NCBI RefSeq assembly: GCF_013408985.1
Contig: NZ_JACBZT010000001.1
Location: 4,853,197-4,917,196, forward strand
Direction of reading: 5' to 3'
Origin: Petropleomorpha daqingensis
GTDB lineage: Bacteria > Actinomycetota > Actinomycetes > Mycobacteriales > Geodermatophilaceae
Length of the DNA: 64,000 nucleotides
Below are positions 1-64,000 of the stretch, piece by piece. The notes below the pieces were generated by a model. The model had not been told where the DNA came from. It saw only the letters and a list, made by a program, of their open reading frames with translations, and did no database searches. Positions within the stretch are counted from its first letter, which is position 1. Every line of letters begins with the position of its first letter. Both the position numbers and the translations under genes were made by a program.

Positions 1-454
1 TCGCCCGAGGCTCGAGGAACCCGGTGGTGACCAGGCTCAACGTCGTCGGCACCAGCACCGCGCCGCCGAGCCCCTGGGCGAACCGGGCCACGACGACCTG
101 CCAGCCCTCCTGGGCGAGGCCGGCGGCCAGGCTGGACAGGGCGAAGACCAGCAGCCCGCCGACGAAGGCGCGCTTGCGGCCGAACAGGTCGCCGACGCGA
201 CCGCCGAGCAGCAGGAAGCCGGCGAAGGTGAGCGTGTAGCTGCTCACCACCCACTGCAGGCCGGTGGGCGACAGCCCCAGGCTCTCCTGCATCGGCGCCA
301 GGGCCACGTTGACGACCGACGTGTCCAGCACGCAGATGAACTGCGCGGCGCAGGCGATCCCGAGAACGACGCCCGGTCGCTGCGGCAGCCCGCCCGACGG
401 AGCCGCCGCCGGCGCATGTGCGACGGCTTGGGCGGCCTCCTCAGGCGCCGGCAC
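1..454 (-). CDS. MFS drug/sugar transporter, DHA2 type (C-terminus cut by window edge)
   Basis: The first 151 codons of a major facilitator permease run off the left edge. The reading starts at a GTG (454-452) inside the 3' end of the upstream oxidoreductase gene, overlapping its stop by 14 bases, which suggests translational coupling. The visible part has a polar N-terminus of about 30 residues, then TM1 with the DHA2-type motif VLDTSVVNVAL, TM2 beginning QWVVSSYTLTF, the motif A loop GGRVGDLFGRKRAF, and TM3-TM4 with ARFAQGLGGAVLVP. Proteins of this kind are 14-TM proton-coupled transporters of the inner membrane. As last visible gene of the long glycoside operon it may import the substrate or export the aglycone; direction cannot be told from sequence. 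No SD stands before the GTG, and the start is chosen because it is the first one compatible with the family N-terminus. Confidence 0.85.
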   Translation of the reverse strand, partial: MPAPEEAAQAVAHAPAAAPSGGLPQRPGVVLGIACAAQFICVLDTSVVNVALAPMQESLGLSPTGLQWVVSSYTLTFAGFLLLGGRVGDLFGRKRAFVGGLLVFALSSLAAGLAQEGWQVVVARFAQGLGGAVLVPTTLSLVTTGFLEPRA

Positions 455-1628
455 GGTCGAGCGAGGTCCAGCAGCCGTTCGCCGCAGCGCTGCGCTCGAC
501 CGCGTCGAGCACCCGCTGCACGTGCAGGCCCTCCTCGAAGGAAGGGCGAGGCTGCACGCCGGCGTCGATCGCGGTGACCAGGTCGACGACCTGGTGGCTG
601 AAGCCGTGCTCGTAGCCGAGCATGTGGCCCGCCGGCCACCAGGCACCGGCGTACGGGTGGTCGGGCTCGGTGACGATCACGCGCCGGAACCCGGCGGTGG
701 GCCCGTCCTCGAAGCGGAAGTACTGGAGGCTGTTGAGCTCCTCGAGGTCGAAGGCGACCGCGCCGGTCGTCCCGCTGATCTCGAAGCGCAGCGCGTTCTT
801 GCGCCCGGGAGCCACGCGGGTGGCCTCGAACGTGGCCAGCCCTCCCCCGCTGAGCGTGCCGGTGAAGAGCGCAGCGTCGTCCACGGTGACCGGGCCGCGC
901 TGCGTCGACGACGCCGTCCCGGACAGGCCCACGGAGGACTCCATCACCGGCCGCTCGGTCACGAAGGTGCGCAGCGTGCCGCTGACCGAGGTGACCGTCT
1001 CCCCCGTCACGAACTGGACGGCGTCGACGATGTGCGCGCCGAGGTCGCCGAGCGCGCCGGAGCCGGCCAGCTCCTTGTCCAGCCGCCAGGTCAGCGGGGC
1101 GTCGGCGTCGGACAGCCAGTCCTGGAGGTACACCGCGCGCGCCTGGCGCACCTCGCCGATCGCGCCGTCGGCGACCAGCTGCGACGCGAGCGTCACGGCC
1201 GGCACGCGGCGGTAGGTGAACCCGACCATGGCGAGCACGCCGCGCTCGGCGGCCGCCGCCGCTGCCTTCGCCATGGCCTCCGCCTCGGCGACGGTGTTGG
1301 CCAGCGGCTTCTCGCAGAGCACGTGCTTGCCGGCCTCGAGCGCAGCGATCGCGATCTCGGCGTGGGCGTTGCCGGGGGCGACGACGTCGACCAGGTCGAT
1401 GTCGTCGCGCTCGACCACCCGGCGCCAGTCGGTGTCGGTCTCGGCCCAGCCGTACTTCTCGGCGGCCGCGCGCGTCGTCTCCTCGTTGCGCCCGGTGACC
1501 ACGGCCATCTCGACCGGCCGGGGCAGGTCGAAGAACCGCGGCGCGGTCCGCCAGGCCTGGGAGTGCGCCGCACCCATGAACCCGTGGCCGATCATCGCCA
1601 CGCGCAGGGGTCGTCCGTTCGTCGTCAT
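441..1628 (-). CDS. Gfo/Idh/MocA-family NAD(P)-dependent oxidoreductase
   Basis: A 395-residue dehydrogenase-like protein with an N-terminal Rossmann fold (GHGFMG at residues 14-19), the family signature CEKPLAN (Glu106-Lys107-Pro108) and the active-site region GDLGAHIVDAVQF in the C-terminal alpha/beta domain. Length and motif order are normal for the family, which oxidises or reduces ring hydroxyls of sugars and cyclitols. The ATG overlaps the stop of the GH43 gene by four bases. In characterised C-glycoside pathways a Gfo/Idh protein (DgpA) oxidises the sugar C3 hydroxyl; here it could do that, or reduce the 3-keto sugar released later. The assignment to the family is firm; the substrate is inferred from context. 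Confidence 0.85.
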   Translation of the reverse strand: MTTNGRPLRVAMIGHGFMGAAHSQAWRTAPRFFDLPRPVEMAVVTGRNEETTRAAAEKYGWAETDTDWRRVVERDDIDLVDVVAPGNAHAEIAIAALEAGKHVLCEKPLANTVAEAEAMAKAAAAAAERGVLAMVGFTYRRVPAVTLASQLVADGAIGEVRQARAVYLQDWLSDADAPLTWRLDKELAGSGALGDLGAHIVDAVQFVTGETVTSVSGTLRTFVTERPVMESSVGLSGTASSTQRGPVTVDDAALFTGTLSGGGLATFEATRVAPGRKNALRFEISGTTGAVAFDLEELNSLQYFRFEDGPTAGFRRVIVTEPDHPYAGAWWPAGHMLGYEHGFSHQVVDLVTAIDAGVQPRPSFEEGLHVQRVLDAVERSAAANGCWTSLDRAGA

Positions 1629-3103
1629 CGGGTGAGCTCCTCCACCTCGGGGTCGTCGGCACCCACGTACTCGAACGACCGGACCAGCACGCTGCCGCTC
1701 GCGCTGACGACGCCGACCAACCGGCCGGTCATGCCGCCGGCCACCTCCGTCGACAGATAGCGGCCGTCGACCGCGCCCAGCTCGGTGAAGCCGGTGCCGT
1801 CGGCGACGCCGGCCGCGATCCGGTCGGGTCCGCGGGGGTCCCAACCGCCGCCGGGTGCCGGCTCCAACCGCAGTTCGAGGACGTCGTCCGCGCCGAGCGC
1901 CCGTTCGCCCAGGACGTGCCGGACGTCGCCGATCCCCCACACCGCGCGGACGGTGCCGCCGGAGACCTCCAGGTCGACGGCGTGCCGGGGATCGATGCGG
2001 ACCGAGAGACCGCCGACGCCGTCCACGTCGAGCCGGGCCCGCACCCGCGCGAACAGGTGCTCCTGGCGGCGGCCCAGGAACACGGGGTCACCGTCCTTGG
2101 CGGTGATCCGCCAGCCGTCGTCCTCGCGGACGGCGATCTCGGCCGGGAACCGGGACGCGGCCACCCACGAGAACGGCAGCGATTCCCCCGCGAGCTCCTC
2201 GCGGACGGCGACGTCGGCCGCAGCGTTGGGCTCGAGGTGGGCGGTGAGCACCGGCCAGCCGTCGTCCCAGCTCACCTCGTCGGCGAACGTCTCGCGACCG
2301 AGCACGTGCCACTCCGGGCTCGACCCCCGCGCGCGGACGCCGTGGTAGACGATCGCCCAGCTGCCGTCGGGACGCTGCACCAGGTCGGCGTGCCCGGTGT
2401 TCTGCACCGGCAGGTCCGTTCCCCGGTGCGTGAGGACCGGGTTGGCCGGGTTGCCCTCGAACGGGCCGGACACCGACCGGCTGCGAGCGATCGTGACCGC
2501 GTGCCCGCGCTCGGTGCCGCCCTCGGCGATGAGCAGGTACCACCACTCGCCGATCCGGTAGAGGTGCGGGCCCTCCGGGAACTTGCCGCCGGTGCCGGCC
2601 CACAGCCAGCGCGTCTCGCCGAGGATCTCGCCGGTCAACGGGTCGATCGGCGCCGACCGGATGCCGGACGGCACGCCGTCCTCGGCCGGGCTGGTCCACG
2701 TCATGAGGCAGGTGCCGTCGTCGTCCCAGGCCAGGTCGGGGTCGATGCCCATGACCGGGATCCGTACCGTCTCCGACCACGGACCGGCCGGGTCGTCGGC
2801 GTGCACGATCAGCTGTCCGCCGTCGTCGGACCAGTTCGTGGTGATCATCCAGAACCGGCCGTCGTGGTGCCGCAGCGTGGGCGCGAAGATCCCGCCCGAC
2901 GGGCCGGCCGTCGAGACGTCGAGCTGCGACGGCCGGTCCAGCACGCTTCCGATCTGCTCCCACGACCGCAGGTCGCCCGAGCGGAAGATCGGCACGCCCG
3001 GGGCGTACTCGAAGCTCGAGGTCACCAGGTAGTAGGTGCTGCCGACCCGGCAGATCGACGGGTCGGGGTGGAAACCGGGCAGGACCGGGCGCTGCGCGCT
3101 CAC
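1625..3103 (-). CDS. GH43 beta-xylosidase / alpha-L-arabinofuranosidase
   Basis: A 492-residue protein with the GH43 five-bladed propeller followed by a C-terminal concanavalin-like beta-sandwich (about 320-492). The expected acidic triad is visible: Asp14 in FHPDPSI (base), Asp121 in [12 protein letters not shown] (modulator) and Glu177 in FPEGPHLYR (acid). There is no signal peptide, so the enzyme should be cytoplasmic. The GTG start at 3103 shares GTGA with the upstream stop, and the protein begins directly at the propeller motif [12 protein letters not shown], so longer upstream starts are unlikely. It probably removes xylose or arabinose from imported glycosides before or after C-glycoside cleavage. 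Which pentose is hydrolysed cannot be read from the sequence. Confidence 0.88.
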
Positions 3104-4110
3104 TCGCTGCGGGTGCTGAAGGCGGCGTCGAAGGCGGCCTCCGGCTTGTCGAACAGCTTCGAGCGGACGAAGGCCAGCGCGTCGGGAGCCCCGACGAGCC
3201 GGTCCATGCCGGCGTCCTCCCACTCGACCGAGATGGGGCCTGTGTAGCCGATCGAGTTCAGCGCGCGGAAGCAGGCCTCCCAGGGCACGTCGCCGTGGCC
3301 GGTGGAGACGAAGTCCCAGCCGCGCCGCGGGTCGGCCCACGCCAGGTGCGAGCCGAGCCGGCCGTTGCGGCCGTTGCCGACCTGCCTCTTCGCGTCCTTG
3401 CAGTCCACGTGGTAGATCCGGTCGGCGAAGTCGAGGATGAACGCGACCGGGTCCAGGTCCTGCCACACGAAGTGGCTCGGGTCCCAGTTCAGCCCGAATG
3501 CCTCGCGGTGGCCGATCGCCTCCAGCGTGCGCTGCGTCGTCCAGTAGTCGTAGGCGATCTCGCTCGGGTGCACCTCGTGCGCGAACCGGACGCCGACCTC
3601 GTCGAACACGTCGAGGATCGGGTTCCACCGGTCGGCGAAGTCCTGGTAGCCGGCGTCGATCACGTCCTGGCCGACCGGCGGGAACATCGCCACGTACTTC
3701 CAGATCGCCGAGCCGGTGAAGCCGACCACCGTGTCCACGCCGAGCCGGGCGGCGGTGCGGGCGGTGTTCTTCATCTCCTCGGCCGCTCGCTGCCGCACGC
3801 CCTCGGGGTCGCCGTCGCCCCAGATCTCGTCGGGCAGGATGTCGCGGTGCCGGCCGTCGATCGGGTCGTCGCAGACCGCCTGACCCTTGAGGTGGTTGGA
3901 GATCGCGTAGACCTTCAGCCCGTACTTGTCGAGCACGGCGCGCTTCTCGTCCAGGTACGCGTCGTCAGTCGCCCCGCGGTTGGGGTCGAGGTGGTCGCCC
4001 CAGCAGGCGATCTCCAGACCGTCGTAGCCCCAGGACGACGCCAGCCGGGCGACCTCCTCGAAGGGCAGGTCGGCCCACTGGCCGGTGAACAGGGTGATCG
4101 GGCGCGGCAT
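3100..4110 (-). CDS. Sugar phosphate isomerase/epimerase-family TIM barrel
   Basis: A 336-residue AP-endonuclease-2-like TIM barrel. Candidate metal ligands lie in strand order: Glu in AHEVHPSE, Asp in [12 protein letters not shown], His in IYHVDCKD and Glu in SVEWED. This is the xylose-isomerase-like fold used by many sugar epimerases and isomerases. It differs clearly from the CGD alpha subunits of this operon (different N-terminal motif [15 protein letters not shown] and no adjacent partner of its own), so it may process the 3-keto or 1,5-anhydro sugar rather than cleave the C-glycoside. Start ATG at 4110 follows a GGGACCCCGCG region; a 31-base gap separates it from the preceding beta-subunit gene, one of the larger gaps in the operon. 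Confidence 0.82.
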
Positions 4111-4141
4111 CGCGGGGTCCCTTCTGGTGGGCGGGGGCGGG

Positions 4142-4531
4142 TCAGACGGCGGCGAGAGTGAGCGTCTTCGTGCCGCGGCCGCCGCCGGGCACCGGCATGT
4201 AGGACAACCGCAGCCGGACGGCGACGGTGACCTCGTGCTCCCCTGCGGGGAGCGGCTCGTCGGTCTCGAACGCCAGCTCCGCCCGCTCGCCGAACTCCCA
4301 CCGGTCGTCGACGACGCCCGGCATCCGGTCGAACGTGTAGGTGTTGCCGTGCACGGTGAACGTGGTCCGCTCGGCAGGGATCGGCGTCCCGTCGAGGGTC
4401 AGGTCGACGGCCTCGACCATCGACAGCCGCAGGCCGCGGTAATAGGGCATCCGCACCTCGACGACACCGCCGGGGCGGCCGTCGTCGCGGGTCCGGAAGT
4501 TCTCCTCGCAGACGATGTACTGGTCGAACAC
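4142..4531 (-). CDS. C-glycoside deglycosidase beta subunit (DUF6379 family), copy 1
   Basis: A 129-residue all-beta protein of the DUF6379 / CGD-beta family. Recognisable features are the N-terminal YIVCEENFR, the central [32 protein letters not shown] and the C-terminal [13 protein letters not shown]. In characterised systems (DgpC, CarC) this small subunit packs on the TIM-barrel alpha subunit and completes the active site that cleaves the sugar-aglycone C-C bond. It follows its alpha partner by 10 bases and starts at GTG (4531). It is a near twin of the copy at 12339-12731, and the flanking alpha genes are also close relatives, so the pair arose by duplication. The exact C-glycoside substrate is not predictable. 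Confidence 0.85.
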
Positions 4532-4541
4532 CGGGGCCTCC

Positions 4542-5570
4542 TCAGGCGGGAACGAGGGTCGACTCGACGGGATCGCCGAGGAGCCTGCGGAACATGGCGT
4601 GCTGGCGGCGGACCTGGTCGACGCTGTCGACCGGGTAGGCGTCCTGGATGTGCCGGTTGCCCTCGTACTCGCTCGACAGGTAGCCGTCGAACCCGCCCTC
4701 GACCAGGATCGGGATGATCCGGTCGTAGGGGATCGAGTACTCGACGTCCGCGCCCGTCTCGTCGACGACCATCTCGTAGAACTTCGCCTGGATGTGCCGG
4801 ATGAGCGGCATGTGGTCGAGCATCTTCCGCGGGTCCGTCCAGATGTAGTGCGCGGCCACCCGGGCCAGCTCGAACTCGCGCGGGCCGCCGCCCATGTAGT
4901 TCGTGATGTCCATGAGGGCGTGGGTGTCGCCGTGGTCGTCGTAGGTCTTGACGATGTAGTCGACGATCTGCGGGTTCGCCCCGTCGCGCAGCGCCCGCTC
5001 GCTGACCACCCGCGGGAACCGCTCGACGAAGGTCATCATGTCGGGCATCAGGCCCAGCGCCGGCGACTGCGTCCGGTGCATCACCTCGAGGTGCTGCAGG
5101 ATCCACGGGTGCTCGTAGTGGAACGGCGCGTGCACCTCGATGAGCAGTTGGACGCCCTTCTCCTCGGCGTAGGGCGCGGCGCCCTCCATGACCGCCGGCG
5201 AGGTGTTGACCGTGGCCTTGACGATCGGGAAGCCGAGGCGGACAGCCACGTCGATGTCGGTGCGGATGGAGGCGATCTGGTCCTCGAGGCTCATCCAGCG
5301 ACCGCGGTGGAGCCACGTGTCGAGGTAGGAGTTCGTGGCGGTCGGCGTCGTCCCGTACTTCTCCATCCAGCCGAACCAGGTGGCGACGAACTCGTCGGAC
5401 AGGTCGGTGAAATGGGGCAGCGACTGCTCGGGGATGATCTCCACCCCGTAGGCGCCGAGCTCGCTGCACACCCGGACGCAGTCCTCGAGCGACAGCGTGC
5501 GGAGGAAGACCTCCTCCTGGAACGAGTAGCAGCTGACGCCGCGCTTGATGCGGTGCTCTGGTTCGCTCAC
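4542..5570 (-). CDS. C-glycoside deglycosidase alpha subunit (TIM barrel), copy 1
   Basis: A 342-residue xylose-isomerase-like TIM barrel, annotated as CGD alpha because it is paired with a DUF6379 beta gene. Likely metal ligands are Glu145 (LLIEVHAP), Asp177 (LGLMPDMM), His259 (LIRHIQAKF) and Glu301 (YLSSEYEGN); the RHIQAKFYE and SSEYEG blocks recur in most alpha subunits of this island. Known CGDs bind Mn2+ and act on the 3-oxo glycoside made by an oxidoreductase, releasing the aglycone by beta-elimination. The GTG start at 5570 overlaps the upstream TGA (GTGA). Strong similarity to the protein at 12731-13711 extends over the full length. Activity on C- rather than O-3-ketoglycosides is inference. 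Confidence 0.83.
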   Translation of the reverse strand: MSEPEHRIKRGVSCYSFQEEVFLRTLSLEDCVRVCSELGAYGVEIIPEQSLPHFTDLSDEFVATWFGWMEKYGTTPTATNSYLDTWLHRGRWMSLEDQIASIRTDIDVAVRLGFPIVKATVNTSPAVMEGAAPYAEEKGVQLLIEVHAPFHYEHPWILQHLEVMHRTQSPALGLMPDMMTFVERFPRVVSERALRDGANPQIVDYIVKTYDDHGDTHALMDITNYMGGGPREFELARVAAHYIWTDPRKMLDHMPLIRHIQAKFYEMVVDETGADVEYSIPYDRIIPILVEGGFDGYLSSEYEGNRHIQDAYPVDSVDQVRRQHAMFRRLLGDPVESTLVPA

Positions 5571-6550
5571 GAACGGACTCCGATCGTCTCTGGTGCGAGG
5601 TGGCGGCCGGCCTCGGCGACCACGCCGGCCATCAGGTCGAGGCAGCGGCCGACCGGCTCGAGCTCGGCGGGCTGGTTGAGGAAGCCGTGCAGCAGACCGG
5701 GCACGGTGACCTGGCGGACGTCGACCCCGGCGAGGGCGAGCGCCGCGGTGAACGCCTCGCCAGAGGCGCGCAGGTCGTCGTACTCGGCGTTGATCACGAC
5801 CGTCGGGCCGAGCCCCTCGAGGACGGCGTTCGCCGGGAACGCGTACCCGTCCGCCGTCGACAGGGGCCCGCCGAGATAGTTCTCCGAGAGCGGGTGGCCC
5901 GCCCCGGCCTGCGGCCGGAACAGCGGCGGCAGCTCGGCGAGCTTCGCCACCAGTGCCGAGGACGGCGCGGGGACCGCCGCGTGCAGCGCCGGATAGGCCA
6001 GCAGCAGCGCGGCGGGCGCCCAGCCGTCCCGGTCGCGCAGCCTCAGCGCGGCGCCCGCGGTCAGGTTGCCGCCGGCACTCGCGCCGCCGATCGAGATCCG
6101 GACCGGGTCGATGCCGAGGGCCGCTGCGTTGTCCCGGGTCCAGGCGACAGCGGCGACCACGTCGTCGTGCGGCACCGGGTAGTGCACGCCGTCGACGGCG
6201 AGCCGGTAGTCGACGCTGACGACGACCGCGCCGGCCCGGCTGCAGACCTCCCGGGCGGTCCAGTCGGCCTCGCGCATGTCGAGGTCGCCGCCGACGAAGC
6301 CGCCGCCGTGCGCCCACACCAGGCAGGGCCGCGATCCGCCGTCGACGGATGGCTCGTAGATGCGCACCGGCACCGGGCCGTGCGGCCCGGGCGCGGCGTC
6401 ATCCCGGGTGGGCACCTCGGGCGGCTCCGACCCCCAGGTCTCGTACCGCTGGATCTGCGCCAGCCCGTCGGGCGTGGAGTACGCCTCGCGCATCGAGACC
6501 AGCCCGTCGAGCAAGGGGAACCGGGCGGCGACGTCGGGGTGGACCGGCAC
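5567..6550 (-). CDS. HSL-type alpha/beta hydrolase (esterase)
   Basis: A 327-residue alpha/beta hydrolase of the hormone-sensitive-lipase group. The oxyanion-hole motif HGGG begins at His81, the nucleophile is Ser158 in GGASAGGN, an acid candidate lies in NAEYDDLRAS and the catalytic His is in GLLHGFLNQ. No signal peptide is seen, so it is cytoplasmic. Such enzymes remove acetyl or other short acyl groups; in this operon the likely role is de-acylation of acylated plant glycosides so that the flavoprotein and CGD can act. The ATG at 6550 lies three bases after the upstream stop. The exact acyl group is unknown. Confidence 0.85.
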   Translation of the reverse strand: MPVHPDVAARFPLLDGLVSMREAYSTPDGLAQIQRYETWGSEPPEVPTRDDAAPGPHGPVPVRIYEPSVDGGSRPCLVWAHGGGFVGGDLDMREADWTAREVCSRAGAVVVSVDYRLAVDGVHYPVPHDDVVAAVAWTRDNAAALGIDPVRISIGGASAGGNLTAGAALRLRDRDGWAPAALLLAYPALHAAVPAPSSALVAKLAELPPLFRPQAGAGHPLSENYLGGPLSTADGYAFPANAVLEGLGPTVVINAEYDDLRASGEAFTAALALAGVDVRQVTVPGLLHGFLNQPAELEPVGRCLDLMAGVVAEAGRHLAPETIGVRS

Positions 6551-6553
6551 CGC

Positions 6554-7846
6554 TCAGCTCCCCTGGACCAGCGAGCGGATCAGGGCGTGCTGGCGGCGCA
6601 CCTGGTCGCGGCCGCGGCCCGGCTCTCGGCGGCCCTCGTACTCGCTGGAGAGGTAGCCGGACCAGCCGTTGTCCAGCAGCGTCGGGATGATCTGCGCCCA
6701 CGGCACGTGCAGGTCGTGCAGGTCGTCGTCGATCTCCACGAACTTGGCCTGGATGAAGTGCGTGTACGGCAGCACCTCGACGAAGTCCGACATCGGCACG
6801 GCGAGCGGCCGCAGGTGCGGGGGGATCTCCTCGCCGTCGCCGTCGACCTCCTCGGAGGTGTCGACGATGACCTCGGTGTTGAAGATGCCGGTGTCGATGA
6901 GCAGCTTGAAGTGCTCGGTGCCGCTCTTCTCGATGAACTCGACATAGCCCTGGGTCACCGGGTGCTTGATCGGCGTCGGCGTGTGGATCTCCGGGCAGAT
7001 GACGACGTCGAGCTCGGCGGCGAGGTCCAGCGAGCGCTCGACGGTCTCCTGCCAGATCGGGTGCGGGTCGAGGTCCCAGGAGATGACGCCGAACTTCGGC
7101 CGGACCGAGGTGAAGCCGAGCTCCTTGGCCAGCCGCAGGTCCAGCTGCAGCTGCTCGGCGCCCTCCTCCGCGGTCAGGTCCCGGCCGTTGTACCGGGTGG
7201 TGTCCACCCAGGAGCCGAAGTTGGTCGGCGTCAGCCCGTACTTCTGCACCAGGCCGTGCCAGGCGTCGACCCACGCCGGGTCCGGCGACGGGTAGTTCGC
7301 GATGTTGCCCTCGCCGAGGATCTCGATGCCGGTCGCGCCGAGGTCGGCGATCTCGGCGAAGACGTCCTCGAGCGTCATCGAGGTGTTGACGTCGCCGGTG
7401 TAGCTGTAGGTCGAGACGCCGTACTTGATGCCGCCCTCGGGCGCCGGCGGGACGATCACGCGCTGGGCCTCGGCACGGAAGCGGGTCCGGGCGATCAGCG
7501 GCGGGATGTACGAGCGGCGCAGGAAGATCGTCACCTCGATGTGGTGCACGCCCGTGCTCAGGCCTCCGGGCTTGGGCACGGTGATCGTGGCCGGCTCGTC
7601 GAGCTGCCAGCGCACGTCGGTCGAGGCGCGCAGCTCGTCGAGGGTGAAGGTGCGGCCCTGCAGCGTCCACAGCGGCACGTGGTCGGGGATGCGCTCGCCG
7701 TCGACGACGACCTCGACGCCGTCGAGCATGCTGCCCGGGCCGCCGCGGTAGTTGGGGTTGCGCAGCCGGAAGGAGAAGCCGGTCACCCGGCCGTCCTCGA
7801 CGACGTTGCGGAAGCCCTGCCCCTGTATGACCGGGAACTCGAGCAC
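6554..7846 (-). CDS. Fused C-glycoside deglycosidase: beta domain + alpha TIM barrel in one chain
   Basis: A 430-residue fusion. Residues about 1-130 form a DUF6379-like beta domain (FRLRNPNYRGGPGSMLDGVEV, WTLQGRTFTLDEL, IFLRRSYIPPL). A short Pro-rich linker IVPPAPEGG follows, then from about 140 a complete CGD-alpha-like TIM barrel. Candidate metal ligands are Glu286 (CPEIHTP), Asp318 (LLIDTG), His363 (THFIQAKF) and Glu402 (LSSEYEGRR). Elsewhere in this window these are separate genes, and in the alpha-beta pairs of this operon the order is reversed. The SD-like AAGGGAG sits well before GTG 7846; the alternative GTG at 7852 overlaps that SD and would add two residues. Placed directly after two GMC oxidoreductase genes. 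Substrate unknown; the domain assignment is confident. Confidence 0.85.
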   Translation of the reverse strand: MLEFPVIQGQGFRNVVEDGRVTGFSFRLRNPNYRGGPGSMLDGVEVVVDGERIPDHVPLWTLQGRTFTLDELRASTDVRWQLDEPATITVPKPGGLSTGVHHIEVTIFLRRSYIPPLIARTRFRAEAQRVIVPPAPEGGIKYGVSTYSYTGDVNTSMTLEDVFAEIADLGATGIEILGEGNIANYPSPDPAWVDAWHGLVQKYGLTPTNFGSWVDTTRYNGRDLTAEEGAEQLQLDLRLAKELGFTSVRPKFGVISWDLDPHPIWQETVERSLDLAAELDVVICPEIHTPTPIKHPVTQGYVEFIEKSGTEHFKLLIDTGIFNTEVIVDTSEEVDGDGEEIPPHLRPLAVPMSDFVEVLPYTHFIQAKFVEIDDDLHDLHVPWAQIIPTLLDNGWSGYLSSEYEGRREPGRGRDQVRRQHALIRSLVQGS

Positions 7847-7848
7847 TG

Positions 7849-9414
7849 TCACTCCCTTTCCGAGGCCGCGACGAGCGCGGTGTCCGACCCGGTGGCCAGG
7901 CGCCGGGCGATGTCCCGGGCGCCGCCGACGGCGAGCGCGACCGAGGTGAGCGTGGGGTTGCAGGCGATCGGCGTCGGGATCACGTTGTTGCCGGCGACGT
8001 ACAGGCCGGCGACGCCCCAGACCTCGCTGGTCGGGCCGCACACCGAGGTGCCGTCGTCCGCCGGGCCCATCCGGGTGGTGCCCTGGTAGTGCAGCGACGC
8101 GCCACCCGAGAGCATCAGCGGCTCGTCCCCGATGAACTCGCCCAGCGACCGGGCCGCGCGCAGGATCGACTCGCGCGCCCGGGCGATCGTCTCGTGGTCG
8201 CGCTCGGTCAGCCGGTAGCGGATCCGCGGCTTGGGCATCCCGTAGTCGTCGGTCTCGGTGTCGGAGAACTCGACGCGGTCGCTCTCCTGCAGGTCCTTGC
8301 CGCAGAACCAGCCCAGGCCCACGATGCTGCCCGGCGCCGGGACGTCGTCGCCGACGAGCGGGATCGGCGAGGCGTCGAGCTGCATGACCTGGCCGTGGAA
8401 CGGGTCGGCGTCGGTGTAGGGCACCCACTGCACACCGCTCTGCTCGGTGATCGCGGTGTCGCCCCGGGGGTCGTGCTGCTCCTCGGCGGTGTGGGCGACG
8501 TCGGTCAGCCGGACGGCGAACACCATCTGCGGCTGGTCGTTGAGGTAGCGCCCCAGCGCCTTCGGGCGGATGCCGGAGGCGAACAGCACCTGCGGGGTGC
8601 GCAGGGCGTCCGCGGCCACGACGACGTACCGGGCGCGCACCTCGTGCTCGGCGCCGTCGGTCAGGTCGCGGACGACGACGCCGACCGCGCGGCCGTCCTC
8701 GACCAGCACCCGCCGCACCGGCGCCGAGGCGAACAGCGCGAAGTTCGGGTTCGACCGGGTGACGTCGCCGAAGACGATGTCGGCGCCGCTCCAGACGAGC
8801 GCGCCGTCGTCCCGCCGGTGCACGGCGAGCGGCATGGGCTGCACCCGCCGCTCCTCGGGCCGTCCGCGGTCGAACTCCGCGGCCAGCCGCTCCCGCACCA
8901 CGTCGGCGTAGGGCGCGTCGTCGAACGGGTGCCGGTCGACGCCGAGCAGCCGCTCGCCCTCCCCGATCAGCTCGTCCAGGTCGGGCACGAAGTCGATCCG
9001 CTCGGCGTCGCCCGGCCGCGGGCAGGCGCAGGTCCAGTGCGCGCCCATCCCGCCGACGTTGGTCGACATGGCGATCGCCGGGATGCCGTCCTCCCCCGGC
9101 TCCTGGAACCCCTCGGGCAGCAGCGAGGTGCCCGGCCGGACGACCCGCTTGGACGGGTCGGAGTAGGCCGCCTCCTCCTTGGTCGCGGTGTGCGGCCGCA
9201 CGCCCTCGGAGCGGCGCTGCGCGACCAGCCGCTCGTCGAGGTCGGCGATGTTCTTCACGTGCATGCCGGGCGGGTCGGTGAGCACCGGACCGGCCTCGAA
9301 CAGCGCGATCGTGGCGCCGCGCGCCTGCTCGGTGAGGATCCGCGCGTAGGCCGCGCCGGTCGGCCCGCTGCCGACGATGGCGACGTCGACGTGGGTGGGG
9401 AAGGTCCTGCTCAT
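7849..9414 (-). CDS. GMC-type FAD-dependent oxidoreductase (C-glycoside 3-oxidase candidate), copy 1
   Basis: A 521-residue flavoprotein. The N-terminal FAD-binding Rossmann motif is GSGPTG (residues 15-20), with the acidic residue after beta-2 in LFEAGPV. The C-terminal substrate domain carries GASLHYQGTTRMG, with His442 as probable catalytic base, and the FAD-contact region AGNNVIPTPIACNPTLTS with Asn486, the classical His/Asn pair of GMC and pyranose-2-oxidase-like enzymes. Family members CarA and related proteins oxidise the C3 hydroxyl of C-glycosides, the step that makes the C-C bond labile for CGD. ATG at 9414 overlaps the upstream stop by four bases. Oxygen versus another acceptor, and exact glycoside, cannot be decided here. 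Confidence 0.87.
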   Translation of the reverse strand: MSRTFPTHVDVAIVGSGPTGAAYARILTEQARGATIALFEAGPVLTDPPGMHVKNIADLDERLVAQRRSEGVRPHTATKEEAAYSDPSKRVVRPGTSLLPEGFQEPGEDGIPAIAMSTNVGGMGAHWTCACPRPGDAERIDFVPDLDELIGEGERLLGVDRHPFDDAPYADVVRERLAAEFDRGRPEERRVQPMPLAVHRRDDGALVWSGADIVFGDVTRSNPNFALFASAPVRRVLVEDGRAVGVVVRDLTDGAEHEVRARYVVVAADALRTPQVLFASGIRPKALGRYLNDQPQMVFAVRLTDVAHTAEEQHDPRGDTAITEQSGVQWVPYTDADPFHGQVMQLDASPIPLVGDDVPAPGSIVGLGWFCGKDLQESDRVEFSDTETDDYGMPKPRIRYRLTERDHETIARARESILRAARSLGEFIGDEPLMLSGGASLHYQGTTRMGPADDGTSVCGPTSEVWGVAGLYVAGNNVIPTPIACNPTLTSVALAVGGARDIARRLATGSDTALVAASERE

Positions 9415-10916
9415 CGGGTCGCTCCGAGGTCGGTGGCCAGCGCCCGCGCCCCGCGCACGGCGAGGGCGACGCTGGTGAGGGTCGGGTTGCACGAGTTCGC
9501 GGTGGGGATCAGGCCGTTGCCCGCGAGGACGAGGCCGGGCACGCCCCAGACCCGCGAGTCGGCGTCGCAGACGCTCGTGCCGTCGTCGGCGGGCCCCATC
9601 CGGAACGTGCCCATGAAGTGCAGAGAGGTGCCCGGGGGCATCACCCGGGGCTGGTCCTCGACGAACTGACCCAGCACGCCGGCGGCCCGGGCCTGGAACT
9701 TCTTCGCCGCCTCGATCTCGGCCTCCTCACGCTCGGTGAGGTCGTAGGCGATGACCACGCCGGGCAGGCCGTTCTCGTCGGGGGTGCCCTCGTCGAACGT
9801 CACCCGGTCCTCCGGCCGCGGGAACTTGCGCACCCCGTAGCCGACCATCGCGTAGCCGGCCGGGTTGTCCCGGTACGGGCTGCCCTCGGGCAGCGGCACC
9901 GGGCAGACCGGGGAGTACATCAGCTGCGCGTGGAAGGGGTGCCCCTCGCCGAACGCGATCGACACCACACCGCGGATCGGGTCGGTCTGCAGCCGGCTGT
10001 CGCGGTCCGGCGGCGGCAGCACGCCCTCGCGGACGGCGACGATGCCGAACACCAGCGGGTGCTCGGTCAGGTACCGGCCGAGCGCCTCCGGGCGGATGCC
10101 GGAGTTCCAGAGCAGCTGCGGGGTGCCGAAGGCGTTGGCGGCGACGACGACCGCGTCGGCGCGCACCTCCTCCTCGGCCCCGGTCCGCTGGTCCCGGAGC
10201 ACCGCGCCGACGACCCGGTCGTCCTCGCGGAGCAGCCGGACGGCGAGCGTCTCGGGGCGCAGCTCGAAGCGGTCGGCGTGCGCGCCCTCGGCCAGCGGGC
10301 CGAGGACGACGTCGGTGCCGCTCCACCGCAGCGTGCCGTCGGCGCGCGGGTCGGCCGCCACCGGCAGCGGACGCACGGTGACCCCGTCGCCGGCGAACTC
10401 CGCACCGACCCGCTCGAGGATCGCGCCGGCCTGCGGCGAGTCGCCGAACGCGCTGCCGGTGACGTGCAGCAGCCGCGAGGCCTCGTCGAGCAGCTCGTCG
10501 AGGTCGTCGAGGAAGTCGATCCGCTCGCTGGCGACCGGCCGCGGCGTCGCGCAGGTCCAGTGCACCCCCTGGCCACCGACGTTGGCGGAGACCGCGGCGG
10601 CGGGGAGACCGGTCGAGCCTTCTGCCGGCCGGCCGATCAGGTAGGTGCCGAACCGGGCGGTGATCGTGCCCTCGGCGGCGGTACCGCCGGGCAGCGCCGC
10701 GGCGCCCGCGGTGTGCTCGCCCCGGCCCTGCGAGGCCGCTCGGGCGCGGTACTGCTCGGCCGGGTCGGCGATGTTCTTGGCGTTCATCCCGGGCGGGGTG
10801 GAGACGACCGGGCCGGCCTCGACCATGAGCACGTCGACGTCGGAGGTCTGCTCGATCAGCAGCCGGGCGTAGGTGGCGCCCGTGGGCCCGCTGCCGATGA
10901 TCAGGACGCGGCTCAT
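9411..10916 (-). CDS. GMC-type FAD-dependent oxidoreductase (C-glycoside 3-oxidase candidate), copy 2
   Basis: A 501-residue paralogue of the next gene, sharing the FAD motif GSGPTG near the N-terminus, the segment GMNAKNIADPAEQ, a quinone/flavin-side motif NVGGQGVHWTC, and the C-terminal GTSLHFMGTFRMG (His433) and AGNGLIPTANSCNPTLTS (Asn477). The middle of the substrate domain diverges much more than the FAD domain, which fits different substrate specificity. It is directly coupled (ATGA) to the alpha-subunit gene upstream and to its paralogue downstream. Oxidation of the glycosidic sugar at C3 is inferred from relatives of the CarA group. If it is an oxidase it will release hydrogen peroxide, which may explain the redoxin gene earlier in the operon. 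Confidence 0.87.
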   Translation of the reverse strand: MSRVLIIGSGPTGATYARLLIEQTSDVDVLMVEAGPVVSTPPGMNAKNIADPAEQYRARAASQGRGEHTAGAAALPGGTAAEGTITARFGTYLIGRPAEGSTGLPAAAVSANVGGQGVHWTCATPRPVASERIDFLDDLDELLDEASRLLHVTGSAFGDSPQAGAILERVGAEFAGDGVTVRPLPVAADPRADGTLRWSGTDVVLGPLAEGAHADRFELRPETLAVRLLREDDRVVGAVLRDQRTGAEEEVRADAVVVAANAFGTPQLLWNSGIRPEALGRYLTEHPLVFGIVAVREGVLPPPDRDSRLQTDPIRGVVSIAFGEGHPFHAQLMYSPVCPVPLPEGSPYRDNPAGYAMVGYGVRKFPRPEDRVTFDEGTPDENGLPGVVIAYDLTEREEAEIEAAKKFQARAAGVLGQFVEDQPRVMPPGTSLHFMGTFRMGPADDGTSVCDADSRVWGVPGLVLAGNGLIPTANSCNPTLTSVALAVRGARALATDLGATR

Positions 10917-11929
10917 CGCACGACCGCGGGCTGGGACTCGAGCAGCCGCTTGAGCATGTCGTGCTGCGCCCGGATCTGGTCGAAGACGTTCCAGCGGTCG
11001 CTGTAGGCGTGCGCCTCGTACTCGCTGGAGATGAACCCCTCGTAGCGCTGCTCGACCAGGACGCGGGCGACCGCGGGCCAGTCGATGGAGGGATCCTCCC
11101 CGTCGACGATGCCGTAGAACTTGCCGTGCACGTGCACCACGTGCGGGAAGAACTCGGCCCAGCGCTCCGGATCCATCCGGCCGTGCATCGTGAACAGCAT
11201 CTTGAGGTTGCCGATCTGCGGCGGCGTCGCGCCGGCCTCGGCGGCCCGGGCCTCCAGCTCGGGGAACTTCTCCGCGGTCAGGCCGGGCGAGGCCCACAGC
11301 TCCTCGGTCAGCGCGGTGAGCTCGGGAGCGATGCCGGCGGCGCGGTGCGCGTCGTGCACCGCCTCCGGTACGGCCCGCATGCTCGCGCTCATGTCCGGGA
11401 TGAAGCCCAGCCACGGGGTGTCCAGCCGGGTGAAGGTCTCCTTGAGCGCGGCGACCGGCGGGGCGTCGATGGTCAGCGGGGCGTGGATCTCCACCCCGAT
11501 CTTGACGCCGAGCTCCTCGGCCAGCGGCAGCAGCCGTTCCAGGGTGCCTGGGGAGGTCTCCACGCCGACGCGGGTGACCGGGAAGCCGAGCGCCGCGGCG
11601 CCGCGGACCTGGACGGCGACGTACTCGTAGGACTCGTCGTCGGTCAGCAGCCGGCCCGGGTACAGGCCGAGGTCGTTGTTGATCGCCAGGCAGGACGGCG
11701 TCAGCCCGGAGGACTCGATCACCTCGCGGACCTCGCGGACCTGCTCGGCGGTGGGCCGGGGCCAGCCGCGCAGGCTCTGGAACGCAACCATCTCCAGGCC
11801 GGGGCCGAGGTCGCGGGCGGCGACCTCCTTCACCAGGTAGGCGAGGTCGCGGCCGGGCTTGCGCTGCTCGAGGGTGAGGCTGAACAGGGTGGTGCCCAGG
11901 CGCGGCAGGCCGGGTGCGGTGTCGGTCAT
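10913..11929 (-). CDS. C-glycoside deglycosidase alpha subunit (TIM barrel), divergent copy
   Basis: A 338-residue TIM barrel related to but clearly diverged from the 4542 and 12731 copies. Candidate metal ligands are in GVEIHAPL (Glu), LGFIPDMSA (Asp), HVHGKFYG (His) and ISSEYEAH (Glu). The N-terminus RLGTTLFSLTLEQ and the insertion around ARAAEAGATPPQIG resemble the protein at 17455 more than the others, and both sit next to the same beta sub-type. ATG at 11929; the partner beta gene ends two bases upstream. Predicted role: cleavage of a 3-oxo-C-glycoside, with a substrate different from that of the other pairs. Confidence 0.8.
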   Translation of the reverse strand: MTDTAPGLPRLGTTLFSLTLEQRKPGRDLAYLVKEVAARDLGPGLEMVAFQSLRGWPRPTAEQVREVREVIESSGLTPSCLAINNDLGLYPGRLLTDDESYEYVAVQVRGAAALGFPVTRVGVETSPGTLERLLPLAEELGVKIGVEIHAPLTIDAPPVAALKETFTRLDTPWLGFIPDMSASMRAVPEAVHDAHRAAGIAPELTALTEELWASPGLTAEKFPELEARAAEAGATPPQIGNLKMLFTMHGRMDPERWAEFFPHVVHVHGKFYGIVDGEDPSIDWPAVARVLVEQRYEGFISSEYEAHAYSDRWNVFDQIRAQHDMLKRLLESQPAVVR

Positions 11930-11931
11930 GG

Positions 11932-12336
11932 TCAGGCTCCCGCGGCGGTGAGGGTCTTGTCGGTCCAGGACGGCGCCACGAGCGGGACCCGGTCCGGGCC
12001 GGTGAGGATGTAGGGGATCGACAAGCCCAGCAGCAGCTGCACCCGGTGGGTGCGGCCCGGCGCGGTCTCGACCGGGACGTGCAGGACGGCGGGGTCGGTG
12101 GTGAACCAGTACTCCTCGCCCCGCACGGCCAGTTCGGCGAAGCAGAAGCGCCGGCCGTTCACCGTCACGGCCAGCGAGGCGGGGTCGATCCGCTCGCCGT
12201 CCACGGTCAGGTCGACCTTGGCCAACGAGGGCAGCGGCAGCGCCCGGTACCAGTGCGTGTAGATCGCCACATCCAGGCCATCGGGGGTGGCGGTGAGCGA
12301 GTCCTCGCGCACCACCTGGTCGTCGAGGGGACCCAC
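11932..12336 (-). CDS. C-glycoside deglycosidase beta subunit (DUF6379 family), type B
   Basis: A 134-residue all-beta protein with the signature YTHWYRALPLPSLAKVDLTVDGE, a later FCFAELAVRGEEYWF and the hydrophobic end LGLSIPYIL. It shares the WYR(A/S)LPL block and the IPY(I/L) ending with the 17081 protein, whereas the 4142 and 12339 copies carry PYYRGL and YMPVPGGGR. The window therefore holds at least two beta sub-types. It precedes its alpha partner (10913-11929) by two bases and starts at GTG 12336, two bases after another beta gene; two different beta genes in tandem are unusual. Structural role inferred from DgpC/CarC. Confidence 0.8.
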   Translation of the reverse strand: MGPLDDQVVREDSLTATPDGLDVAIYTHWYRALPLPSLAKVDLTVDGERIDPASLAVTVNGRRFCFAELAVRGEEYWFTTDPAVLHVPVETAPGRTHRVQLLLGLSIPYILTGPDRVPLVAPSWTDKTLTAAGA

Positions 12337-12338
12337 GG

Positions 12339-12731
12339 TCAGTTCCTCCCTGCGAGGATGAGCAGTTTGCGATCACGGCCGCCGCCGGGCACCGGCATGT
12401 AGGAGATGCGCAGCCGCACCGAGACGGCGACGTCGTGCTCGCCCGGGGCGAGCGGCTCGTCGGTCTCGAAGGCGAGCTCGGCACGCTCCCCCATCTCCCA
12501 GCGGTCGTCGAAGACCTCCGGGAGCCGGTCGAAGGGATAGGTGTTGCCGTGCACGGTGAACGTGGTGCGCGACGATGGGACGGGGACCCCGTCGAGGGTG
12601 AGGTCGACGGCCTCGACCATCGACAGGCCCAGGCCGCGGTAGTACGGCATCCGGACCTCGACCACGCCGCCGGGGCGGCCGTCGTCCCTGGCCCGGAAGC
12701 CCTCCTCGCAGACGATGTACTTGTCGAACAT
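12339..12731 (-). CDS. C-glycoside deglycosidase beta subunit (DUF6379 family), copy 2 of type A
   Basis: A 130-residue protein nearly the same as the 4142 copy over its whole length: [41 protein letters not shown] and [16 protein letters not shown] at 12731 shares its A with the stop of the alpha gene (TGATG), so alpha and beta should be made in equal amounts. With its alpha gene it forms a 1.4 kb module that is a duplicate of 4142-5570. The few differences cluster in loops and the extreme C-terminus (ILAGRN against LTLAAV). Confidence 0.84.
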   Translation of the reverse strand: MFDKYIVCEEGFRARDDGRPGGVVEVRMPYYRGLGLSMVEAVDLTLDGVPVPSSRTTFTVHGNTYPFDRLPEVFDDRWEMGERAELAFETDEPLAPGEHDVAVSVRLRISYMPVPGGGRDRKLLILAGRN

Positions 12732-13707
12732 CAGGCGTCCTCCCCCAGGAGCCGGGCGAACAGGGCGTGCTGACGGCGGACCTGCTCGACGCTGTCGACC
12801 GGGAACGCGTCCTGGATGTGCCGGTTGCCCTCGTACTCGCTGGACAGGTAGCCGTCGAAGCCGCCCTCCACGAGCACCGGGACGATCTCGTCGTAGGGGA
12901 TCGAGAACTCGGTGCCGTCGTCGGTCATCTCGTAGAACTTCGCCTGGATGTGCCCGATCAGCGGCATGTGCGGGAGCATCGTCCGCGGGTCGGACCAGAT
13001 GTAGTGGGTGGCCTGGCGGGCGAGACCGAACTCCACCGGGCCGCCGTGCCGGTAGTTCACGATGTCGGCCAGCGCGTGGGTGTCGCCGTGGTCGTCGTAG
13101 GTCTTGACGATGTAGTCCACCAGCGTCGGGTCCGCGCCCTCGCGCAGGGCCCGCTCGCTGACCACCCGCGGGAAGCGCTTCACGAACGTGCCCATGTCGG
13201 GCATCAGGCCCAGGGCCGGCGAACCGGTCCGGTGCATGACCTCGAGGTGCTCGAGGATCCACGGGTGCTCGTAGTGGAAGGGCGCGTGCACCTCCAGCAG
13301 AAGCCGGACGCCCTTCTCCTCGGCGTAGGGCGCCGCGCCCTCCATGACCTCGGGCGGGGTGTTGATGATCGCCCGGATGATGCGGGCGCCCAGCCGCACA
13401 GCGATGTCGATGTCGCGGTGCACCGAGGCGACCTGCTCCTCGAGGGTCAGCCAGCGGCCGGGGTGGCGCTTGGTGTCGAGGAACAGGTCGGTGGCGACCG
13501 GCGTCGTCCCGTACTGCTCCATCCACGAGAACCAGTCGTCGACGAAGGCGTCGGACAGGTGCGGGAAGCCGGGGATCATCTGCTCGGGGATCAGTTCGAT
13601 GCCGTTGGCACCGAACTTCGCCGAGGCGGCGATGCAGTCCTCGAGCGACATCTGCCGGAGGAAGTACTCCTCCTGGTACGAGTAGAGGCTGACGCCCCGC
13701 TCGATGG

Positions 13708-13711
<4 letters not shown>
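12731..13711 (-). CDS. C-glycoside deglycosidase alpha subunit (TIM barrel), copy 2
   Basis: A 326-residue paralogue of the 4542 protein with the same blocks: ERGVSLYSYQEEYFLR, GIELIPEQMIPGF, LLEVHAPFHYEHPW (Glu ligand), LGLMPDMGTF (Asp), LIGHIQAKFYE (His) and YLSSEYEGNRHIQDA (Glu). Both copies keep the whole putative metal site, so neither looks degenerate. ATG at 13711 overlaps the stop of the ABC ATPase gene. Differences from copy 1 concentrate in the region after AVRLG (ARIIRAIINTPPEV against FPIVKATVNTSPAV), possibly affecting substrate choice. Function by family and pairing with a DUF6379 protein; substrate unknown. Confidence 0.83.
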
Positions 13712-14895
<1,184 letters not shown>

Positions 14896-14910
14896 GGATC
14901 TCGAGAGCTC

Positions 14911-15792
14911 CTACTTGTCGGACGGCTTGCGGAAGTCGACCCAGCCGGGCAGCTCCCAGGGGCGGGCGAGCGCCTCGCGGAGGCGCTCGGAGAGGTCGGC
15001 CGCGGACGGCAGCGGCGAGGTGCGCCCGTCGCGCTCGTAGAGCCGGCAGGTCAGGCCGGTCGGCGCCTCGCTCGGGAACAGGTCCTGGCGGCCGACGGAG
15101 AAGGTCGGCGAACCGGGGAAGCCGAGCCGCTGCGCGTCGTCGCGGGTGCGCACCTCGCGCAGGACGACGTGGACGTCCTCCCGGCCGAGCTCGGCGAGGG
15201 TCTCCCGGAGCAGGTCGGCGGCCTGGCCGTGGGACGGGCAACCCTGCCACCACAGCAGCTCGACCCGCCACTTGATCGAGCAGCCGGCGGCCGGCGTCGT
15301 CGGCCGGCGGACCTCGCTGCCGGCCAGCACGTCGTCGAGGGCCTCGCGCACCCAGACGGCGTCCAGGCCCGGGTCGTCGTAGTCGGCGTCGGGGGCGCCG
15401 TGGTAGCGCACGACACCGTCGCGGTCGATCACGAACACCTCGGGGGTCGCGGTCGCACCGTAGGCGCGGACCACGTCCTGGTCGGCGTCGCGCAGGAACG
15501 GCCCGGCCAGCTCGCCGGCGTCGACCCGGGCGCGCATCCCGTCGACGGAGTCCTCGGGGTGTTCGGCGTCGTCGTTGCTCACCACCTGCAGGACGACGAC
15601 GTCGCGCTCGGCGAGGTCGCGGGCGACCTGCTGGACGCGGTCGTGCCAGGCGCGGGCGTAGGGACACCCGTTCGAGGTGAAGACGACGACGCTCGCCGCG
15701 TGCTCGTCCGGCCGCAGCGCGACGGGGACCCCGTGCGCGTCGGGCAGCTCGAACAGCGGGGCGCGATCCCCCACCGCCAGACGTCCGGTCAT
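14911..15792 (-). CDS. Two-domain redoxin: AhpC/TSA-like domain fused to a thioredoxin-like domain
   Basis: A 293-residue protein. Residues 1-175 form a complete redoxin (RAPLFELPDAHG, then Cys43 in NGCPYARAW and the typical end GCSIKW with Cys171). Residues 176-293 add a second thioredoxin-like domain with ELLWWQGCPSHGQA (Cys185) and FPGSPTFSVGRQDLF, a motif set seen in small MerB-associated or uncharacterised thiol proteins. No signal peptide. Its role in the operon may be removal of peroxide made by the flavoprotein oxidases, or repair of oxidised thiols; this is inference. ATG at 15792 comes one base after the Gfo/Idh stop. The order of domains is unusual for stand-alone peroxiredoxins. 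Confidence 0.75.
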   Translation of the reverse strand: MTGRLAVGDRAPLFELPDAHGVPVALRPDEHAASVVVFTSNGCPYARAWHDRVQQVARDLAERDVVVLQVVSNDDAEHPEDSVDGMRARVDAGELAGPFLRDADQDVVRAYGATATPEVFVIDRDGVVRYHGAPDADYDDPGLDAVWVREALDDVLAGSEVRRPTTPAAGCSIKWRVELLWWQGCPSHGQAADLLRETLAELGREDVHVVLREVRTRDDAQRLGFPGSPTFSVGRQDLFPSEAPTGLTCRLYERDGRTSPLPSAADLSERLREALARPWELPGWVDFRKPSDK

Positions 15793-15793
15793 G

Positions 15794-16870
15794 TCAGCCC
15801 ACCTCCACCCATGCCTGCTTCGCCGCGGACTCCAGGACCGCGTCGGTGATCCGTGCCGCCCGCAGCCCGTCGGCGAACGTCGGCAGCCCGTCCGGGGCCT
15901 CCCCGGTGAGGGCGGCGTAGGTGTCGGCGACGAACGCGTCGAAGCAGTCCTGGTAGCCCTGCGGGTGCCCGGCCGGGAGCACGGTGTAGCGGGCGGCGGC
16001 CGGCCCCTCGCTCGTGCCGCGCAGCAGCTGCCGGTTGACCTCGCGACCGCCGATCCAGAGCGAGTCGGGGTTCTCCTGGTCGAAGGTCAGGCTCTCCTCG
16101 GCGCCGTCGACGGAGAACCAGAGCCGGTTCTTGCGGCCGGGCGTGATCTGGCTGACCGTCACGTTGCCGAAGGCGCCCCGATCGGTCTCGAACAGCACGA
16201 CGGCGGCGTCCTCGGTCTCCACCCGGCGGCCGCCCCGGGACGGGACGGCGATGACCGTCTGCGCGGCCAGCCGCACGATGCGGTGGCCGGAGACGAACTC
16301 GACCAGGTCGCACCAGTGCACGCCGATGTCGGCGAACGCGCGAGAGGGACCTCCGGCCGCGGCGTCGACCCGCCAGTTGTCGTCGTCGGCGCCGGCGAGC
16401 CAGTCCTGCAGGTAGCTGCCGTGCAGCAGCCGCAGCGGACCGGTCGTGCCGTCGGCGACGCGGGCGCGGGCCTCGCGGACCGTCGGGTAGAAGCGGTAGA
16501 CGAACGGCACGGTGGCGGTGACGCCGGCGTCCTCGGCCAGCCGCAGCAGCTCCGCGGCCTCGCCCGCGTCGACGGCCAGCGGTTTCTCGCAGACGACGTG
16601 CTTGCCGGCGGCGATCGCGGCCCGCACGAGCGGGGCGTGGGTGGCGTTGGGGGTGCAGATGTGCACGACGTCGACGTCGTCGGCGGCGAGCAGGTCCTCG
16701 ACCGACTCCGCGATCCGCTCGGCGCCGAGCGTCTCGGCCGCGGCGCGGGAGGACTCCGGCGTCGAGCCCACGGCGGCGACCACCGTGCCGCCGGCCCGCC
16801 GGATGGCCCGGGAGTGGACCTCGCCCATGAACCGCACTCCGACCACGCCGGCACGGACGCGAGGGGACAC
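15794..16870 (-). CDS. Gfo/Idh/MocA-family oxidoreductase, first gene of the C-glycoside operon
   Basis: A 358-residue protein with the Gfo/Idh plan: N-terminal Rossmann domain, CEKPLAVD signature, FADIGVHWCDLVEF active-site segment and C-terminal sheet domain. The dinucleotide motif reads GVRFMG, with Arg where GxGxxG has its second Gly, so cofactor binding may be altered. GTG 16870 is chosen because GGAGG stands four to five bases upstream and the Rossmann fold starts at once. It leads the long minus-strand operon, next to the divergent fifth CGD pair. DgpA of gut C-glycoside degraders belongs to this superfamily and oxidises C3; that role, or reduction of the released keto-sugar, is plausible. 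Confidence 0.85.
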   Translation of the reverse strand: MSPRVRAGVVGVRFMGEVHSRAIRRAGGTVVAAVGSTPESSRAAAETLGAERIAESVEDLLAADDVDVVHICTPNATHAPLVRAAIAAGKHVVCEKPLAVDAGEAAELLRLAEDAGVTATVPFVYRFYPTVREARARVADGTTGPLRLLHGSYLQDWLAGADDDNWRVDAAAGGPSRAFADIGVHWCDLVEFVSGHRIVRLAAQTVIAVPSRGGRRVETEDAAVVLFETDRGAFGNVTVSQITPGRKNRLWFSVDGAEESLTFDQENPDSLWIGGREVNRQLLRGTSEGPAAARYTVLPAGHPQGYQDCFDAFVADTYAALTGEAPDGLPTFADGLRAARITDAVLESAAKQAWVEVG

Positions 16871-16930
16871 CGGACCTCCAGCGGGGATGGATGGTCGGCC
16901 TCGACGGCACGACCACGTGAGCGCAACCAC

Positions 16931-16960
16931 ATACTTCTGCTCGCGAACGGAGGAAGTCAA
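16931..16960 (-). promoter_or_regulatory. Candidate promoter of the 17-gene C-glycoside operon
   Basis: On the minus strand TTGACT (16960-16955) stands 18 bases before AAGTAT (16936-16931), about 60 bases upstream of the first start. The 16,871-17,080 intergenic region is visibly less GC-rich than its neighbours and is the only sizeable non-coding stretch upstream of the operon. The -10 is a poor match, so the call is tentative. Confidence 0.35.
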
Positions 16961-17068
16961 CGCACGGGAAGAACAAGAATCCTGATGCCGGTCATCGGTC
17001 CGGCTGATGCCGCTGGACTCTGCCGCTGAGCCCCCCATCTTTTGCTGGTGATCGGAAGAAGTGTGGTG

Positions 17069-17074
17069 TAGAAC
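17069..17074 (+). promoter_or_regulatory. Candidate -10 element of a leaderless transcript (CGD pair 5)
   Basis: TAGAAC ends exactly six bases before the GTG at 17081, and no SD sequence lies between. This geometry matches transcription starting at the start codon, common in actinomycetes, and is repeated at other genes of the window. No convincing -35 is seen. Confidence 0.35.
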
Positions 17075-17080
17075 GACCGG

Positions 17081-17458
17081 GTGTTCGCCCGCCACCTCGT
17101 CGAGTCGGCCACCCTGACCGACGACGCGCTCGAGCTGTCCGTCCGGCTGAACTGGTACCGCAGCCTGCCGCTGTCCTGCGTCGAGCAGCTCGGGGTGCGG
17201 CTGGACGGCGAGGCCCTCGCCCCGGCCACGCTGGAGGTCGACGGCGTCCGCTACGGCGTCGCAGACCTGGCGGCCGCCGACGACAGGTGGTGGCACGTCC
17301 TCGACTCCGCCCTGGTCCGGGTGCCGCTGGAGCGGACGCCGGGGGCGGGCCGGCACGAGGTCGAGTTCGTCCTCGGCAGCCGGATCCCGTACCTGGTGGC
17401 CCCGGACGGCTCCGCCGCGGTCATCGCCGACAGCGCCCGTGCCGAGGTGGCCCGATGA
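17081..17458 (+). CDS. C-glycoside deglycosidase beta subunit (DUF6379 family), type B, divergent pair
   Basis: A 125-residue all-beta protein. It shares LNWYRSLPLSCVEQLGVRLDGE and VLGSRIPYLVAP with the 11932 protein, placing both in the same beta sub-type. GTG at 17081 is the start; there is no SD, but a -10-like TAGAAC six bases upstream suggests a leaderless message. It overlaps the next gene by four bases (ATGA), so beta and alpha are co-translated, here with beta first. It is transcribed away from the main operon from a shared 210-base control region, so both units may answer to one regulator. No such regulator gene is adjacent. Confidence 0.8.
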   Translation: MFARHLVESATLTDDALELSVRLNWYRSLPLSCVEQLGVRLDGEALAPATLEVDGVRYGVADLAAADDRWWHVLDSALVRVPLERTPGAGRHEVEFVLGSRIPYLVAPDGSAAVIADSARAEVAR

Positions 17459-18435
17459 GCGCGCCCGGCCTCGGCGTGATGCTGTTCAGCCTCGGCGGCG
17501 AGTTCTACCGGCGGCGGATGTCGCTGTCCGGGTGCCTGGAGGCCGTCGCCTCGCTCGGCCCCGACCAGGGCATCGAGCTGATCGGCGCGCAGAGCCTGCG
17601 CTCCTACCCGGACGTCTCCGCCGCCGAGGTGCGGGACTTCCGGGAAGCGGTCGAGCGGACCGGCGTCGTCCCGGTCTCGTACTGCGCCTACCTGGAGCGG
17701 GCGCGCTCCCGGTCCCGCGCGCTGTCGCCGGTGGCGGCGCTCGAGCTGCTCGAGCAGGAGATCGCGACCGCCCGCGCGCTCGGCTTCCCGATGGTGCGGC
17801 TCAACACCGCGACCCCGGAGGTGCTGCGCGCACTCGCCCCGCTCGCCGACCGGACCGGCGTCGAGCTGGTCGTCGAGCTGTCGAAGGAACCGCGCACCGA
17901 CCCCGGGACGGCGGAGCTGCTCGAGGAGCTCGACCGGCTGGCCTGCCCCGCGCTGGGGGTGATCCAGGACTTCAGCGCCTTCGTGCGGCGGGTGCCGCAG
18001 CCGTTCCTCGCCGACGCGGCCGCCGGCGGCGCGCCGGTCGCCGCCCTGGAGGCGGTGACCGGGGCCTGGGCGGCCGGGCAGCCCGTGGACGCCGCGGTGG
18101 ACGCCGTCCTGTCGCTGGACCTCTCCCCCGCCGAACGGGGCCAGGCGGTGCAGGCCGCGCACATCACCTACGCCCTGTTCCCGCGCGGCGAGGCGGCCGG
18201 CCTGGCCGACGTCCTGCCCCACCTGCGGCACGTGCAGGCGAAGTTCTTCGCCCTCGACGGGGCCGGTACCGAGCCCTGCGTGCCCCACGCGGAGCTCATC
18301 GCGATCCTGCGCGACGGCGGCTACGCCGGACGGATCCACAGCGAGTTCGAGGGCTTCCTCTGGGACGACGACCTCGACGCCATGGAGCAGCTGCGCCGCC
18401 ACCAGGCCGACGTCGTGCGCCTCTGGGCGGCCTAG
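17455..18435 (+). CDS. C-glycoside deglycosidase alpha subunit (TIM barrel), divergent pair
   Basis: A 326-residue TIM barrel, the most divergent alpha of the five. Candidate metal ligands: Glu in LVVELSKEP, Asp in LGVIQDFSAF, His in LRHVQAKFFAL and Glu in IHSEFEGFLW. The HVQAKF block matches HIQAKF of the others, and SEFEG replaces SEYEG. The N-terminus LGVMLFSLGGEFYRRRMSL is shared in style with the other copies (SYQEEYFLRQMSL). ATG 17455 overlaps the beta stop. Missing are the long HYEHPWIL loop residues found after the first Glu in copies 4542 and 12731, so the sugar or aglycone pocket must differ. Confidence 0.78.
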   Translation: MSAPGLGVMLFSLGGEFYRRRMSLSGCLEAVASLGPDQGIELIGAQSLRSYPDVSAAEVRDFREAVERTGVVPVSYCAYLERARSRSRALSPVAALELLEQEIATARALGFPMVRLNTATPEVLRALAPLADRTGVELVVELSKEPRTDPGTAELLEELDRLACPALGVIQDFSAFVRRVPQPFLADAAAGGAPVAALEAVTGAWAAGQPVDAAVDAVLSLDLSPAERGQAVQAAHITYALFPRGEAAGLADVLPHLRHVQAKFFALDGAGTEPCVPHAELIAILRDGGYAGRIHSEFEGFLWDDDLDAMEQLRRHQADVVRLWAA

Positions 18436-18443
18436 CCCCGAAT

Positions 18444-18489
18444 GTGGTTTCGCGCGCTTAACCGTGCGCGGTTAAGCGCGCGAAACCAC
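18444..18489. terminator. Bidirectional terminator hairpin, repeated element copy 1
   Basis: Two perfect 20-base arms (18444-18463 and 18470-18489) with a six-base loop lie between convergent genes ending at 18435 and 18492. There is no T-tract. A second copy with a paired C-to-T / G-to-A change in the stem is at 61914-61959. Confidence 0.75.
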
Positions 18490-18491
18490 CC

Positions 18492-19946
18492 TCAGCGGCG
18501 GGAGTGGACGCGGCGGTCGACGAGGACGTCGACGACCGCGAGGACGAAGGCGGCGACGATGAACGCCGCTGCGACGAGGATGCCGTGCTGGAAGGCGCCG
18601 GCGAAGTCGCCGTGGCTGGAGGCGACCCGGGCGAAGAAGACCGAGCCGACCGCGGCGATGCCGACCGCAGCGCCGATCCGCTGGCCCACCTGCAGCAGCC
18701 CGCCCGCGGTGCCGGCCCGCTGCACCGGCACCTGGGACAGCGTCAGGGTCTGGTTGGGCGAGATGACCAGGCCCGCGCCCAGGCCACCGACCAGCAGCGG
18801 GGCGAGGGTCGCCCAGCCGGTGCCGTTCTCGGGGACCTCGTGGACGGCGATCAGCGCGCCAAGGAAGCCCACCGCCACGAGCAGCAGGCCGACGGCGACC
18901 AGCGCCCGGCCGAACCGGTGCACGATCCGGCCGCCGAGCGCGGCGGAGGCCGCCGAGCCGACCGCGAACGGGGTGATCGCCAGCCCGGCCTGCAGCGCCG
19001 TGTAGTGCAGCCCGGTCTGCAGGTAGAGCGTGAAGACGAAGAACAGCGGGGTGAACCCGGCGAAGAACAGCGTGATCATCGAGCTGCCGAACGACCACGA
19101 CCGCAGCCGGAACAGCGCGAGGTCGACCAGCGGCTCCTTGCCGCGCCGCGTGTAGCGGAACTCCCAGGCGACGAACGCGGCCAGCAGCATGACGGCGGCA
19201 GGGATCAGCAGCCACTTGGCGTGGCCCTTCCACTGCTGCTCGTTCACCAGCGGGAGCAGCAGGACCACGATGCCGACGCCGAGCAGACCCACCCCGACCG
19301 GGTCGTAGTCGTGCCGGCGCCGCTCCCCCTTCTCCGGTGCCGGCAGCAGCCGCCAGGCCAGCGGCATCGCGATCAGGCCGATCGGCAGGTTGATGAAGAA
19401 GACCCAGCGCCAGCCGGTGTCGGTGCCGAACGCCTGGATCAGCGCGCCGCCCAGCAGCGGGCCGATCGCGGTCGAGATGCCGATGACGGTGCCGAACAGC
19501 CCGAAGGCGGTGCCGCGCTCGCGGCCGCTGAACAGCTGCTGGATCAGCGCGCTGATCTGCGGTGTGAGCAGGCCGCCGGCCAGGCCCTGCACCAGACGGG
19601 CGACGACGAGGAAGAGCGCGGTGGGCGCGAGCCCGCAGGCCAGCGAGGACAGCGTGAACAGCCCGAGGGCGACGACGAACATGGTCCGGCGGCCGCGGAC
19701 GTCACCGACCCGGCCGGCGGGCACCAGCAGCAGGCCGAACGTCAGCGCGTAGCCGGAGACCACCCACTGCAGCTCGCTCTGCGAGGCGTCCAGCCCGGTG
19801 CGGATCGAGGGCAGCGCGACGTTCACGATCGAGACGTCGAGCAGCACCATGAAGCCGCCGACCAGGCAGACGGCCAGGGCCTTCCACCGCCGTGGGTCCG
19901 GCGCCTCCGCCGTCCCCTCCTGCTGCTGCCGCCGCACGTCCGTCAC
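18492..19946 (-). CDS. MFS multidrug transporter, DHA2/EmrB type
   Basis: A 484-residue permease, predicted 14 TM segments, with VLLDVSIVNVALPSI in TM1, QWVVSGYALTFG in TM2, loop motif AGRVGDVRGRRTMF and the antiporter motif C region LGGALIQAFGTDTGWRWVFFINLPIG. Such proteins expel drugs or other small molecules by proton antiport across the cytoplasmic membrane. It starts at GTG 19946; no regulator is adjacent on that side. The 210 bases upstream hold a short GC-rich hairpin belonging to the next gene and no clear -10/-35 for this one. The substrate is unknown; position beside the C-glycoside island may be coincidence. Confidence 0.88.
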   Translation of the reverse strand: MTDVRRQQQEGTAEAPDPRRWKALAVCLVGGFMVLLDVSIVNVALPSIRTGLDASQSELQWVVSGYALTFGLLLVPAGRVGDVRGRRTMFVVALGLFTLSSLACGLAPTALFLVVARLVQGLAGGLLTPQISALIQQLFSGRERGTAFGLFGTVIGISTAIGPLLGGALIQAFGTDTGWRWVFFINLPIGLIAMPLAWRLLPAPEKGERRRHDYDPVGVGLLGVGIVVLLLPLVNEQQWKGHAKWLLIPAAVMLLAAFVAWEFRYTRRGKEPLVDLALFRLRSWSFGSSMITLFFAGFTPLFFVFTLYLQTGLHYTALQAGLAITPFAVGSAASAALGGRIVHRFGRALVAVGLLLVAVGFLGALIAVHEVPENGTGWATLAPLLVGGLGAGLVISPNQTLTLSQVPVQRAGTAGGLLQVGQRIGAAVGIAAVGSVFFARVASSHGDFAGAFQHGILVAAAFIVAAFVLAVVDVLVDRRVHSRR

Positions 19947-20070
19947 GGGAGGTCGCCCTACCCGAAGTTGTTGCGCACAACCGACCTCCGGCGTGGCGTG
20001 CGCCTCACCCTGGTCCGCGGGGCGCCTACGCCGTAGCCTTCCACTCGTGGCGATCCGGCAGATTCCCTGC

Positions 20071-20106
20071 GGGCCCGCCGGCGCCTGACTCTCCGCCGGC
20101 GGGTCC
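20071..20106 (+). other. Stable hairpin in the 5' leader of the ACT-like gene
   Basis: Arms 20071-20083 and 20094-20106 pair around a 10-base loop, about 50 bases upstream of the ATG at 20156. It could act as an attenuator or protect the messenger; no known riboswitch pattern was recognised. Confidence 0.4.
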
Positions 20107-20155
20107 GAGGCATGGCGTCGAGAGCGAGCCCCTCCCCGTCCGCCGAGGAATCCCC

Positions 20156-20410
20156 ATGACCCCCGTCAAGGTCCACGTCACCGTTCCCGACCTGGCCGGT
20201 GTCCAGCGCGTGCTCACGCTGCTGACCGGCCGCCGCTACCCGCTCACCCGCTTCGAGGCCGAGGAGGCCGGCGCGGGGTGCTGGCGGGTCAGCATCGACA
20301 CCGTCGTCGACGCCGACGACGCCGGGCTGCTCGAGGCCCGGCTGGACCGGCTGCCCAGCGTGCTGGCCGTCGACCTCCGCCGCAGCGCCGTCCTCTCCGC
20401 CGTGGGGTGA
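20156..20410 (+). CDS. Small ACT-like domain protein
   Basis: An 84-residue soluble protein whose pattern (VKVHVTVPDLAGVQRVLTLLTGR, then CWRVSIDTVVDADDAGLLEARLDRLPSVLAVDL) fits a beta-alpha-beta-beta-alpha-beta ACT fold. ACT domains usually bind amino acids and regulate enzymes, but no partner enzyme is fused or adjacent. ATG 20156 has a good SD (GAGGAA five bases upstream). It stands alone between a divergent MFS gene and a TetR gene. The function is unknown; fold assignment is by pattern only. Confidence 0.6.
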   Translation: MTPVKVHVTVPDLAGVQRVLTLLTGRRYPLTRFEAEEAGAGCWRVSIDTVVDADDAGLLEARLDRLPSVLAVDLRRSAVLSAVG

Positions 20411-20439
20411 GCGGGCTCACGAACCTTTCTGGGCGGTAA

Positions 20440-20458
20440 ACCGACCAGATTGGTCGGT
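20440..20458. promoter_or_regulatory. Palindromic operator of the TetR-MMPL operon
   Basis: ACCGACCA-GAT-TGGTCGGT is a perfect 8+8 inverted repeat with a three-base centre, located 21 bases before the TetR start. It has the form of many TetR-family operators. TACCGT (20467-20472), seven bases before GTG 20480, can serve as the -10 of a leaderless transcript, so a bound repressor would block RNA polymerase. Confidence 0.6.
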
Positions 20459-20479
20459 CGCGGGGTTACCGTCGTCGTC

Positions 20480-21088
20480 GTGGCACGTCCGTTCCGGCAG
20501 CAGATCGACGAGGGCATCGTCGACCGGGCGGCGGCGCTGTTCGCCCGCAGCGGTCTCGCGAAGACCTCCGTGCAGGACATCGCCGACGCCGTGGGGCTGT
20601 CCAAGGCCGGTCTGCTGCACCACTTCCCCAGCAAGGACGCGCTGTGGGAGGCCGTGGTCGCGCAGGCCGCCGTCCTCGGGCAGCAGGTGCTGGACCTGAC
20701 CCGCGAGCAGCCGGCCGGCCCCGAGCGCGACCGGCTGGCCCTGGAGGTCCTGGTCGACGTCGCGCTGGCCCATCCCGGCCTGGTCGCGCTGCTGCTGGCC
20801 CCGCTGACCCAGGGACTGCCCGGCGCACCGGAGCTCGACGTCGCCGGCGCGGCCGCGCTGGCCGCCTTCGGGATCGATCCGGCCGCGCCCGTCACGGAGC
20901 GGACCGTCCGGGTCACCGGCGCGCTGACGGCGCTGGCCGTCCTCACCCTCGCCGCGCACGCCGCGGACCAGACCACCGCGTGGCGGCGCGCCATCGTCGC
21001 CACCTGCTTCGACGCGCTCGGCCACCACCGGCCCGTCGCCGTTCTTCCCGCAGCCGACCTTCCTGGATCCGACAAGGTGGAGGCCTGA
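20480..21088 (+). CDS. TetR-family repressor of the adjacent MMPL transporter
   Basis: A 202-residue regulator. The N-terminal helix-turn-helix reads TSVQDIADAVGLSKAGLLHHFPSKDALW, the canonical TetR signature, followed by a helical ligand domain. GTG 20480 (ARPFRQQ) is preferred over a GTG-rich upstream extension because the latter would run through the palindromic operator. It is followed after six bases by the MMPL gene, so it most likely represses its own operon until a ligand binds. The ligand is unknown, possibly a lipid or drug moved by the pump. Confidence 0.87.
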   Translation: MARPFRQQIDEGIVDRAAALFARSGLAKTSVQDIADAVGLSKAGLLHHFPSKDALWEAVVAQAAVLGQQVLDLTREQPAGPERDRLALEVLVDVALAHPGLVALLLAPLTQGLPGAPELDVAGAAALAAFGIDPAAPVTERTVRVTGALTALAVLTLAAHAADQTTAWRRAIVATCFDALGHHRPVAVLPAADLPGSDKVEA

Positions 21089-21094
21089 TCCCCC

Positions 21095-23272
21095 ATGGCA
21101 GTGCTGTTGTCCCGTCTCGGTGCCCTGGCGCACCGGCGGCGGTGGGTCGTCGTCCTCGTCTGGCTGGTCGTGCTCGTCGGCGGCGCCGTCGGTGCGGTCA
21201 CCTTGTCCGGGGAGACGACGAACAGCTTCTCGATCCCCGGCCAGGAGTCGACCGTCGCGCTGCAGCGGATCGGTGAGGAGTTCGGCGCCGGCGGCGGTGC
21301 CACCGCGCGGGTGGTCATCCAGGCCCCCGAGGGCCAGACGCTGACCACGCCGGAGAACGCCGCGGCGGTGACGAAGCTCGTCGACGAGCTCGGCGGCCTG
21401 CCCGGTGTCGCGTCGGCCAGCAACCCGCTGGACCCGAACGCGCCCACGGTCAACCGGGAGCAGACGACCGCGTACAGCACGGTCAACTACTCGGCCAAGC
21501 CCGGCGAGGTGACGCCGGAGGAGCAGGACGCCCTCCTGAAGGCTCTCGCCGACGGGCGGGACAGCGGGCTCACCGTCGAGGCGACCGGCGAGGCCACCCA
21601 GGCGGCGCCGCACGTCGGCGGGCCCACCGAGGCGATCGGTGTCGTCATCGCGCTCGTCGTCCTCGCGATCACCTACGGCTCGCTGGCGCTGGCCGGCATG
21701 AACCTGCTGACGGCGGTGATCGGGGTCGGCATCGGCGTCCTCGGTGTCACGGTCGCCACCGGGTTCGTCGACCTGTCCTCCACCACCCCGACGCTGGCCG
21801 CGATGCTCGGCCTCGCCGTCGGCATCGACTACGCGCTGTTCATCGTCAACCGGTACCGGCAGGAGCTGCGCCACGGCGCGGCACCCGCCGCCGCGATCGC
21901 GACCGCCGTCGGCACCGCAGGGTCGGCCGTGGTGACCGCCGGTCTCACGGTGGTCATCGCGCTCGCCGGCCTGTTCGTCGTCGGCATCCCGTTCCTGACC
22001 CAGATGGGCATCGCGGCGGCCGCGACGATCGTCGTCGCCGTCCTGGTCGCGCTCACCCTCGTGCCCGCCGTGCTCGGCTTCTTCGGGATGCGCGCCCTGC
22101 CCAAGAAGCAGCGGGCCGCCCTGGCCGCCGGCACGGAGGTCCCCGCGCGGGGCCGCGGCTTCCTCGCCGGCTGGATCGGCGTGGTCACCCGCCACCGCGT
22201 GACCGCGCTGCTGCTGGCGGTCGTGGCGCTCGGGACGATCGCCGTCCCGTTCTTCTCGATGCGGACCACGCTGGTGCAGTCCGCGCCCGACGACAGCACG
22301 CAGGCCCGCGCGACCCAGCTGCTGTCCGACGGCTTCGGCCCAGGCTTCCTCGGCCCGATCACCGTGCTGTTCGAGGGCCAGGGCGCCGCCGAGGCGGCGG
22401 CGCAGACCAGCGCCTCGCTGGCGAACCTGGACGACGTCGCGCTGGTCACCCAGCCGATCCCGAACCGCGACGACACCGCCGCGCTGCTCACCGTGATCCC
22501 GAAGTCCGGCCCGACCGACGCCGCCACCGAGCAGCTGGTCGCCGATCTGCGGGCCGACTTCGCCGGCCTGGGCGGCGTCACGGCGTCGGTGACCGGGCAG
22601 ACCGCGGTCAGCGTCGACGTGGCCAAGAGCCTGGACGACGCGCTGCCGGTCTACCTCGCGCTGGTGGTCGGCCTGGCCCTGGTCCTGCTGATCCTGGTCT
22701 TCCGCTCGCTGCTGGTGCCGCTCGCCGGCGTGCTCGGGTTCCTGCTCACCATCGGGGCGTCGCTGGGCGCGACGGTCGCGGTGTTCCAGTGGGGCTGGCT
22801 GGCCGACGTCGTCAACCTCGACACCACCGGACCGCTGATCAGCCTCACCCCGATCCTGGTGATCGGGATCCTGTTCGGCCTGGCGATGGACTACCAGATC
22901 TTCCTGGTCAGCCGGATGCACGAGGCGCACAGCCACGGCGCCGCGCCGCGCGAGGCGATCCGCACCGGCTTCCGGCAGGCGGCCCCGGTCGTGGTCGCGG
23001 CCGCGCTGATCATGTTCTCGGTGTTCGCCGGGTTCGTGCCGGCCGGTGAGGCGACGATCAAGTCGATCGCGTTCGCGCTGGCGGCGGGCATCCTCTTCGA
23101 CGCCTTCGTCGTCCGGATGGTGCTGGTGCCGGCGGCGCTGGCGCTGATGGGGCGGGCGGCCTGGTGGCTGCCCCGCTGGCTGCGCTGGCTGCCGGTGCTC
23201 GACGTCGAGGGCGCCGCGCTGGAGAAGGCCTCGATCGCGCCGGCGGACAAGGAGCCGGTCGCCGTTCCCTGA
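21095..23272 (+). CDS. MMPL/RND-family membrane transporter
   Basis: A 725-residue protein of the MmpL group: 12 predicted TM segments arranged as two repeats, each starting with one TM (AHRRRWVVVLVWLVVLV; RHRVTALLLAVVALG), an external loop and five clustered TMs. The first cluster carries GLAVGIDYALFIVNRYRQEL and the second FGLAMDYQIFLVSRMHEAHSHG, with the Asp-Tyr pairs that carry protons in MmpL3-like proteins. MMPL proteins export lipids, siderophores or drugs at the inner membrane. The C-terminus lacks the long cytoplasmic tail of MmpL3. Co-transcribed with the TetR gene. Confidence 0.9.
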   Translation: MAVLLSRLGALAHRRRWVVVLVWLVVLVGGAVGAVTLSGETTNSFSIPGQESTVALQRIGEEFGAGGGATARVVIQAPEGQTLTTPENAAAVTKLVDELGGLPGVASASNPLDPNAPTVNREQTTAYSTVNYSAKPGEVTPEEQDALLKALADGRDSGLTVEATGEATQAAPHVGGPTEAIGVVIALVVLAITYGSLALAGMNLLTAVIGVGIGVLGVTVATGFVDLSSTTPTLAAMLGLAVGIDYALFIVNRYRQELRHGAAPAAAIATAVGTAGSAVVTAGLTVVIALAGLFVVGIPFLTQMGIAAAATIVVAVLVALTLVPAVLGFFGMRALPKKQRAALAAGTEVPARGRGFLAGWIGVVTRHRVTALLLAVVALGTIAVPFFSMRTTLVQSAPDDSTQARATQLLSDGFGPGFLGPITVLFEGQGAAEAAAQTSASLANLDDVALVTQPIPNRDDTAALLTVIPKSGPTDAATEQLVADLRADFAGLGGVTASVTGQTAVSVDVAKSLDDALPVYLALVVGLALVLLILVFRSLLVPLAGVLGFLLTIGASLGATVAVFQWGWLADVVNLDTTGPLISLTPILVIGILFGLAMDYQIFLVSRMHEAHSHGAAPREAIRTGFRQAAPVVVAAALIMFSVFAGFVPAGEATIKSIAFALAAGILFDAFVVRMVLVPAALALMGRAAWWLPRWLRWLPVLDVEGAALEKASIAPADKEPVAVP

Positions 23273-23299
23273 CCGTTCCGAGAGGGCCATCCTGCGGTG

Positions 23300-23986
23300 A
23301 TGAGCGCTCCCGGTGCGGTGCTGGTGCACGGCCTCTGGCACGGCGCGTGGTGCTGGGACGACGTCCGCGCGGCCCTGGCCGCGCGCGGGGTCGACAGCGT
23401 CGCGGTCGAGCTGCCGCTGACCGACCTCGCCGACGACGTCCGGGTGACGCGCGACGCCCTCGACGCGTTCGGGCGCCCGGCCGTGCTGGTCGGGCACTCC
23501 TACGGCGGAGCGGTGATCACGGCGGCCGGCGCACATCCGCTCGTGCGCGAGCTGGTCTACCTGGCCGCGTTCCAGCTCGACGACGGCGAGTCGGTGAGCC
23601 GCACGCTGCCGGACCGGGCGCTGCCGGACACCCGGCTCCCCGAGGCGATGCGCGTCTCCGGCGGCGAGGTCGCCCTCGACCCGTCGCTGGGCCTCGAGCT
23701 GCTGTACGGGGACACCGAGCCGTCGATCGCCGCGGCGTGCGTCGCCCGGCTGCGGCCGGTCGGACGCGCCGTGTTCCGCGGGATTCCCGAGTCGATCGCC
23801 TGGCGGTCGGTGCCGTCGACCTACGCCGTCTGCGCCGACGACCGGGCCGTGCACCCGGAACTGCAGCGGGCGATGGCCTCCCGCGCGACGCGCACCGTCG
23901 AGTGGCCCTGCGGGCACAGCCCGGCCGCCACCCGGCCCGACGACGTCGCCGCGCTGATCGCCGGACGGATCGCCGCCGACGGGTGA
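23300..23986 (+). CDS. Alpha/beta hydrolase, small esterase type
   Basis: A 228-residue alpha/beta hydrolase. The oxyanion turn is HGLWHGAWCW, the nucleophile Ser67 in GHSYGG, and the His lies near the end in WPCGHSPAAT. Length and the HGxxHGAWCW motif resemble the compact methylesterase/pyrethroid-hydrolase-like group. Two starts overlap (GTG 23297, ATG 23300). It follows the MMPL gene by 27 bases and may belong to the same transcript; a strong hairpin follows its stop. The substrate is unknown. Confidence 0.8.
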   Translation: MSAPGAVLVHGLWHGAWCWDDVRAALAARGVDSVAVELPLTDLADDVRVTRDALDAFGRPAVLVGHSYGGAVITAAGAHPLVRELVYLAAFQLDDGESVSRTLPDRALPDTRLPEAMRVSGGEVALDPSLGLELLYGDTEPSIAAACVARLRPVGRAVFRGIPESIAWRSVPSTYAVCADDRAVHPELQRAMASRATRTVEWPCGHSPAATRPDDVAALIAGRIAADG

Positions 23987-23987
23987 G

Positions 23988-24018
23988 CGGCTGTGCGTTC
24001 CCTGGGAACGCACAGCCG
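23988..24018 (+). terminator. Terminator hairpin after the TetR-MMPL-hydrolase operon
   Basis: Perfect 15-base arms with a single T between them (CGGCTGTGCGTTCCC and its complement) begin two bases after the hydrolase stop. There is no U-tract, as is usual here. Confidence 0.7.
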
Positions 24019-24039
24019 GGGTCGGGACGTGGTAGTCCC

Positions 24040-24981
24040 GTGGCGGGTGGACTGGTGGCTCTGTTCGACGACGTCGCGGCACTGGCCAAGGCCGCCGCGG
24101 CCTCCCTGGACGACGTCGGCGCGGCGGCCGGCCGGGCAGGTGTGAAGGCCGCCGGCGTCGTGGTCGACGACACCGCCGTCACGCCGCAGTACGTGCACGG
24201 CCTGGCCGCCGAGCGCGAGCTGCCGATCATCCGGCGGATCGCCCTCGGCTCGGTGCGCAACAAGCTGCTGGTCCTGCTGCCGGCCGTGCTGCTGCTCAGC
24301 CAGTTCCTGCCGGTGCTGCTCACCCCGATCCTGATGGTCGGTGGCGCCTACCTCTGCTACGAGGGCGCGGAGAAGGTCTGGCACAGGCTGCGCCCGTCCC
24401 ACGAGGAGCACGCGGCGGGCGAGGAGGCGCTACCGGACGAGGACACCGTCGTCGCCGGCGCCGTCCGGACCGACTTCATCCTGTCGGCGGAGATCATGGT
24501 GATCGCGCTGAACGAGGTGGTCGACCAGGGCTTCTGGTCGCGGGCGGTGATCCTCGCGGTCGTCGCGGTGGCCATCACCGTGCTCGTGTACGGCGTCGTC
24601 GGCCTCATCGTGAAGATGGACGACGTCGGGCTGCACCTGTCCACGAAGCCGGCGCGTGCGGTCGCCGCGCTCGGCCGCGGGCTGGTCAAGGCCATGCCGC
24701 GGCTGCTCGCCGTCCTCACCGTGGTCGGGACCGCCGCGATGCTCTGGGTCGGTGGCCACATCCTGCTGGTGGGCAGCGACGAGCTGGGCCTGCACGCCCT
24801 GTACGGCGCGGTGCACTCCCTCGAGCAGGCGGCGCACGAGGCGACCGGGGCACTCGGCGGGCTGGTCGGTTGGCTGGTCAACACGCTGGGCAGCGCGCTG
24901 CTCGGCCTCGTCGTCGGCGCCGCCGTCGTGGCGGTGGTGTCGCTCGTGCGGCGCCTCCGCGCTCAGCCCGCGAGCAGGTAG
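24040..24981 (+). CDS. DUF808 (YedI-like) membrane protein
   Basis: A 313-residue protein that begins AGGLVALFDDVAALAKAAAASLDDV, the typical start of DUF808 proteins, and then shows about seven hydrophobic segments with conserved VVDDTAVTPQYVHG, AERELPIIRRIALGSVRNK and RTDFILSAEIMVIALNEV. Members are inner-membrane proteins of unknown function. GTG 24040 matches the family start; the hairpin from the previous operon ends 21 bases upstream. Its last 19 bases overlap the end of the convergent TetR gene. Confidence 0.85.
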   Translation: MAGGLVALFDDVAALAKAAAASLDDVGAAAGRAGVKAAGVVVDDTAVTPQYVHGLAAERELPIIRRIALGSVRNKLLVLLPAVLLLSQFLPVLLTPILMVGGAYLCYEGAEKVWHRLRPSHEEHAAGEEALPDEDTVVAGAVRTDFILSAEIMVIALNEVVDQGFWSRAVILAVVAVAITVLVYGVVGLIVKMDDVGLHLSTKPARAVAALGRGLVKAMPRLLAVLTVVGTAAMLWVGGHILLVGSDELGLHALYGAVHSLEQAAHEATGALGGLVGWLVNTLGSALLGLVVGAAVVAVVSLVRRLRAQPASR

Positions 24982-25598
24982 CGCACCGCGGTCTCCCCCA
25001 GGTCCTCGACGAACCGGTCGTCGTCCACCGGCGTCGGTGTGGCGAAGCCGGGCCCGTAGGCCACGCGGATGATCGTCGTGGCGAACACGGTGCCGAAGCA
25101 GGTGCGGACGGCGGCCTCCGGGTCGTCGTGCCGGATGGCGTCGGCCGCCCGCAGCACCACACGGCCGAAGCCCTCCCCCAGCTCCTGGCTGTAGCGGGAG
25201 CCGCGCCGGCGCACCTCGGGGTGCGCGGCGGAGATGAGGACGACGGCGCGCAGGAACCGCTCGTGCCGCAGCGAGCCGCCGATCATCTCGGCGACCGCAC
25301 CGCGCACCAGCTCCGCCGGGGCGAGCCCGGCCCACCGGGCGTCGTCGGCGAAGACCTCCTGCTCGTCGCGGAGCGCCGCGATGCCGTGCTCGTAGACGGC
25401 GAGGAACAGCGCGTCCTTGCCGGTCGTGCGCGCGTAGATGGCCGGCGGCGCCACCTGCGCGCGTTCGCAGACGGCGGCGATCGTGAACGCGTCGTAGCCG
25501 CCGTCCTCGAGGATCGCGACCCCGGCGTCGAGGACGCGGTTCCACGCCTCGCGGCTGCGCCGCTGCTTGGGCGGTCGCACCTCGAGATCGGCATCCAC
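24963..25598 (-). CDS. TetR-family regulator divergent from the flavin monooxygenase
   Basis: A 211-residue TetR protein; the helix-turn-helix is FTIAAVCERAQVAPPAIYARTTGKDALF. GTG 25598 is chosen because GGAGGA stands seven bases upstream; longer starts reach into the operator. It is transcribed away from the FAD monooxygenase gene across a region with a perfect 10-base inverted repeat, so it probably represses that enzyme and itself. The 3' end overlaps the DUF808 gene on the other strand. The inducer may be the monooxygenase substrate (inference). Confidence 0.86.
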   Translation of the reverse strand: MDADLEVRPPKQRRSREAWNRVLDAGVAILEDGGYDAFTIAAVCERAQVAPPAIYARTTGKDALFLAVYEHGIAALRDEQEVFADDARWAGLAPAELVRGAVAEMIGGSLRHERFLRAVVLISAAHPEVRRRGSRYSQELGEGFGRVVLRAADAIRHDDPEAAVRTCFGTVFATTIIRVAYGPGFATPTPVDDDRFVEDLGETAVRYLLAG

Positions 25599-25621
25599 GG
25601 CCTCATCCTCCCCGACGCGGC

Positions 25622-25679
25622 TTGACAGAACAGGAACGGGCACTACAGTTCCGCGTCAACTGTAGTGCTCACTACGGTT
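25622..25679 (+). promoter_or_regulatory. Monooxygenase promoter overlapped by a TetR operator
   Basis: TTGACA (25622-25627) and TACAGT (25644-25649) with a 16-base spacer form the best sigma-70-like promoter in the window, facing the monooxygenase gene. The -10 lies inside a perfect repeat, CACTACAGTT-7 nt-AACTGTAGTG (25641-25667), and a third half-site CACTACGGTT follows at 25670-25679. Occupancy would block the promoter. Confidence 0.65.
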
Positions 25680-25704
25680 CTGCTCGAGCCCGACGAGGTG
25701 CCCC

Positions 25705-26904
25705 GTGACCCTTTCCTCACCCCGCGGCCGCGTCGCCGTCCTCGGTGCCGGACCCGCCGGGATGGCCGCCGCGCTCGGCGCGCTCAAGGCCGGGCACGAC
25801 GTCGTCGTCTACGAGCGGTACCGCGAGGCCCGGCCGGCCGGGAACATCCTCAACCTGTGGCCGCCGCCGCTGAAGGCGCTGCGGGCGCTCGGTGTCGACA
25901 CCCACGACCTCGGTGCGCCGACCGACGGGGAGTTCCGCAACGTCCACGGCCGGGTGCGGGTGCACGTCAAGCTCGACGAGGACGTGAAGCAGGCCTACGG
26001 GGGCGGGTTCATCGGGCTGCTGCGCCCGGAGCTCTACGAGCGGATGCTGGCCGCGCTGTCCGAGGGCGTCATCCGCTTCGACACCCAGGTGGACCGGATC
26101 GAGCAGGACGACCGCGCCGTCACGCTGCACTTCGCCGATGGCAGCACCGCCGAGCACGACGTGCTGATCGGCGCCGACGGCATCGACTCCCTCGTGCGGC
26201 GCACGCTGTGGGGGGACGAGCCCAAGCGGGAGCACCGGCTGCACATCTTCGGCGGCTTCACCTTCGCCGAGGTCGACGGCACCGTCTCGAACAAGTGCAT
26301 CCTGACCCACAGCCGCACGGTCCAGGGCAGCTGGAGCTCCATCCGCTACCACGGCCGTGACGGGCACCAGTGGTGGGTGCTCACCGCGACCGATCCGGAC
26401 GCCCCGGCGCCGACCGACCTCAAGGCATCTGCCGCGGACCTGGCCGCCGGCTTCCCGGCACCGCTCCCCGGGCTCATCGCCGCGACCGAGCCGGGGAACG
26501 TGCAGCGCTGGGTGCTGCGCGACCGCCCGCCCCTGAAGCAGTGGTCGAAGGGCCGGATCACGCTCAGCGGGGACGCCGCCCATGCCACCTCGCCCTACGC
26601 GGCCTACGGCGCCGGCATGTCGATCGAGGACGGCTACTTCTTCGGCCGTGCTCTCCGCGGGGTCGACCTCACAGACCTCGCCGCCGTCCGGCAGGCGCTG
26701 CAGTCCTACGAGGACCCGCGCAAGCCGCACACGGCGCAGCAGGTCCAGATGGCGCGGATGCTGGGGAAGATCTTCCACCACGCCCCGGCGCCGCTGCGGC
26801 CGGTGCGCGACTTCGTCTTCGACCACACGCCGTTCCTGCAGAAGATGGCAGGCGACTCCAACCCCCGCGAGATCAACAAGCAGCTCGCATTGATCGAGGA
26901 CTGA
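25705..26904 (+). CDS. FAD-dependent monooxygenase (PHBH-type)
   Basis: A 399-residue class A flavoprotein hydroxylase. The three expected FAD motifs are present: GAGPAG (14-19), the DG motif GADGIDSLVR (Asp158) and the GD motif SGDAAHATSPYAAYGAG (Gly289-Asp290). Such enzymes hydroxylate aromatic compounds or modify antibiotics using NAD(P)H and oxygen in the cytoplasm. GTG 25705 has GAGG nearby (GACGAGGTGCCCC). It sits opposite a TetR gene with a shared operator, typical of inducible detoxification or aromatic degradation. A flavonoid aglycone could be a substrate, but nothing in the sequence proves it. Confidence 0.87.
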   Translation: MTLSSPRGRVAVLGAGPAGMAAALGALKAGHDVVVYERYREARPAGNILNLWPPPLKALRALGVDTHDLGAPTDGEFRNVHGRVRVHVKLDEDVKQAYGGGFIGLLRPELYERMLAALSEGVIRFDTQVDRIEQDDRAVTLHFADGSTAEHDVLIGADGIDSLVRRTLWGDEPKREHRLHIFGGFTFAEVDGTVSNKCILTHSRTVQGSWSSIRYHGRDGHQWWVLTATDPDAPAPTDLKASAADLAAGFPAPLPGLIAATEPGNVQRWVLRDRPPLKQWSKGRITLSGDAAHATSPYAAYGAGMSIEDGYFFGRALRGVDLTDLAAVRQALQSYEDPRKPHTAQQVQMARMLGKIFHHAPAPLRPVRDFVFDHTPFLQKMAGDSNPREINKQLALIED

Positions 26905-26911
26905 CTGACGC

Positions 26912-26977
26912 GAGAAGGCACTCCGTGCACGGCCCTGCGGCGGGTTGCCGCGTGTCGCGTGCACGGAGTGCCTTCTC
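26912..26977. terminator. Long bidirectional terminator
   Basis: Perfect 20-base arms (26912-26931, 26958-26977) enclose a 26-base loop that can form its own small GCGGC/GCCGC stem. It separates the convergent monooxygenase and MFS genes. Confidence 0.75.
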
Positions 26978-26991
26978 AGCGAGCGGGCGGT

Positions 26992-28629
26992 CTACCGGCG
27001 GGCGGTGGCCTCCCGGTCGTCGAGGTCGGGCTGCACCTCGTCGAAGGCCGGCGCGCCGTCGACCGCGTCGGCCGCGACCGCGGCGGCCTTGAGCTCGTCG
27101 GGCAGGTCGAGGCTGGTGCGCAGGGTGACCGGCTTGAGCAGCACGGCCGCGACGATCCCGACGACGGCGATGATCGCCGAGATCAGGAAGATGTGGCCCG
27201 TGGCGTCGCCGTAGGCGGCCCGCACGATGTCGACCACCACCGGGGGCAGCGAGTTCAGGTCGAGGCTGCCGCCGCCGCTCCCCGATGTGGGGATGCCGGC
27301 CGCCGTCAGACCCTCGGTGATCTTGCTCGCGACCTGCCGGGCCAGGACGGCGCCCAGCACCGAGACGCCGATCGTGCCGCCCAGCGACCGGAAGAACGCC
27401 ACCGAGGAGCTGGCCGCGCCGATGTCCTTGAGCGCGACGGTGTTCTGCACCGCGAGCACCAGGTTCTGCATGACCATGCCGACGCCCACGCCGACGAGGA
27501 ACATCGCGACGCCGACGAAGGCCAGCGACGTCTGGTGGTCGATGGTGGCGAGCAGGCCGAACCCGGCGACCAGGACGATCGACCCGGCCACGATGTAGGG
27601 CTTGATCTTCCCGCTCTTGGTGATCAGCCGGCCGGCGACGATCGAGGAGAGCAGGACGCCGGCCATCATCGGGATGGTCAGCAGCCCGGCCTGCGTGGGG
27701 CTGTAGCCGCGGCCGATCTGGAAGTACTGGCCGAGGAAGACCGCACCGCCGAACATCGCCATGCCGACCGCGAGGCTGCCGAGGATCGCCAGGGCGGTGG
27801 TCCGCTCGCGCACGATCTCCAGCGGCACGACCGGCTCCTTGGCCCGCGACTCGACCCACACGGCCAGCGCCAGCAGGACGACCGAGGCGCCGACCATCAC
27901 GAAGGTCTGCCAGGAGATCCAGTCGAAGGAGCTGTCGACGAAGGAGATCCAGATGAGCAGCACGCTCACGCCGGCCGCGATCAGCGCGGCCCCCGCGTAG
28001 TCGATCTTCACGTCGTCCCGCCGGAAGGTCACCAGGCGCAGGGTGAGCTGCAGCAGCACCAGCGCGACGACGGCAAACGGGACGCCGACGTAGAAGCACC
28101 AGCGCCAGCCGAGCCACGACGTGTCGACGATCAGGCCGCCGAGCAGCGGGCCGCCGACGGTGGCCAGCGCCATCACGCCGCCGAGGTAGCCGTTGTACCG
28201 GCCGCGCTCGCGCGGCGGGATCATCGCCGCGATCGCCACCTGCACGAGGGCCTGGAGGCCACCGACGCCGATGCCCTGGACGGCGCGCGCGGCGATCAGC
28301 TGGCCGGCGCTCTGGCTCAGGCCGGCCGCCGCCGAGGCGAGCACGAAGATCACGATCGCGATCTGGATCAGGACCTTCTTGTTGAACAGGTCGGCGAGCT
28401 TGCCCCAGATCGGCGTGCTGGCCGTGGCGGTGAGCAGGGTGGCCGTGACCACCCAGGTGTACTGGGTCTGCGAGCCGTCGAGCGCGCCGATGATCTGCGG
28501 CAGCGCGACCGAGACGACGGTGCTGCTCAGCAGCGCCACGAAGAGCACCAGCAGCAGGCCGCTGAGCGCCTCGAGCGTCTGCCGGTGGGTCATCGGCGCG
28601 GCGCCGGCGGTGGGTGTGGGTGCGCTCAT
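26992..28629 (-). CDS. MFS transporter, DHA2 type (14 TM)
   Basis: A 545-residue permease. TM1 has SSTVVSVALPQI, TM2 YTWVVTATLLTATASTPIWGKLADLFNKKVL (motif A), later TMs include GVGGLQALVQVAIAAMIPPRERGRYNGY and LLGGLIVDTSWLGWRWCFYVGVP (motif C). ATG 28629 overlaps the stop of the MarR gene by four bases. Exporter regulated by the co-transcribed MarR protein and perhaps by the divergent TetR gene. Substrate unknown. Confidence 0.9.
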   Translation of the reverse strand: MSAPTPTAGAAPMTHRQTLEALSGLLLVLFVALLSSTVVSVALPQIIGALDGSQTQYTWVVTATLLTATASTPIWGKLADLFNKKVLIQIAIVIFVLASAAAGLSQSAGQLIAARAVQGIGVGGLQALVQVAIAAMIPPRERGRYNGYLGGVMALATVGGPLLGGLIVDTSWLGWRWCFYVGVPFAVVALVLLQLTLRLVTFRRDDVKIDYAGAALIAAGVSVLLIWISFVDSSFDWISWQTFVMVGASVVLLALAVWVESRAKEPVVPLEIVRERTTALAILGSLAVGMAMFGGAVFLGQYFQIGRGYSPTQAGLLTIPMMAGVLLSSIVAGRLITKSGKIKPYIVAGSIVLVAGFGLLATIDHQTSLAFVGVAMFLVGVGVGMVMQNLVLAVQNTVALKDIGAASSSVAFFRSLGGTIGVSVLGAVLARQVASKITEGLTAAGIPTSGSGGGSLDLNSLPPVVVDIVRAAYGDATGHIFLISAIIAVVGIVAAVLLKPVTLRTSLDLPDELKAAAVAADAVDGAPAFDEVQPDLDDREATARR

Positions 28630-29105
28630 CGCGCGGCCTCCAGGGATGCGGTTCGGAGATCGGGGGAACGGAGGGTCCGGTCGACGTCGTCGACGAAGCG
28701 GCCCAGGGCCGCGGCCAGCGCCGCGACCTCGTCGGGGGTCCACTCGGCGAGCGCTCGGTCGAGCAGCTCGCCGTAGCGGCGGTGGGCGTCGTCCAGCGCG
28801 ACCTCCCCTGCCGGGGTGAGCGCGAGGACGCTGGCGCGGCCGTCGTTCTGGTCGGCGCGCCGCTCGACGAGTCCCTGGGTCACCAGCGCGGCGACGGCAC
28901 GGCTGACCGTGGACGGATCGAGCCCTGCGCGGACGGCGAGCTCGCGGGCGTAGCAGCCCGCGGAGTGCTCACCGACGTGCGTGAGCACGCCGAGCAGGCC
29001 CGCCGGGACGGCGGTGGCACCGGTCGGCCGGCACTGCTTGAGCAGCCGGATGCTCCGCCCGAGGTCGCGCAGCCGCAGGGCCAGCTCGCCCGTCGGATTC
29101 GTCAC
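28626..29105 (-). CDS. MarR-family transcriptional regulator
   Basis: A 159-residue winged-helix regulator with YARELAVRAGLDPSTVSRAVAALVTQGLVERRADQNDGRASVLALTPAG, the recognition helix and beta-wing of the MarR family. GTG 29105 has a strong SD (GGGGGAGG). It leads an operon with the MFS gene and is divergent from a TetR gene with only 109 bases between the starts. MarR proteins normally repress their own operon and release on binding phenolic or other small compounds; this is inferred. Confidence 0.9.
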   Translation of the reverse strand: MTNPTGELALRLRDLGRSIRLLKQCRPTGATAVPAGLLGVLTHVGEHSAGCYARELAVRAGLDPSTVSRAVAALVTQGLVERRADQNDGRASVLALTPAGEVALDDAHRRYGELLDRALAEWTPDEVAALAAALGRFVDDVDRTLRSPDLRTASLEAAR

Positions 29106-29179
29106 CGTCGCCTCCCCCCTGTGGATTTGGTTGCGGAACACATCTTCCTGTGAACGTGCCCGATGCGCAAGTTTGCCCG

Positions 29180-29208
29180 TTGAGAAATTCTGTGTCGCGC
29201 CGTACCGT
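29180..29208 (+). promoter_or_regulatory. Promoter of a leaderless TetR gene
   Basis: TTGAGA (29180-29185), a 17-base spacer and TACCGT (29203-29208) stand six bases before GTG 29215. No SD is present. The layout suggests transcription starts at the GTG itself. Confidence 0.5.
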
Positions 29209-29214
29209 CGGGCC

Positions 29215-29793
29215 GTGGACGAGACCACGGGCCTGCGCGAGCGCAAGAAGGCGGCCACCCGGCACGCGCTGCACGAGGCGGCGCTGCGGCTGGCCGCCGA
29301 GCACGGGCTCGAGCACGTCACCGTCGAGGCGATCGCCGATGCCGCCAACGTCTCCCGCCGGACGTTCTCCAACTACTTCTCCGGCAAGGAGGAGGCGCTC
29401 TTCCACGGCGACGCCGAACGGCTGCGCCGGATGCTGGAGCTGCTCGCCGAGCAGCCCGCCGACGAGCTGCCGTGGACGGCGCTGACCCGGGTCGCCGGGC
29501 AGATGGCCTCCGACATCGACCCCGCGTGGCTGGCCCACCGCCGGCAGCTGCGCGGACACCCGGGGCTGCTCGCGCACCAGGTCGCGGCCTACACCGCGGT
29601 CGAGGGCGAGCTGGCCGCCGCGCTCGCGCCGCGGCTGTCCGGCCGGGACGTCGAGCTGCGCGCGCGCCTGCTCGCGGCGGCGTTCCTGGCGACCGTGCGG
29701 GTGGCCACCCAGCACTGGATCGAGCACCCGAAGGGGCGGCTGGCCGACGTCGTCCGGACGGCGATGGCCGCCGCGGCGCCCGCGGAGAGCTGA
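29215..29793 (+). CDS. TetR-family regulator, paralogue of the 40550 gene
   Basis: A 192-residue TetR protein starting DETTGLRERKKAATRHAL, with helix-turn-helix VTVEAIADAANVSRRTFSNYFSGKEEALF. It closely resembles the protein at 40550 ([21 protein letters not shown]...[15 protein letters not shown]); each lies beside a DHA2 exporter, so the modules may be old duplicates. GTG 29215 follows a promoter-like sequence by six bases, implying a leaderless message. Likely controls the divergent MarR-MFS operon or itself. Confidence 0.86.
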   Translation: MDETTGLRERKKAATRHALHEAALRLAAEHGLEHVTVEAIADAANVSRRTFSNYFSGKEEALFHGDAERLRRMLELLAEQPADELPWTALTRVAGQMASDIDPAWLAHRRQLRGHPGLLAHQVAAYTAVEGELAAALAPRLSGRDVELRARLLAAAFLATVRVATQHWIEHPKGRLADVVRTAMAAAAPAES

Positions 29794-29807
29794 GCCCGGA
29801 CACGCCA

Positions 29808-29846
29808 CGGCCCCGGCGAGGGGGTTCGACGACCACGCCGGGGCCG
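29808..29846 (+). terminator. Terminator after the TetR gene
   Basis: Arms CGGCCCCGGCG (29808-29818) and its complement (29836-29846) with a 17-base loop begin 14 bases after the stop. Confidence 0.6.
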
Positions 29847-29888
29847 GTCACCGTCAGGGGTGCCCGACCCCGGCATGTCGAAACGACA

Positions 29889-29954
29889 CCGGGACCAAAG
29901 TCCCGGACGTTGGCGGACGGGGCGCACCCGAGGGGCGCCCCGGGGCCCCGTCCG
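29889..29954. other. Structured intergenic segment with a DosR-like palindrome
   Basis: Within the 200-base gap between convergent genes lie CCGGGAC-CAAA-GTCCCGG (29889-29906) and a larger stem 29914-29923/29945-29954. The core GGGACCAAAGTCCC differs from the mycobacterial DosR box GGGACTWWAGTCCC at one base, but no gene starts here, so it may be only a hairpin of the xylB 3' end or part of a small RNA. Confidence 0.35.
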
Positions 29955-29995
29955 GCGACAGCATGCGTCGCAGGAATGCGACACGCAAGAGATGT

Positions 29996-31399
29996 CTAGG
30001 ACGTCTGGCGTGTCGCGGTCAGCTCCCGCACCTCGGCGTACCGGTTCCGGACGTCGGGCGTGGGGTCGGCCTCGTAGACCTCGGTGCCCGGAGCCGGCCA
30101 GGCCGGGGCCGCCTCGCTGCCGGCGAGCACCCAGGCGGCCTGCCGGGCGGCGCCGTCGGCGACGTACTCCGAGGCCGGCGGCACGAGCACGGGCACGCCG
30201 AGCACGGCCGGCGCGATCCGGCGGACCGCCTCCGACTGCGCTCCGCCACCGATGAGGAACACCCGGCGCACCGGCGTCCCCCCGGCGGCGACGGCGTCCA
30301 GCCCGTCGGCCAGACCGCACAGGAGGCCCTCGACCGCGGCCCGCGCCAGGGAGGCGCGGTCGGCGGTCGCCTGGGTCAGACCGTGCAGGGCGCCGGTGGC
30401 GTCGGGACGGTTCGGCGTCCGCTCCCCCTCCAGGTACGGGACGAGCACGAGGCCACCCGCACCCGCCGGCGCCGACAGCGCCAACCGGGACAGCTCGTCG
30501 TGGTCGACGCCCAGCAGCCGCGCGGTCGCATCGAGCACCTGGGCGGCGTTGAGAGTGGCGATCAGCGGCAGGAAGTGCCCGGTCGCGTCGGCGAACCCGG
30601 CGACGGTGCCGCTCGGGTCGGCCACCGGCTCGCGGGTCACCATGTCCACCACGCCGGAGGTGCCGACCGAGCAGACGACGTCACCGGGCTCGGCGGCCAG
30701 GCCCAGCGCCGCGGCGGCGTTGTCGCCCGACCCCGGGCCGAGCAGCGCGCCGCCGGTCGTGGTCCCGGCCCGCTCGGCCGGTCCGAGCACCCGCGGGACG
30801 ACCGCGCCGTGCCCGAGCGCGCGCTCCAGCAGGTCGGCCCGGTACTCCCCCGACGCCGCCGACCAGTAGCCGGTGCCGGACGCGTCCCCGCGGTCGGTGA
30901 CCAGCCCGTCCAGGCCGGGCTTTCCCGCCAGCAGCCAGGTCAGCCAGTCGTGCGGCAGGCAGACCGCCGCCGTCCGGGCCGCGTTGTCCGGCTCGTGCTC
31001 GGCCAACCAGCGCAGCTTGGTCACGGTGAACGAGGCGACCGGCACCAGCCCGACCGCCTCGGCCCACGCCGCTCCCCCGCCCAGCTCGGCGGTGAGGTCC
31101 TCGGCGGCCTGCGCGGAGCGGGTGTCATTCCACAGCAGCGCCGGGCGGACGACGGCGCCGTCCTCGTCGAGGCAGACCATCCCGTGCTGCTGGCCGCCGA
31201 CGGCGATCGCGGCGACGTCGTCCAGACCGCCGGCCTCCGCCAGCGCGGTCGACAGCGCCTCCTCCCACGCCGCCGGGTCCACCTCGGTGCCCGGCGGGTG
31301 GGGAGCCCGCCCGGAACGGACGAGCTCCCCGGTGTCGGCGTCGCGGACGACGACCTTGCACGCCTGGGTCGACGAGTCGACCCCCGCGACGAGGGTCAT
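29996..31399 (-). CDS. xylB: Xylulokinase
   Basis: A 467-residue FGGY-family kinase that phosphorylates D-xylulose with ATP. The ATP-site start is VDSSTQACK, the substrate region GGQQHGM (about 69-74), the catalytic base Asp172 in [11 protein letters not shown] and the C-terminal [17 protein letters not shown] with adenosine-binding Gly residues. The ATG at 31399 overlaps the xylA stop by four bases, giving a classical xylAB operon. Pentose released by the GH43 enzyme of this window could feed into it. Full length for the family. Confidence 0.93.
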
Positions 31400-32586
31400 C
31401 GCGCCCCGAGCAGGTGCTCCAGGGCCAGCTGGGACAGGCGGACGGCGCCGATGCGGCGGTTGCCGGCGGCCACGGCGTCGAAGTCCTCGAACGCCGAGCG
31501 GTCGCGCAGCAGGTCCTCGTAGGTCTCGCCCTCGGCCAGGGTCGGCTGCGCGGACTCGGGCACGCCCGCCTCGGCCAGGGCCTCCTGCACCTCGGGGTCG
31601 GCGCGGAAGGCGAGCGCCCGCTCCTTGAGCAGCAGGTAGCTGCGCATGTTGGCCGCAGCGGAGTCCCAGACGCCCCGGATCTCCTCGGTGCGCAGCGGCT
31701 TGTAGTCGAAGTGCCGCGGGCCCTCGTAGCGCGGGCCACCCGACGGGAAGCCGTTCTCCAGCAGGTCGACGGTGGCGAACGCCGAGAGCAGGTCGCCGTG
31801 GCCGAAGACGAAGTCCTGGTCGTACCGGGGGCCCTTCTGGCCGTTGAGGTCGAGGTGGAACAGCTTGCCCTGCCACAGCGCCTGGGCGATGCCGTGCGTG
31901 TAGTTCAGGCCGGCCATCTGCTCGTGCCCGACCTCGGGGTTGAGGCCGACCATGTCGGCGTGCTCGAGGCTGGAGATGAACCCGAGGGCGTGGCCGATGG
32001 TGGGCAGGAAGATGTCGCCGCGCGGCTCGTTCGGCTTGGGCTCCAGCGCCAGGCGCAGGCCGTAGCCGCGGTCGATCGAGTACTGGGCGAGCGTGTCGAT
32101 CCCCTCGCGGTAGCGGTCGAGGGCGGCCTTGAGGTCCTTGGCGGAGTCGACCTCGGAGCCCTCGCGGCCGCCCCACAGCACGTAGGTCTGCGCGCCGAGC
32201 TCGGCGGCGAGGTCCATGTTGCGCATGACCTTGCGCATCGCGTACCGGCGCACGCCGCGGTCGTTGGCGGTGAGCGCGCCCTCCTTGAACACCGGGTGGG
32301 TGAACAGGTTCGTCGTCACCATGGGGACGACGAGGCCGGTCTCCTCCAGCGCGGCGCGGAAGCGCTTGATGTGGTTCTCCCGGGCGGCGTCGTCGCTGCC
32401 GAACGGGATGAGGTCGTCGTCGTGGAAGGTGACGCCGTAGGCGCCGAGCTCGGCGAGCCGGTGCACGCTCTCGACCGGGTCGAGGTCGGGGCGGGTGGCG
32501 TCGCCGAACGGGTCGCGAGCGGGCCAGCCGACGGTCCACAGGCCGAAGGTGAACTTGTCGTCGCGGGTGGGCTGGGGCGTGCTCAC
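31396..32586 (-). CDS. xylA: Xylose isomerase
   Basis: A 396-residue xylose isomerase of the short actinobacterial class. Catalytic His lies in [12 protein letters not shown]; metal ligands in [10 protein letters not shown] (Glu, with Lys), [13 protein letters not shown] (Glu, His), [19 protein letters not shown] (three Asp) and PRHFDYKP (Asp). It converts D-xylose to D-xylulose in the cytoplasm. GTG 32586 has a strong SD (GGAGGAG five bases upstream). Divergent from the ROK repressor gene with a 76-base shared control region. Confidence 0.95.
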
Positions 32587-32610
32587 GAGGGCTCCTCCAG
32601 GAGGGCGAGG

Positions 32611-32656
32611 TGATTTTGTTTTGCTCTGGAACAATAACGTGGGTCACAGCTAGCCT
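32611..32656. promoter_or_regulatory. xylA / ROK divergent control region
   Basis: This AT-rich patch contains TTTTGTTTTGCTCTGGAACAA, with outer TTGTT/AACAA inverted, a plausible ROK operator. On the plus strand TAGCCT (32651-32656) lies six bases before the repressor GTG with no SD, again pointing to a leaderless gene. Confidence 0.45.
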
Positions 32657-32662
32657 CAAGAG

Positions 32663-33823
32663 GTGGAACCGGCCGGGGCGCGCCAGTCGACGCTGCGCGC
32701 GAGCAACCTCGGCCTCGTGCTGCGCACGGTCTGCGCGGCCGCCGCGCCGATCTCCCGGGCCGACGTCGCCTCGGCGCTGGGGATGAGCCGGGCGACCGCC
32801 TCCCGGTTGGTCGACGAGCTGGTCGCCGGCGGCCTGCTGGACCAGGGCGAGCGGCTCGCCCCGCCCCGCCGCGGCCGCCCGGCCACCCCCCTGCTGCCCG
32901 GCTCCGGGTTCGCCGCACTGGGCCTCCAGGTCGACGCGGGTCTGCTCGCTGCGCGGGTGCTCGACCTGCGGGGGCGGATCGTCGCCGAGAAGGTCGAGGA
33001 CGGCGACTTCCGCGACAGCGACCCGGCGGCGACGCTGGTCCGGCTGGGCGCGCTGGTGGCCGACCTCGGCCTGCCGAGCACGCTGCGGCTCGTCGGCACG
33101 GGCCTGGCGCTGCCCGGCATCGTCGACGGCGACCTCCTCCTGCGCGCGCCCAACCTCGGCTGGTCCGACGTGCGGCCGGCCGATCTCCTGCCCGGGCTGG
33201 ACCCCGTCCTGGGCAACGAGGCCGACCTCGCCGCCCGCACCGTCGCGGAGGTGGCGCCCGGCCGGCCCGGTCCGCACCGCGACTTCGTCTACCTGTCCGG
33301 GCAGATCGGGGTCGGCGGGGCAGCCGTGCTCGGCGGGCGGGTGATGGCCGGCAGCGACGGCTGGGCCGGGGAGATGGGCCACGTCTGCGTCGACCCCCAC
33401 GGCCCGGCCTGCCCCTGCGGGTCGACCGGCTGCCTCGAGCAGTACGCCGGCCGGCACGCGCTGCTCACCGCGGCCGGGTTGCCGCTGGACGCCGGTCCGC
33501 GCGAGCTGGCCGCCCGGGAGGCGGACGGCGACGCCGCAGCGGGCGCCGCCGTCGACACCGCCGCGTGGGCGCTCGGGGTCGCGCTGGCCGGCGTCGTCAA
33601 CGTGCTGGACATCCCGGCCGTCGTGCTTGGCGGTTCGCTCGGCGAGCTGGCCGACCTGCTCGGCCCGCGGGTCGAGGAGCACCTCGCCCGCCGCGTGCTG
33701 TCGGCCCGCTGGCGGCGCCCGACGATCGAACCGGCCGGCAACGGGCCCGCCGCGGGCGCCACCGGGGCGGCGCTCCGCGCGCTGGCCGACGTCCTCACCG
33801 ACCCCGGCCGCTGGCTGACCTGA
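32663..33823 (+). CDS. xylR: ROK-family repressor (XylR-like)
   Basis: A 386-residue ROK regulator. The N-terminal winged helix reads [28 protein letters not shown]. The sugar-kinase-like domain has [25 protein letters not shown] and [13 protein letters not shown], and the zinc motif [14 protein letters not shown] is intact. Divergent from xylAB, so it most likely represses xylose use until xylose binds. The symbol rests on context and family; a different sugar effector is possible. Confidence 0.88.
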
Positions 33824-33841
33824 CCGCCACCGCCTTCCGCG

Positions 33842-33911
33842 GTGATCATGAAGTTCGGGGAGGGACACGCCGTCCGTCGACGGGGTGTCCCTCCCCGAAC
33901 TTCATGATCAC
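33842..33911. terminator. 70-base perfect palindrome terminator
   Basis: Arms of 27 bases (33842-33868, 33885-33911) are perfectly complementary; the 16-base centre forms a further CCGTC/GACGG stem. It separates the ROK gene from the remnant of a permease gene on the other strand. Confidence 0.75.
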
Positions 33912-33932
33912 GGGGGTCGGGGACCCTTCGGG

Positions 33933-34087
33933 TCAGCCGGTGCGGGCGCCGCGGCTGCGGCCGAGGTAGTGCGACAGCCCGACGGCGATGAGCAGCGCGG
34001 CGCCGTTGAACACCGGGCTGACCCACGCGCTGGCGCCCGAGAGGGTCAGACCGCTCGCGCTGACCGCCACGAACAGCCCGCCGACCC
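33933..34087 (-). pseudogene. 3' remnant of a RbsC/XylH-type sugar ABC permease
   Basis: About 50 codons on the minus strand end with LFVAVSASGLTLSGASAWVSPVFNGAALLIAVGLSHYLGR, the last TM region of ribose/xylose-type ABC permeases. No start or upstream domains exist: homology stops near 34087, where sequence of another gene on the opposite strand begins. A xylose uptake operon may once have stood next to xylAB-xylR. Identification is by pattern, so moderate confidence. Confidence 0.5.
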
Positions 34088-34089
34088 CG

Positions 34090-34308
34090 GCCGCCGTCCT
34101 CGGGCGGGTCAACGCCGCGGTCCGGTTGATCGGCTTCGGCACCATCCCGCTCGGCGCCGCGGTCGGCGGGCTGGTCGGCGAGGCGCTCGATCTCCGGCCG
34201 ACGATGGTCGCCTGCGTGGTGCTGAGCATCCCGTCGGTGGCGCTGGTCGGTCGCCGCGCCGTCCTGCGGATCCGGACGACGCCTGAGCCCGAGCCGCTGC
34301 GCGTCTGA
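34090..34308 (+). pseudogene. 3' remnant of an MFS permease (EntS/MFS_3 type)
   Basis: About 70 codons on the plus strand read VLGRVNAAVRLIGFGTIPLG, then AAVGGLVGEALDLRPTMVA, the loop and last TM pair of EntS-like exporters. The 5' 80 percent of such a gene is missing. The remnant abuts the permease remnant head-to-head and its TGA touches the stop of the GH3 gene. An upstream ATG (33988) gives a 106-codon frame but its first third does not resemble the family. Confidence 0.55.
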
Positions 34309-36540
34309 TCAGCCGCGGGCCGCGCGGGTCTCCTTGGCCAGCCGCTCGAGCTCCTCGGGCGGGATGCTCGCCCCGAAGTCGGTGACGAACCGGTGCATCG
34401 GCATCGAGCCGATCATCTGCAGCATCCCGGCCTGCTCGTCGGCGTCGGCGTCGCGGAGGTCGGCCGGCATGCCGGCCAGGAACAGCTGCACGCACTCCGC
34501 GCCGACGACCGGGTGGCCGAACCACTCGACCACCGACGACTGCATGGTCAGCTCCGGGACGACGCCGTCGCCGGCTAGGACGACGGCCGCCTCGGCGACC
34601 ACGTCCAGCGAGTCCGCGCCGATCTGCACGGTGTAGGTGCCGGCCGCCACGACCCAGCCGCCCTCGCGGACGTCCCAGTAGGCGAACGCCCGGCGGTCGA
34701 GGTCGAGGGTGACCGGTTGCGACTCCCCCGGCTCCAGCGCCACCTTGGTGAATGCGCGCAGCTCCCGGGCCGGACGGCGCACCGGCCCGGCCTCGGTGGC
34801 CACGTACACCTGGACGACGTGCTTGCCGGCCCGCTCGCCGGTGTTGGTGACGGTCTGCGTGACCCGCGCGGCGTCGTCCCCGGTCACCTCGACGGCGAGG
34901 TCCGACGTGGTGAACGTCGTGTACGACAGGCCGTGCCCGAACGGGTAGCGGACCGGCACCCCGGCGGTGGCGTAGTGCCGGTAGCCGACCATCACGCCCT
35001 CGCCGTAGCGGACGTGCCCCTGCTCGCCGGGGAAGTTCAGGTAGCTGGGGTTGTCCTCGAGCCGCAGCGGGATCGTCTCGGCCAGGTGACCCGACGGGTT
35101 GGCGACACCGAGCAGCAGGTCGGCCAGCGCGGCGCCGCCGGCCTGGCCGAGCAGGAACCCGTCGAGGATCGCGTCGACGTCGTCGTGCCAGCGCTCCAGC
35201 GACACGACGCCGCCGTGGGAGAGGACGACGACGGTGCGCGCAGCCGCCGCGGCGACCGCGCGGATCAGCTCCACCTGCACCGCCGGGAGGTCGAGCGTCG
35301 TCCGGTCGAAGCCCTCGGACTCCTCGCGGTCGCTCAGCCCGGCGAACACCACCGCCACGTCCGCGCCCGACGCCGCGCGCACCGCCTCCTCGCGCAGCGC
35401 GGCGGCGTCGCCGGAGCCGTCGAGGGTGAAACCGGGGGCGAAGACGACGTCGTCCGGCAGGGCGTCCAGCGCGGAGGTCACGCTCGTGGCGTTGACGTTG
35501 GAGCTGCCGCCGCCCTGGAACCGCGGCGTGCGGGCGAATTCCCCCACCACGGCGATCCGGTCTCCCGGCGCCAGCGGCAGCACGCCGCCGTCGTTCTTGA
35601 GCAGCACCGCGCACTCGGCGGCCAGCTCACGGGCCAGCGCGGAGTGCGCCTCGGCGTCGAAGCCGTCGGTCGGCTCGGTCACGTAGCGGGTCAGCGCGGC
35701 GACGCGGCCGGCGCTGACGTCGACGAACGACTCGTCCAGCTCGCCGGAGCGCACCGCGTCGACCACCTGCCGGTCGGAGGCCCCGTGGTTGCCCGGCATC
35801 TGCAGGTCCAGGCCGGCGGCGACCGCGGCCACCCGGTCGTCGACCGCGCCCCAGTCGGAGACGACGACACCGCCGAAGCCCCACTCGGTGCGCAGCACGT
35901 CGGTGAGCAGCCAGCGGTGCTGCGAGGCGTAGACGCCGTTGAGCTTGTTGTAGGCGCACATCACCGTGGCCGGCCGCGCCTCGGTGACCACCCGCTCGAA
36001 CGCCGGGAGGTAGATCTCGCGCAGCGTCCGCTCGTCGACGTCCGCGGAGACCTGCATGCGCTCGGTCTCCTGGTTGTTGGCGGCGAAGTGCTTGACCGAG
36101 GCGCCGACGCCGCCGCCCTCCTGGCCGCGGACGTGCGCCGCGCCGAGCACGCCGGCCAGCAGCGGGTCCTCCGCGTAGTACTCGAAGTTGCGGCCGCACA
36201 GCGGTGACCGCTTGATGTTCACCCCCGGCCCGAGGACGACGTGCACCCCGAGCGCGCGGGCCTCGACGGCGATCGCCGTCCCGATCCGCTCGGCGACCGA
36301 CGGGTCCCAGCTCGACCCGACCGCCACCGCCGGCGGGAAGCAGGTCGCCGGCAGGTTCTCGAAGATCCCGAGGGCGTCGAAGTCGCCGGCCTGCCGCCGC
36401 ACGCCGTGGGGGCCGTCGGTGAGCACCACCGCGGGCAGGCCGTCCACCGGCTTGGTCGACCAGAAGTCGCGGCCGGACAGCAGCGCCGCCTTCTCCTCCA
36501 GGGTCAGGCCGTCGAGATCGTCGGGAGAGACGTGGATCAC
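34309..36540 (-). CDS. GH3 beta-glycosidase (xylosidase/glucosidase)
   Basis: A 743-residue GH3 enzyme without signal peptide: N-terminal TIM-barrel domain, KH(F) motif GASVKHFAANNQETER, nucleophile Asp229 in [12 protein letters not shown], alpha/beta sandwich with FAGLSDREESEGFDR (acid/base region) and a C-terminal fibronectin-like domain (RYPFGHGLSYTTF onward). It hydrolyses beta-linked glucose or xylose from short glycosides in the cytoplasm. Start GTG 36540; the SD is weak. Transcribed alone toward the remnant genes. Substrate specificity uncertain. Confidence 0.9.
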   Translation of the reverse strand: MIHVSPDDLDGLTLEEKAALLSGRDFWSTKPVDGLPAVVLTDGPHGVRRQAGDFDALGIFENLPATCFPPAVAVGSSWDPSVAERIGTAIAVEARALGVHVVLGPGVNIKRSPLCGRNFEYYAEDPLLAGVLGAAHVRGQEGGGVGASVKHFAANNQETERMQVSADVDERTLREIYLPAFERVVTEARPATVMCAYNKLNGVYASQHRWLLTDVLRTEWGFGGVVVSDWGAVDDRVAAVAAGLDLQMPGNHGASDRQVVDAVRSGELDESFVDVSAGRVAALTRYVTEPTDGFDAEAHSALARELAAECAVLLKNDGGVLPLAPGDRIAVVGEFARTPRFQGGGSSNVNATSVTSALDALPDDVVFAPGFTLDGSGDAAALREEAVRAASGADVAVVFAGLSDREESEGFDRTTLDLPAVQVELIRAVAAAAARTVVVLSHGGVVSLERWHDDVDAILDGFLLGQAGGAALADLLLGVANPSGHLAETIPLRLEDNPSYLNFPGEQGHVRYGEGVMVGYRHYATAGVPVRYPFGHGLSYTTFTTSDLAVEVTGDDAARVTQTVTNTGERAGKHVVQVYVATEAGPVRRPARELRAFTKVALEPGESQPVTLDLDRRAFAYWDVREGGWVVAAGTYTVQIGADSLDVVAEAAVVLAGDGVVPELTMQSSVVEWFGHPVVGAECVQLFLAGMPADLRDADADEQAGMLQMIGSMPMHRFVTDFGASIPPEELERLAKETRAARG

Positions 36541-36598
36541 GCCGGAAGCCTGCCTTACTCCCTCAACTCACGGGGTGCCGGGGCGCGGCACGTCGAGG

Positions 36599-37444
36599 TC
36601 AGCGCCAGAAGGCGCGCAGGTGCTCCACCACGGCCGGCACCTGCGCCCGGCCGGCCAGCGCCGACGGCTTGCGCGTGGCCGGGTCCAGCGGGTTCGTCCC
36701 GAAGGCCCGCAGGGCGACCTCGTCGGCGAGGACGACGCGCACCTCCGCCTTCTCGCGCAGGCCCGCGACCTCGTCGTCGTGGCTCGGGCCGAGCGGGCTG
36801 CCCGGGGTGCCGGGGAACGGCGCGACGATCAGCACCTTCTCGTACCCCGCCGCCAGGTCGGCGTTGGTGATCGACCGCATGCCGCCGTCGATGAAGCGGC
36901 GCTCGCCGATCGTGATCGGCGGGTAGACCAGCGGGACGGCGCAGCTCGCGGCGACCGCGTCCAGCAGGGGCACGCCGGAGTCGGCGTCGAAGGCGGCGAA
37001 CGCGCCGTCGTGCGCGTCCACCGCGGTCACCACGAGGCGGCGGTCCGGCCACGCCGGCTCGCCGATGCGGGCGCGGATCGTCGTCCGCCGCTCCTCCTCG
37101 GGCACGGTCGACGCCCGCAGTGCGAGGGCGCCGACCCGGGCGCGGGCCTCCTGCTGGTCGCTCACCCCGGCCAGCGCCGTGCCGATGGCCGTCATCATCG
37201 CCGTCGCGTCGAAGTCCGTCCGCTTCTCGGTCGGCGGCACCGGCCCGAGCTGGCGCTCGTACAGCTCGGCGAGGTCGGAGCCGGTCCGCAGCAGCGTGCC
37301 CACGATCGAGCCGGCCGACGTCCCGACCACCAGGTCGGCATCGCGGACGTCGACGCCTTCCTCGGCCAGGCCCGCGAGCAGGCCGATCTCCCAGGCGATC
37401 CCGGCGATCCCGCCGCCTCCCAGCACCAGCGCACGCGTCGTCAC
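36599..37444 (-). CDS. Patatin-like phospholipase / RssA-like esterase
   Basis: A 281-residue patatin-domain protein. Oxyanion region GGGGIAGIAWEIG, nucleophile Ser43 in GTSAGS and Asp186 in DGGM complete the Ser-Asp dyad. Bacterial members hydrolyse lipids or other acyl esters; cytosolic or membrane-associated. Start GTG 37444 comes from the family N-terminus TTRALVLGGGG. It ends 59 bases before the GH3 start and is probably transcribed separately, as no functional tie is evident. Confidence 0.88.
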   Translation of the reverse strand: MTTRALVLGGGGIAGIAWEIGLLAGLAEEGVDVRDADLVVGTSAGSIVGTLLRTGSDLAELYERQLGPVPPTEKRTDFDATAMMTAIGTALAGVSDQQEARARVGALALRASTVPEEERRTTIRARIGEPAWPDRRLVVTAVDAHDGAFAAFDADSGVPLLDAVAASCAVPLVYPPITIGERRFIDGGMRSITNADLAAGYEKVLIVAPFPGTPGSPLGPSHDDEVAGLREKAEVRVVLADEVALRAFGTNPLDPATRKPSALAGRAQVPAVVEHLRAFWR

Positions 37445-37600
37445 GGTCGCACTCTCGCACGGCTCGCTGCGCCGCTGACAAGGCACCTGGCAGTGAGCTG
37501 TGAGTGGGCTGCCAGTTCCATCGGAGGCGGGTCCCGCGGGCCGCGGCGGACGCACACTCTCGGCGGAATCGGGGGGCAGCCGTCGTCTCTGGAGGTCGCC

Positions 37601-39268
37601 ATGGCCACCGTCACCGGTGAGGATCGGCCGGTCCGTCGTCCCGTCTCGCTCAAACGGGAGATCGGCCTGATCGGCCTGCTGTGGGCCTCGACCGGCTCGA
37701 TCATCGGCTCCGGATGGCTCTTCGGCGCCCAGAAGGGGCTGGTCACCGCGGGCCCCGCGGCGGTCATCTCCTGGGTCATCGGCGGGGTGGCGATCCTCTT
37801 CCTCGCGCTGGTGCACGCCGAGCTCGGCGGGATGTACCCGGTGTCCGGCGGGTCGGCGCGGTTCCCCCACTACGCCTTCGGCGGAGCGGCCGGTGCGTCG
37901 TTCGGCTGGTTCTCCTTCCTGCAGGCGGCGACCGTGGCGCCCATCGAGGTGTCTGCGGTGATCAACTACGCGACGCACTACTCGTTCGCGCAGGGCTGGC
38001 TGAACAAGGACCAGACGCTGACCACCAGCGGGCTGATCGTGGCGATCGTCCTCATGGCGATCATCTCGTCGGTCAACTTCCTCGGCGTGCGCGCGCTCGC
38101 GGCCACGAACAGCACCGCCACGTGGTGGAAGGTCGGCGTCCCGCTGCTGACGATCTTCGCCGTCGCGATCGCCGGCGGCCTGCACCCCGGAAACTTCACC
38201 GCCGCCGACGGGTTCTCCCCCGACGGCGCGAAGGGCATCCTCGCCGCGGTCGCGACCAGCGGGATCATCTTCGCCTACCTCGGCTTCGAGCAGGCCGACC
38301 AGCTGGCCGGGGAGAGCAAGAACCCCAAGCGGGACATCCCCTTCGCCGTCATCGGCTCGGTGGTGATCGGGCTGGTCATCTACATCGCGCTGCAGGTGGT
38401 GTTCCTGATGGCGCTGCCCGGCAGCGCGATCGGCCCGACCTGGGCGTCGACGGCGAGCAGCGCCTTCTACACGGCCTTCACCGGGCCCTGGGCGCAGCTG
38501 GCGGCGCTTGTCGGCCTCGGCTGGCTCGCGACGATCCTCTACATCGACGCGCTCATCTCGCCGGCCGGCACGGGCCTGATCTACACGGCGGCGACCTCGC
38601 GGGTCTCCTTCGGACTGTCGCGCAACGGCTACTTCCCCAACTGGTACGAGCGGCTCAACGACCGCGCCGTCCCGTGGATCGGTGTGATCACCTCGTTCGT
38701 CGTGGGCTGCATCTGCTTCCTGCCGTTCCCGAGCTGGCAGTCGCTGGTGGGGCTGATCACGAGCGCCAGCGTGCTGATGTACGCGGGCGCGCCGCTGGCC
38801 CTGGGCGTCTTCCGGCGACGGCTGCCGAACGCCGACCGCCCCTACCGGCTGCCCGCGGCGGAGGTCCTCTCGCCTCTGGCGTTCATCGTCTCGGGGCTGA
38901 TCATCCTGTGGTCGGGCTGGGACACCGACTGGAAGCTGGGCGTCGCGATCCTGCTGGGCTACGTGATCCTCGGCCTGACCCGGGTCTTCCACCTGAACAC
39001 GCACAACCCGGTGATGCAGTGGCGGGCCGCGGTGTGGTTGCCGGTGTACCTGGTCGGGCTCGGCCTGATCACCTACCTGAGCCCGTACGGGCCGATGGCG
39101 AAGCCGGCCATCCCGCTGTGGTGGGACATCGCCACCGTCGCCGTCTTCAGCCTGGTCATCTACTACTGGGCGATGGCCGTCGCGCTACCGACCGCGGAGA
39201 TCGAGCACATGGTCAACGAGGTCGTGCCCGACGAGGAGGAGACCCTCGGTCCGCCGCTGGGTCACTAG
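37601..39268 (+). CDS. APC-family amino acid permease
   Basis: A 555-residue permease with about 12-14 TM segments. The first TM has the APC signature GSIIGSGWLFG, TM6 region AYLGFEQADQLAGESKNPKRDIPFA is typical of amino-acid/polyamine transporters, and the C-terminus is acidic. It should import amino acids or amines by cation symport. ATG 37601 has a good SD (GGAGG five bases upstream). It overlaps the end of a convergent small gene by four bases (stops TAG/CTA). Substrate unknown. Confidence 0.9.
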   Translation: MATVTGEDRPVRRPVSLKREIGLIGLLWASTGSIIGSGWLFGAQKGLVTAGPAAVISWVIGGVAILFLALVHAELGGMYPVSGGSARFPHYAFGGAAGASFGWFSFLQAATVAPIEVSAVINYATHYSFAQGWLNKDQTLTTSGLIVAIVLMAIISSVNFLGVRALAATNSTATWWKVGVPLLTIFAVAIAGGLHPGNFTAADGFSPDGAKGILAAVATSGIIFAYLGFEQADQLAGESKNPKRDIPFAVIGSVVIGLVIYIALQVVFLMALPGSAIGPTWASTASSAFYTAFTGPWAQLAALVGLGWLATILYIDALISPAGTGLIYTAATSRVSFGLSRNGYFPNWYERLNDRAVPWIGVITSFVVGCICFLPFPSWQSLVGLITSASVLMYAGAPLALGVFRRRLPNADRPYRLPAAEVLSPLAFIVSGLIILWSGWDTDWKLGVAILLGYVILGLTRVFHLNTHNPVMQWRAAVWLPVYLVGLGLITYLSPYGPMAKPAIPLWWDIATVAVFSLVIYYWAMAVALPTAEIEHMVNEVVPDEEETLGPPLGH

Positions 39269-39708
39269 AGCAGGGGCGTCACCGGCGTGAACGTCGGCCA
39301 GAGCCGCACCTCGTAGTGGTCCCGCGCCGGTGGGCTGAACAGGAGGAACAGCGGCGTGCCGATCTCCTGGCCGACGACGTCGGAGATCGGCACGTCCTCC
39401 TTGAACTCCGCCGGGATCCGGGCGCCCACGAACCCGACGTGCGCGCCGTCCTCGCGCATGGCGAGGTCGAAGGTCGCCCGCGGGTTCCCGGAGGTCGCGC
39501 TCTGGTGGACGACCTCCCCCGACAGCGCCACGAAGCCGTGCGGGCGGGTCGAGAACTCGAGGGTGCCGACCGAGGTGGCGATGTCCGCCGTCCCGCCGCC
39601 GCCGCGCTCGAGGATCTCCACGGCGACGGTCCGGCGCAGACCGTGGAAGGGGTTCTCGACCGTGGTGCACCAGTCGACCAGGACCTTGAAATCGGAGACC
39701 GACGCCAT
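39265..39708 (-). CDS. Conserved hypothetical protein, 147 residues
   Basis: A soluble protein beginning ASVSDFKVLVDWCTTVENPFHGLRR and containing alternating beta-strand patterns (TSVGTLEFSTRPHGFVALSGEVV, FDLAMREDGAHVGFVGARIP). No signal peptide, TM segment or known motif was recognised. ATG 39708 has AAGGGG seven bases upstream. Its stop overlaps the stop of the APC gene. Function unknown. Confidence 0.65.
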   Translation of the reverse strand: MASVSDFKVLVDWCTTVENPFHGLRRTVAVEILERGGGGTADIATSVGTLEFSTRPHGFVALSGEVVHQSATSGNPRATFDLAMREDGAHVGFVGARIPAEFKEDVPISDVVGQEIGTPLFLLFSPPARDHYEVRLWPTFTPVTPLL

Positions 39709-39785
39709 GGCAGCGCCCCTTCCGGGAGATCCGCGGACCGAGCGGTAGGCGAGTGTCCTCGGGGCCGTCGCCCGGTGGCAAGGAG

Positions 39786-42915
<3,130 letters not shown>

Positions 42916-42930
42916 CACCACCCCCGGTTC

Positions 42931-42975
42931 CGCCGATTGCGCCCTTTTCGCGATGCGAAAAGGGCGCAATCGGCG
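42931..42975 (+). terminator. Terminator with 21-base perfect arms
   Basis: Arms 42931-42951 and 42955-42975 with a GAT loop begin 16 bases after the MFS stop. Confidence 0.75.
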
Positions 42976-43008
42976 CATCCGGCCCGGCGAGCGCCGCGGA
43001 AGGACGGT

Positions 43009-43206
43009 GTGTTCGTGTTCGCGCTGGCGGTCCCGGCCCTCCTCGTCGTCCTGGGCGGATACGCCGCGGGCTACGAGCTCTGGTCGGCGGTGGTCGGGAA
43101 CACCGGCGCCGAGGCCGCCGGCTGGGTCACCGGCGTGGTGCTGCTCGCTGCCGTGGTGGTCGGGGCGGTGCGCCGGCGGCGGCGGAGGTCACGGCGCCGG
43201 AGGTGA
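43009..43206 (+). CDS. Small two-TM membrane protein
   Basis: A 65-residue protein with two hydrophobic segments (VFALAVPALLVVLGGYAAG and GWVTGVVLLAAVVVGAV) and a strongly basic C-terminus ([11 protein letters not shown]), so the tail should be cytoplasmic. GTG 43009 has GGAAGGA five bases upstream. It lies between the MFS terminator and a convergent glycosyltransferase gene, ending two bases before it. No family recognised. Confidence 0.55.
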   Translation: MFVFALAVPALLVVLGGYAAGYELWSAVVGNTGAEAAGWVTGVVLLAAVVVGAVRRRRRRSRRRR

Positions 43207-43208
43207 GG

Positions 43209-45065
43209 TCAGGAGGTCAGGTCGTAGACCGTCACCCCGCCGACGGTGGAGGCGGTGTAGTGCGCCGCGACCCACTCGGCGATCTGAGCGGCGCTGCCCT
43301 GGCCCCCGTCCCGGCCACCCCCGCCCATGCCGCCGCCGGCGAGGTAGTAGTGGATCCTCCCCTCGGCCACGTACCGCTGGAACTGCGCCAGCGTCGGGCT
43401 GTCGTCGCCGCCGTTGAACCCGCCGATCGCCATCACCGGATCGCCGGTGGCCAGCTGGTAGCCGGCGGCGCTCTGCGAACCCGTCGTCGCCGCGACCCAC
43501 GTGTAGTCGGCGGCGTTCTCCTCGAGCAGCGCCTCGAGGTCGCCGGTCGACGTCGTCCCCGCGGCTGACGGCGCGCCACCGGCGAACCCGCCCCCGCGGG
43601 CACCGAAACCGGCGACGGCCGGGCCCGCGGTCGGCATCGAGCCGTTCTGCGCCGTCGTCACGCTCTCGACCGAGTACGCGGCCGGCCCGGCGAGCGCGAC
43701 GACGATCGCGAGCGCGGCCGTCGCCCGCTGCACCGCCGGACCGGCCGCTCCGGCCACCGTCAGCCCCACCGTGGCGACGAGGCCGCCGACGACCACGACC
43801 CACCGCAGCGCCGGCAGGAACGCGGGCGTGGAGCTGAGCAGCGCGAACGAGACCGCCGTCGTCAGCAGCGTCGCCGAGGCGAGCAGCACCGAGCCGGACA
43901 GGGTGTCCCGGCGCGGCCAGACCAGCCCGACGCCGATGCCGACCAGCGCGGCGACGGCCGGGGCGAGCGCGACGGTGTAGTAGGCGTGGAAGATGCCGGC
44001 CATCAGGCTGAACGTCAGCGCGGTGACGACCAGCCAGCCGCCCCACACCGCCAGCCCGGCGCGGACCGGGTCGGTGCGCGGCGCCCGCGCGGTGAGCACG
44101 AGCCCGGCGACCAGCGCGATCAGGGCGGCCGGGAGCAGCCAGGCGATCTGCCCGCCGAGCTCCGAGCCGAACAGCCGCCACAGCCCCGGGGTTCCCGACT
44201 GCGGACCGTTCTCGCTGCCGGTCAGCCGCGACAGGCCGTTGTAGCCCAACGCCAGCTCGAGCACCGAGTTGTTCGTGGAGCCCCCGATGTAGGGCCGCGA
44301 GGACGCCGGCCACAGCTGCACGATCGCCACCCACCAGCCGCCGGCGACCACCATCGCCGCCCCGGCCGCGAGAAGGTGCAGCAGCCGGCGGCCGATCCGG
44401 CCGTGCGCGACGAGCAGGTAGGCCACCGCGAAGCCGGGCAGCACGAGGAACGCCTGCAGCATCTTGGCCAGGAACGCGAAGCCGACCAGCGCCCCGGCGA
44501 GCACCAGCCAGCGCAGCGCGCGCCGACCCTCCAGCGCCCGCACCACCGCGTACGCCGCCGCGGTCAGCAGCAGGGTGAGCAGCGCGTCGGGGTTGTCGAA
44601 CCGGAACATGACGACGGCGACCGGCGTCAGCGCCATGACCAGGCCGGCCAGCAGCGCCGGGCCGGGACGGCGGACGGTCCGCCGCACCGCGGCGACGACG
44701 AGCGCCACCGTGCCGACACCCATCAGCGCCTGCGGCACCAGCAGCGCCCAGCTCGACAGCCCGAACAACCGGATCGACAGGCCCATCACCCACAGCGAGG
44801 CGGGCGTCTTGTCGACGGTGATCGCGTTGCCGGCGTCCAGGGAGCCGAAGAACCACGCCTTCCAGCTCTGCGAGCCCGCCTGCGCGGCGGCCGCGTAGAA
44901 CTCGTTGGCGTAGCCGTTGGCCGACAGTCCCCAGAGGTAGAGAGCGGCGGTGCCGAGCAGCAGGGCGACCAGCGCCGGCCGCGCCCAGGCGGGGCGCTCC
45001 TCCCCCGGGCGGTCGTCGGCCGCGGGCGCGGCGGTCGGCGGTCGGACCGGGGCGGAGAGGCTCAT
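43209..45065 (-). CDS. GT39/ArnT-like membrane glycosyltransferase
   Basis: A 618-residue polytopic membrane protein. The first loop carries NGYANEFYAAAAQAGSQSWKAW and DKTPASLWVMG, and later FRFDNPDALLTLLL, hallmarks of the PMT/ArnT-like group that use polyprenyl-linked sugars. About 12 TM segments are followed by a Gly-rich outer domain (GARGGGFAGGAPSA) and a soluble C-terminal part with LAGGGMGGGG. The acceptor is unknown. ATG 45065 is the only sensible start. Confidence 0.87.
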   Translation of the reverse strand: MSLSAPVRPPTAAPAADDRPGEERPAWARPALVALLLGTAALYLWGLSANGYANEFYAAAAQAGSQSWKAWFFGSLDAGNAITVDKTPASLWVMGLSIRLFGLSSWALLVPQALMGVGTVALVVAAVRRTVRRPGPALLAGLVMALTPVAVVMFRFDNPDALLTLLLTAAAYAVVRALEGRRALRWLVLAGALVGFAFLAKMLQAFLVLPGFAVAYLLVAHGRIGRRLLHLLAAGAAMVVAGGWWVAIVQLWPASSRPYIGGSTNNSVLELALGYNGLSRLTGSENGPQSGTPGLWRLFGSELGGQIAWLLPAALIALVAGLVLTARAPRTDPVRAGLAVWGGWLVVTALTFSLMAGIFHAYYTVALAPAVAALVGIGVGLVWPRRDTLSGSVLLASATLLTTAVSFALLSSTPAFLPALRWVVVVGGLVATVGLTVAGAAGPAVQRATAALAIVVALAGPAAYSVESVTTAQNGSMPTAGPAVAGFGARGGGFAGGAPSAAGTTSTGDLEALLEENAADYTWVAATTGSQSAAGYQLATGDPVMAIGGFNGGDDSPTLAQFQRYVAEGRIHYYLAGGGMGGGGRDGGQGSAAQIAEWVAAHYTASTVGGVTVYDLTS

Positions 45066-45127
45066 GCCGCCACCCTCGGTGACCTACCTGCTCAGGAACG
45101 TGGTCGGGCTTGTGCGCCGGCTGTGAG

Positions 45128-45706
45128 TCAGTGGAGGGCGGTGTCGGCCGGGCCGGTCGCCCAGCGGCGGAAGCGGACGACGAGCCCGGCACGGGTCGGC
45201 GCGCAGCAGTAGGGCCCGGCGCTCGCCGCGACCTCGGCCGGGAACGGGCAGACCCGCACCAGGCGGAACGGCTCGTCGTCCACCCGCGCCCGGACGGTCA
45301 CCGCGTCACCGGACCGGCTCGCCCGCACCGTGACCCGCCGGCCGGCCCACTCCGGCACCGGGGCGACCGACCAGTCCGACCGCCCCAGGGTGACGACGGC
45401 GCCGAGCTGCGGCACGCCGTCGGAGAACTCGACCCCGGTCTTGACCCACGTCTCGCCGTCCGCGCGGATCATCAGCCCGGCCTGGTCGAACTGCTGGTCG
45501 TAGCCGGCGTCGAAGGTGACCTCGACGGCGCCCGGATCGTCCAGCGGCGCGAGCAGCGCGTGCGCGTCGTCGTGGACGAAGCCGTAGGCGGTGTGCCGCC
45601 AGGCGTCGCTGCCCTCGACGGCCGTGACCAGCAGATCCGCGCCGTCCTGGTCGACCGCGGACGGCGGCGTCGTCCAGGCGCCGTCGGACCATGCCCGGGC
45701 GTTCAC
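45128..45706 (-). CDS. DUF1349 concanavalin-like protein
   Basis: A 192-residue single-domain protein of the DUF1349 (regulation-of-enolase-like) family: FVHDDAHALLAPL, VEVTFDAGYDQQFDQAGLMIRADGETWVKTGVEFSDG and the end FRLVRVCPFP are typical. Such proteins have a lectin-like beta-sandwich and are thought to bind carbohydrates. GTG 45706 shares GTGA with the LLM gene stop, so both are one operon. No signal peptide. Confidence 0.8.
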   Translation of the reverse strand: MNARAWSDGAWTTPPSAVDQDGADLLVTAVEGSDAWRHTAYGFVHDDAHALLAPLDDPGAVEVTFDAGYDQQFDQAGLMIRADGETWVKTGVEFSDGVPQLGAVVTLGRSDWSVAPVPEWAGRRVTVRASRSGDAVTVRARVDDEPFRLVRVCPFPAEVAASAGPYCCAPTRAGLVVRFRRWATGPADTALH

Positions 45707-46725
45707 GCGACGAGCTCGGCCATCAGACGCAGCGTGTTCGCGTCCCCGCCGATCATCATCGTGGTGAGCAGCGAGCCCTTCCAGGCGGCCAGGTCGTCGG
45801 CGATCTTCTCCCGCGGCCCGACCAGGGCGATCTTCTCCACCATGGCGAGCGGCACGGCCGCGGCCGCCTCGTCGCGGCGGCCGTCCAGGTAGAGGTCCTG
45901 GATCCCGGCGCACTCGGCCTCGAAGCCCATCCGGGCGAACACCTCGTAGTGGAAGTTGACCCCGCGCGCGCCCATGCCCCCGATGTACAGGGCGAGCATC
46001 GGACGCACCTGGTCGGCCGCGGTGTCGGCGTCGTCCCCGATCACGACGGGGACCATGCAGGCGACCTCGAAGTCCTCCGCGGAGCGCCGCGCGCCGTCCC
46101 GGGCGAACCCCTCCTGCAGCGCCGCGCGGTAGTGCTCGTCGTCGGTCGGCGAGTAGAAGAGCGGGATCCAGCCGTCGGCGATCTCCGCGGCCAGGGCCAC
46201 GTTCTTCGGGCCCTCCGCGGCGAGCAGGATCGGGATGTCGGGGCGGACCGGGTGGATCGTCGACCGCAGGGGCTTGCCCAGGCCGGTGCCACCCGGGAAG
46301 GGCAGCCGGTAGTGCTCCCCGTCGAAGGCGACGACCTCGCGGGCGAAGGCCTGCCGGAGGATCGTCACGTACTCGCGGGTCCGGGCCAGCGGCTTCGGAT
46401 AGGGCTGGCCGTACCAGCCCTCGACGACCTGGGGCCCGGAGGCGCCGATGCCCAGGACGAACCGGCCGCCGGTCAGGTGGTCCATCGTCATCGCGGCCAT
46501 CGCGGTGGCGGCCGGCGTGCGCGCCGACATCTGCACCACCGACGTCCCGAGCCGCAGCCGGGAGGTCCGGCTGCCCAGCCAGGCCAGCGGGGTCAGCGCG
46601 TCCGACCCGTAGGCCTCGGCGGTCCACACGGAGTCGAAGCCGAGCTGTTCGGCGAGGGCGACCAGCTCCGGCTGGCCCTCCGGCTGCCGCGCGCCCCAGT
46701 ACCCCAAGGTCAGACCCAGCTTCAT
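45703..46725 (-). CDS. LLM-class flavin/F420-dependent oxidoreductase
   Basis: A 340-residue TIM-barrel oxidoreductase of the luciferase-like family: KLGLTLGYWG at the start, FDSVWTAEAYGSDALTPLAW, MTMDHLTGGRFVLGIGASGPQVVEGWYG and PILLAAEGPKNVALAAEIADGW. The pattern is that of the F420-dependent branch common in actinomycetes. ATG 46725 fits the conserved start. The natural substrate is unknown; the partner DUF1349 gene overlaps its end. Confidence 0.9.
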   Translation of the reverse strand: MKLGLTLGYWGARQPEGQPELVALAEQLGFDSVWTAEAYGSDALTPLAWLGSRTSRLRLGTSVVQMSARTPAATAMAAMTMDHLTGGRFVLGIGASGPQVVEGWYGQPYPKPLARTREYVTILRQAFAREVVAFDGEHYRLPFPGGTGLGKPLRSTIHPVRPDIPILLAAEGPKNVALAAEIADGWIPLFYSPTDDEHYRAALQEGFARDGARRSAEDFEVACMVPVVIGDDADTAADQVRPMLALYIGGMGARGVNFHYEVFARMGFEAECAGIQDLYLDGRRDEAAAAVPLAMVEKIALVGPREKIADDLAAWKGSLLTTMMIGGDANTLRLMAELVA

Positions 46726-46766
46726 GCCGACCAGTCTGCCGGGAATCGCGTCGGCCACGGCGTGGG

Positions 46767-46772
46767 GATGAT
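46767..46772 (+). promoter_or_regulatory. Candidate -10 of a leaderless gene
   Basis: GATGAT ends six bases before GTG 46779, as at the other leaderless starts here; no SD is visible and the -35 is unclear. Confidence 0.3.
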
Positions 46773-46778
46773 CTCCGG

Positions 46779-47489
46779 GTGACCGATCCGCAGGAGTGGC
46801 TGGCCGCCGCCACCGTCGACGCCGCCGTGTTCGCGCTGCGACCGGACTACCGGGCGCTGCTCGTCACCGCCGACGGCCTGCACGGCGGCCCCAGCGACGA
46901 GACCAGCGAGCGCATCCTGGCCGACGCCGAGGCGACCGCCCGCGCGCACCTGGACGGGCAGCCGCCCGAGCAGCTGCCGCACCTCGGCGCCTGGCGGGAG
47001 GCGTACCGGGCGTTCGGGGCCAAGCCGCAGCGCACCCGCCCCAGCGTCGAGGCGCTGCTCCGCCGTCTCGACCCCGAGGGGCTGCCGCGCATCGACCGGA
47101 TCACCGACGTCTACAACGCGATCTCGATCGCCCACCTGCTGCCGCTGGGCGGCGAGGACCGCGCCGCCTACGCCGGCCCGCCACGGCTGGTCCGCGCCGA
47201 CGGCGGCGAACCGTTCGACACCACCGCGAGCGGCGAGCCCGTCGTCGAGCACCCCGAGCCGGGCGAGGTCGTCTGGCGGGACGACGTCGGCGTCACCTGC
47301 CGCCGCTGGAACTGGCGCCAGGGCGTGCGCACCCGCCTGACCACCGGCACCACCAGCGCCGTGTTCATCCTCGACGTGCTCGACCCGGTGACCGACGACG
47401 CCGCGCACGCCGCGGCCGACGCCCTCACCGACGGGCTGCTCGCGCTCAGCCCCGATGCCGGGATCCACCGGCGGCTGCTCGGGCGCTGA
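46779..47489 (+). CDS. B3/4-domain protein (PheT-like editing domain, stand-alone)
   Basis: A 236-residue protein resembling the B3/B4 domain of phenylalanyl-tRNA synthetase beta chain. The diagnostic pieces are AWREAYRAFGAKPQRTRPSVEALLRR, ITDVYNAISIAHLLPLGGEDR and the late WNWRQGVRTRLTT. Stand-alone B3/4 proteins are widespread and may hydrolyse mischarged aminoacyl-tRNA, but their role is not settled. GTG 46779 lacks SD and may be leaderless. Confidence 0.82.
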   Translation: MTDPQEWLAAATVDAAVFALRPDYRALLVTADGLHGGPSDETSERILADAEATARAHLDGQPPEQLPHLGAWREAYRAFGAKPQRTRPSVEALLRRLDPEGLPRIDRITDVYNAISIAHLLPLGGEDRAAYAGPPRLVRADGGEPFDTTASGEPVVEHPEPGEVVWRDDVGVTCRRWNWRQGVRTRLTTGTTSAVFILDVLDPVTDDAAHAAADALTDGLLALSPDAGIHRRLLGR

Positions 47490-47530
47490 GCCGTCCGGCG
47501 GACCCGGCGGTCCCGGCGCATGCTCGGGCG

Positions 47531-47776
47531 ATGAACGCTGTTCGTTCCCTCGTGGGGACCGTCGGCGTCGTCCTGGCGGTGGTTCTGCTGCTGCTCGGCC
47601 TCGTCCTCTCCCCCGTGCTGCTCCCGGTGGGGGCGGTGGTGCTGCTCGTCGTCGGGGCGTGGAAGTTCTGGCGCATGAAGCACAAGACCGAGCGCGCGGT
47701 GAAACGGGGGCACCGGCGCGTGCGCAAGGCCGGGAAGACGGCGCGCGAGAAGGCCGAGCACGCCGTCACCGGTTAG
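47531..47776 (+). CDS. Small one-TM protein with basic C-terminus
   Basis: An 81-residue protein with one long hydrophobic stretch (about residues 8-45, enough for one or two TM) and a Lys/Arg-rich tail (KHKTERAVKRGHRRVRKAGK). ATG 47531 stands six bases after CATGCT, in line with the leaderless pattern; no SD. The stop overlaps that of the convergent Gfo/Idh gene by four bases. Function unknown. Confidence 0.6.
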   Translation: MNAVRSLVGTVGVVLAVVLLLLGLVLSPVLLPVGAVVLLVVGAWKFWRMKHKTERAVKRGHRRVRKAGKTAREKAEHAVTG

Positions 47777-48738
47777 CTCGACGAGAGCTGCCGGCGGACC
47801 TCGTCGACGACCTCCAGGACGGCGATGGTGTCGCGCAGCGGGCGGTCGGGGTGCTCGAGCAGCCCGTCGGCGACCGCCTGACCGACCGCCCGGAACATCG
47901 GCACGTACCCGCGGCCCTCTCTCGACTCGGCGACCGTGCGCGGCTCGCCGGACGGCGGCCGAACGACGGTGAACGACTCCGCGGCGAGGAAGAGCGGGCC
48001 GACGGAGATCAGCCCGTCGGTGCCGCCCACGCTCCCCGCCGGGCTGATGAACCCGCGCAACGACGTGAGCAGCGAGGCGAACCGGCCGTCGCCGTAGCGC
48101 AGGTGCACCGACGCGGTGAGGTCCAGGCCGTCCTCGCGCAGCTCCCCGGTCGCCTCGATCGACGACGGCTCGCCGAGCAGGAGCTGGGCGAAGGTCAGCG
48201 GGTAGACGCCCATGTCGAGCAGCGCGCCCCCGCCGAGGTCCCGGCGCCAGTGGATCGCGTCGGGGGGCGGCGGGAAGCCGAAGCTCGCCTGGACGGTGCG
48301 CACCTCGCCGATCGCGCCGCCGCGGACCTCGTCGAGCAGCCGGCGGATCGTCGGGTTGAACCGCATCCACATCGCCTCCATGAGGAAGCGGCCCCGCTCG
48401 GCGGCCAGCGCGGCGAGCTCGCGCGCCTCGTCGGCGGTGGTGGCGAACGCCTTCTCCAGCAGCACGTGCTTGCCCGCCAGCAGCGCGGCGCTGGCGACCT
48501 CGAGGTGCGTGCCGATCGGCGTCCCGATGTAGACGACGTCGACGTCCTCGTCGGCGAACAGCGCCTCGTAGGAGCCGTGCCAGCGCGGGACCTCGTGCGC
48601 GGTGGCGAACTGCTCGGCCGCCTCCGCCGTCCGCGAGGCGACCGCGACCAGCTCGACGTTCTCGGCGAGGTGCAGGTCGCCGACGACCGTCCGGCTGATG
48701 CCGCCGGTGCCGACGATCGCCCAGCGCGGGAGGCTCAC
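47773..48738 (-). CDS. Gfo/Idh/MocA-family oxidoreductase (dihydrodiol-dehydrogenase-like)
   Basis: A 321-residue protein: Rossmann motif GTGGIS, signature LLEKAFATT (Ala where most relatives have Pro), LMEAMWMRFNPTIRRLLDEV and GGALLDMGVYPLTFAQLL. This pattern fits the branch with dimeric dihydrodiol dehydrogenase and 1,5-anhydrofructose reductase-like enzymes. GTG 48738 overlaps the GH3 stop. As the last gene of the rhamnosidase operon it may oxidise or reduce a released sugar. Specific substrate unknown. Confidence 0.85.
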   Translation of the reverse strand: MSLPRWAIVGTGGISRTVVGDLHLAENVELVAVASRTAEAAEQFATAHEVPRWHGSYEALFADEDVDVVYIGTPIGTHLEVASAALLAGKHVLLEKAFATTADEARELAALAAERGRFLMEAMWMRFNPTIRRLLDEVRGGAIGEVRTVQASFGFPPPPDAIHWRRDLGGGALLDMGVYPLTFAQLLLGEPSSIEATGELREDGLDLTASVHLRYGDGRFASLLTSLRGFISPAGSVGGTDGLISVGPLFLAAESFTVVRPPSGEPRTVAESREGRGYVPMFRAVGQAVADGLLEHPDRPLRDTIAVLEVVDEVRRQLSSS

Positions 48739-50897
48739 GGCAGGTCCAGCTCGGTCTCCTGCCGCTCGGGGTCGCCGGACCAGGCGGCCACCTCGACCCG
48801 CAGCGGTCCGCTCGGGACGCGCAGCTGCCGCGCACCGGCGTCCCACCGTCCCAGCGGGCGCAGCGACGCGTGCACCGTCACGTCGGCCGAGCCCCCCGCC
48901 GGCACCCGGACCGGTGCGAAGCCGAGCAGCACCCGCTCACCCGCGCGGTCGCCGTCGAGGCGCACGCCGTAGACCTGGACGACGTGCCGGCCGTCCCGGT
49001 CCCCGCCGTTGCGCACCGTCGTCCGGACCTCGAGGGACTCCGGGCCCGTCGGCGACGCGGCGCAGCCGTCGAGCGCGAACGCGGTGTACGACAGCCCGAA
49101 ACCGAGGGGGTAGGCGGCCGGCACGCCGAGGCGGTCGAGCAGCCGCTGGCCGAACCAGCGGTCGTAGGTGATCGCGGTGGCGTCCCGGTCGAAGGCCGGC
49201 AGGTGCGCCTCGTCGGTGGGGACGGAGAACGGCAGCCGCCCCGTCGCGTCCACCCGGCCGAGCAGGACGTCGGCCAGTGCGTGCCCGCCCTCCATGCCGG
49301 AGTACCAGGACATCAGCACGGCGGGCACCGACGTCCGCCAGCCCTCCATCAGCACCGCGCCGGCCGCCCGGACGGCGACCACCGTGCGCGGGTTCGCGGC
49401 CGCCACCGCGCGGATGATCTCCTCGTCCACCGGCCGCAGGGTCAGCCGGCCCCGGTCGCCGCCGACCGCCTGGCCGGCGGGCACCGCGGCGTCCTCGCCG
49501 AACAGCCGCTCGGCGAGCGCCGGGTCGGGCGGCGGCGGGTACAGCGCGCGCAGCGCGGGGGCGGCGAACGCGACCGGGTCGACGTACTCGCCCTCGTCCT
49601 CGGCGGTGAACCCGGCGATCACGACGGCCGCGTCGCAGCCGGCCGCGGCGGCCGCAGCGGCCTGCGGGTCGTCGTCGCCGCTGTACCGGATCTCCACCTC
49701 GGGCAGCGCGGCCCGCAGCCCGGCCAGCGCGGTGACCACCTCCGGGGCGCGCACGTCGGAGGAGCCGTGGTCGCCGGTGCCCGGCTCGTCGGCCAGCCGG
49801 CCGATCACCGCGAGGGACCGCACCGTGCCCGGCAGCGGCAGCACCGGCGTGCCGTCGACCGGCTCGTTGCGGAGCAGCACCATGGACAGGGCCGCCGCCT
49901 CCCGTGCCAGCGCCCGGTGCTCGGCCGAGGCGACGACGTCGGTCGAGGGGGCCGGTCCGTCGAGGGAGGCCTCCTGCCGCAGCTGGGTGGCGAGGATGCG
50001 GATCCCGGCGCGCTCGACGTCGGCCCAGCTCGCCCGGCCCTCGGCGAGCGCCTGCGGCAGGACGGCGCCCCGCTGCTGGCGGAACGGCTCCTCCACGTCG
50101 AGCCCGGCGCGCAGCGAGAGCACCGGGTCGCGCAGGCCCCAGATGAAGTCGGAGACGACGACGCCGCGGAAGCCCCACTCCTCGCGCAGCACGCCGGTGA
50201 GCAGCGGCTCGTTCTGGCCGCACCACTCGCCGTTGACCGAGTTGTAGGCGCTCATGATCGCCGACGCGCCCTCCTCGACGACCCGGCGGAAGTGCGGCAG
50301 GAACACCTCGTGCAGCGTGGCGTCGTCGCAGGTGACGTCGACGGTGAAGCGGGCGTTCTCCATCGAGTTGAGCGCGTAGTGCTTGGCGCAGGCCATGATG
50401 TGGCGCTGGGTGCCCCGGGTCAGCGCCGCCCCCATCTCGCCGAGCAGGACCGGGTCCTCGCCGTAGGTCTCCTGCGCCCGGCCCCACGCGGGGTGGCGGG
50501 GCAGGTTGATGCACACGCCGCCGAAGAAGTTCGCGCCCTGCGCCCGGGCCTCGGCGCCGATCACCTGTCCGATGCGCTCCTCGAGCTCGACGTCCCAGGT
50601 CGCGCCCCGGGCCATCGAGACGGGGAACGCCGTCGAGCGGCCCATGACGACCCCGCGCGGCCCGTCGCTGAAGCGCAGGCCCGGGATGCCGAGCCGCGGC
50701 ACGGCGCCGTGGACGATCGGGCGGAGGTTGTAGCCCTCCTCGAACATCTCCCGCATGCCGGGCCAGAAGTCGTCGTCGCCGTCGAGCAGGTCCAGCCGTT
50801 CGTCGTCGGTGAGCTGCGCGTACAGCTCGGCGGCGGCCACCTCGGGCTCCGTGCCGGAGCGGACAGCGGACACCGACTCGTCGTACGCACTCGCCAT
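48735..50897 (-). CDS. GH3 beta-glucosidase-like enzyme
   Basis: A 720-residue GH3 protein: barrel domain with MACAKHYALNSMENARF, nucleophile Asp250 in GVVVSDFIWGLRDP, second domain with AAVVIAGFTAEDEGEYVD and a C-terminal FnIII-like domain (YPLGFGLSYTAF, RNGGDRDGRHVVQVY). It belongs to a different GH3 branch from the other two in the window (VSDFIWG against VSDWGA). No signal peptide. ATG 50897 lies 30 bases after the GH2 stop. Acts on beta-glucosides in the cytoplasm; specificity open. Confidence 0.88.
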   Translation of the reverse strand: MASAYDESVSAVRSGTEPEVAAAELYAQLTDDERLDLLDGDDDFWPGMREMFEEGYNLRPIVHGAVPRLGIPGLRFSDGPRGVVMGRSTAFPVSMARGATWDVELEERIGQVIGAEARAQGANFFGGVCINLPRHPAWGRAQETYGEDPVLLGEMGAALTRGTQRHIMACAKHYALNSMENARFTVDVTCDDATLHEVFLPHFRRVVEEGASAIMSAYNSVNGEWCGQNEPLLTGVLREEWGFRGVVVSDFIWGLRDPVLSLRAGLDVEEPFRQQRGAVLPQALAEGRASWADVERAGIRILATQLRQEASLDGPAPSTDVVASAEHRALAREAAALSMVLLRNEPVDGTPVLPLPGTVRSLAVIGRLADEPGTGDHGSSDVRAPEVVTALAGLRAALPEVEIRYSGDDDPQAAAAAAAGCDAAVVIAGFTAEDEGEYVDPVAFAAPALRALYPPPPDPALAERLFGEDAAVPAGQAVGGDRGRLTLRPVDEEIIRAVAAANPRTVVAVRAAGAVLMEGWRTSVPAVLMSWYSGMEGGHALADVLLGRVDATGRLPFSVPTDEAHLPAFDRDATAITYDRWFGQRLLDRLGVPAAYPLGFGLSYTAFALDGCAASPTGPESLEVRTTVRNGGDRDGRHVVQVYGVRLDGDRAGERVLLGFAPVRVPAGGSADVTVHASLRPLGRWDAGARQLRVPSGPLRVEVAAWSGDPERQETELDLP

Positions 50898-50927
50898 GGG
50901 AGCGTTCCTACCGCATGGCCTGAGAGG

Positions 50928-53333
50928 TCACCCGACGTCGACGCTGACCGACACGGGCCGGCAATCCTCGGCCGTCGCGGTCACCGTCACGGCCCCCGAC
51001 CCGGTGGGGCGGACGACGGCGAGCACCCGGCCGTCGAAGGTGGTGTGCACGTCGTCGAGGAAGGACTCCTCGGTGGCCGGCACGGCGCTGCCGAACCCGG
51101 CGAGCGCGCCGGGACCCTCGACGGTGACGGTCACCGGCCGGTCGAGGCCGAGGAACACGGTGCCGTCGGCGTCGGCCAGCGTCAGGTCGACGTAGATCAG
51201 GTCGGTGCCGTCCGCACGGACTGCGGATCGGTCGGGGACGGCGGTCAGCCGCATGTCGCCGGCCGCCGAGCGCAGCGAGAAGCGGCCGGTCTCCTCCCCG
51301 CCGGTCCGCGCAACCGCGGTCAGCTCGCCGGGCTGGTACGTCACCTCGAACTCGGCGCGGAAGCGGTTTCTCTCCCCGACCGGTGCCACCCCCAGCGAGC
51401 GCCCGTCGAGCAGCAGCTCCACCTCGTCGGCGTCGCTGTACACCTCGACGGTCACCGGCCGGCCCTCCGCACCGGCGAAGCTCCAGCTGCCGACCGAGTC
51501 CGACCACGCCCACGGCGTCGTGGCCAGCTCGCGCCCGTGCCGCTCCGGCCGCTGCACCGCGACGTACGGGTCCGAGCGCAGACCGAAGACGATCTCCCGG
51601 TAGTACGACGCCGGCCGCCGGTGCCCGGTGATGTCGAGATCGCCGACGTGGGCCAGCAGCCACGGAAAGGGCGCGCCGAACTGCCCCGCCGTCGGCTCAT
51701 CGGCGAAGGCGACCCGGCCGACGCCGGCCTCACCGAGGTAGTCCCAGCCGGTCCAGATGAAGTCGCCGATCACGTGCGGGTGGTCCTGCACGAGCCGCCA
51801 GAGCAGGTCGATCCGACCCGGGAAGGTCTCCGAGCCGACGATCACCCGCCGCGGGAACAGCTCGCGGTCGATCTCGTAGCGGGCCTCCATGTAGTTCATG
51901 CCGGCGACGTCGAGGACGTCGAAGGACTCCGCCGTCCGCTCGGCGACCAGCCGCGACCCGGCCAGCTCGTCCATGAAGGCGCCCATGTCGGCGAGCATCG
52001 TGTTGATGCCGGCCCGCTCCTCCTCGGCCCGGGCCTCGTCGAGCACGGCGAGCATCGCGTTGACGCCGTTGGTCACGAACCGGGTGCCGTCGAGCGAGCG
52101 CACCTTCTCCGCCAGCCGGCGCGACCACACTGCCCCGTGCGGCCGCGCCAGCTCGGGGATCTCGTTGCCGATCGAATAGAGGATCACGCTGGGGTGGTTG
52201 CGGTCCTTGCGGACCATCGCCTCGACGTCGCGCTCCCACCAGATCGGGAAGTCCAGCGCGGCGTCGAAGTCGGTCTTGCCCTCGGTCCAGATGTCGGAGA
52301 GCTCGTCCATGACCAGCACGCCGAGCCGGTCGCACGCGTCGAGCAGCGCCGTGCTCATCGGGTGGTGCGCCATCCGCAACGCGTTGAACCCGGCCGCCTT
52401 GAGCCGCTCGACCCGCCGCTCCTCGGCCCGCGCGATCGAGACCGCGCCGAGCACGCCGTTGTCGGCGTGGAGGCAGGCGCCACGCAGCACCACCGGCTCG
52501 CCGTTGATCCGCAGGCCTCGCTCGGGGTCGACCGAGAGGGTGCGGATCCCGAAGGTCACCGTGTCCCCGTCGGTCGTCTCGTCTCCGTCGGTGAGGACGA
52601 CGTCGGCGGTGTGGAGCGCCGGGGAGTCGACGCTCCACAACGCAGGGTCGCGGACGACGATCCGCTGCCGGACGACCGCCGGCTCGCCGGGCAGCACGGT
52701 CACCGGCGAGCTCGCCGTCCCCACGACCCGGCCGTCGGCGTCGCGCAGCTCGGTGACCAGCTGCCGCTGCGCCAGCCCCCGGCTCGCGTTCTCGACGGTC
52801 GTCGTCACCAGCACCAGGGCGAGGTCACCGTCCACCTGCTCGGTGGTGACGACGACGCCGTCCAGCGCCAGGTGCACCGGCGGGCCGACGACGAGGTGCA
52901 CCGGCCGGTGGATGCCTGCCCCGGCGTACCAGCGCGAATCGACGTGCGACCGGCAGACCACCCGCACCTCGTTGTCCTCGCCGTAGCGGAGGAACGTGTC
53001 GAGCGGGACGGTGAACTGCGTGTAGCCGGTGGCCCACTGCCCGGCCAGCTGCTGGTTCACGTAGACCTGGGCCGAGCGGTAGACGCCCTCGAACTCCAAG
53101 GCGACGACCCGGTCCCGCCACTCGGCCGGCGCGGGAAGCGTCGTCCGGTACTCGTGCACACCACCGGGGTGGTAGCCCGACAGCGACGTCGAGGACGCCG
53201 AGCGCGGCTCGGCCAGCGTGGCGTCGTGCGGCAACGTGACCGGTTGCCACGGCTGGGCGGCGCCGATCATCTCGAGGAAGAAGCTGGCGTGCCGGCGGGT
53301 CTGCCAGCCGTCGATCAGCGGCGTGCGGCGCAT
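50928..53333 (-). CDS. GH2 beta-galactosidase/glucuronidase-family enzyme
   Basis: An 801-residue GH2 enzyme: N-terminal sugar-binding sandwich (FEGVYRSAQVYVNQQLAGQW), immunoglobulin-like domain, TIM barrel with acid/base Glu391 (ILYSIGNEIPE) and nucleophile Glu502 (VIVGSETFPG), then C-terminal DUF4982-like and Ig-like domains. No signal peptide. ATG 53333 is preferred to an Arg-rich extension upstream which would overlap the rhamnosidase gene. Hydrolyses a beta-galactoside or a related glycoside inside the cell; which sugar cannot be read. Confidence 0.9.
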   Translation of the reverse strand: MRRTPLIDGWQTRRHASFFLEMIGAAQPWQPVTLPHDATLAEPRSASSTSLSGYHPGGVHEYRTTLPAPAEWRDRVVALEFEGVYRSAQVYVNQQLAGQWATGYTQFTVPLDTFLRYGEDNEVRVVCRSHVDSRWYAGAGIHRPVHLVVGPPVHLALDGVVVTTEQVDGDLALVLVTTTVENASRGLAQRQLVTELRDADGRVVGTASSPVTVLPGEPAVVRQRIVVRDPALWSVDSPALHTADVVLTDGDETTDGDTVTFGIRTLSVDPERGLRINGEPVVLRGACLHADNGVLGAVSIARAEERRVERLKAAGFNALRMAHHPMSTALLDACDRLGVLVMDELSDIWTEGKTDFDAALDFPIWWERDVEAMVRKDRNHPSVILYSIGNEIPELARPHGAVWSRRLAEKVRSLDGTRFVTNGVNAMLAVLDEARAEEERAGINTMLADMGAFMDELAGSRLVAERTAESFDVLDVAGMNYMEARYEIDRELFPRRVIVGSETFPGRIDLLWRLVQDHPHVIGDFIWTGWDYLGEAGVGRVAFADEPTAGQFGAPFPWLLAHVGDLDITGHRRPASYYREIVFGLRSDPYVAVQRPERHGRELATTPWAWSDSVGSWSFAGAEGRPVTVEVYSDADEVELLLDGRSLGVAPVGERNRFRAEFEVTYQPGELTAVARTGGEETGRFSLRSAAGDMRLTAVPDRSAVRADGTDLIYVDLTLADADGTVFLGLDRPVTVTVEGPGALAGFGSAVPATEESFLDDVHTTFDGRVLAVVRPTGSGAVTVTATAEDCRPVSVSVDVG

Positions 53334-53337
53334 CGGC

Positions 53338-55956
53338 TCAGTCCTCGTCCGGGTGCCAGTTGAAGCCCTGCGGCTTCTCGACGGGCGCAACGGGGGTGAC
53401 GGTCCGCTCGAAGCGGTGCCGGCCCGAGCCGACCTCGAACGCCTCGCTGCCGTCGGGCAGCGCCACCTGGGCCGTCGAGTTGGCCGGCACGACCAGGTCG
53501 AGCGCGAACGCCGAGCCCTCCAGCGTCCAGGACACCGACGCCGTCCCGTACGGCGTCTCGTGCGTGGTCGCCGCCGACGTGATGCCCGGGCCGGGACGCG
53601 GGGCGACGCGCAGCGTCCGGTAGCCCGGCCCCGCGGGCGCGAGGCCGGCGACGGTCCGGTGCAGCCAGTCGGCCACCGCGCCGTAGGCGTAGTGGTTGAA
53701 CGAGGTCATCTCGCCGGGGTTGATCGACCCGTCCGGGAGCATGGAGTCCCAGCGCTCCCAGACCGTCGTCGCGCCCATGGTCACCGGGTAGAGCCACGAT
53801 GGGTTCTCCCGCTGCAGCAGCAGCTCGTAGGCGCCGGCCACCGCGCCGGCGTTCACCAGCGCGTCGGCGACGAACGGCGTGCCGAGGAAGCCGGTGGCGA
53901 TGTGCCAGCCGTCGGCCGCCACCTGCTCGGCCAGCAGCCGGCCCGCGTGGGCGCGCTGCTCGGGCAGCAGCAGGTCGCACTCCAGCGCCAGCGCGTACGC
54001 CGTCTGCGCCGGGTAGGCGACGCGTCCGTGTGCGGTCACGTACTCGGCGCGGAAGCGCTCGGCGACCCGCTCCGCGAGCGCGGCGTACTCACCGCCGTCG
54101 CGGCCGAGCACCGCCGCGGCCCGCGCCATGATCCGGGCGCTGCGCGCCAGGTAGGCGGTGGCCACCAGCGGCCATGGCGTGCGCGCGGCCCCGGGCGCGT
54201 CCGGCGGCGCGATCGGGTCGAGCCAGTCGCCGAGCATGAACGGCACCCCGGCGAAGTCCAGGTCCGGCCCTGCCGCGGACGTGAACGCGTCGAGCCACGC
54301 GGTCATCGACGGCCACTGGTCGGCCAGCAGCTGCGCGTCCCCGTGCCGCTCGTACAGCGTCCACGGGACGACGACCGCGGCATCCCCCCAGCCGGCCTCG
54401 GCCGAGACCGGGAACGGCAGCAGCTTCAGGAACGGCACGTACAGCGGCGGGATGCCGTCGAAGTCCTCCAGCTGCTCGACGGCGAGGTCGGCCAGCCAGC
54501 CGCGCAGCATGCCCGCGGTGTCGTAGAGGTAGGCAGCCGTCGGGACGAACGCCTCCAGGTCACCGGTCCAGCCCAGCCGCTCGTCGCGCTGCGGGCAGTC
54601 GGTCGGGACGTCGACGAAGTTGCCGCGCATGCCCCACACGACGTTCTCGTGGAGCTTGGTCACGTCGGGGTCGGAGCAGGTGAAGGTGCCGGTCGGGCGC
54701 AGGTCGGTGTGGACGACGACCGCCTCCAGGTCCGCCGTCGTCAGCTCCCCCGGCCAGCCCTCGACCTCGGCGTAGCGGAAGCCGTGGAAGGTGAACCGCG
54801 GCTCCCACTCCCGCGGCCCGGTGCCGTCGAGGACGACGACATCGGTGGCGCGGGCCTTGCGCAGCGGACGGGTGCCGAGCTCGCCGTGCTCGAGCACCTC
54901 GGCGTGCCGGACGGTGATCTCCGTGCCGGCGGGGGCGTCGGGCAGCGCGAAGCGGATGCGGCCGACCAGGTTCTGCCCGAAGTCGACGAGCACCCTGCCC
55001 GACGGCGAGCGGGTGACCGCCTGCGCCGGCACGACCTGGGTGCGGCGCACCGGCGGGCCGTCGGGAGCGACCAGCGTGCCCACGTCGAGCGAGCCGAGCT
55101 CGACAGGCATCCACGCGGCGTCGTCGAGGCCGGGCGACGACCAGCCGGGCAGCTCGCGGCGGGCGTCGAAGGTCTCGCCGCTGTAGATCCCGGCCCGGGT
55201 GGTGGGGGCAGCGGTCGAGCGCCACTCGCCGTCCGTGGTCACCGTCGTCCGGCTGCCGTCGGGGTGCTCGACCTCCAATTGGGCGAACAGGCCGGTGCGC
55301 TCGCCGTAGTAGGCGCGCCCGCCGGTGAACCCGATGTAGCCGCGGAACCAGCCGTCGGCCAGCTGCGCGCCGAGCGCGTTGACTCCCTCGGTGAGCAGGT
55401 CGGTGACGTCGTAGGTCTGGTAGCGCAGCCGGTGGGAGTAGCTGGTCCAGCCCGGCGCGAGCACGTGGTCGCCGACGCGGCTGCCGTTGAGCTCGGCCTC
55501 GTACACGCCCTGCGCGGTCGCGTAGAGGCGGGCGCGGGCGACGGGCTTGTCGAGGGTGAACTCGCGGCGGAGCAGGACGACCGGCTCCTCCTCGTCGTCG
55601 GGCAGCGCCGGCCGCGCGAGCTGCGCCGTCCAGTCCCCCGGTGACAGCAGTCCGGCCTCGACGACCGCGACCTCGCTCCACGCCGACGGCTCGGCCGCCG
55701 CCTCGCCCCAGACGCGCACCCGCACGCTGCGCCGCTCCCGGCTGACCAGCGGCGGGGCGTCCCAGGCGACCAGCACCGACCCGGCCGAGTCGACCCGGCC
55801 GGAGGACCACTCGCCGATCTCGAGCTCGTACGCCGCCTGCCGCCAGTCCGGCAGCTCGGTCCGCACGACCCACGACAGGCGCGGGGTCGATTCCCCGATG
55901 CCGAGCGCCTTGCGGTGGTGCTCGAACGTGACCGGGGCGACCTGAACGTGGCTCAT
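53338..55956 (-). CDS. GH78 alpha-L-rhamnosidase, copy 1
   Basis: An 872-residue rhamnosidase: N-terminal beta domains ([37 protein letters not shown]), then TRPTGTF-like [16 protein letters not shown] and the (alpha/alpha)6 barrel. The catalytic-acid segment [15 protein letters not shown] and the base segment [12 protein letters not shown] are intact. The enzyme removes terminal alpha-L-rhamnose, for instance from flavonoid glycosides, and has no signal peptide. ATG 55956 overlaps the esterase stop. C-terminal sandwich ends with a short unusual tail ([12 protein letters not shown]). Confidence 0.92.
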
Positions 55957-56852
55957 CGGAGGGCCTCCTGAAGGTAGGCGACGGAGAGCTGCACGAGACC
56001 GTCGATGTCGTCGTGACCGTCGAAGATGTGGGCGGCGCCCTCGACCGGCACGAGCCGGGCCTCGACTCCCGCAGCGGTGAGCGCGGCGGCCAGCGCCTCG
56101 CTCTGGGAGAAGGGCACCAGGAAGTCGGCGGTGCCGTGCACCAGCAGGAACGGCGGCGCGTCGGGGGTGACGTGGGTGATCGGGCTGGCGTCGGCCAGGG
56201 CGGCACCCTCCAGCCCCCGGGTGAGCTGGTCTTCGGGAGCGACCAGCAGCTCCGGCGGGAGCTTCTCCGCGATGTGCGGTGGGGGCGCCTGACGGGGCAT
56301 GGCCGACAGGTCGGCCACGCCGTACCAGTCGACGACGGCGTCCACCGCGGACGACGGGCCGACGACGCCGTGCGTGCCCTCGAGGTCGGCGCGGTGCGCG
56401 GTGAGCCCGAGCGCGGCGACGATGTGACCGCCGGCGGACTCGCCGATCGCGCCGATCTTCTCGGTGGAGATGCCGAGCCGGTCGGCGAACTCCCGCAGGT
56501 AGCGGACCGCCGCCTTCGCGTCCTGCAACTGCGCCGGGAACGGCGCCTCCAGCGCGTGCCGGTAGTCGATGGTGGCGACCGCGAGGCCGGCGTCGAGCAG
56601 CGCGTCGAACACCTGGTTCGGCCGGAACGTCTCGGGCAGGATCCGCCGGTCGCCGAACATGAACCCGCCGCCGTGCACCCACACCACCAGCGGCGCGGGT
56701 CGGTCACCGGCCGGCACCCAGAGGTCCAGCTGCAGCGGGCGGTAGCCGAAGGCGACGGCGTAGGTCAGGCCGCTGTAGTGCAGCGCGCCGTCGTCCCGCG
56801 TCGTCGGCTCGTGCGGCGGCAGGTAGCGGGCGGGGCCGGCCCACTCGGTCAT
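55953..56852 (-). CDS. Alpha/beta hydrolase, BD-FAE-like esterase
   Basis: A 299-residue esterase: oxyanion motif [11 protein letters not shown] (His60), nucleophile Ser139 in IGESAGGH, acid Asp in [11 protein letters not shown] and catalytic His in GAAHIFDG. This is the profile of carbohydrate/feruloyl esterases that act with glycosidases. It lies between two rhamnosidase genes, overlapping both by four bases. Likely takes acyl groups off imported glycosides; no signal peptide. Confidence 0.87.
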
Positions 56853-59488
56853 GCGCTCTCCTCGAAGGTGTGCGTGCCGGGACCGGCGGCGACGGTGGTG
56901 CCGCTGGGCAGGACGACCTCGGCCGACGTGCCGGCGGGGACGACGACGCGCAGGTGCAGGACGTCGTCCTCGATCCGCCAGGCGGACTCGACCCGCCCGT
57001 AGGGCGACTCGTGGGCGGCCTCGGCGCGGGTCAGCCCGCCGCCGGGGCGGGGGGCGACGCGGAAGCGGCGGTAGGCGGGCTCGACCGGTTGGATCCCGGC
57101 GGTGTGACGGTGCAGGAACGAGATGACCGCGCCCTTGGAGTAGTGGTTGAGCGAGTCGTGCGGCACGCCGTCGGCGTCCACCCCGTTCCAGTGCTCCCAC
57201 ACGGTCGTGGCCCCGCGGTCGACCATGACCAGCCAGCCGGGCTCGGTGTCGGTGAGCAGCAGCTCGTAGGCGACGTCGAGGTGACCGGTGTCGGCGAGCA
57301 CCGGCAGCAGGTCCGGCGTGGCGAGGAAGCCGGTGCCCAGGTGGGTGTCGGCCTTGCGGATCAGCTCGACCAGCCGCTCGGCGACGGTCGGCCGCAGCTC
57401 GGCCGGCACCAGGTCGAAGGCCAGCGCGCGGACGTGGTTGGCCTGGGTGTCCGGGGTCAGCGTGCCGTCGGCGTCGAGGTACTCCGCCTGCCACGCCGTC
57501 CGGACGTCCTCGGCGAGCAGCGCGTACCGCGCGGCGTCGTCGTCCCTGCCGAGCAGCCGGGCGATCCGGGCCATGAGACCGGCGCTGTGCGCGAAGTACG
57601 CGGTGGCGACGTCGCCCTCGTCGGACTGCACGAACGCCTGGAAGTCGGCGTTCGGGGCCTCCCCGGGCACGAGCCACTCGCCCCAGTGGAAGCCGCTGTC
57701 CCACAGGAACTGCTCGTGCGGGGCCGGGTCGGGACGGCGCTCGGCGCGGGCCGGGTGCCGCTGTTCGCGCGCCATCCGCTCGGCGCGGTCGAGCCAGCGG
57801 ACCATCGTCGGCCACAGCTCGTCGAGGATCTGCACGTCGCCGTAGGCACGGTAGAGCTGCCACGGCACGATCACCGCGGCGTCGCCCCAGCCGGCCGAGC
57901 CGTTCAGGAAGGCGATCGGCCCTTCTCGCCCCTCGTGGCGCGGGCTCGGGCTGACGTTGGCGATCGTGCCGTCGGGCCACTGGTCGGCGGCGACGTCGCG
58001 CAGCCACTTGGTGGACAGCCCGGCGACGTCGTAGAGGAACGCCGCGGTCGGGACGTAGAGCTGCCAGTCGCCGGTCCAGCCGTGCCGCTCGCGGTGCGGG
58101 CAGTCGGTGGGGAGGTCGCAGGCGTTGTCGCGGAAGCTCCAGACGGCGGCCTCGTGGAAGCGGTCGAGCCGCTCGTCGCTGGAGGAGAACCAGCCGGTGC
58201 GGCGCATGTCGGTGTGCACGACGACGCCGCGGACGTCGTCGGCGGTCAGCGGACCGGGGTGCCCCTCGATGCGCACGTACTGGAAGCCGTGCGTCGTCCG
58301 GCGGGGCTCGAAGACGTCGCCGGGCACCCCGGCGGAGACGACCGAGTCGACCTGGCCGGCCGCGAGCGGGTGCGGCAGGAACGGCAGGTCCGGCTCGAGG
58401 TTGGCGACGGTGAGGTCGCCGTCCGGGCCGAGCCACTCGCCGTGGGTCAGCGTGATCGTGGTCCCGGCCGGCCCGAGGTCGACGAGCCGGATCCAGCCGT
58501 TGATGTTCTGGCCGAGGTCGACGAGGAACGCACCGCCCGGCAGCTGCGTGACCGAGCGCGGGACGAGCTCCTCGACCCGGCGCACCGGCGGCGCCGGCGA
58601 GTCGACCAGGCCGGCGTAGCCGTGCTCGACGACGGCGACGTCGTCCCAGCTCGCGTCGTCGAAGCCGGGGGCGTCCCACCCGCGCGGCAGCCGGGTCAGG
58701 TCCCAGCGCTCCCCCTCGATGAGGTCGGCGGCGACGACGTGGCCGAACCCGCTGCGCCAGCCGGGGCCGGTGCCGACGACGGTGACCTCGCCGTCGGCGT
58801 GCACCAGGTGCAGCTGGGCGAGCACGGCGAGCCGGCTCCCCCACTGCTCGTCTGCCCGCGTGATCCCGACCTGCCCGCGGAACCACCCGTCGGCGAGGAC
58901 CACCCCGAGCGCGTTGCGGCCCTCGCGGACCGAGGCGGTGACGTCGAACGCCTGCACCTGCAGGCGGGCGTCGTACTGCGTGTAGCCCGGGGTCAGCTCG
59001 GCGTCGCCGACCCGCTCGGCGTTGAGGAACGCCTCGTAGAGCCCCTGCGCGGTGGCGTGCAGCCGGGCGGCCACGACCGGGCGGTCGACGTCGAACTCGA
59101 AGCGCAGCAGCGCGGCCGGCCGGGAGCCCTTCGCGCCCTCGGGCATGGTGCCGGGCTCGACCCAGGAGGCGCGCCAGTCGTCGGTCCAGAGCAGACCGGT
59201 CTCGAACCAGCACGGCTCGGAGACCGGGCTCTCGCCGAGGTCGGTGCGCACCTGCACCCGCCACTCGACCCGCTCGGACGACGTCAGCGGCGGCCCGGCG
59301 TAGGCCACGAGGACGCTCTGGTCGCTGTCGACCCAGCCGGAGTCCCAGCCGTTGTCGGCGGTGATCCGGTAGGCGGTCTGCTCGGCGGCGCCGTCGGGCA
59401 GCCGCCACGACAGGCGCGGGGCCGTCGTCCGGATGCCGAGGGCGGTGTCGAGGTGCTCGACCCGCAGGCCGGACGGCGCTGTGCTCAC
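56849..59488 (-). CDS. GH78 alpha-L-rhamnosidase, copy 2
   Basis: An 879-residue rhamnosidase with the same domain plan. The catalytic-acid block reads [14 protein letters not shown], one residue shorter than in copy 1, and the base segment is [13 protein letters not shown] two-copy block of [20 protein letters not shown] and [19 protein letters not shown] is typical of the family. GTG 59488 overlaps the stop of the GH3 gene (GTGA). The difference in the acid loop suggests a different rhamnosidase clade, so the two enzymes likely act on different linkages. Confidence 0.92.
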
Positions 59489-61893
59489 GCCTGTTCTCCT
59501 TCGAACGTCGTCGAGACGGGCAGCTCGCCGGCTGACGGGCCGGACGAGAGGACGAACGGGCCGCGCTCGACGGCCCAGCCGTCGTCCGTCCAGTGCCGCA
59601 TGGTGCGGGTGGCGATCTCGACCGGGACGTCGACGGTCTCGCCGGCGTCGGCCGTGACGACGGCGAATCCGGCCAGCCACTGCACCGGCCGCTCGACCGC
59701 CGAGCCGGGTCGGGACGCGTAGACCTGCACGACCTGCTTGCCGCGGCGGTCGCCGGTGTTCTTCACCCGGACGGTGGCCGTGGTGGCGTCGGCCTCGATC
59801 GACTGCCATTCCCAGGTGGTGTAGCCGAGGCCGTGGCCGAACCAGAACGCCGGCGTTGCGCCGTCGCGCAGGTAGGCGCGGTGGCCGATGTGCAGGCCCT
59901 CGGTGTACTCGAGCCGGCCCTCGGTCGGGGTGGTCGTGGTGACCGGGGCGGCGGCCAGCGCGGTCGGCCAGGTGGTGGGCAGCCGGCCGCCGGGCTCGAC
60001 CACGCCGAGCAGCACGTCGGCCAGGGCGTTGCCGAACTCCATCCCCGGGAACCAGCTCACCAGCACCGCCGCGACCTCGTCGCGCCACGGCAGCTCGACC
60101 GGGGCTCCGGCGTTGACCACGACAACGGTGCGCGGGTTGACCGCGGCGACGGCACGGACCAGCTCGTCCTGCCGGCCGGGCAGCGCCAGCGACGTCCGGT
60201 CGAATCCTTCGCTCTCGACGTCCTCGCTGGTGCCGACCACGACGACGGCGACGTCACTGCTGCGGGCGAGCTCGACGGCGCGGGCCAGCTCCTCGTCCGG
60301 GCCGGCGACCGGCGGGCCCACCACCAGGCCGACCCGGAAGATGAAGCCGTTCGCCGGCCAGCGGTAGCGGAGCACCACGTCGACCCGCCGCCCGGCACGC
60401 AGCTCCCGCGAGGTGGCGTGCTGCGGCGGCTGGGCGAACACCTGGTGGATGTCGAACTCCGCGGGCTCGACGGTCTCGTCCAGCACCGGGACGCCGTCGA
60501 GCTCGAGGGCGCAGCGGCCGGGGCCGGCCACGCCGACCCGCCACTCACCGTCCTCGTCGGGCGTGAACGCGGTGCGGATCTCCAGGCCTGCGGCGCCCTC
60601 GGGGACGTCGTGCAGCAGCCGGATGATCATCGCGGTGCCGACCGCCTGCTCGGCGAGCGTCGTCCCCTCGGCGTCCACCCAGCGGAGCAGCACGGGCCCG
60701 GTCAGCTCGTCGGCCCGCACCGGGCGCAGCTTGTCCGACAGCAGGGTGCCGACGGCGGTGACCACCTCTGCCCGCCCGGCGAGGGCGTCGCGGAGGCCGG
60801 CGAACGGGGTGACGACGTACGGCAGCGGAACGCTGGCCGACCCGCCGCCGAGCGCGCGGGCGTCCTTGGCGCCGGGGCCGAGCACGGCGACCTTGTGCAG
60901 CGTGTCCGCCGCGAGCGGCAGCACGCCGTCGTTGCGCAGCAGGACGGCGGCCGAGGCGGCGGCCTCCCGGGCGAGCGGGGCGGCGTCCTCGATCCGGCCG
61001 GTCTCCGGCTTCGTCGTCTCGAAGCCCTCCAGCGCACCGGTACGGGCGGCCAGCAGGAGTAGCCGGCGGACCTTGGCGTCGATCGCCGCCTCCGGCACCC
61101 GGCCGGCGCGCACCGCCTCGACGAGCGGCTCGCGCCACTGCGGCTCGGGGCCGGGCATGGTCAGGTCGAGAGCGGCACGGGCAGCGGGCTCGCCGTGATA
61201 CGTGGCGCCCCAGTCGGAGACGACGACGCCGTCGAAGCCCCACTCCCCCTTGAGCGGCTCGGTGAGCAGGTCGTTCTCGGTCAACGGCGCACCGTTGACG
61301 CCGTTGTAGGCCGCCATGACCATCCACGGGTCGGCGTCCTCGACCACCTGCTCGAACGGCGCGAGGTACAGCTCGCGCAGCGTGCGCTCGTCGACCCGGT
61401 TGTCGACGCTCATCCGGTCGGTCTCGGCGTCGTTGGCCACGTAGTGCTTGGGGCAGGCACCGATCCCGTGCTCCTGAACGCCGCGCACGTAGGCGGTGGC
61501 CAGCCGACCGGACAGCAGCGGGTCCTCGGACATGCACTCGAAGTGCCGCCCGCCGAGCGGCGTCCGGTGCAGGTTGATCGTCGGGCCGAGGACGACGTCG
61601 ACGCCCTTGCGCACGGCCTCGCCGGCCAGCAGCCCGCCGATCCGCCGCAGCAGGTCCTCGTCCCAGCTCGCCGCCATGCCCGATCCGGACGGCAGCGCCG
61701 CGGAGGGCTCGAGCTCGGTGTCGGTTCCGCCGCGAACGCCGACCGGGCCGTCGGAGACGGTGATCGAGCGCAGACCGATCTCCGGGACCGCCTCGAGCGT
61801 CCAGGCCCCGGCGCCGGACAGCAGGCGCACCTTCGTCTCGAGATCCAGCTTGCCGAGCAGTCCGTCCAGATCGACGTCCAGGTGCGAGGCCAC
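59485..61893 (-). CDS. GH3 beta-glucosidase with PA14 domain
   Basis: An 802-residue GH3 enzyme: [13 protein letters not shown], nucleophile Asp227 in [12 protein letters not shown], then a second domain interrupted by a PA14 insert (about 375-520; [36 protein letters not shown]) and the acid/base region [16 protein letters not shown]14 inserts shape the pocket in beta-glucosidases that act on plant and ginsenoside-type glycosides. No signal peptide. GTG 61893 is chosen because GGAGA stands just upstream; GTG 61908 would add five residues. First gene after the repeated hairpin. Confidence 0.9.
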
Positions 61894-61913
61894 AGTTCTC
61901 CAGTTCACGAGAG

Positions 61914-61959
61914 GTGGTTTCGCGTGCTTAACCGCGCGCGGTTAAGCACGCGAAACCAC
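61914..61959 (-). terminator. Repeated hairpin element, copy 2
   Basis: Arms 61914-61933 and 61940-61959 (20 bases, perfect) match copy 1 at 18444-18489 except for one compensated pair. Here it stands between same-strand genes: after the OppF-type gene and only 21 bases before the GH3 start, so it may end the transporter transcript or be a processing/attenuation point. Confidence 0.65.
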
Positions 61960-61975
61960 ATAAGAGGGGACGGTG

Positions 61976-62992
61976 CTAGAGGGCGCGGACCTGCTCGGCG
62001 TGGTGGCAGGCGGTGCGGGTGTCCCCGACCAGCCGCAGGGGCGGGCGCTGCTCCACGCAGACGTCGGTGGCCAGCGGGCAGCGGGGCACGAACGGGCACC
62101 CGGTCGCCGACGGCGCCGCCGCGCCCGCGGTCCCGAAGCCGGCGGCCTCGCGCGCGGCGCGGCGGGCGGCCTGCTCGGCCGGTCGCGGCACCGGTGCGGC
62201 GGCGGTCAGCGCCACCGTGTACGGGTGCCGGGGCGTGGAGTTCACCGCCTCGACCGGGCCGGTCTCCATGATCTGGCCGCGGTAGAGCACCACGGTGCGC
62301 TGCGACAGGAACCGCACGACGCCGAGGTCGTGCGCGATGAACAGGAACGACAGCCCGCGCTGGTCGCGCAGGTCGGCGAGCAGGTTGAGCACCTGGGCCT
62401 GGGTGGACAGGTCCAGCGCCGACACCGGCTCGTCGAGGACGACGACCTTCGGGTCACACACCAGCGCCCGCGCGATGGCGATCCGCTGCCGCTGACCGCC
62501 GGAGAACTGCGCCGGGTAGCGGTCGATCGCGTCGCCCGGCAGACCGACGGACTCGAGGCCGCTCCGGGCCTTCAGCAGAGCCTCGGAACCCTTGATCCCC
62601 ATCAGCCGCAGCGGCTCGACCAGCGTCTGGCCGATCGTCCGCGCTGGGTTGAGCGAGGAGTACGGGTCCTGGAACACGACCCGCAGGTCGGCCACCTGCG
62701 TGCTGCGCTTCTTCAGCGACATCGAGGTGATGTCCTGCCCGTGCACGCGCACGGCGCCGGCCGACGGCAGCTGCAGGCCGAGCACGGCCTTGCCGATCGT
62801 CGACTTGCCCGAGCCGGACTCGCCGACCAGGCCGAGGGTCTCCCCCGGCGCGATGTCGAAGCTGACGCCGTCCACGGCCGGCGGGGCGTTGCGCGCCTTG
62901 CGGCCGGAGCCGTAGCGGACGACGAGGTCGCGGACCTCGAGCGCCGGGGTGGTGGTCTGCGACGCGGGAACGGTGTCAGCAGGGGCGGTCAT
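61976..62992 (-). CDS. Oligopeptide/glycoside ABC transporter ATPase, OppF/DppF type
   Basis: A 338-residue ABC ATPase: Walker A GESGSGKS (57-64), Q-loop VFQDPYSSLNPARTI, signature FSGGQRQRIAIARAL, Walker B VVVLDEPVSALD, and the C-terminal zinc/Cys motif CPFVPRCPLATDVC of Opp/Dpp ATPases. Opp-type transporters import peptides but in actinomycetes and hyperthermophiles often carry oligosaccharides or glycosides. The gene order (OppD, OppF, then glycosidases) favours sugar-glycoside uptake. Confidence 0.9.
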   Translation of the reverse strand: MTAPADTVPASQTTTPALEVRDLVVRYGSGRKARNAPPAVDGVSFDIAPGETLGLVGESGSGKSTIGKAVLGLQLPSAGAVRVHGQDITSMSLKKRSTQVADLRVVFQDPYSSLNPARTIGQTLVEPLRLMGIKGSEALLKARSGLESVGLPGDAIDRYPAQFSGGQRQRIAIARALVCDPKVVVLDEPVSALDLSTQAQVLNLLADLRDQRGLSFLFIAHDLGVVRFLSQRTVVLYRGQIMETGPVEAVNSTPRHPYTVALTAAAPVPRPAEQAARRAAREAAGFGTAGAAAPSATGCPFVPRCPLATDVCVEQRPPLRLVGDTRTACHHAEQVRAL

Positions 62993-64000
62993 GAGGACAC
63001 TCCAGCGGTCGGGGCGGGTTCGACTGCGGTCTCGGCGCCGACCTCGTCGACCTCCCAGGCCACGTTCGCCCGGGCCAGCTCGTCGACGCGGATGCACAGC
63101 ACCGACCCGTCGCCGTGCGCGGGCAGCGATCCGAACGGGACGGTGCACTGCTCCTGGGCGAACTGGCAGCGGGTCGCGAACCGGCAGCCGGTCGGCCACG
63201 AACCGGGCGGCGGCACGGTTCCGGCGATCGAGGCCAGCCGCAGCGGCACCGGCTCGCCCTCGGGCACGTGCGGGTTCGCACCCAGCAGCGCCATCGTGTA
63301 CGGGTGCGACGGGTCGTCCAGCACGGCCGCGGCCGCGCCGGACTCGACGACCTCGCCGGCATACATGACGGCGACGTCGTCGCACAGGTCGGCGACCACG
63401 CCCAGGTCGTGGGACACGATGACCACCGAGAGGCCGGTGTCCTTCACCAGCGACCGCAGCAGCGACAGGATCTCGGCCTGCACGGTCACGTCGAGGGCGG
63501 TGGTCGGCTCGTCGGCGATGAGCAGCTTCGGCTCGCCGGTCAGCGCCAGGGCGATGCAGACGCGCTGCGCCATCCCACCCGAGAGCTGGTGCGGGTAGCT
63601 CTTCAGCACCCGCTCGGCGTCGACGATGCCGACGCTGCGCAGGAGCTCGGCGGCGATCTGCCGGGCGACCGGCCGCGAGACCTTGCGGAACCGCTTGATC
63701 GGCTGGATCAGCTGGTAGGCGATCGAGAACATCGGGTCCAGCGCCACCATCGGCTCCTGGGAGATCATCGCGATCTCCCGGCCGCGGACCTCGTTGAGCT
63801 GCGTCTCGGAGAGCCCGACCAGCTCGCGGTCGGTCCAGCGGATCGAGCCGCCGGAGATCGCGACGCCGTCCGGGAGCAGACCCATGAGCGACCGCGCCGT
63901 CATCGTCTTGCCGCAGCCGGACTCGCCGACCAGGCCGAGCACGGTGCCCGGCCGCAGCGCGAAGCCCACTCCGGTGACCAGGTCCGGGCCGTCGTCGACG
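62989..64000 (-). CDS. ABC transporter ATPase, OppD/DppD type (N-terminus beyond window)
   Basis: About 337 codons of a DppD-like ATPase; the frame stays open to the right edge, so a few N-terminal residues or more are missing. Walker A GESGCGKT, Q-loop ISQEPMVALDPMFSI, signature LSGGMAQRVCIALAL, Walker B LLIADEPTTALD and C-terminal Cys motif CRFATRCQFAQEQC are present. Its stop overlaps the OppF ATG. Permease and binding-protein genes should lie to the right. Confidence 0.9.
   Translation of the reverse strand, partial: VDDGPDLVTGVGFALRPGTVLGLVGESGCGKTMTARSLMGLLPDGVAISGGSIRWTDRELVGLSETQLNEVRGREIAMISQEPMVALDPMFSIAYQLIQPIKRFRKVSRPVARQIAAELLRSVGIVDAERVLKSYPHQLSGGMAQRVCIALALTGEPKLLIADEPTTALDVTVQAEILSLLRSLVKDTGLSVVIVSHDLGVVADLCDDVAVMYAGEVVESGAAAAVLDDPSHPYTMALLGANPHVPEGEPVPLRLASIAGTVPPPGSWPTGCRFATRCQFAQEQCTVPFGSLPAHGDGSVLCIRVDELARANVAWEVDEVGAETAVEPAPTAGVSS

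Follow-up and report, generated by a model that had tools for sequence, protein, structure and literature searches.

A predicted single-chain C-glycoside deglycosidase in Petropleomorpha daqingensis and its fused and split relatives

Introduction

C-glycoside deglycosidases (CGDs) encoded by two genes are built of alpha-beta heterodimer units, with the active site located at the subunit interface (PMC8563793). AgCGD2 (7DNM, CarB2-C2) and PuCGD (7BVR, DgpB-DgpC) are two-chain enzymes in which the alpha subunit bears a four-helix lid. EuCGD (DfgA/DfgB) of Eubacterium cellulosolvens (7BVS, 7DRE) is likewise made of two chains, assembled as an alpha4-beta4 octamer; its alpha subunit has 290 residues, and the lid domain is absent from DfgA (PMC8563793). 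Replacement of Tyr39-beta of PuCGD by Phe is reported to lower activity on 3-keto-C-glucosides by more than 99%, and that on the O-glucoside 3-keto-phlorizin only 2.4-fold (PMC10628242). The first step of C-glycoside breakdown in soil bacteria is carried out by GMC-type oxidases (PMC10807413, PMC10646112). Two further entries, 8QRZ and 8UN2 (the latter a cryo-EM structure), were released on 2025-04-23 under the title 'Microbacterium testaceum C-glucosyl deglycosidase (CGD)'. A search of the open-access literature, a scope outside which most subscription journals fall, yielded no paper on the M. testaceum structure or on any CGD fusion.

Here a gene coding for a fused beta-alpha protein is analysed in a 64,000-nucleotide stretch (the window) of the genome of the soil bacterium P. 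daqingensis. A preliminary description, made from the letters alone, had proposed that this gene encodes a natural single-chain CGD.

Architecture of the fusion gene and protein

The fusion (P0002) occupies positions 6554-7846, as first described, and lies on the minus strand. It is one open frame of 430 amino acids, with a GTG start at 7846 and a TGA stop ending at 6554. The beta domain is recognized by Pfam as CGDB (PF19906, 'C-glycoside deglycosidase beta subunit') at residues 5-113 (7508-7834, minus strand), with E 1.9e-38 and 131 bits against a cut-off of 27.6. CGDB is presumably the former DUF6379, and the beta-domain matches in the PDB agree with this, since they include a 'DUF6379 domain-containing protein'. 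The alpha domain, an AP_endonuc_2 TIM barrel, spans residues 163-424 (6575-7360, minus strand; Pfam, E 3e-14). NCBIfam assigns no family to the protein.

From the reading of the junction and the strands predicted on both sides, the linker is the nonapeptide VPPAPEGGI, residues 132-140 (7427-7453, minus strand), which in the AlphaFold2 model sits between strands E120-131 and E141-145. The junction is an open frame without a stop. A Pro-rich linker is a feature of the clade of the window protein and not of the other clades.

Predicted structure and comparison with solved CGDs

The AlphaFold2 model drew on 39 sequences from the window and the loci, including 12 partial ones, and scored a pLDDT of 89.5 and a pTM of 0.90; its weak stretches are residues 34-37, next to Tyr33, and the region around 331-340. 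The structure alignment included all 26 fused loci and, of the ten split loci, the alpha part of seven and the beta part of five. When the sequence was compared with solved structures, residues 2-427 matched 8qrz_A (E 5.5e-137), and the other CGD entries listed matched the fusion as separate alpha and beta chains. By fold, 8qrz matched over 425 of 430 residues (Z 49.0, 2.3 Å) with both domains superposed, and 8un2_A over 424 residues (Z 48.9). Both domains and their relative placement thus agree with the solved single-chain CGD. The next-best matches to the model were EuCGD DfgA chains (Z 38.6 and 37.2); the alpha barrel matched solved separate CGD alpha chains with Z 32.5-38.6. Together, the Pfam domains, the predicted fold and the full-length match to 8QRZ/8UN2 bear out the proposal of a beta-alpha single-chain CGD.

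The M. testaceum CGD is, like the fusion, one chain with beta before alpha; the two are 52% identical over the full length, and its printed sequence has Gln at the same metal position as Gln366 of the fusion. It differs in its placement: its closest relatives are six fused rows (76-84% identical) that form a separate group, parted in the trees from the clade of the window protein by two-gene members. EuCGD shares the lid-less alpha subunit, 38-41% identical to that of the fusion, and its beta subunit is matched with E 1.3e-20; it differs in its two-chain, octameric form and in having His, in the printed alignment, where the fusion has Gln. Both folds of AgCGD2 and PuCGD are common to the fusion, which also agrees with AgCGD2 at six of the seven metal or catalytic positions, but these two enzymes consist of two chains, their alpha subunit bears the lid and their barrels are only 20-26% identical to that of the fusion.

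The view that no fusion of this order had been described therefore fails, since 8QRZ and 8UN2 (April 2025) already show the same architecture in a single chain. The suggestion that the fusion shows a need for 1:1 contact of the subunits adds little, because the two-gene enzymes had already been shown to be alpha-beta units with an interface active site. The fusion is real and widespread, but its kind is already represented by two deposited structures. The surprise is small, and the value lies in the fused and split relatives that can be compared.

Metal site and catalytic residues

Roles of residues were assigned by homology, with AgCGD2 numbering (PMC8563793). The fusion has E286, D318, K368 and E402 at the places of the metal ligands Glu147, Asp179, Lys271 and Glu305, and H288 and E404 where AgCGD2 has its catalytic His149 and Glu307. 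The position of the ligand His269 is taken by Gln366 (codon at 6749-6751). Of the four putative metal ligands claimed for the barrel at the outset, E286, D318 and E402 are thus exact, while the fourth, equivalent to His269, is Gln.

The six other metal or catalytic positions, H288 and E404 included, were invariant in all 47 alpha rows. Gln at the His269 position was found in 32/32 fused rows and in 14 of the 15 split rows, the exception being L076 with His. The Gln-for-His change is therefore not a mark of fusion, because it is common to fused and most split rows. Alanine at this position lowered the activity of PuCGD and MiCGD (PMC8563793), and the substitution raises the question of whether the metal preference is unlike that of the His-type enzymes. 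In the beta domain, Tyr33 aligns without gaps to Tyr39-beta of PuCGD. Two separate alpha subunits in the window, at 4542-5570 and 12731-13711, also carry Gln in place of the AgCGD2 ligand His.

Gene neighbourhood

The fusion lies in a tight run of minus-strand genes (3100-12336) coding for beta, alpha, two GMC oxidases, the fusion, a hydrolase, alpha, beta and an AP_endonuc_2 barrel. Three adjacent gene pairs in this run overlap by 4 nt, with the starts that we chose. The run looks like a C-glycoside catabolic operon. Directly upstream of the fusion is a GMC-family oxidase gene (7849-9414, minus strand), whose stop lies 2 nt before the GTG of the fusion. Its product resembles pyranose oxidase / C-glycoside 3-oxidase; the NCBIfam pyranose oxidase model gave it 226.6 bits, below the cut-off of 544.9. 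This gene overlaps by 4 nt with that of a second GMC-family oxidase (9411-10916, minus strand; GMC_oxred_N and GMC_oxred_C). Directly downstream of the fusion is the gene of an alpha/beta hydrolase (Abhydrolase_3; 5567-6550, minus strand). The run also includes a separate alpha subunit that is a paralogue with Gln at the metal position (4542-5570, minus strand; GTG start of our choice) and its presumed partner, a separate CGDB beta subunit (4142-4531, minus strand). Four separate alpha/beta pairs are present in the window, in line with the earlier remark that the other family members here are two genes. At 17072-18435 there is another CGDB gene, on the plus strand, and after it comes an oppositely oriented gene for an AP_endonuc_2 barrel.

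Matches to the GMC proteins of the window were present in 31 of the 36 loci of relatives. At 13/26 fused and 10/10 split loci, a GMC match on the strand of the beta part ended less than 100 nt upstream of it; in the remaining 13 fused loci, the match lay elsewhere in eight and there was none in five. The five loci among the 36 that gave no match to these proteins include the four gammaproteobacterial fusions. In one of these (L057) the gene upstream of the fusion codes for an FAD_binding_3 flavoprotein (4800-5927), and in another (L075) for a Gfo/Idh/MocA oxidoreductase (4566-5765), with a Pfam GMC gene downstream (8640-10274). The substrate may thus be prepared or used differently at these gammaproteobacterial loci.

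Occurrence of the fusion

In its own family, 15 of 112 genomes gave matches at E <= 1e-20. The full-length in-frame fusion is present in 14 of the 112, its own included; the other 13 proteins are 73-82% identical, and on reading each proved to be one open frame. The family genome G100 has only a distant match, as separate genes. At the thresholds used, matches were rare in the samples of the class (5/394 genomes) and the phylum (2/396), the own genome being counted in each; the other five genomes comprised two with fused and three with split forms.

A scan of named genomes gave 36 loci, 26 fused (11 of which repeat family proteins) and ten split. Short peptide patterns taken from the fusion itself were used, so the scan favours close relatives and its fused-to-split ratio is biased. 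Named relatives in the own branch are Geodermatophilaceae, e.g. Geodermatophilus, Blastococcus and Klenkia. Fused loci were also found in Streptomyces, Actinomadura, Actinocorallia and Microbacteriaceae and at the four gammaproteobacterial loci. Frames were read for the loci other than L032, L037, L038 and L039, which are distant or duplicate the places recorded as L035/L036, and other than the paralogue fragments L003-L018 of the own genome.

Proposed function and alternative explanations

The fusion is best explained as a single-chain CGD of the short, lid-less DfgA/DfgB-like type, predicted to cleave 3-keto-C-glycosides (probability about 0.88 for the explanation as a whole). Its architecture, conservation, predicted fold and neighbourhood were computed, and the reaction, the substrate and the roles of residues are inferred from homologues. 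The 3-keto-C-glycosides cleaved would likely be those made by the neighbouring GMC oxidases. In the proposed mechanism, the upstream GMC oxidase would oxidise the sugar C3 of a plant C-glycoside, and the resulting 3-keto-C-glycoside would be bound at the interface between the beta sandwich and the TIM barrel of the fusion. There the divalent metal of the barrel (E286/D318/Q366/K368/E402) would act on the sugar, His288 would serve as base/acid and the ionised phenol would be held by the beta-domain residue Tyr33, so that the C-C bond could be cut by beta-elimination. Both halves of one active site would thereby be held in one polypeptide, and the protein would be a one-gene enzyme for C-glycoside cleavage. 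Against this assignment stand Gln366 in place of His269, a point countered by the same Gln in the M. testaceum CGD, and the GMC oxidase, which is not a fixed partner across the fused loci.

A different activity, as a single-chain lyase, epimerase or isomerase, e.g. an O-glycoside 3-keto eliminase, is unlikely. The barrel belongs to the sugar isomerase type and the metal His is replaced by Gln, and a TIM-barrel enzyme, AtOGE, beta-eliminates 3-keto-O-glycosides (PMC10628242). The same paper, however, describes AtOGE as having no second subunit and PuCGD as needing its beta subunit and Tyr39 specifically for C-glycosides; the fusion has both the beta domain and the Tyr39 equivalent, and its nearest solved relative was deposited as a C-glucosyl deglycosidase. 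That a frameshift in sequencing or assembly falsely joined two genes has a negligible probability, even though in the nearest two-gene relatives beta and alpha can be read as overlapping by 4 nt, so that a single indel would join them. The same junction is in frame in 13 other family genomes (73-82% identical), in other families and in other phyla, and this excludes such an artefact, for which the junction had originally been flagged for reading; the M. testaceum protein was, moreover, deposited as one chain in two structures.

Another proposal concerns the cause of the fusion rather than its activity, namely that it evolved to keep subunits from pairing wrongly where a genome has many CGD copies. 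The genome of the window has eight CGDB domains, five of them within the window and two of the eight fused, as this proposal would have it. Yet ten of 30 genomes chosen for a fused member have a single CGDB match, the median number of matches is 3 in these 30 against 2 in 13 genomes chosen for a split member, and the beta subunits of PuCGD and EuCGD, when swapped, failed to cross-pair (PMC8563793). The counts, made by hand at E <= 0.001 with six matches below the family cut-off, cover 43 of the 44 chosen genomes (all except that of L057), for 24 of which completeness is not given; in these 43 genomes, CGDB copy number gave no explanation of the fusion. Avoidance of mispairing is thus an improbable cause.

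Evolution of fused and split forms

In all 13 split pairs read, beta precedes alpha, and alpha can be started so that the two genes overlap by exactly 4 nt; the start codon chosen for alpha was one close to the end of beta, which in L036 is one of three candidates. With genes overlapping in this way, a single indel could bring beta and alpha into one frame. Trees were computed for alpha (32 fused and 15 split rows) and for beta plus alpha (32 fused and 13 split), after 11 duplicate rows had been dropped. Two paralogues from the window served as outgroup in N-terminally truncated form, starting at 5525 and 13600 (likelier starts 5570 and 13711).

Both trees need two changes between the fused and split states, and in both, ten split rows stand between one group of six fusions, which includes four from named Microbacteriaceae, and another of 26. 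Forcing a single fused clade costs 6.0 log units on the alpha tree (AU p 0.134), which is not a rejection, and 7.9 on the beta-plus-alpha tree (AU p 0.041), a marginal rejection. The starred branches force two changes on the beta-plus-alpha tree and only one on the alpha tree. Two fusions and a fusion plus a fission have equal cost on the trees; two fusions are slightly more attractive, because the same 4-nt overlap occurs in inner and outer split rows. As a joint scenario, we give slightly better than even odds to an origin of single-chain CGDs twice from 4-nt-overlapping beta-alpha pairs (or once, with one fission) and a spread of the fused form through the family of the window's genome, other actinobacteria and a gammaproteobacterial group. 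If this is true, the subfamily would provide one active site in both a fused and a split natural version, with barrels about 60% identical. The alpha part of the split relatives is 58-64% identical to that of the fusion (ten loci), and these relatives permit a test of the role of covalent linkage in a two-subunit active site. The evolutionary picture, with split pairs overlapping by 4 nt and two fused/split changes, is the addition made by this analysis.

A second fused CGD, 62% identical, is present in the same genome outside the window (G000:C1:4830216-4831490, L002); in the beta-plus-alpha tree its branch is long and leaves at the base of the 26-fusion group. G876 and G878, both sampled because of a split member, contain in addition CGDB matches in fusion-sized frames of 435 and 432 residues.
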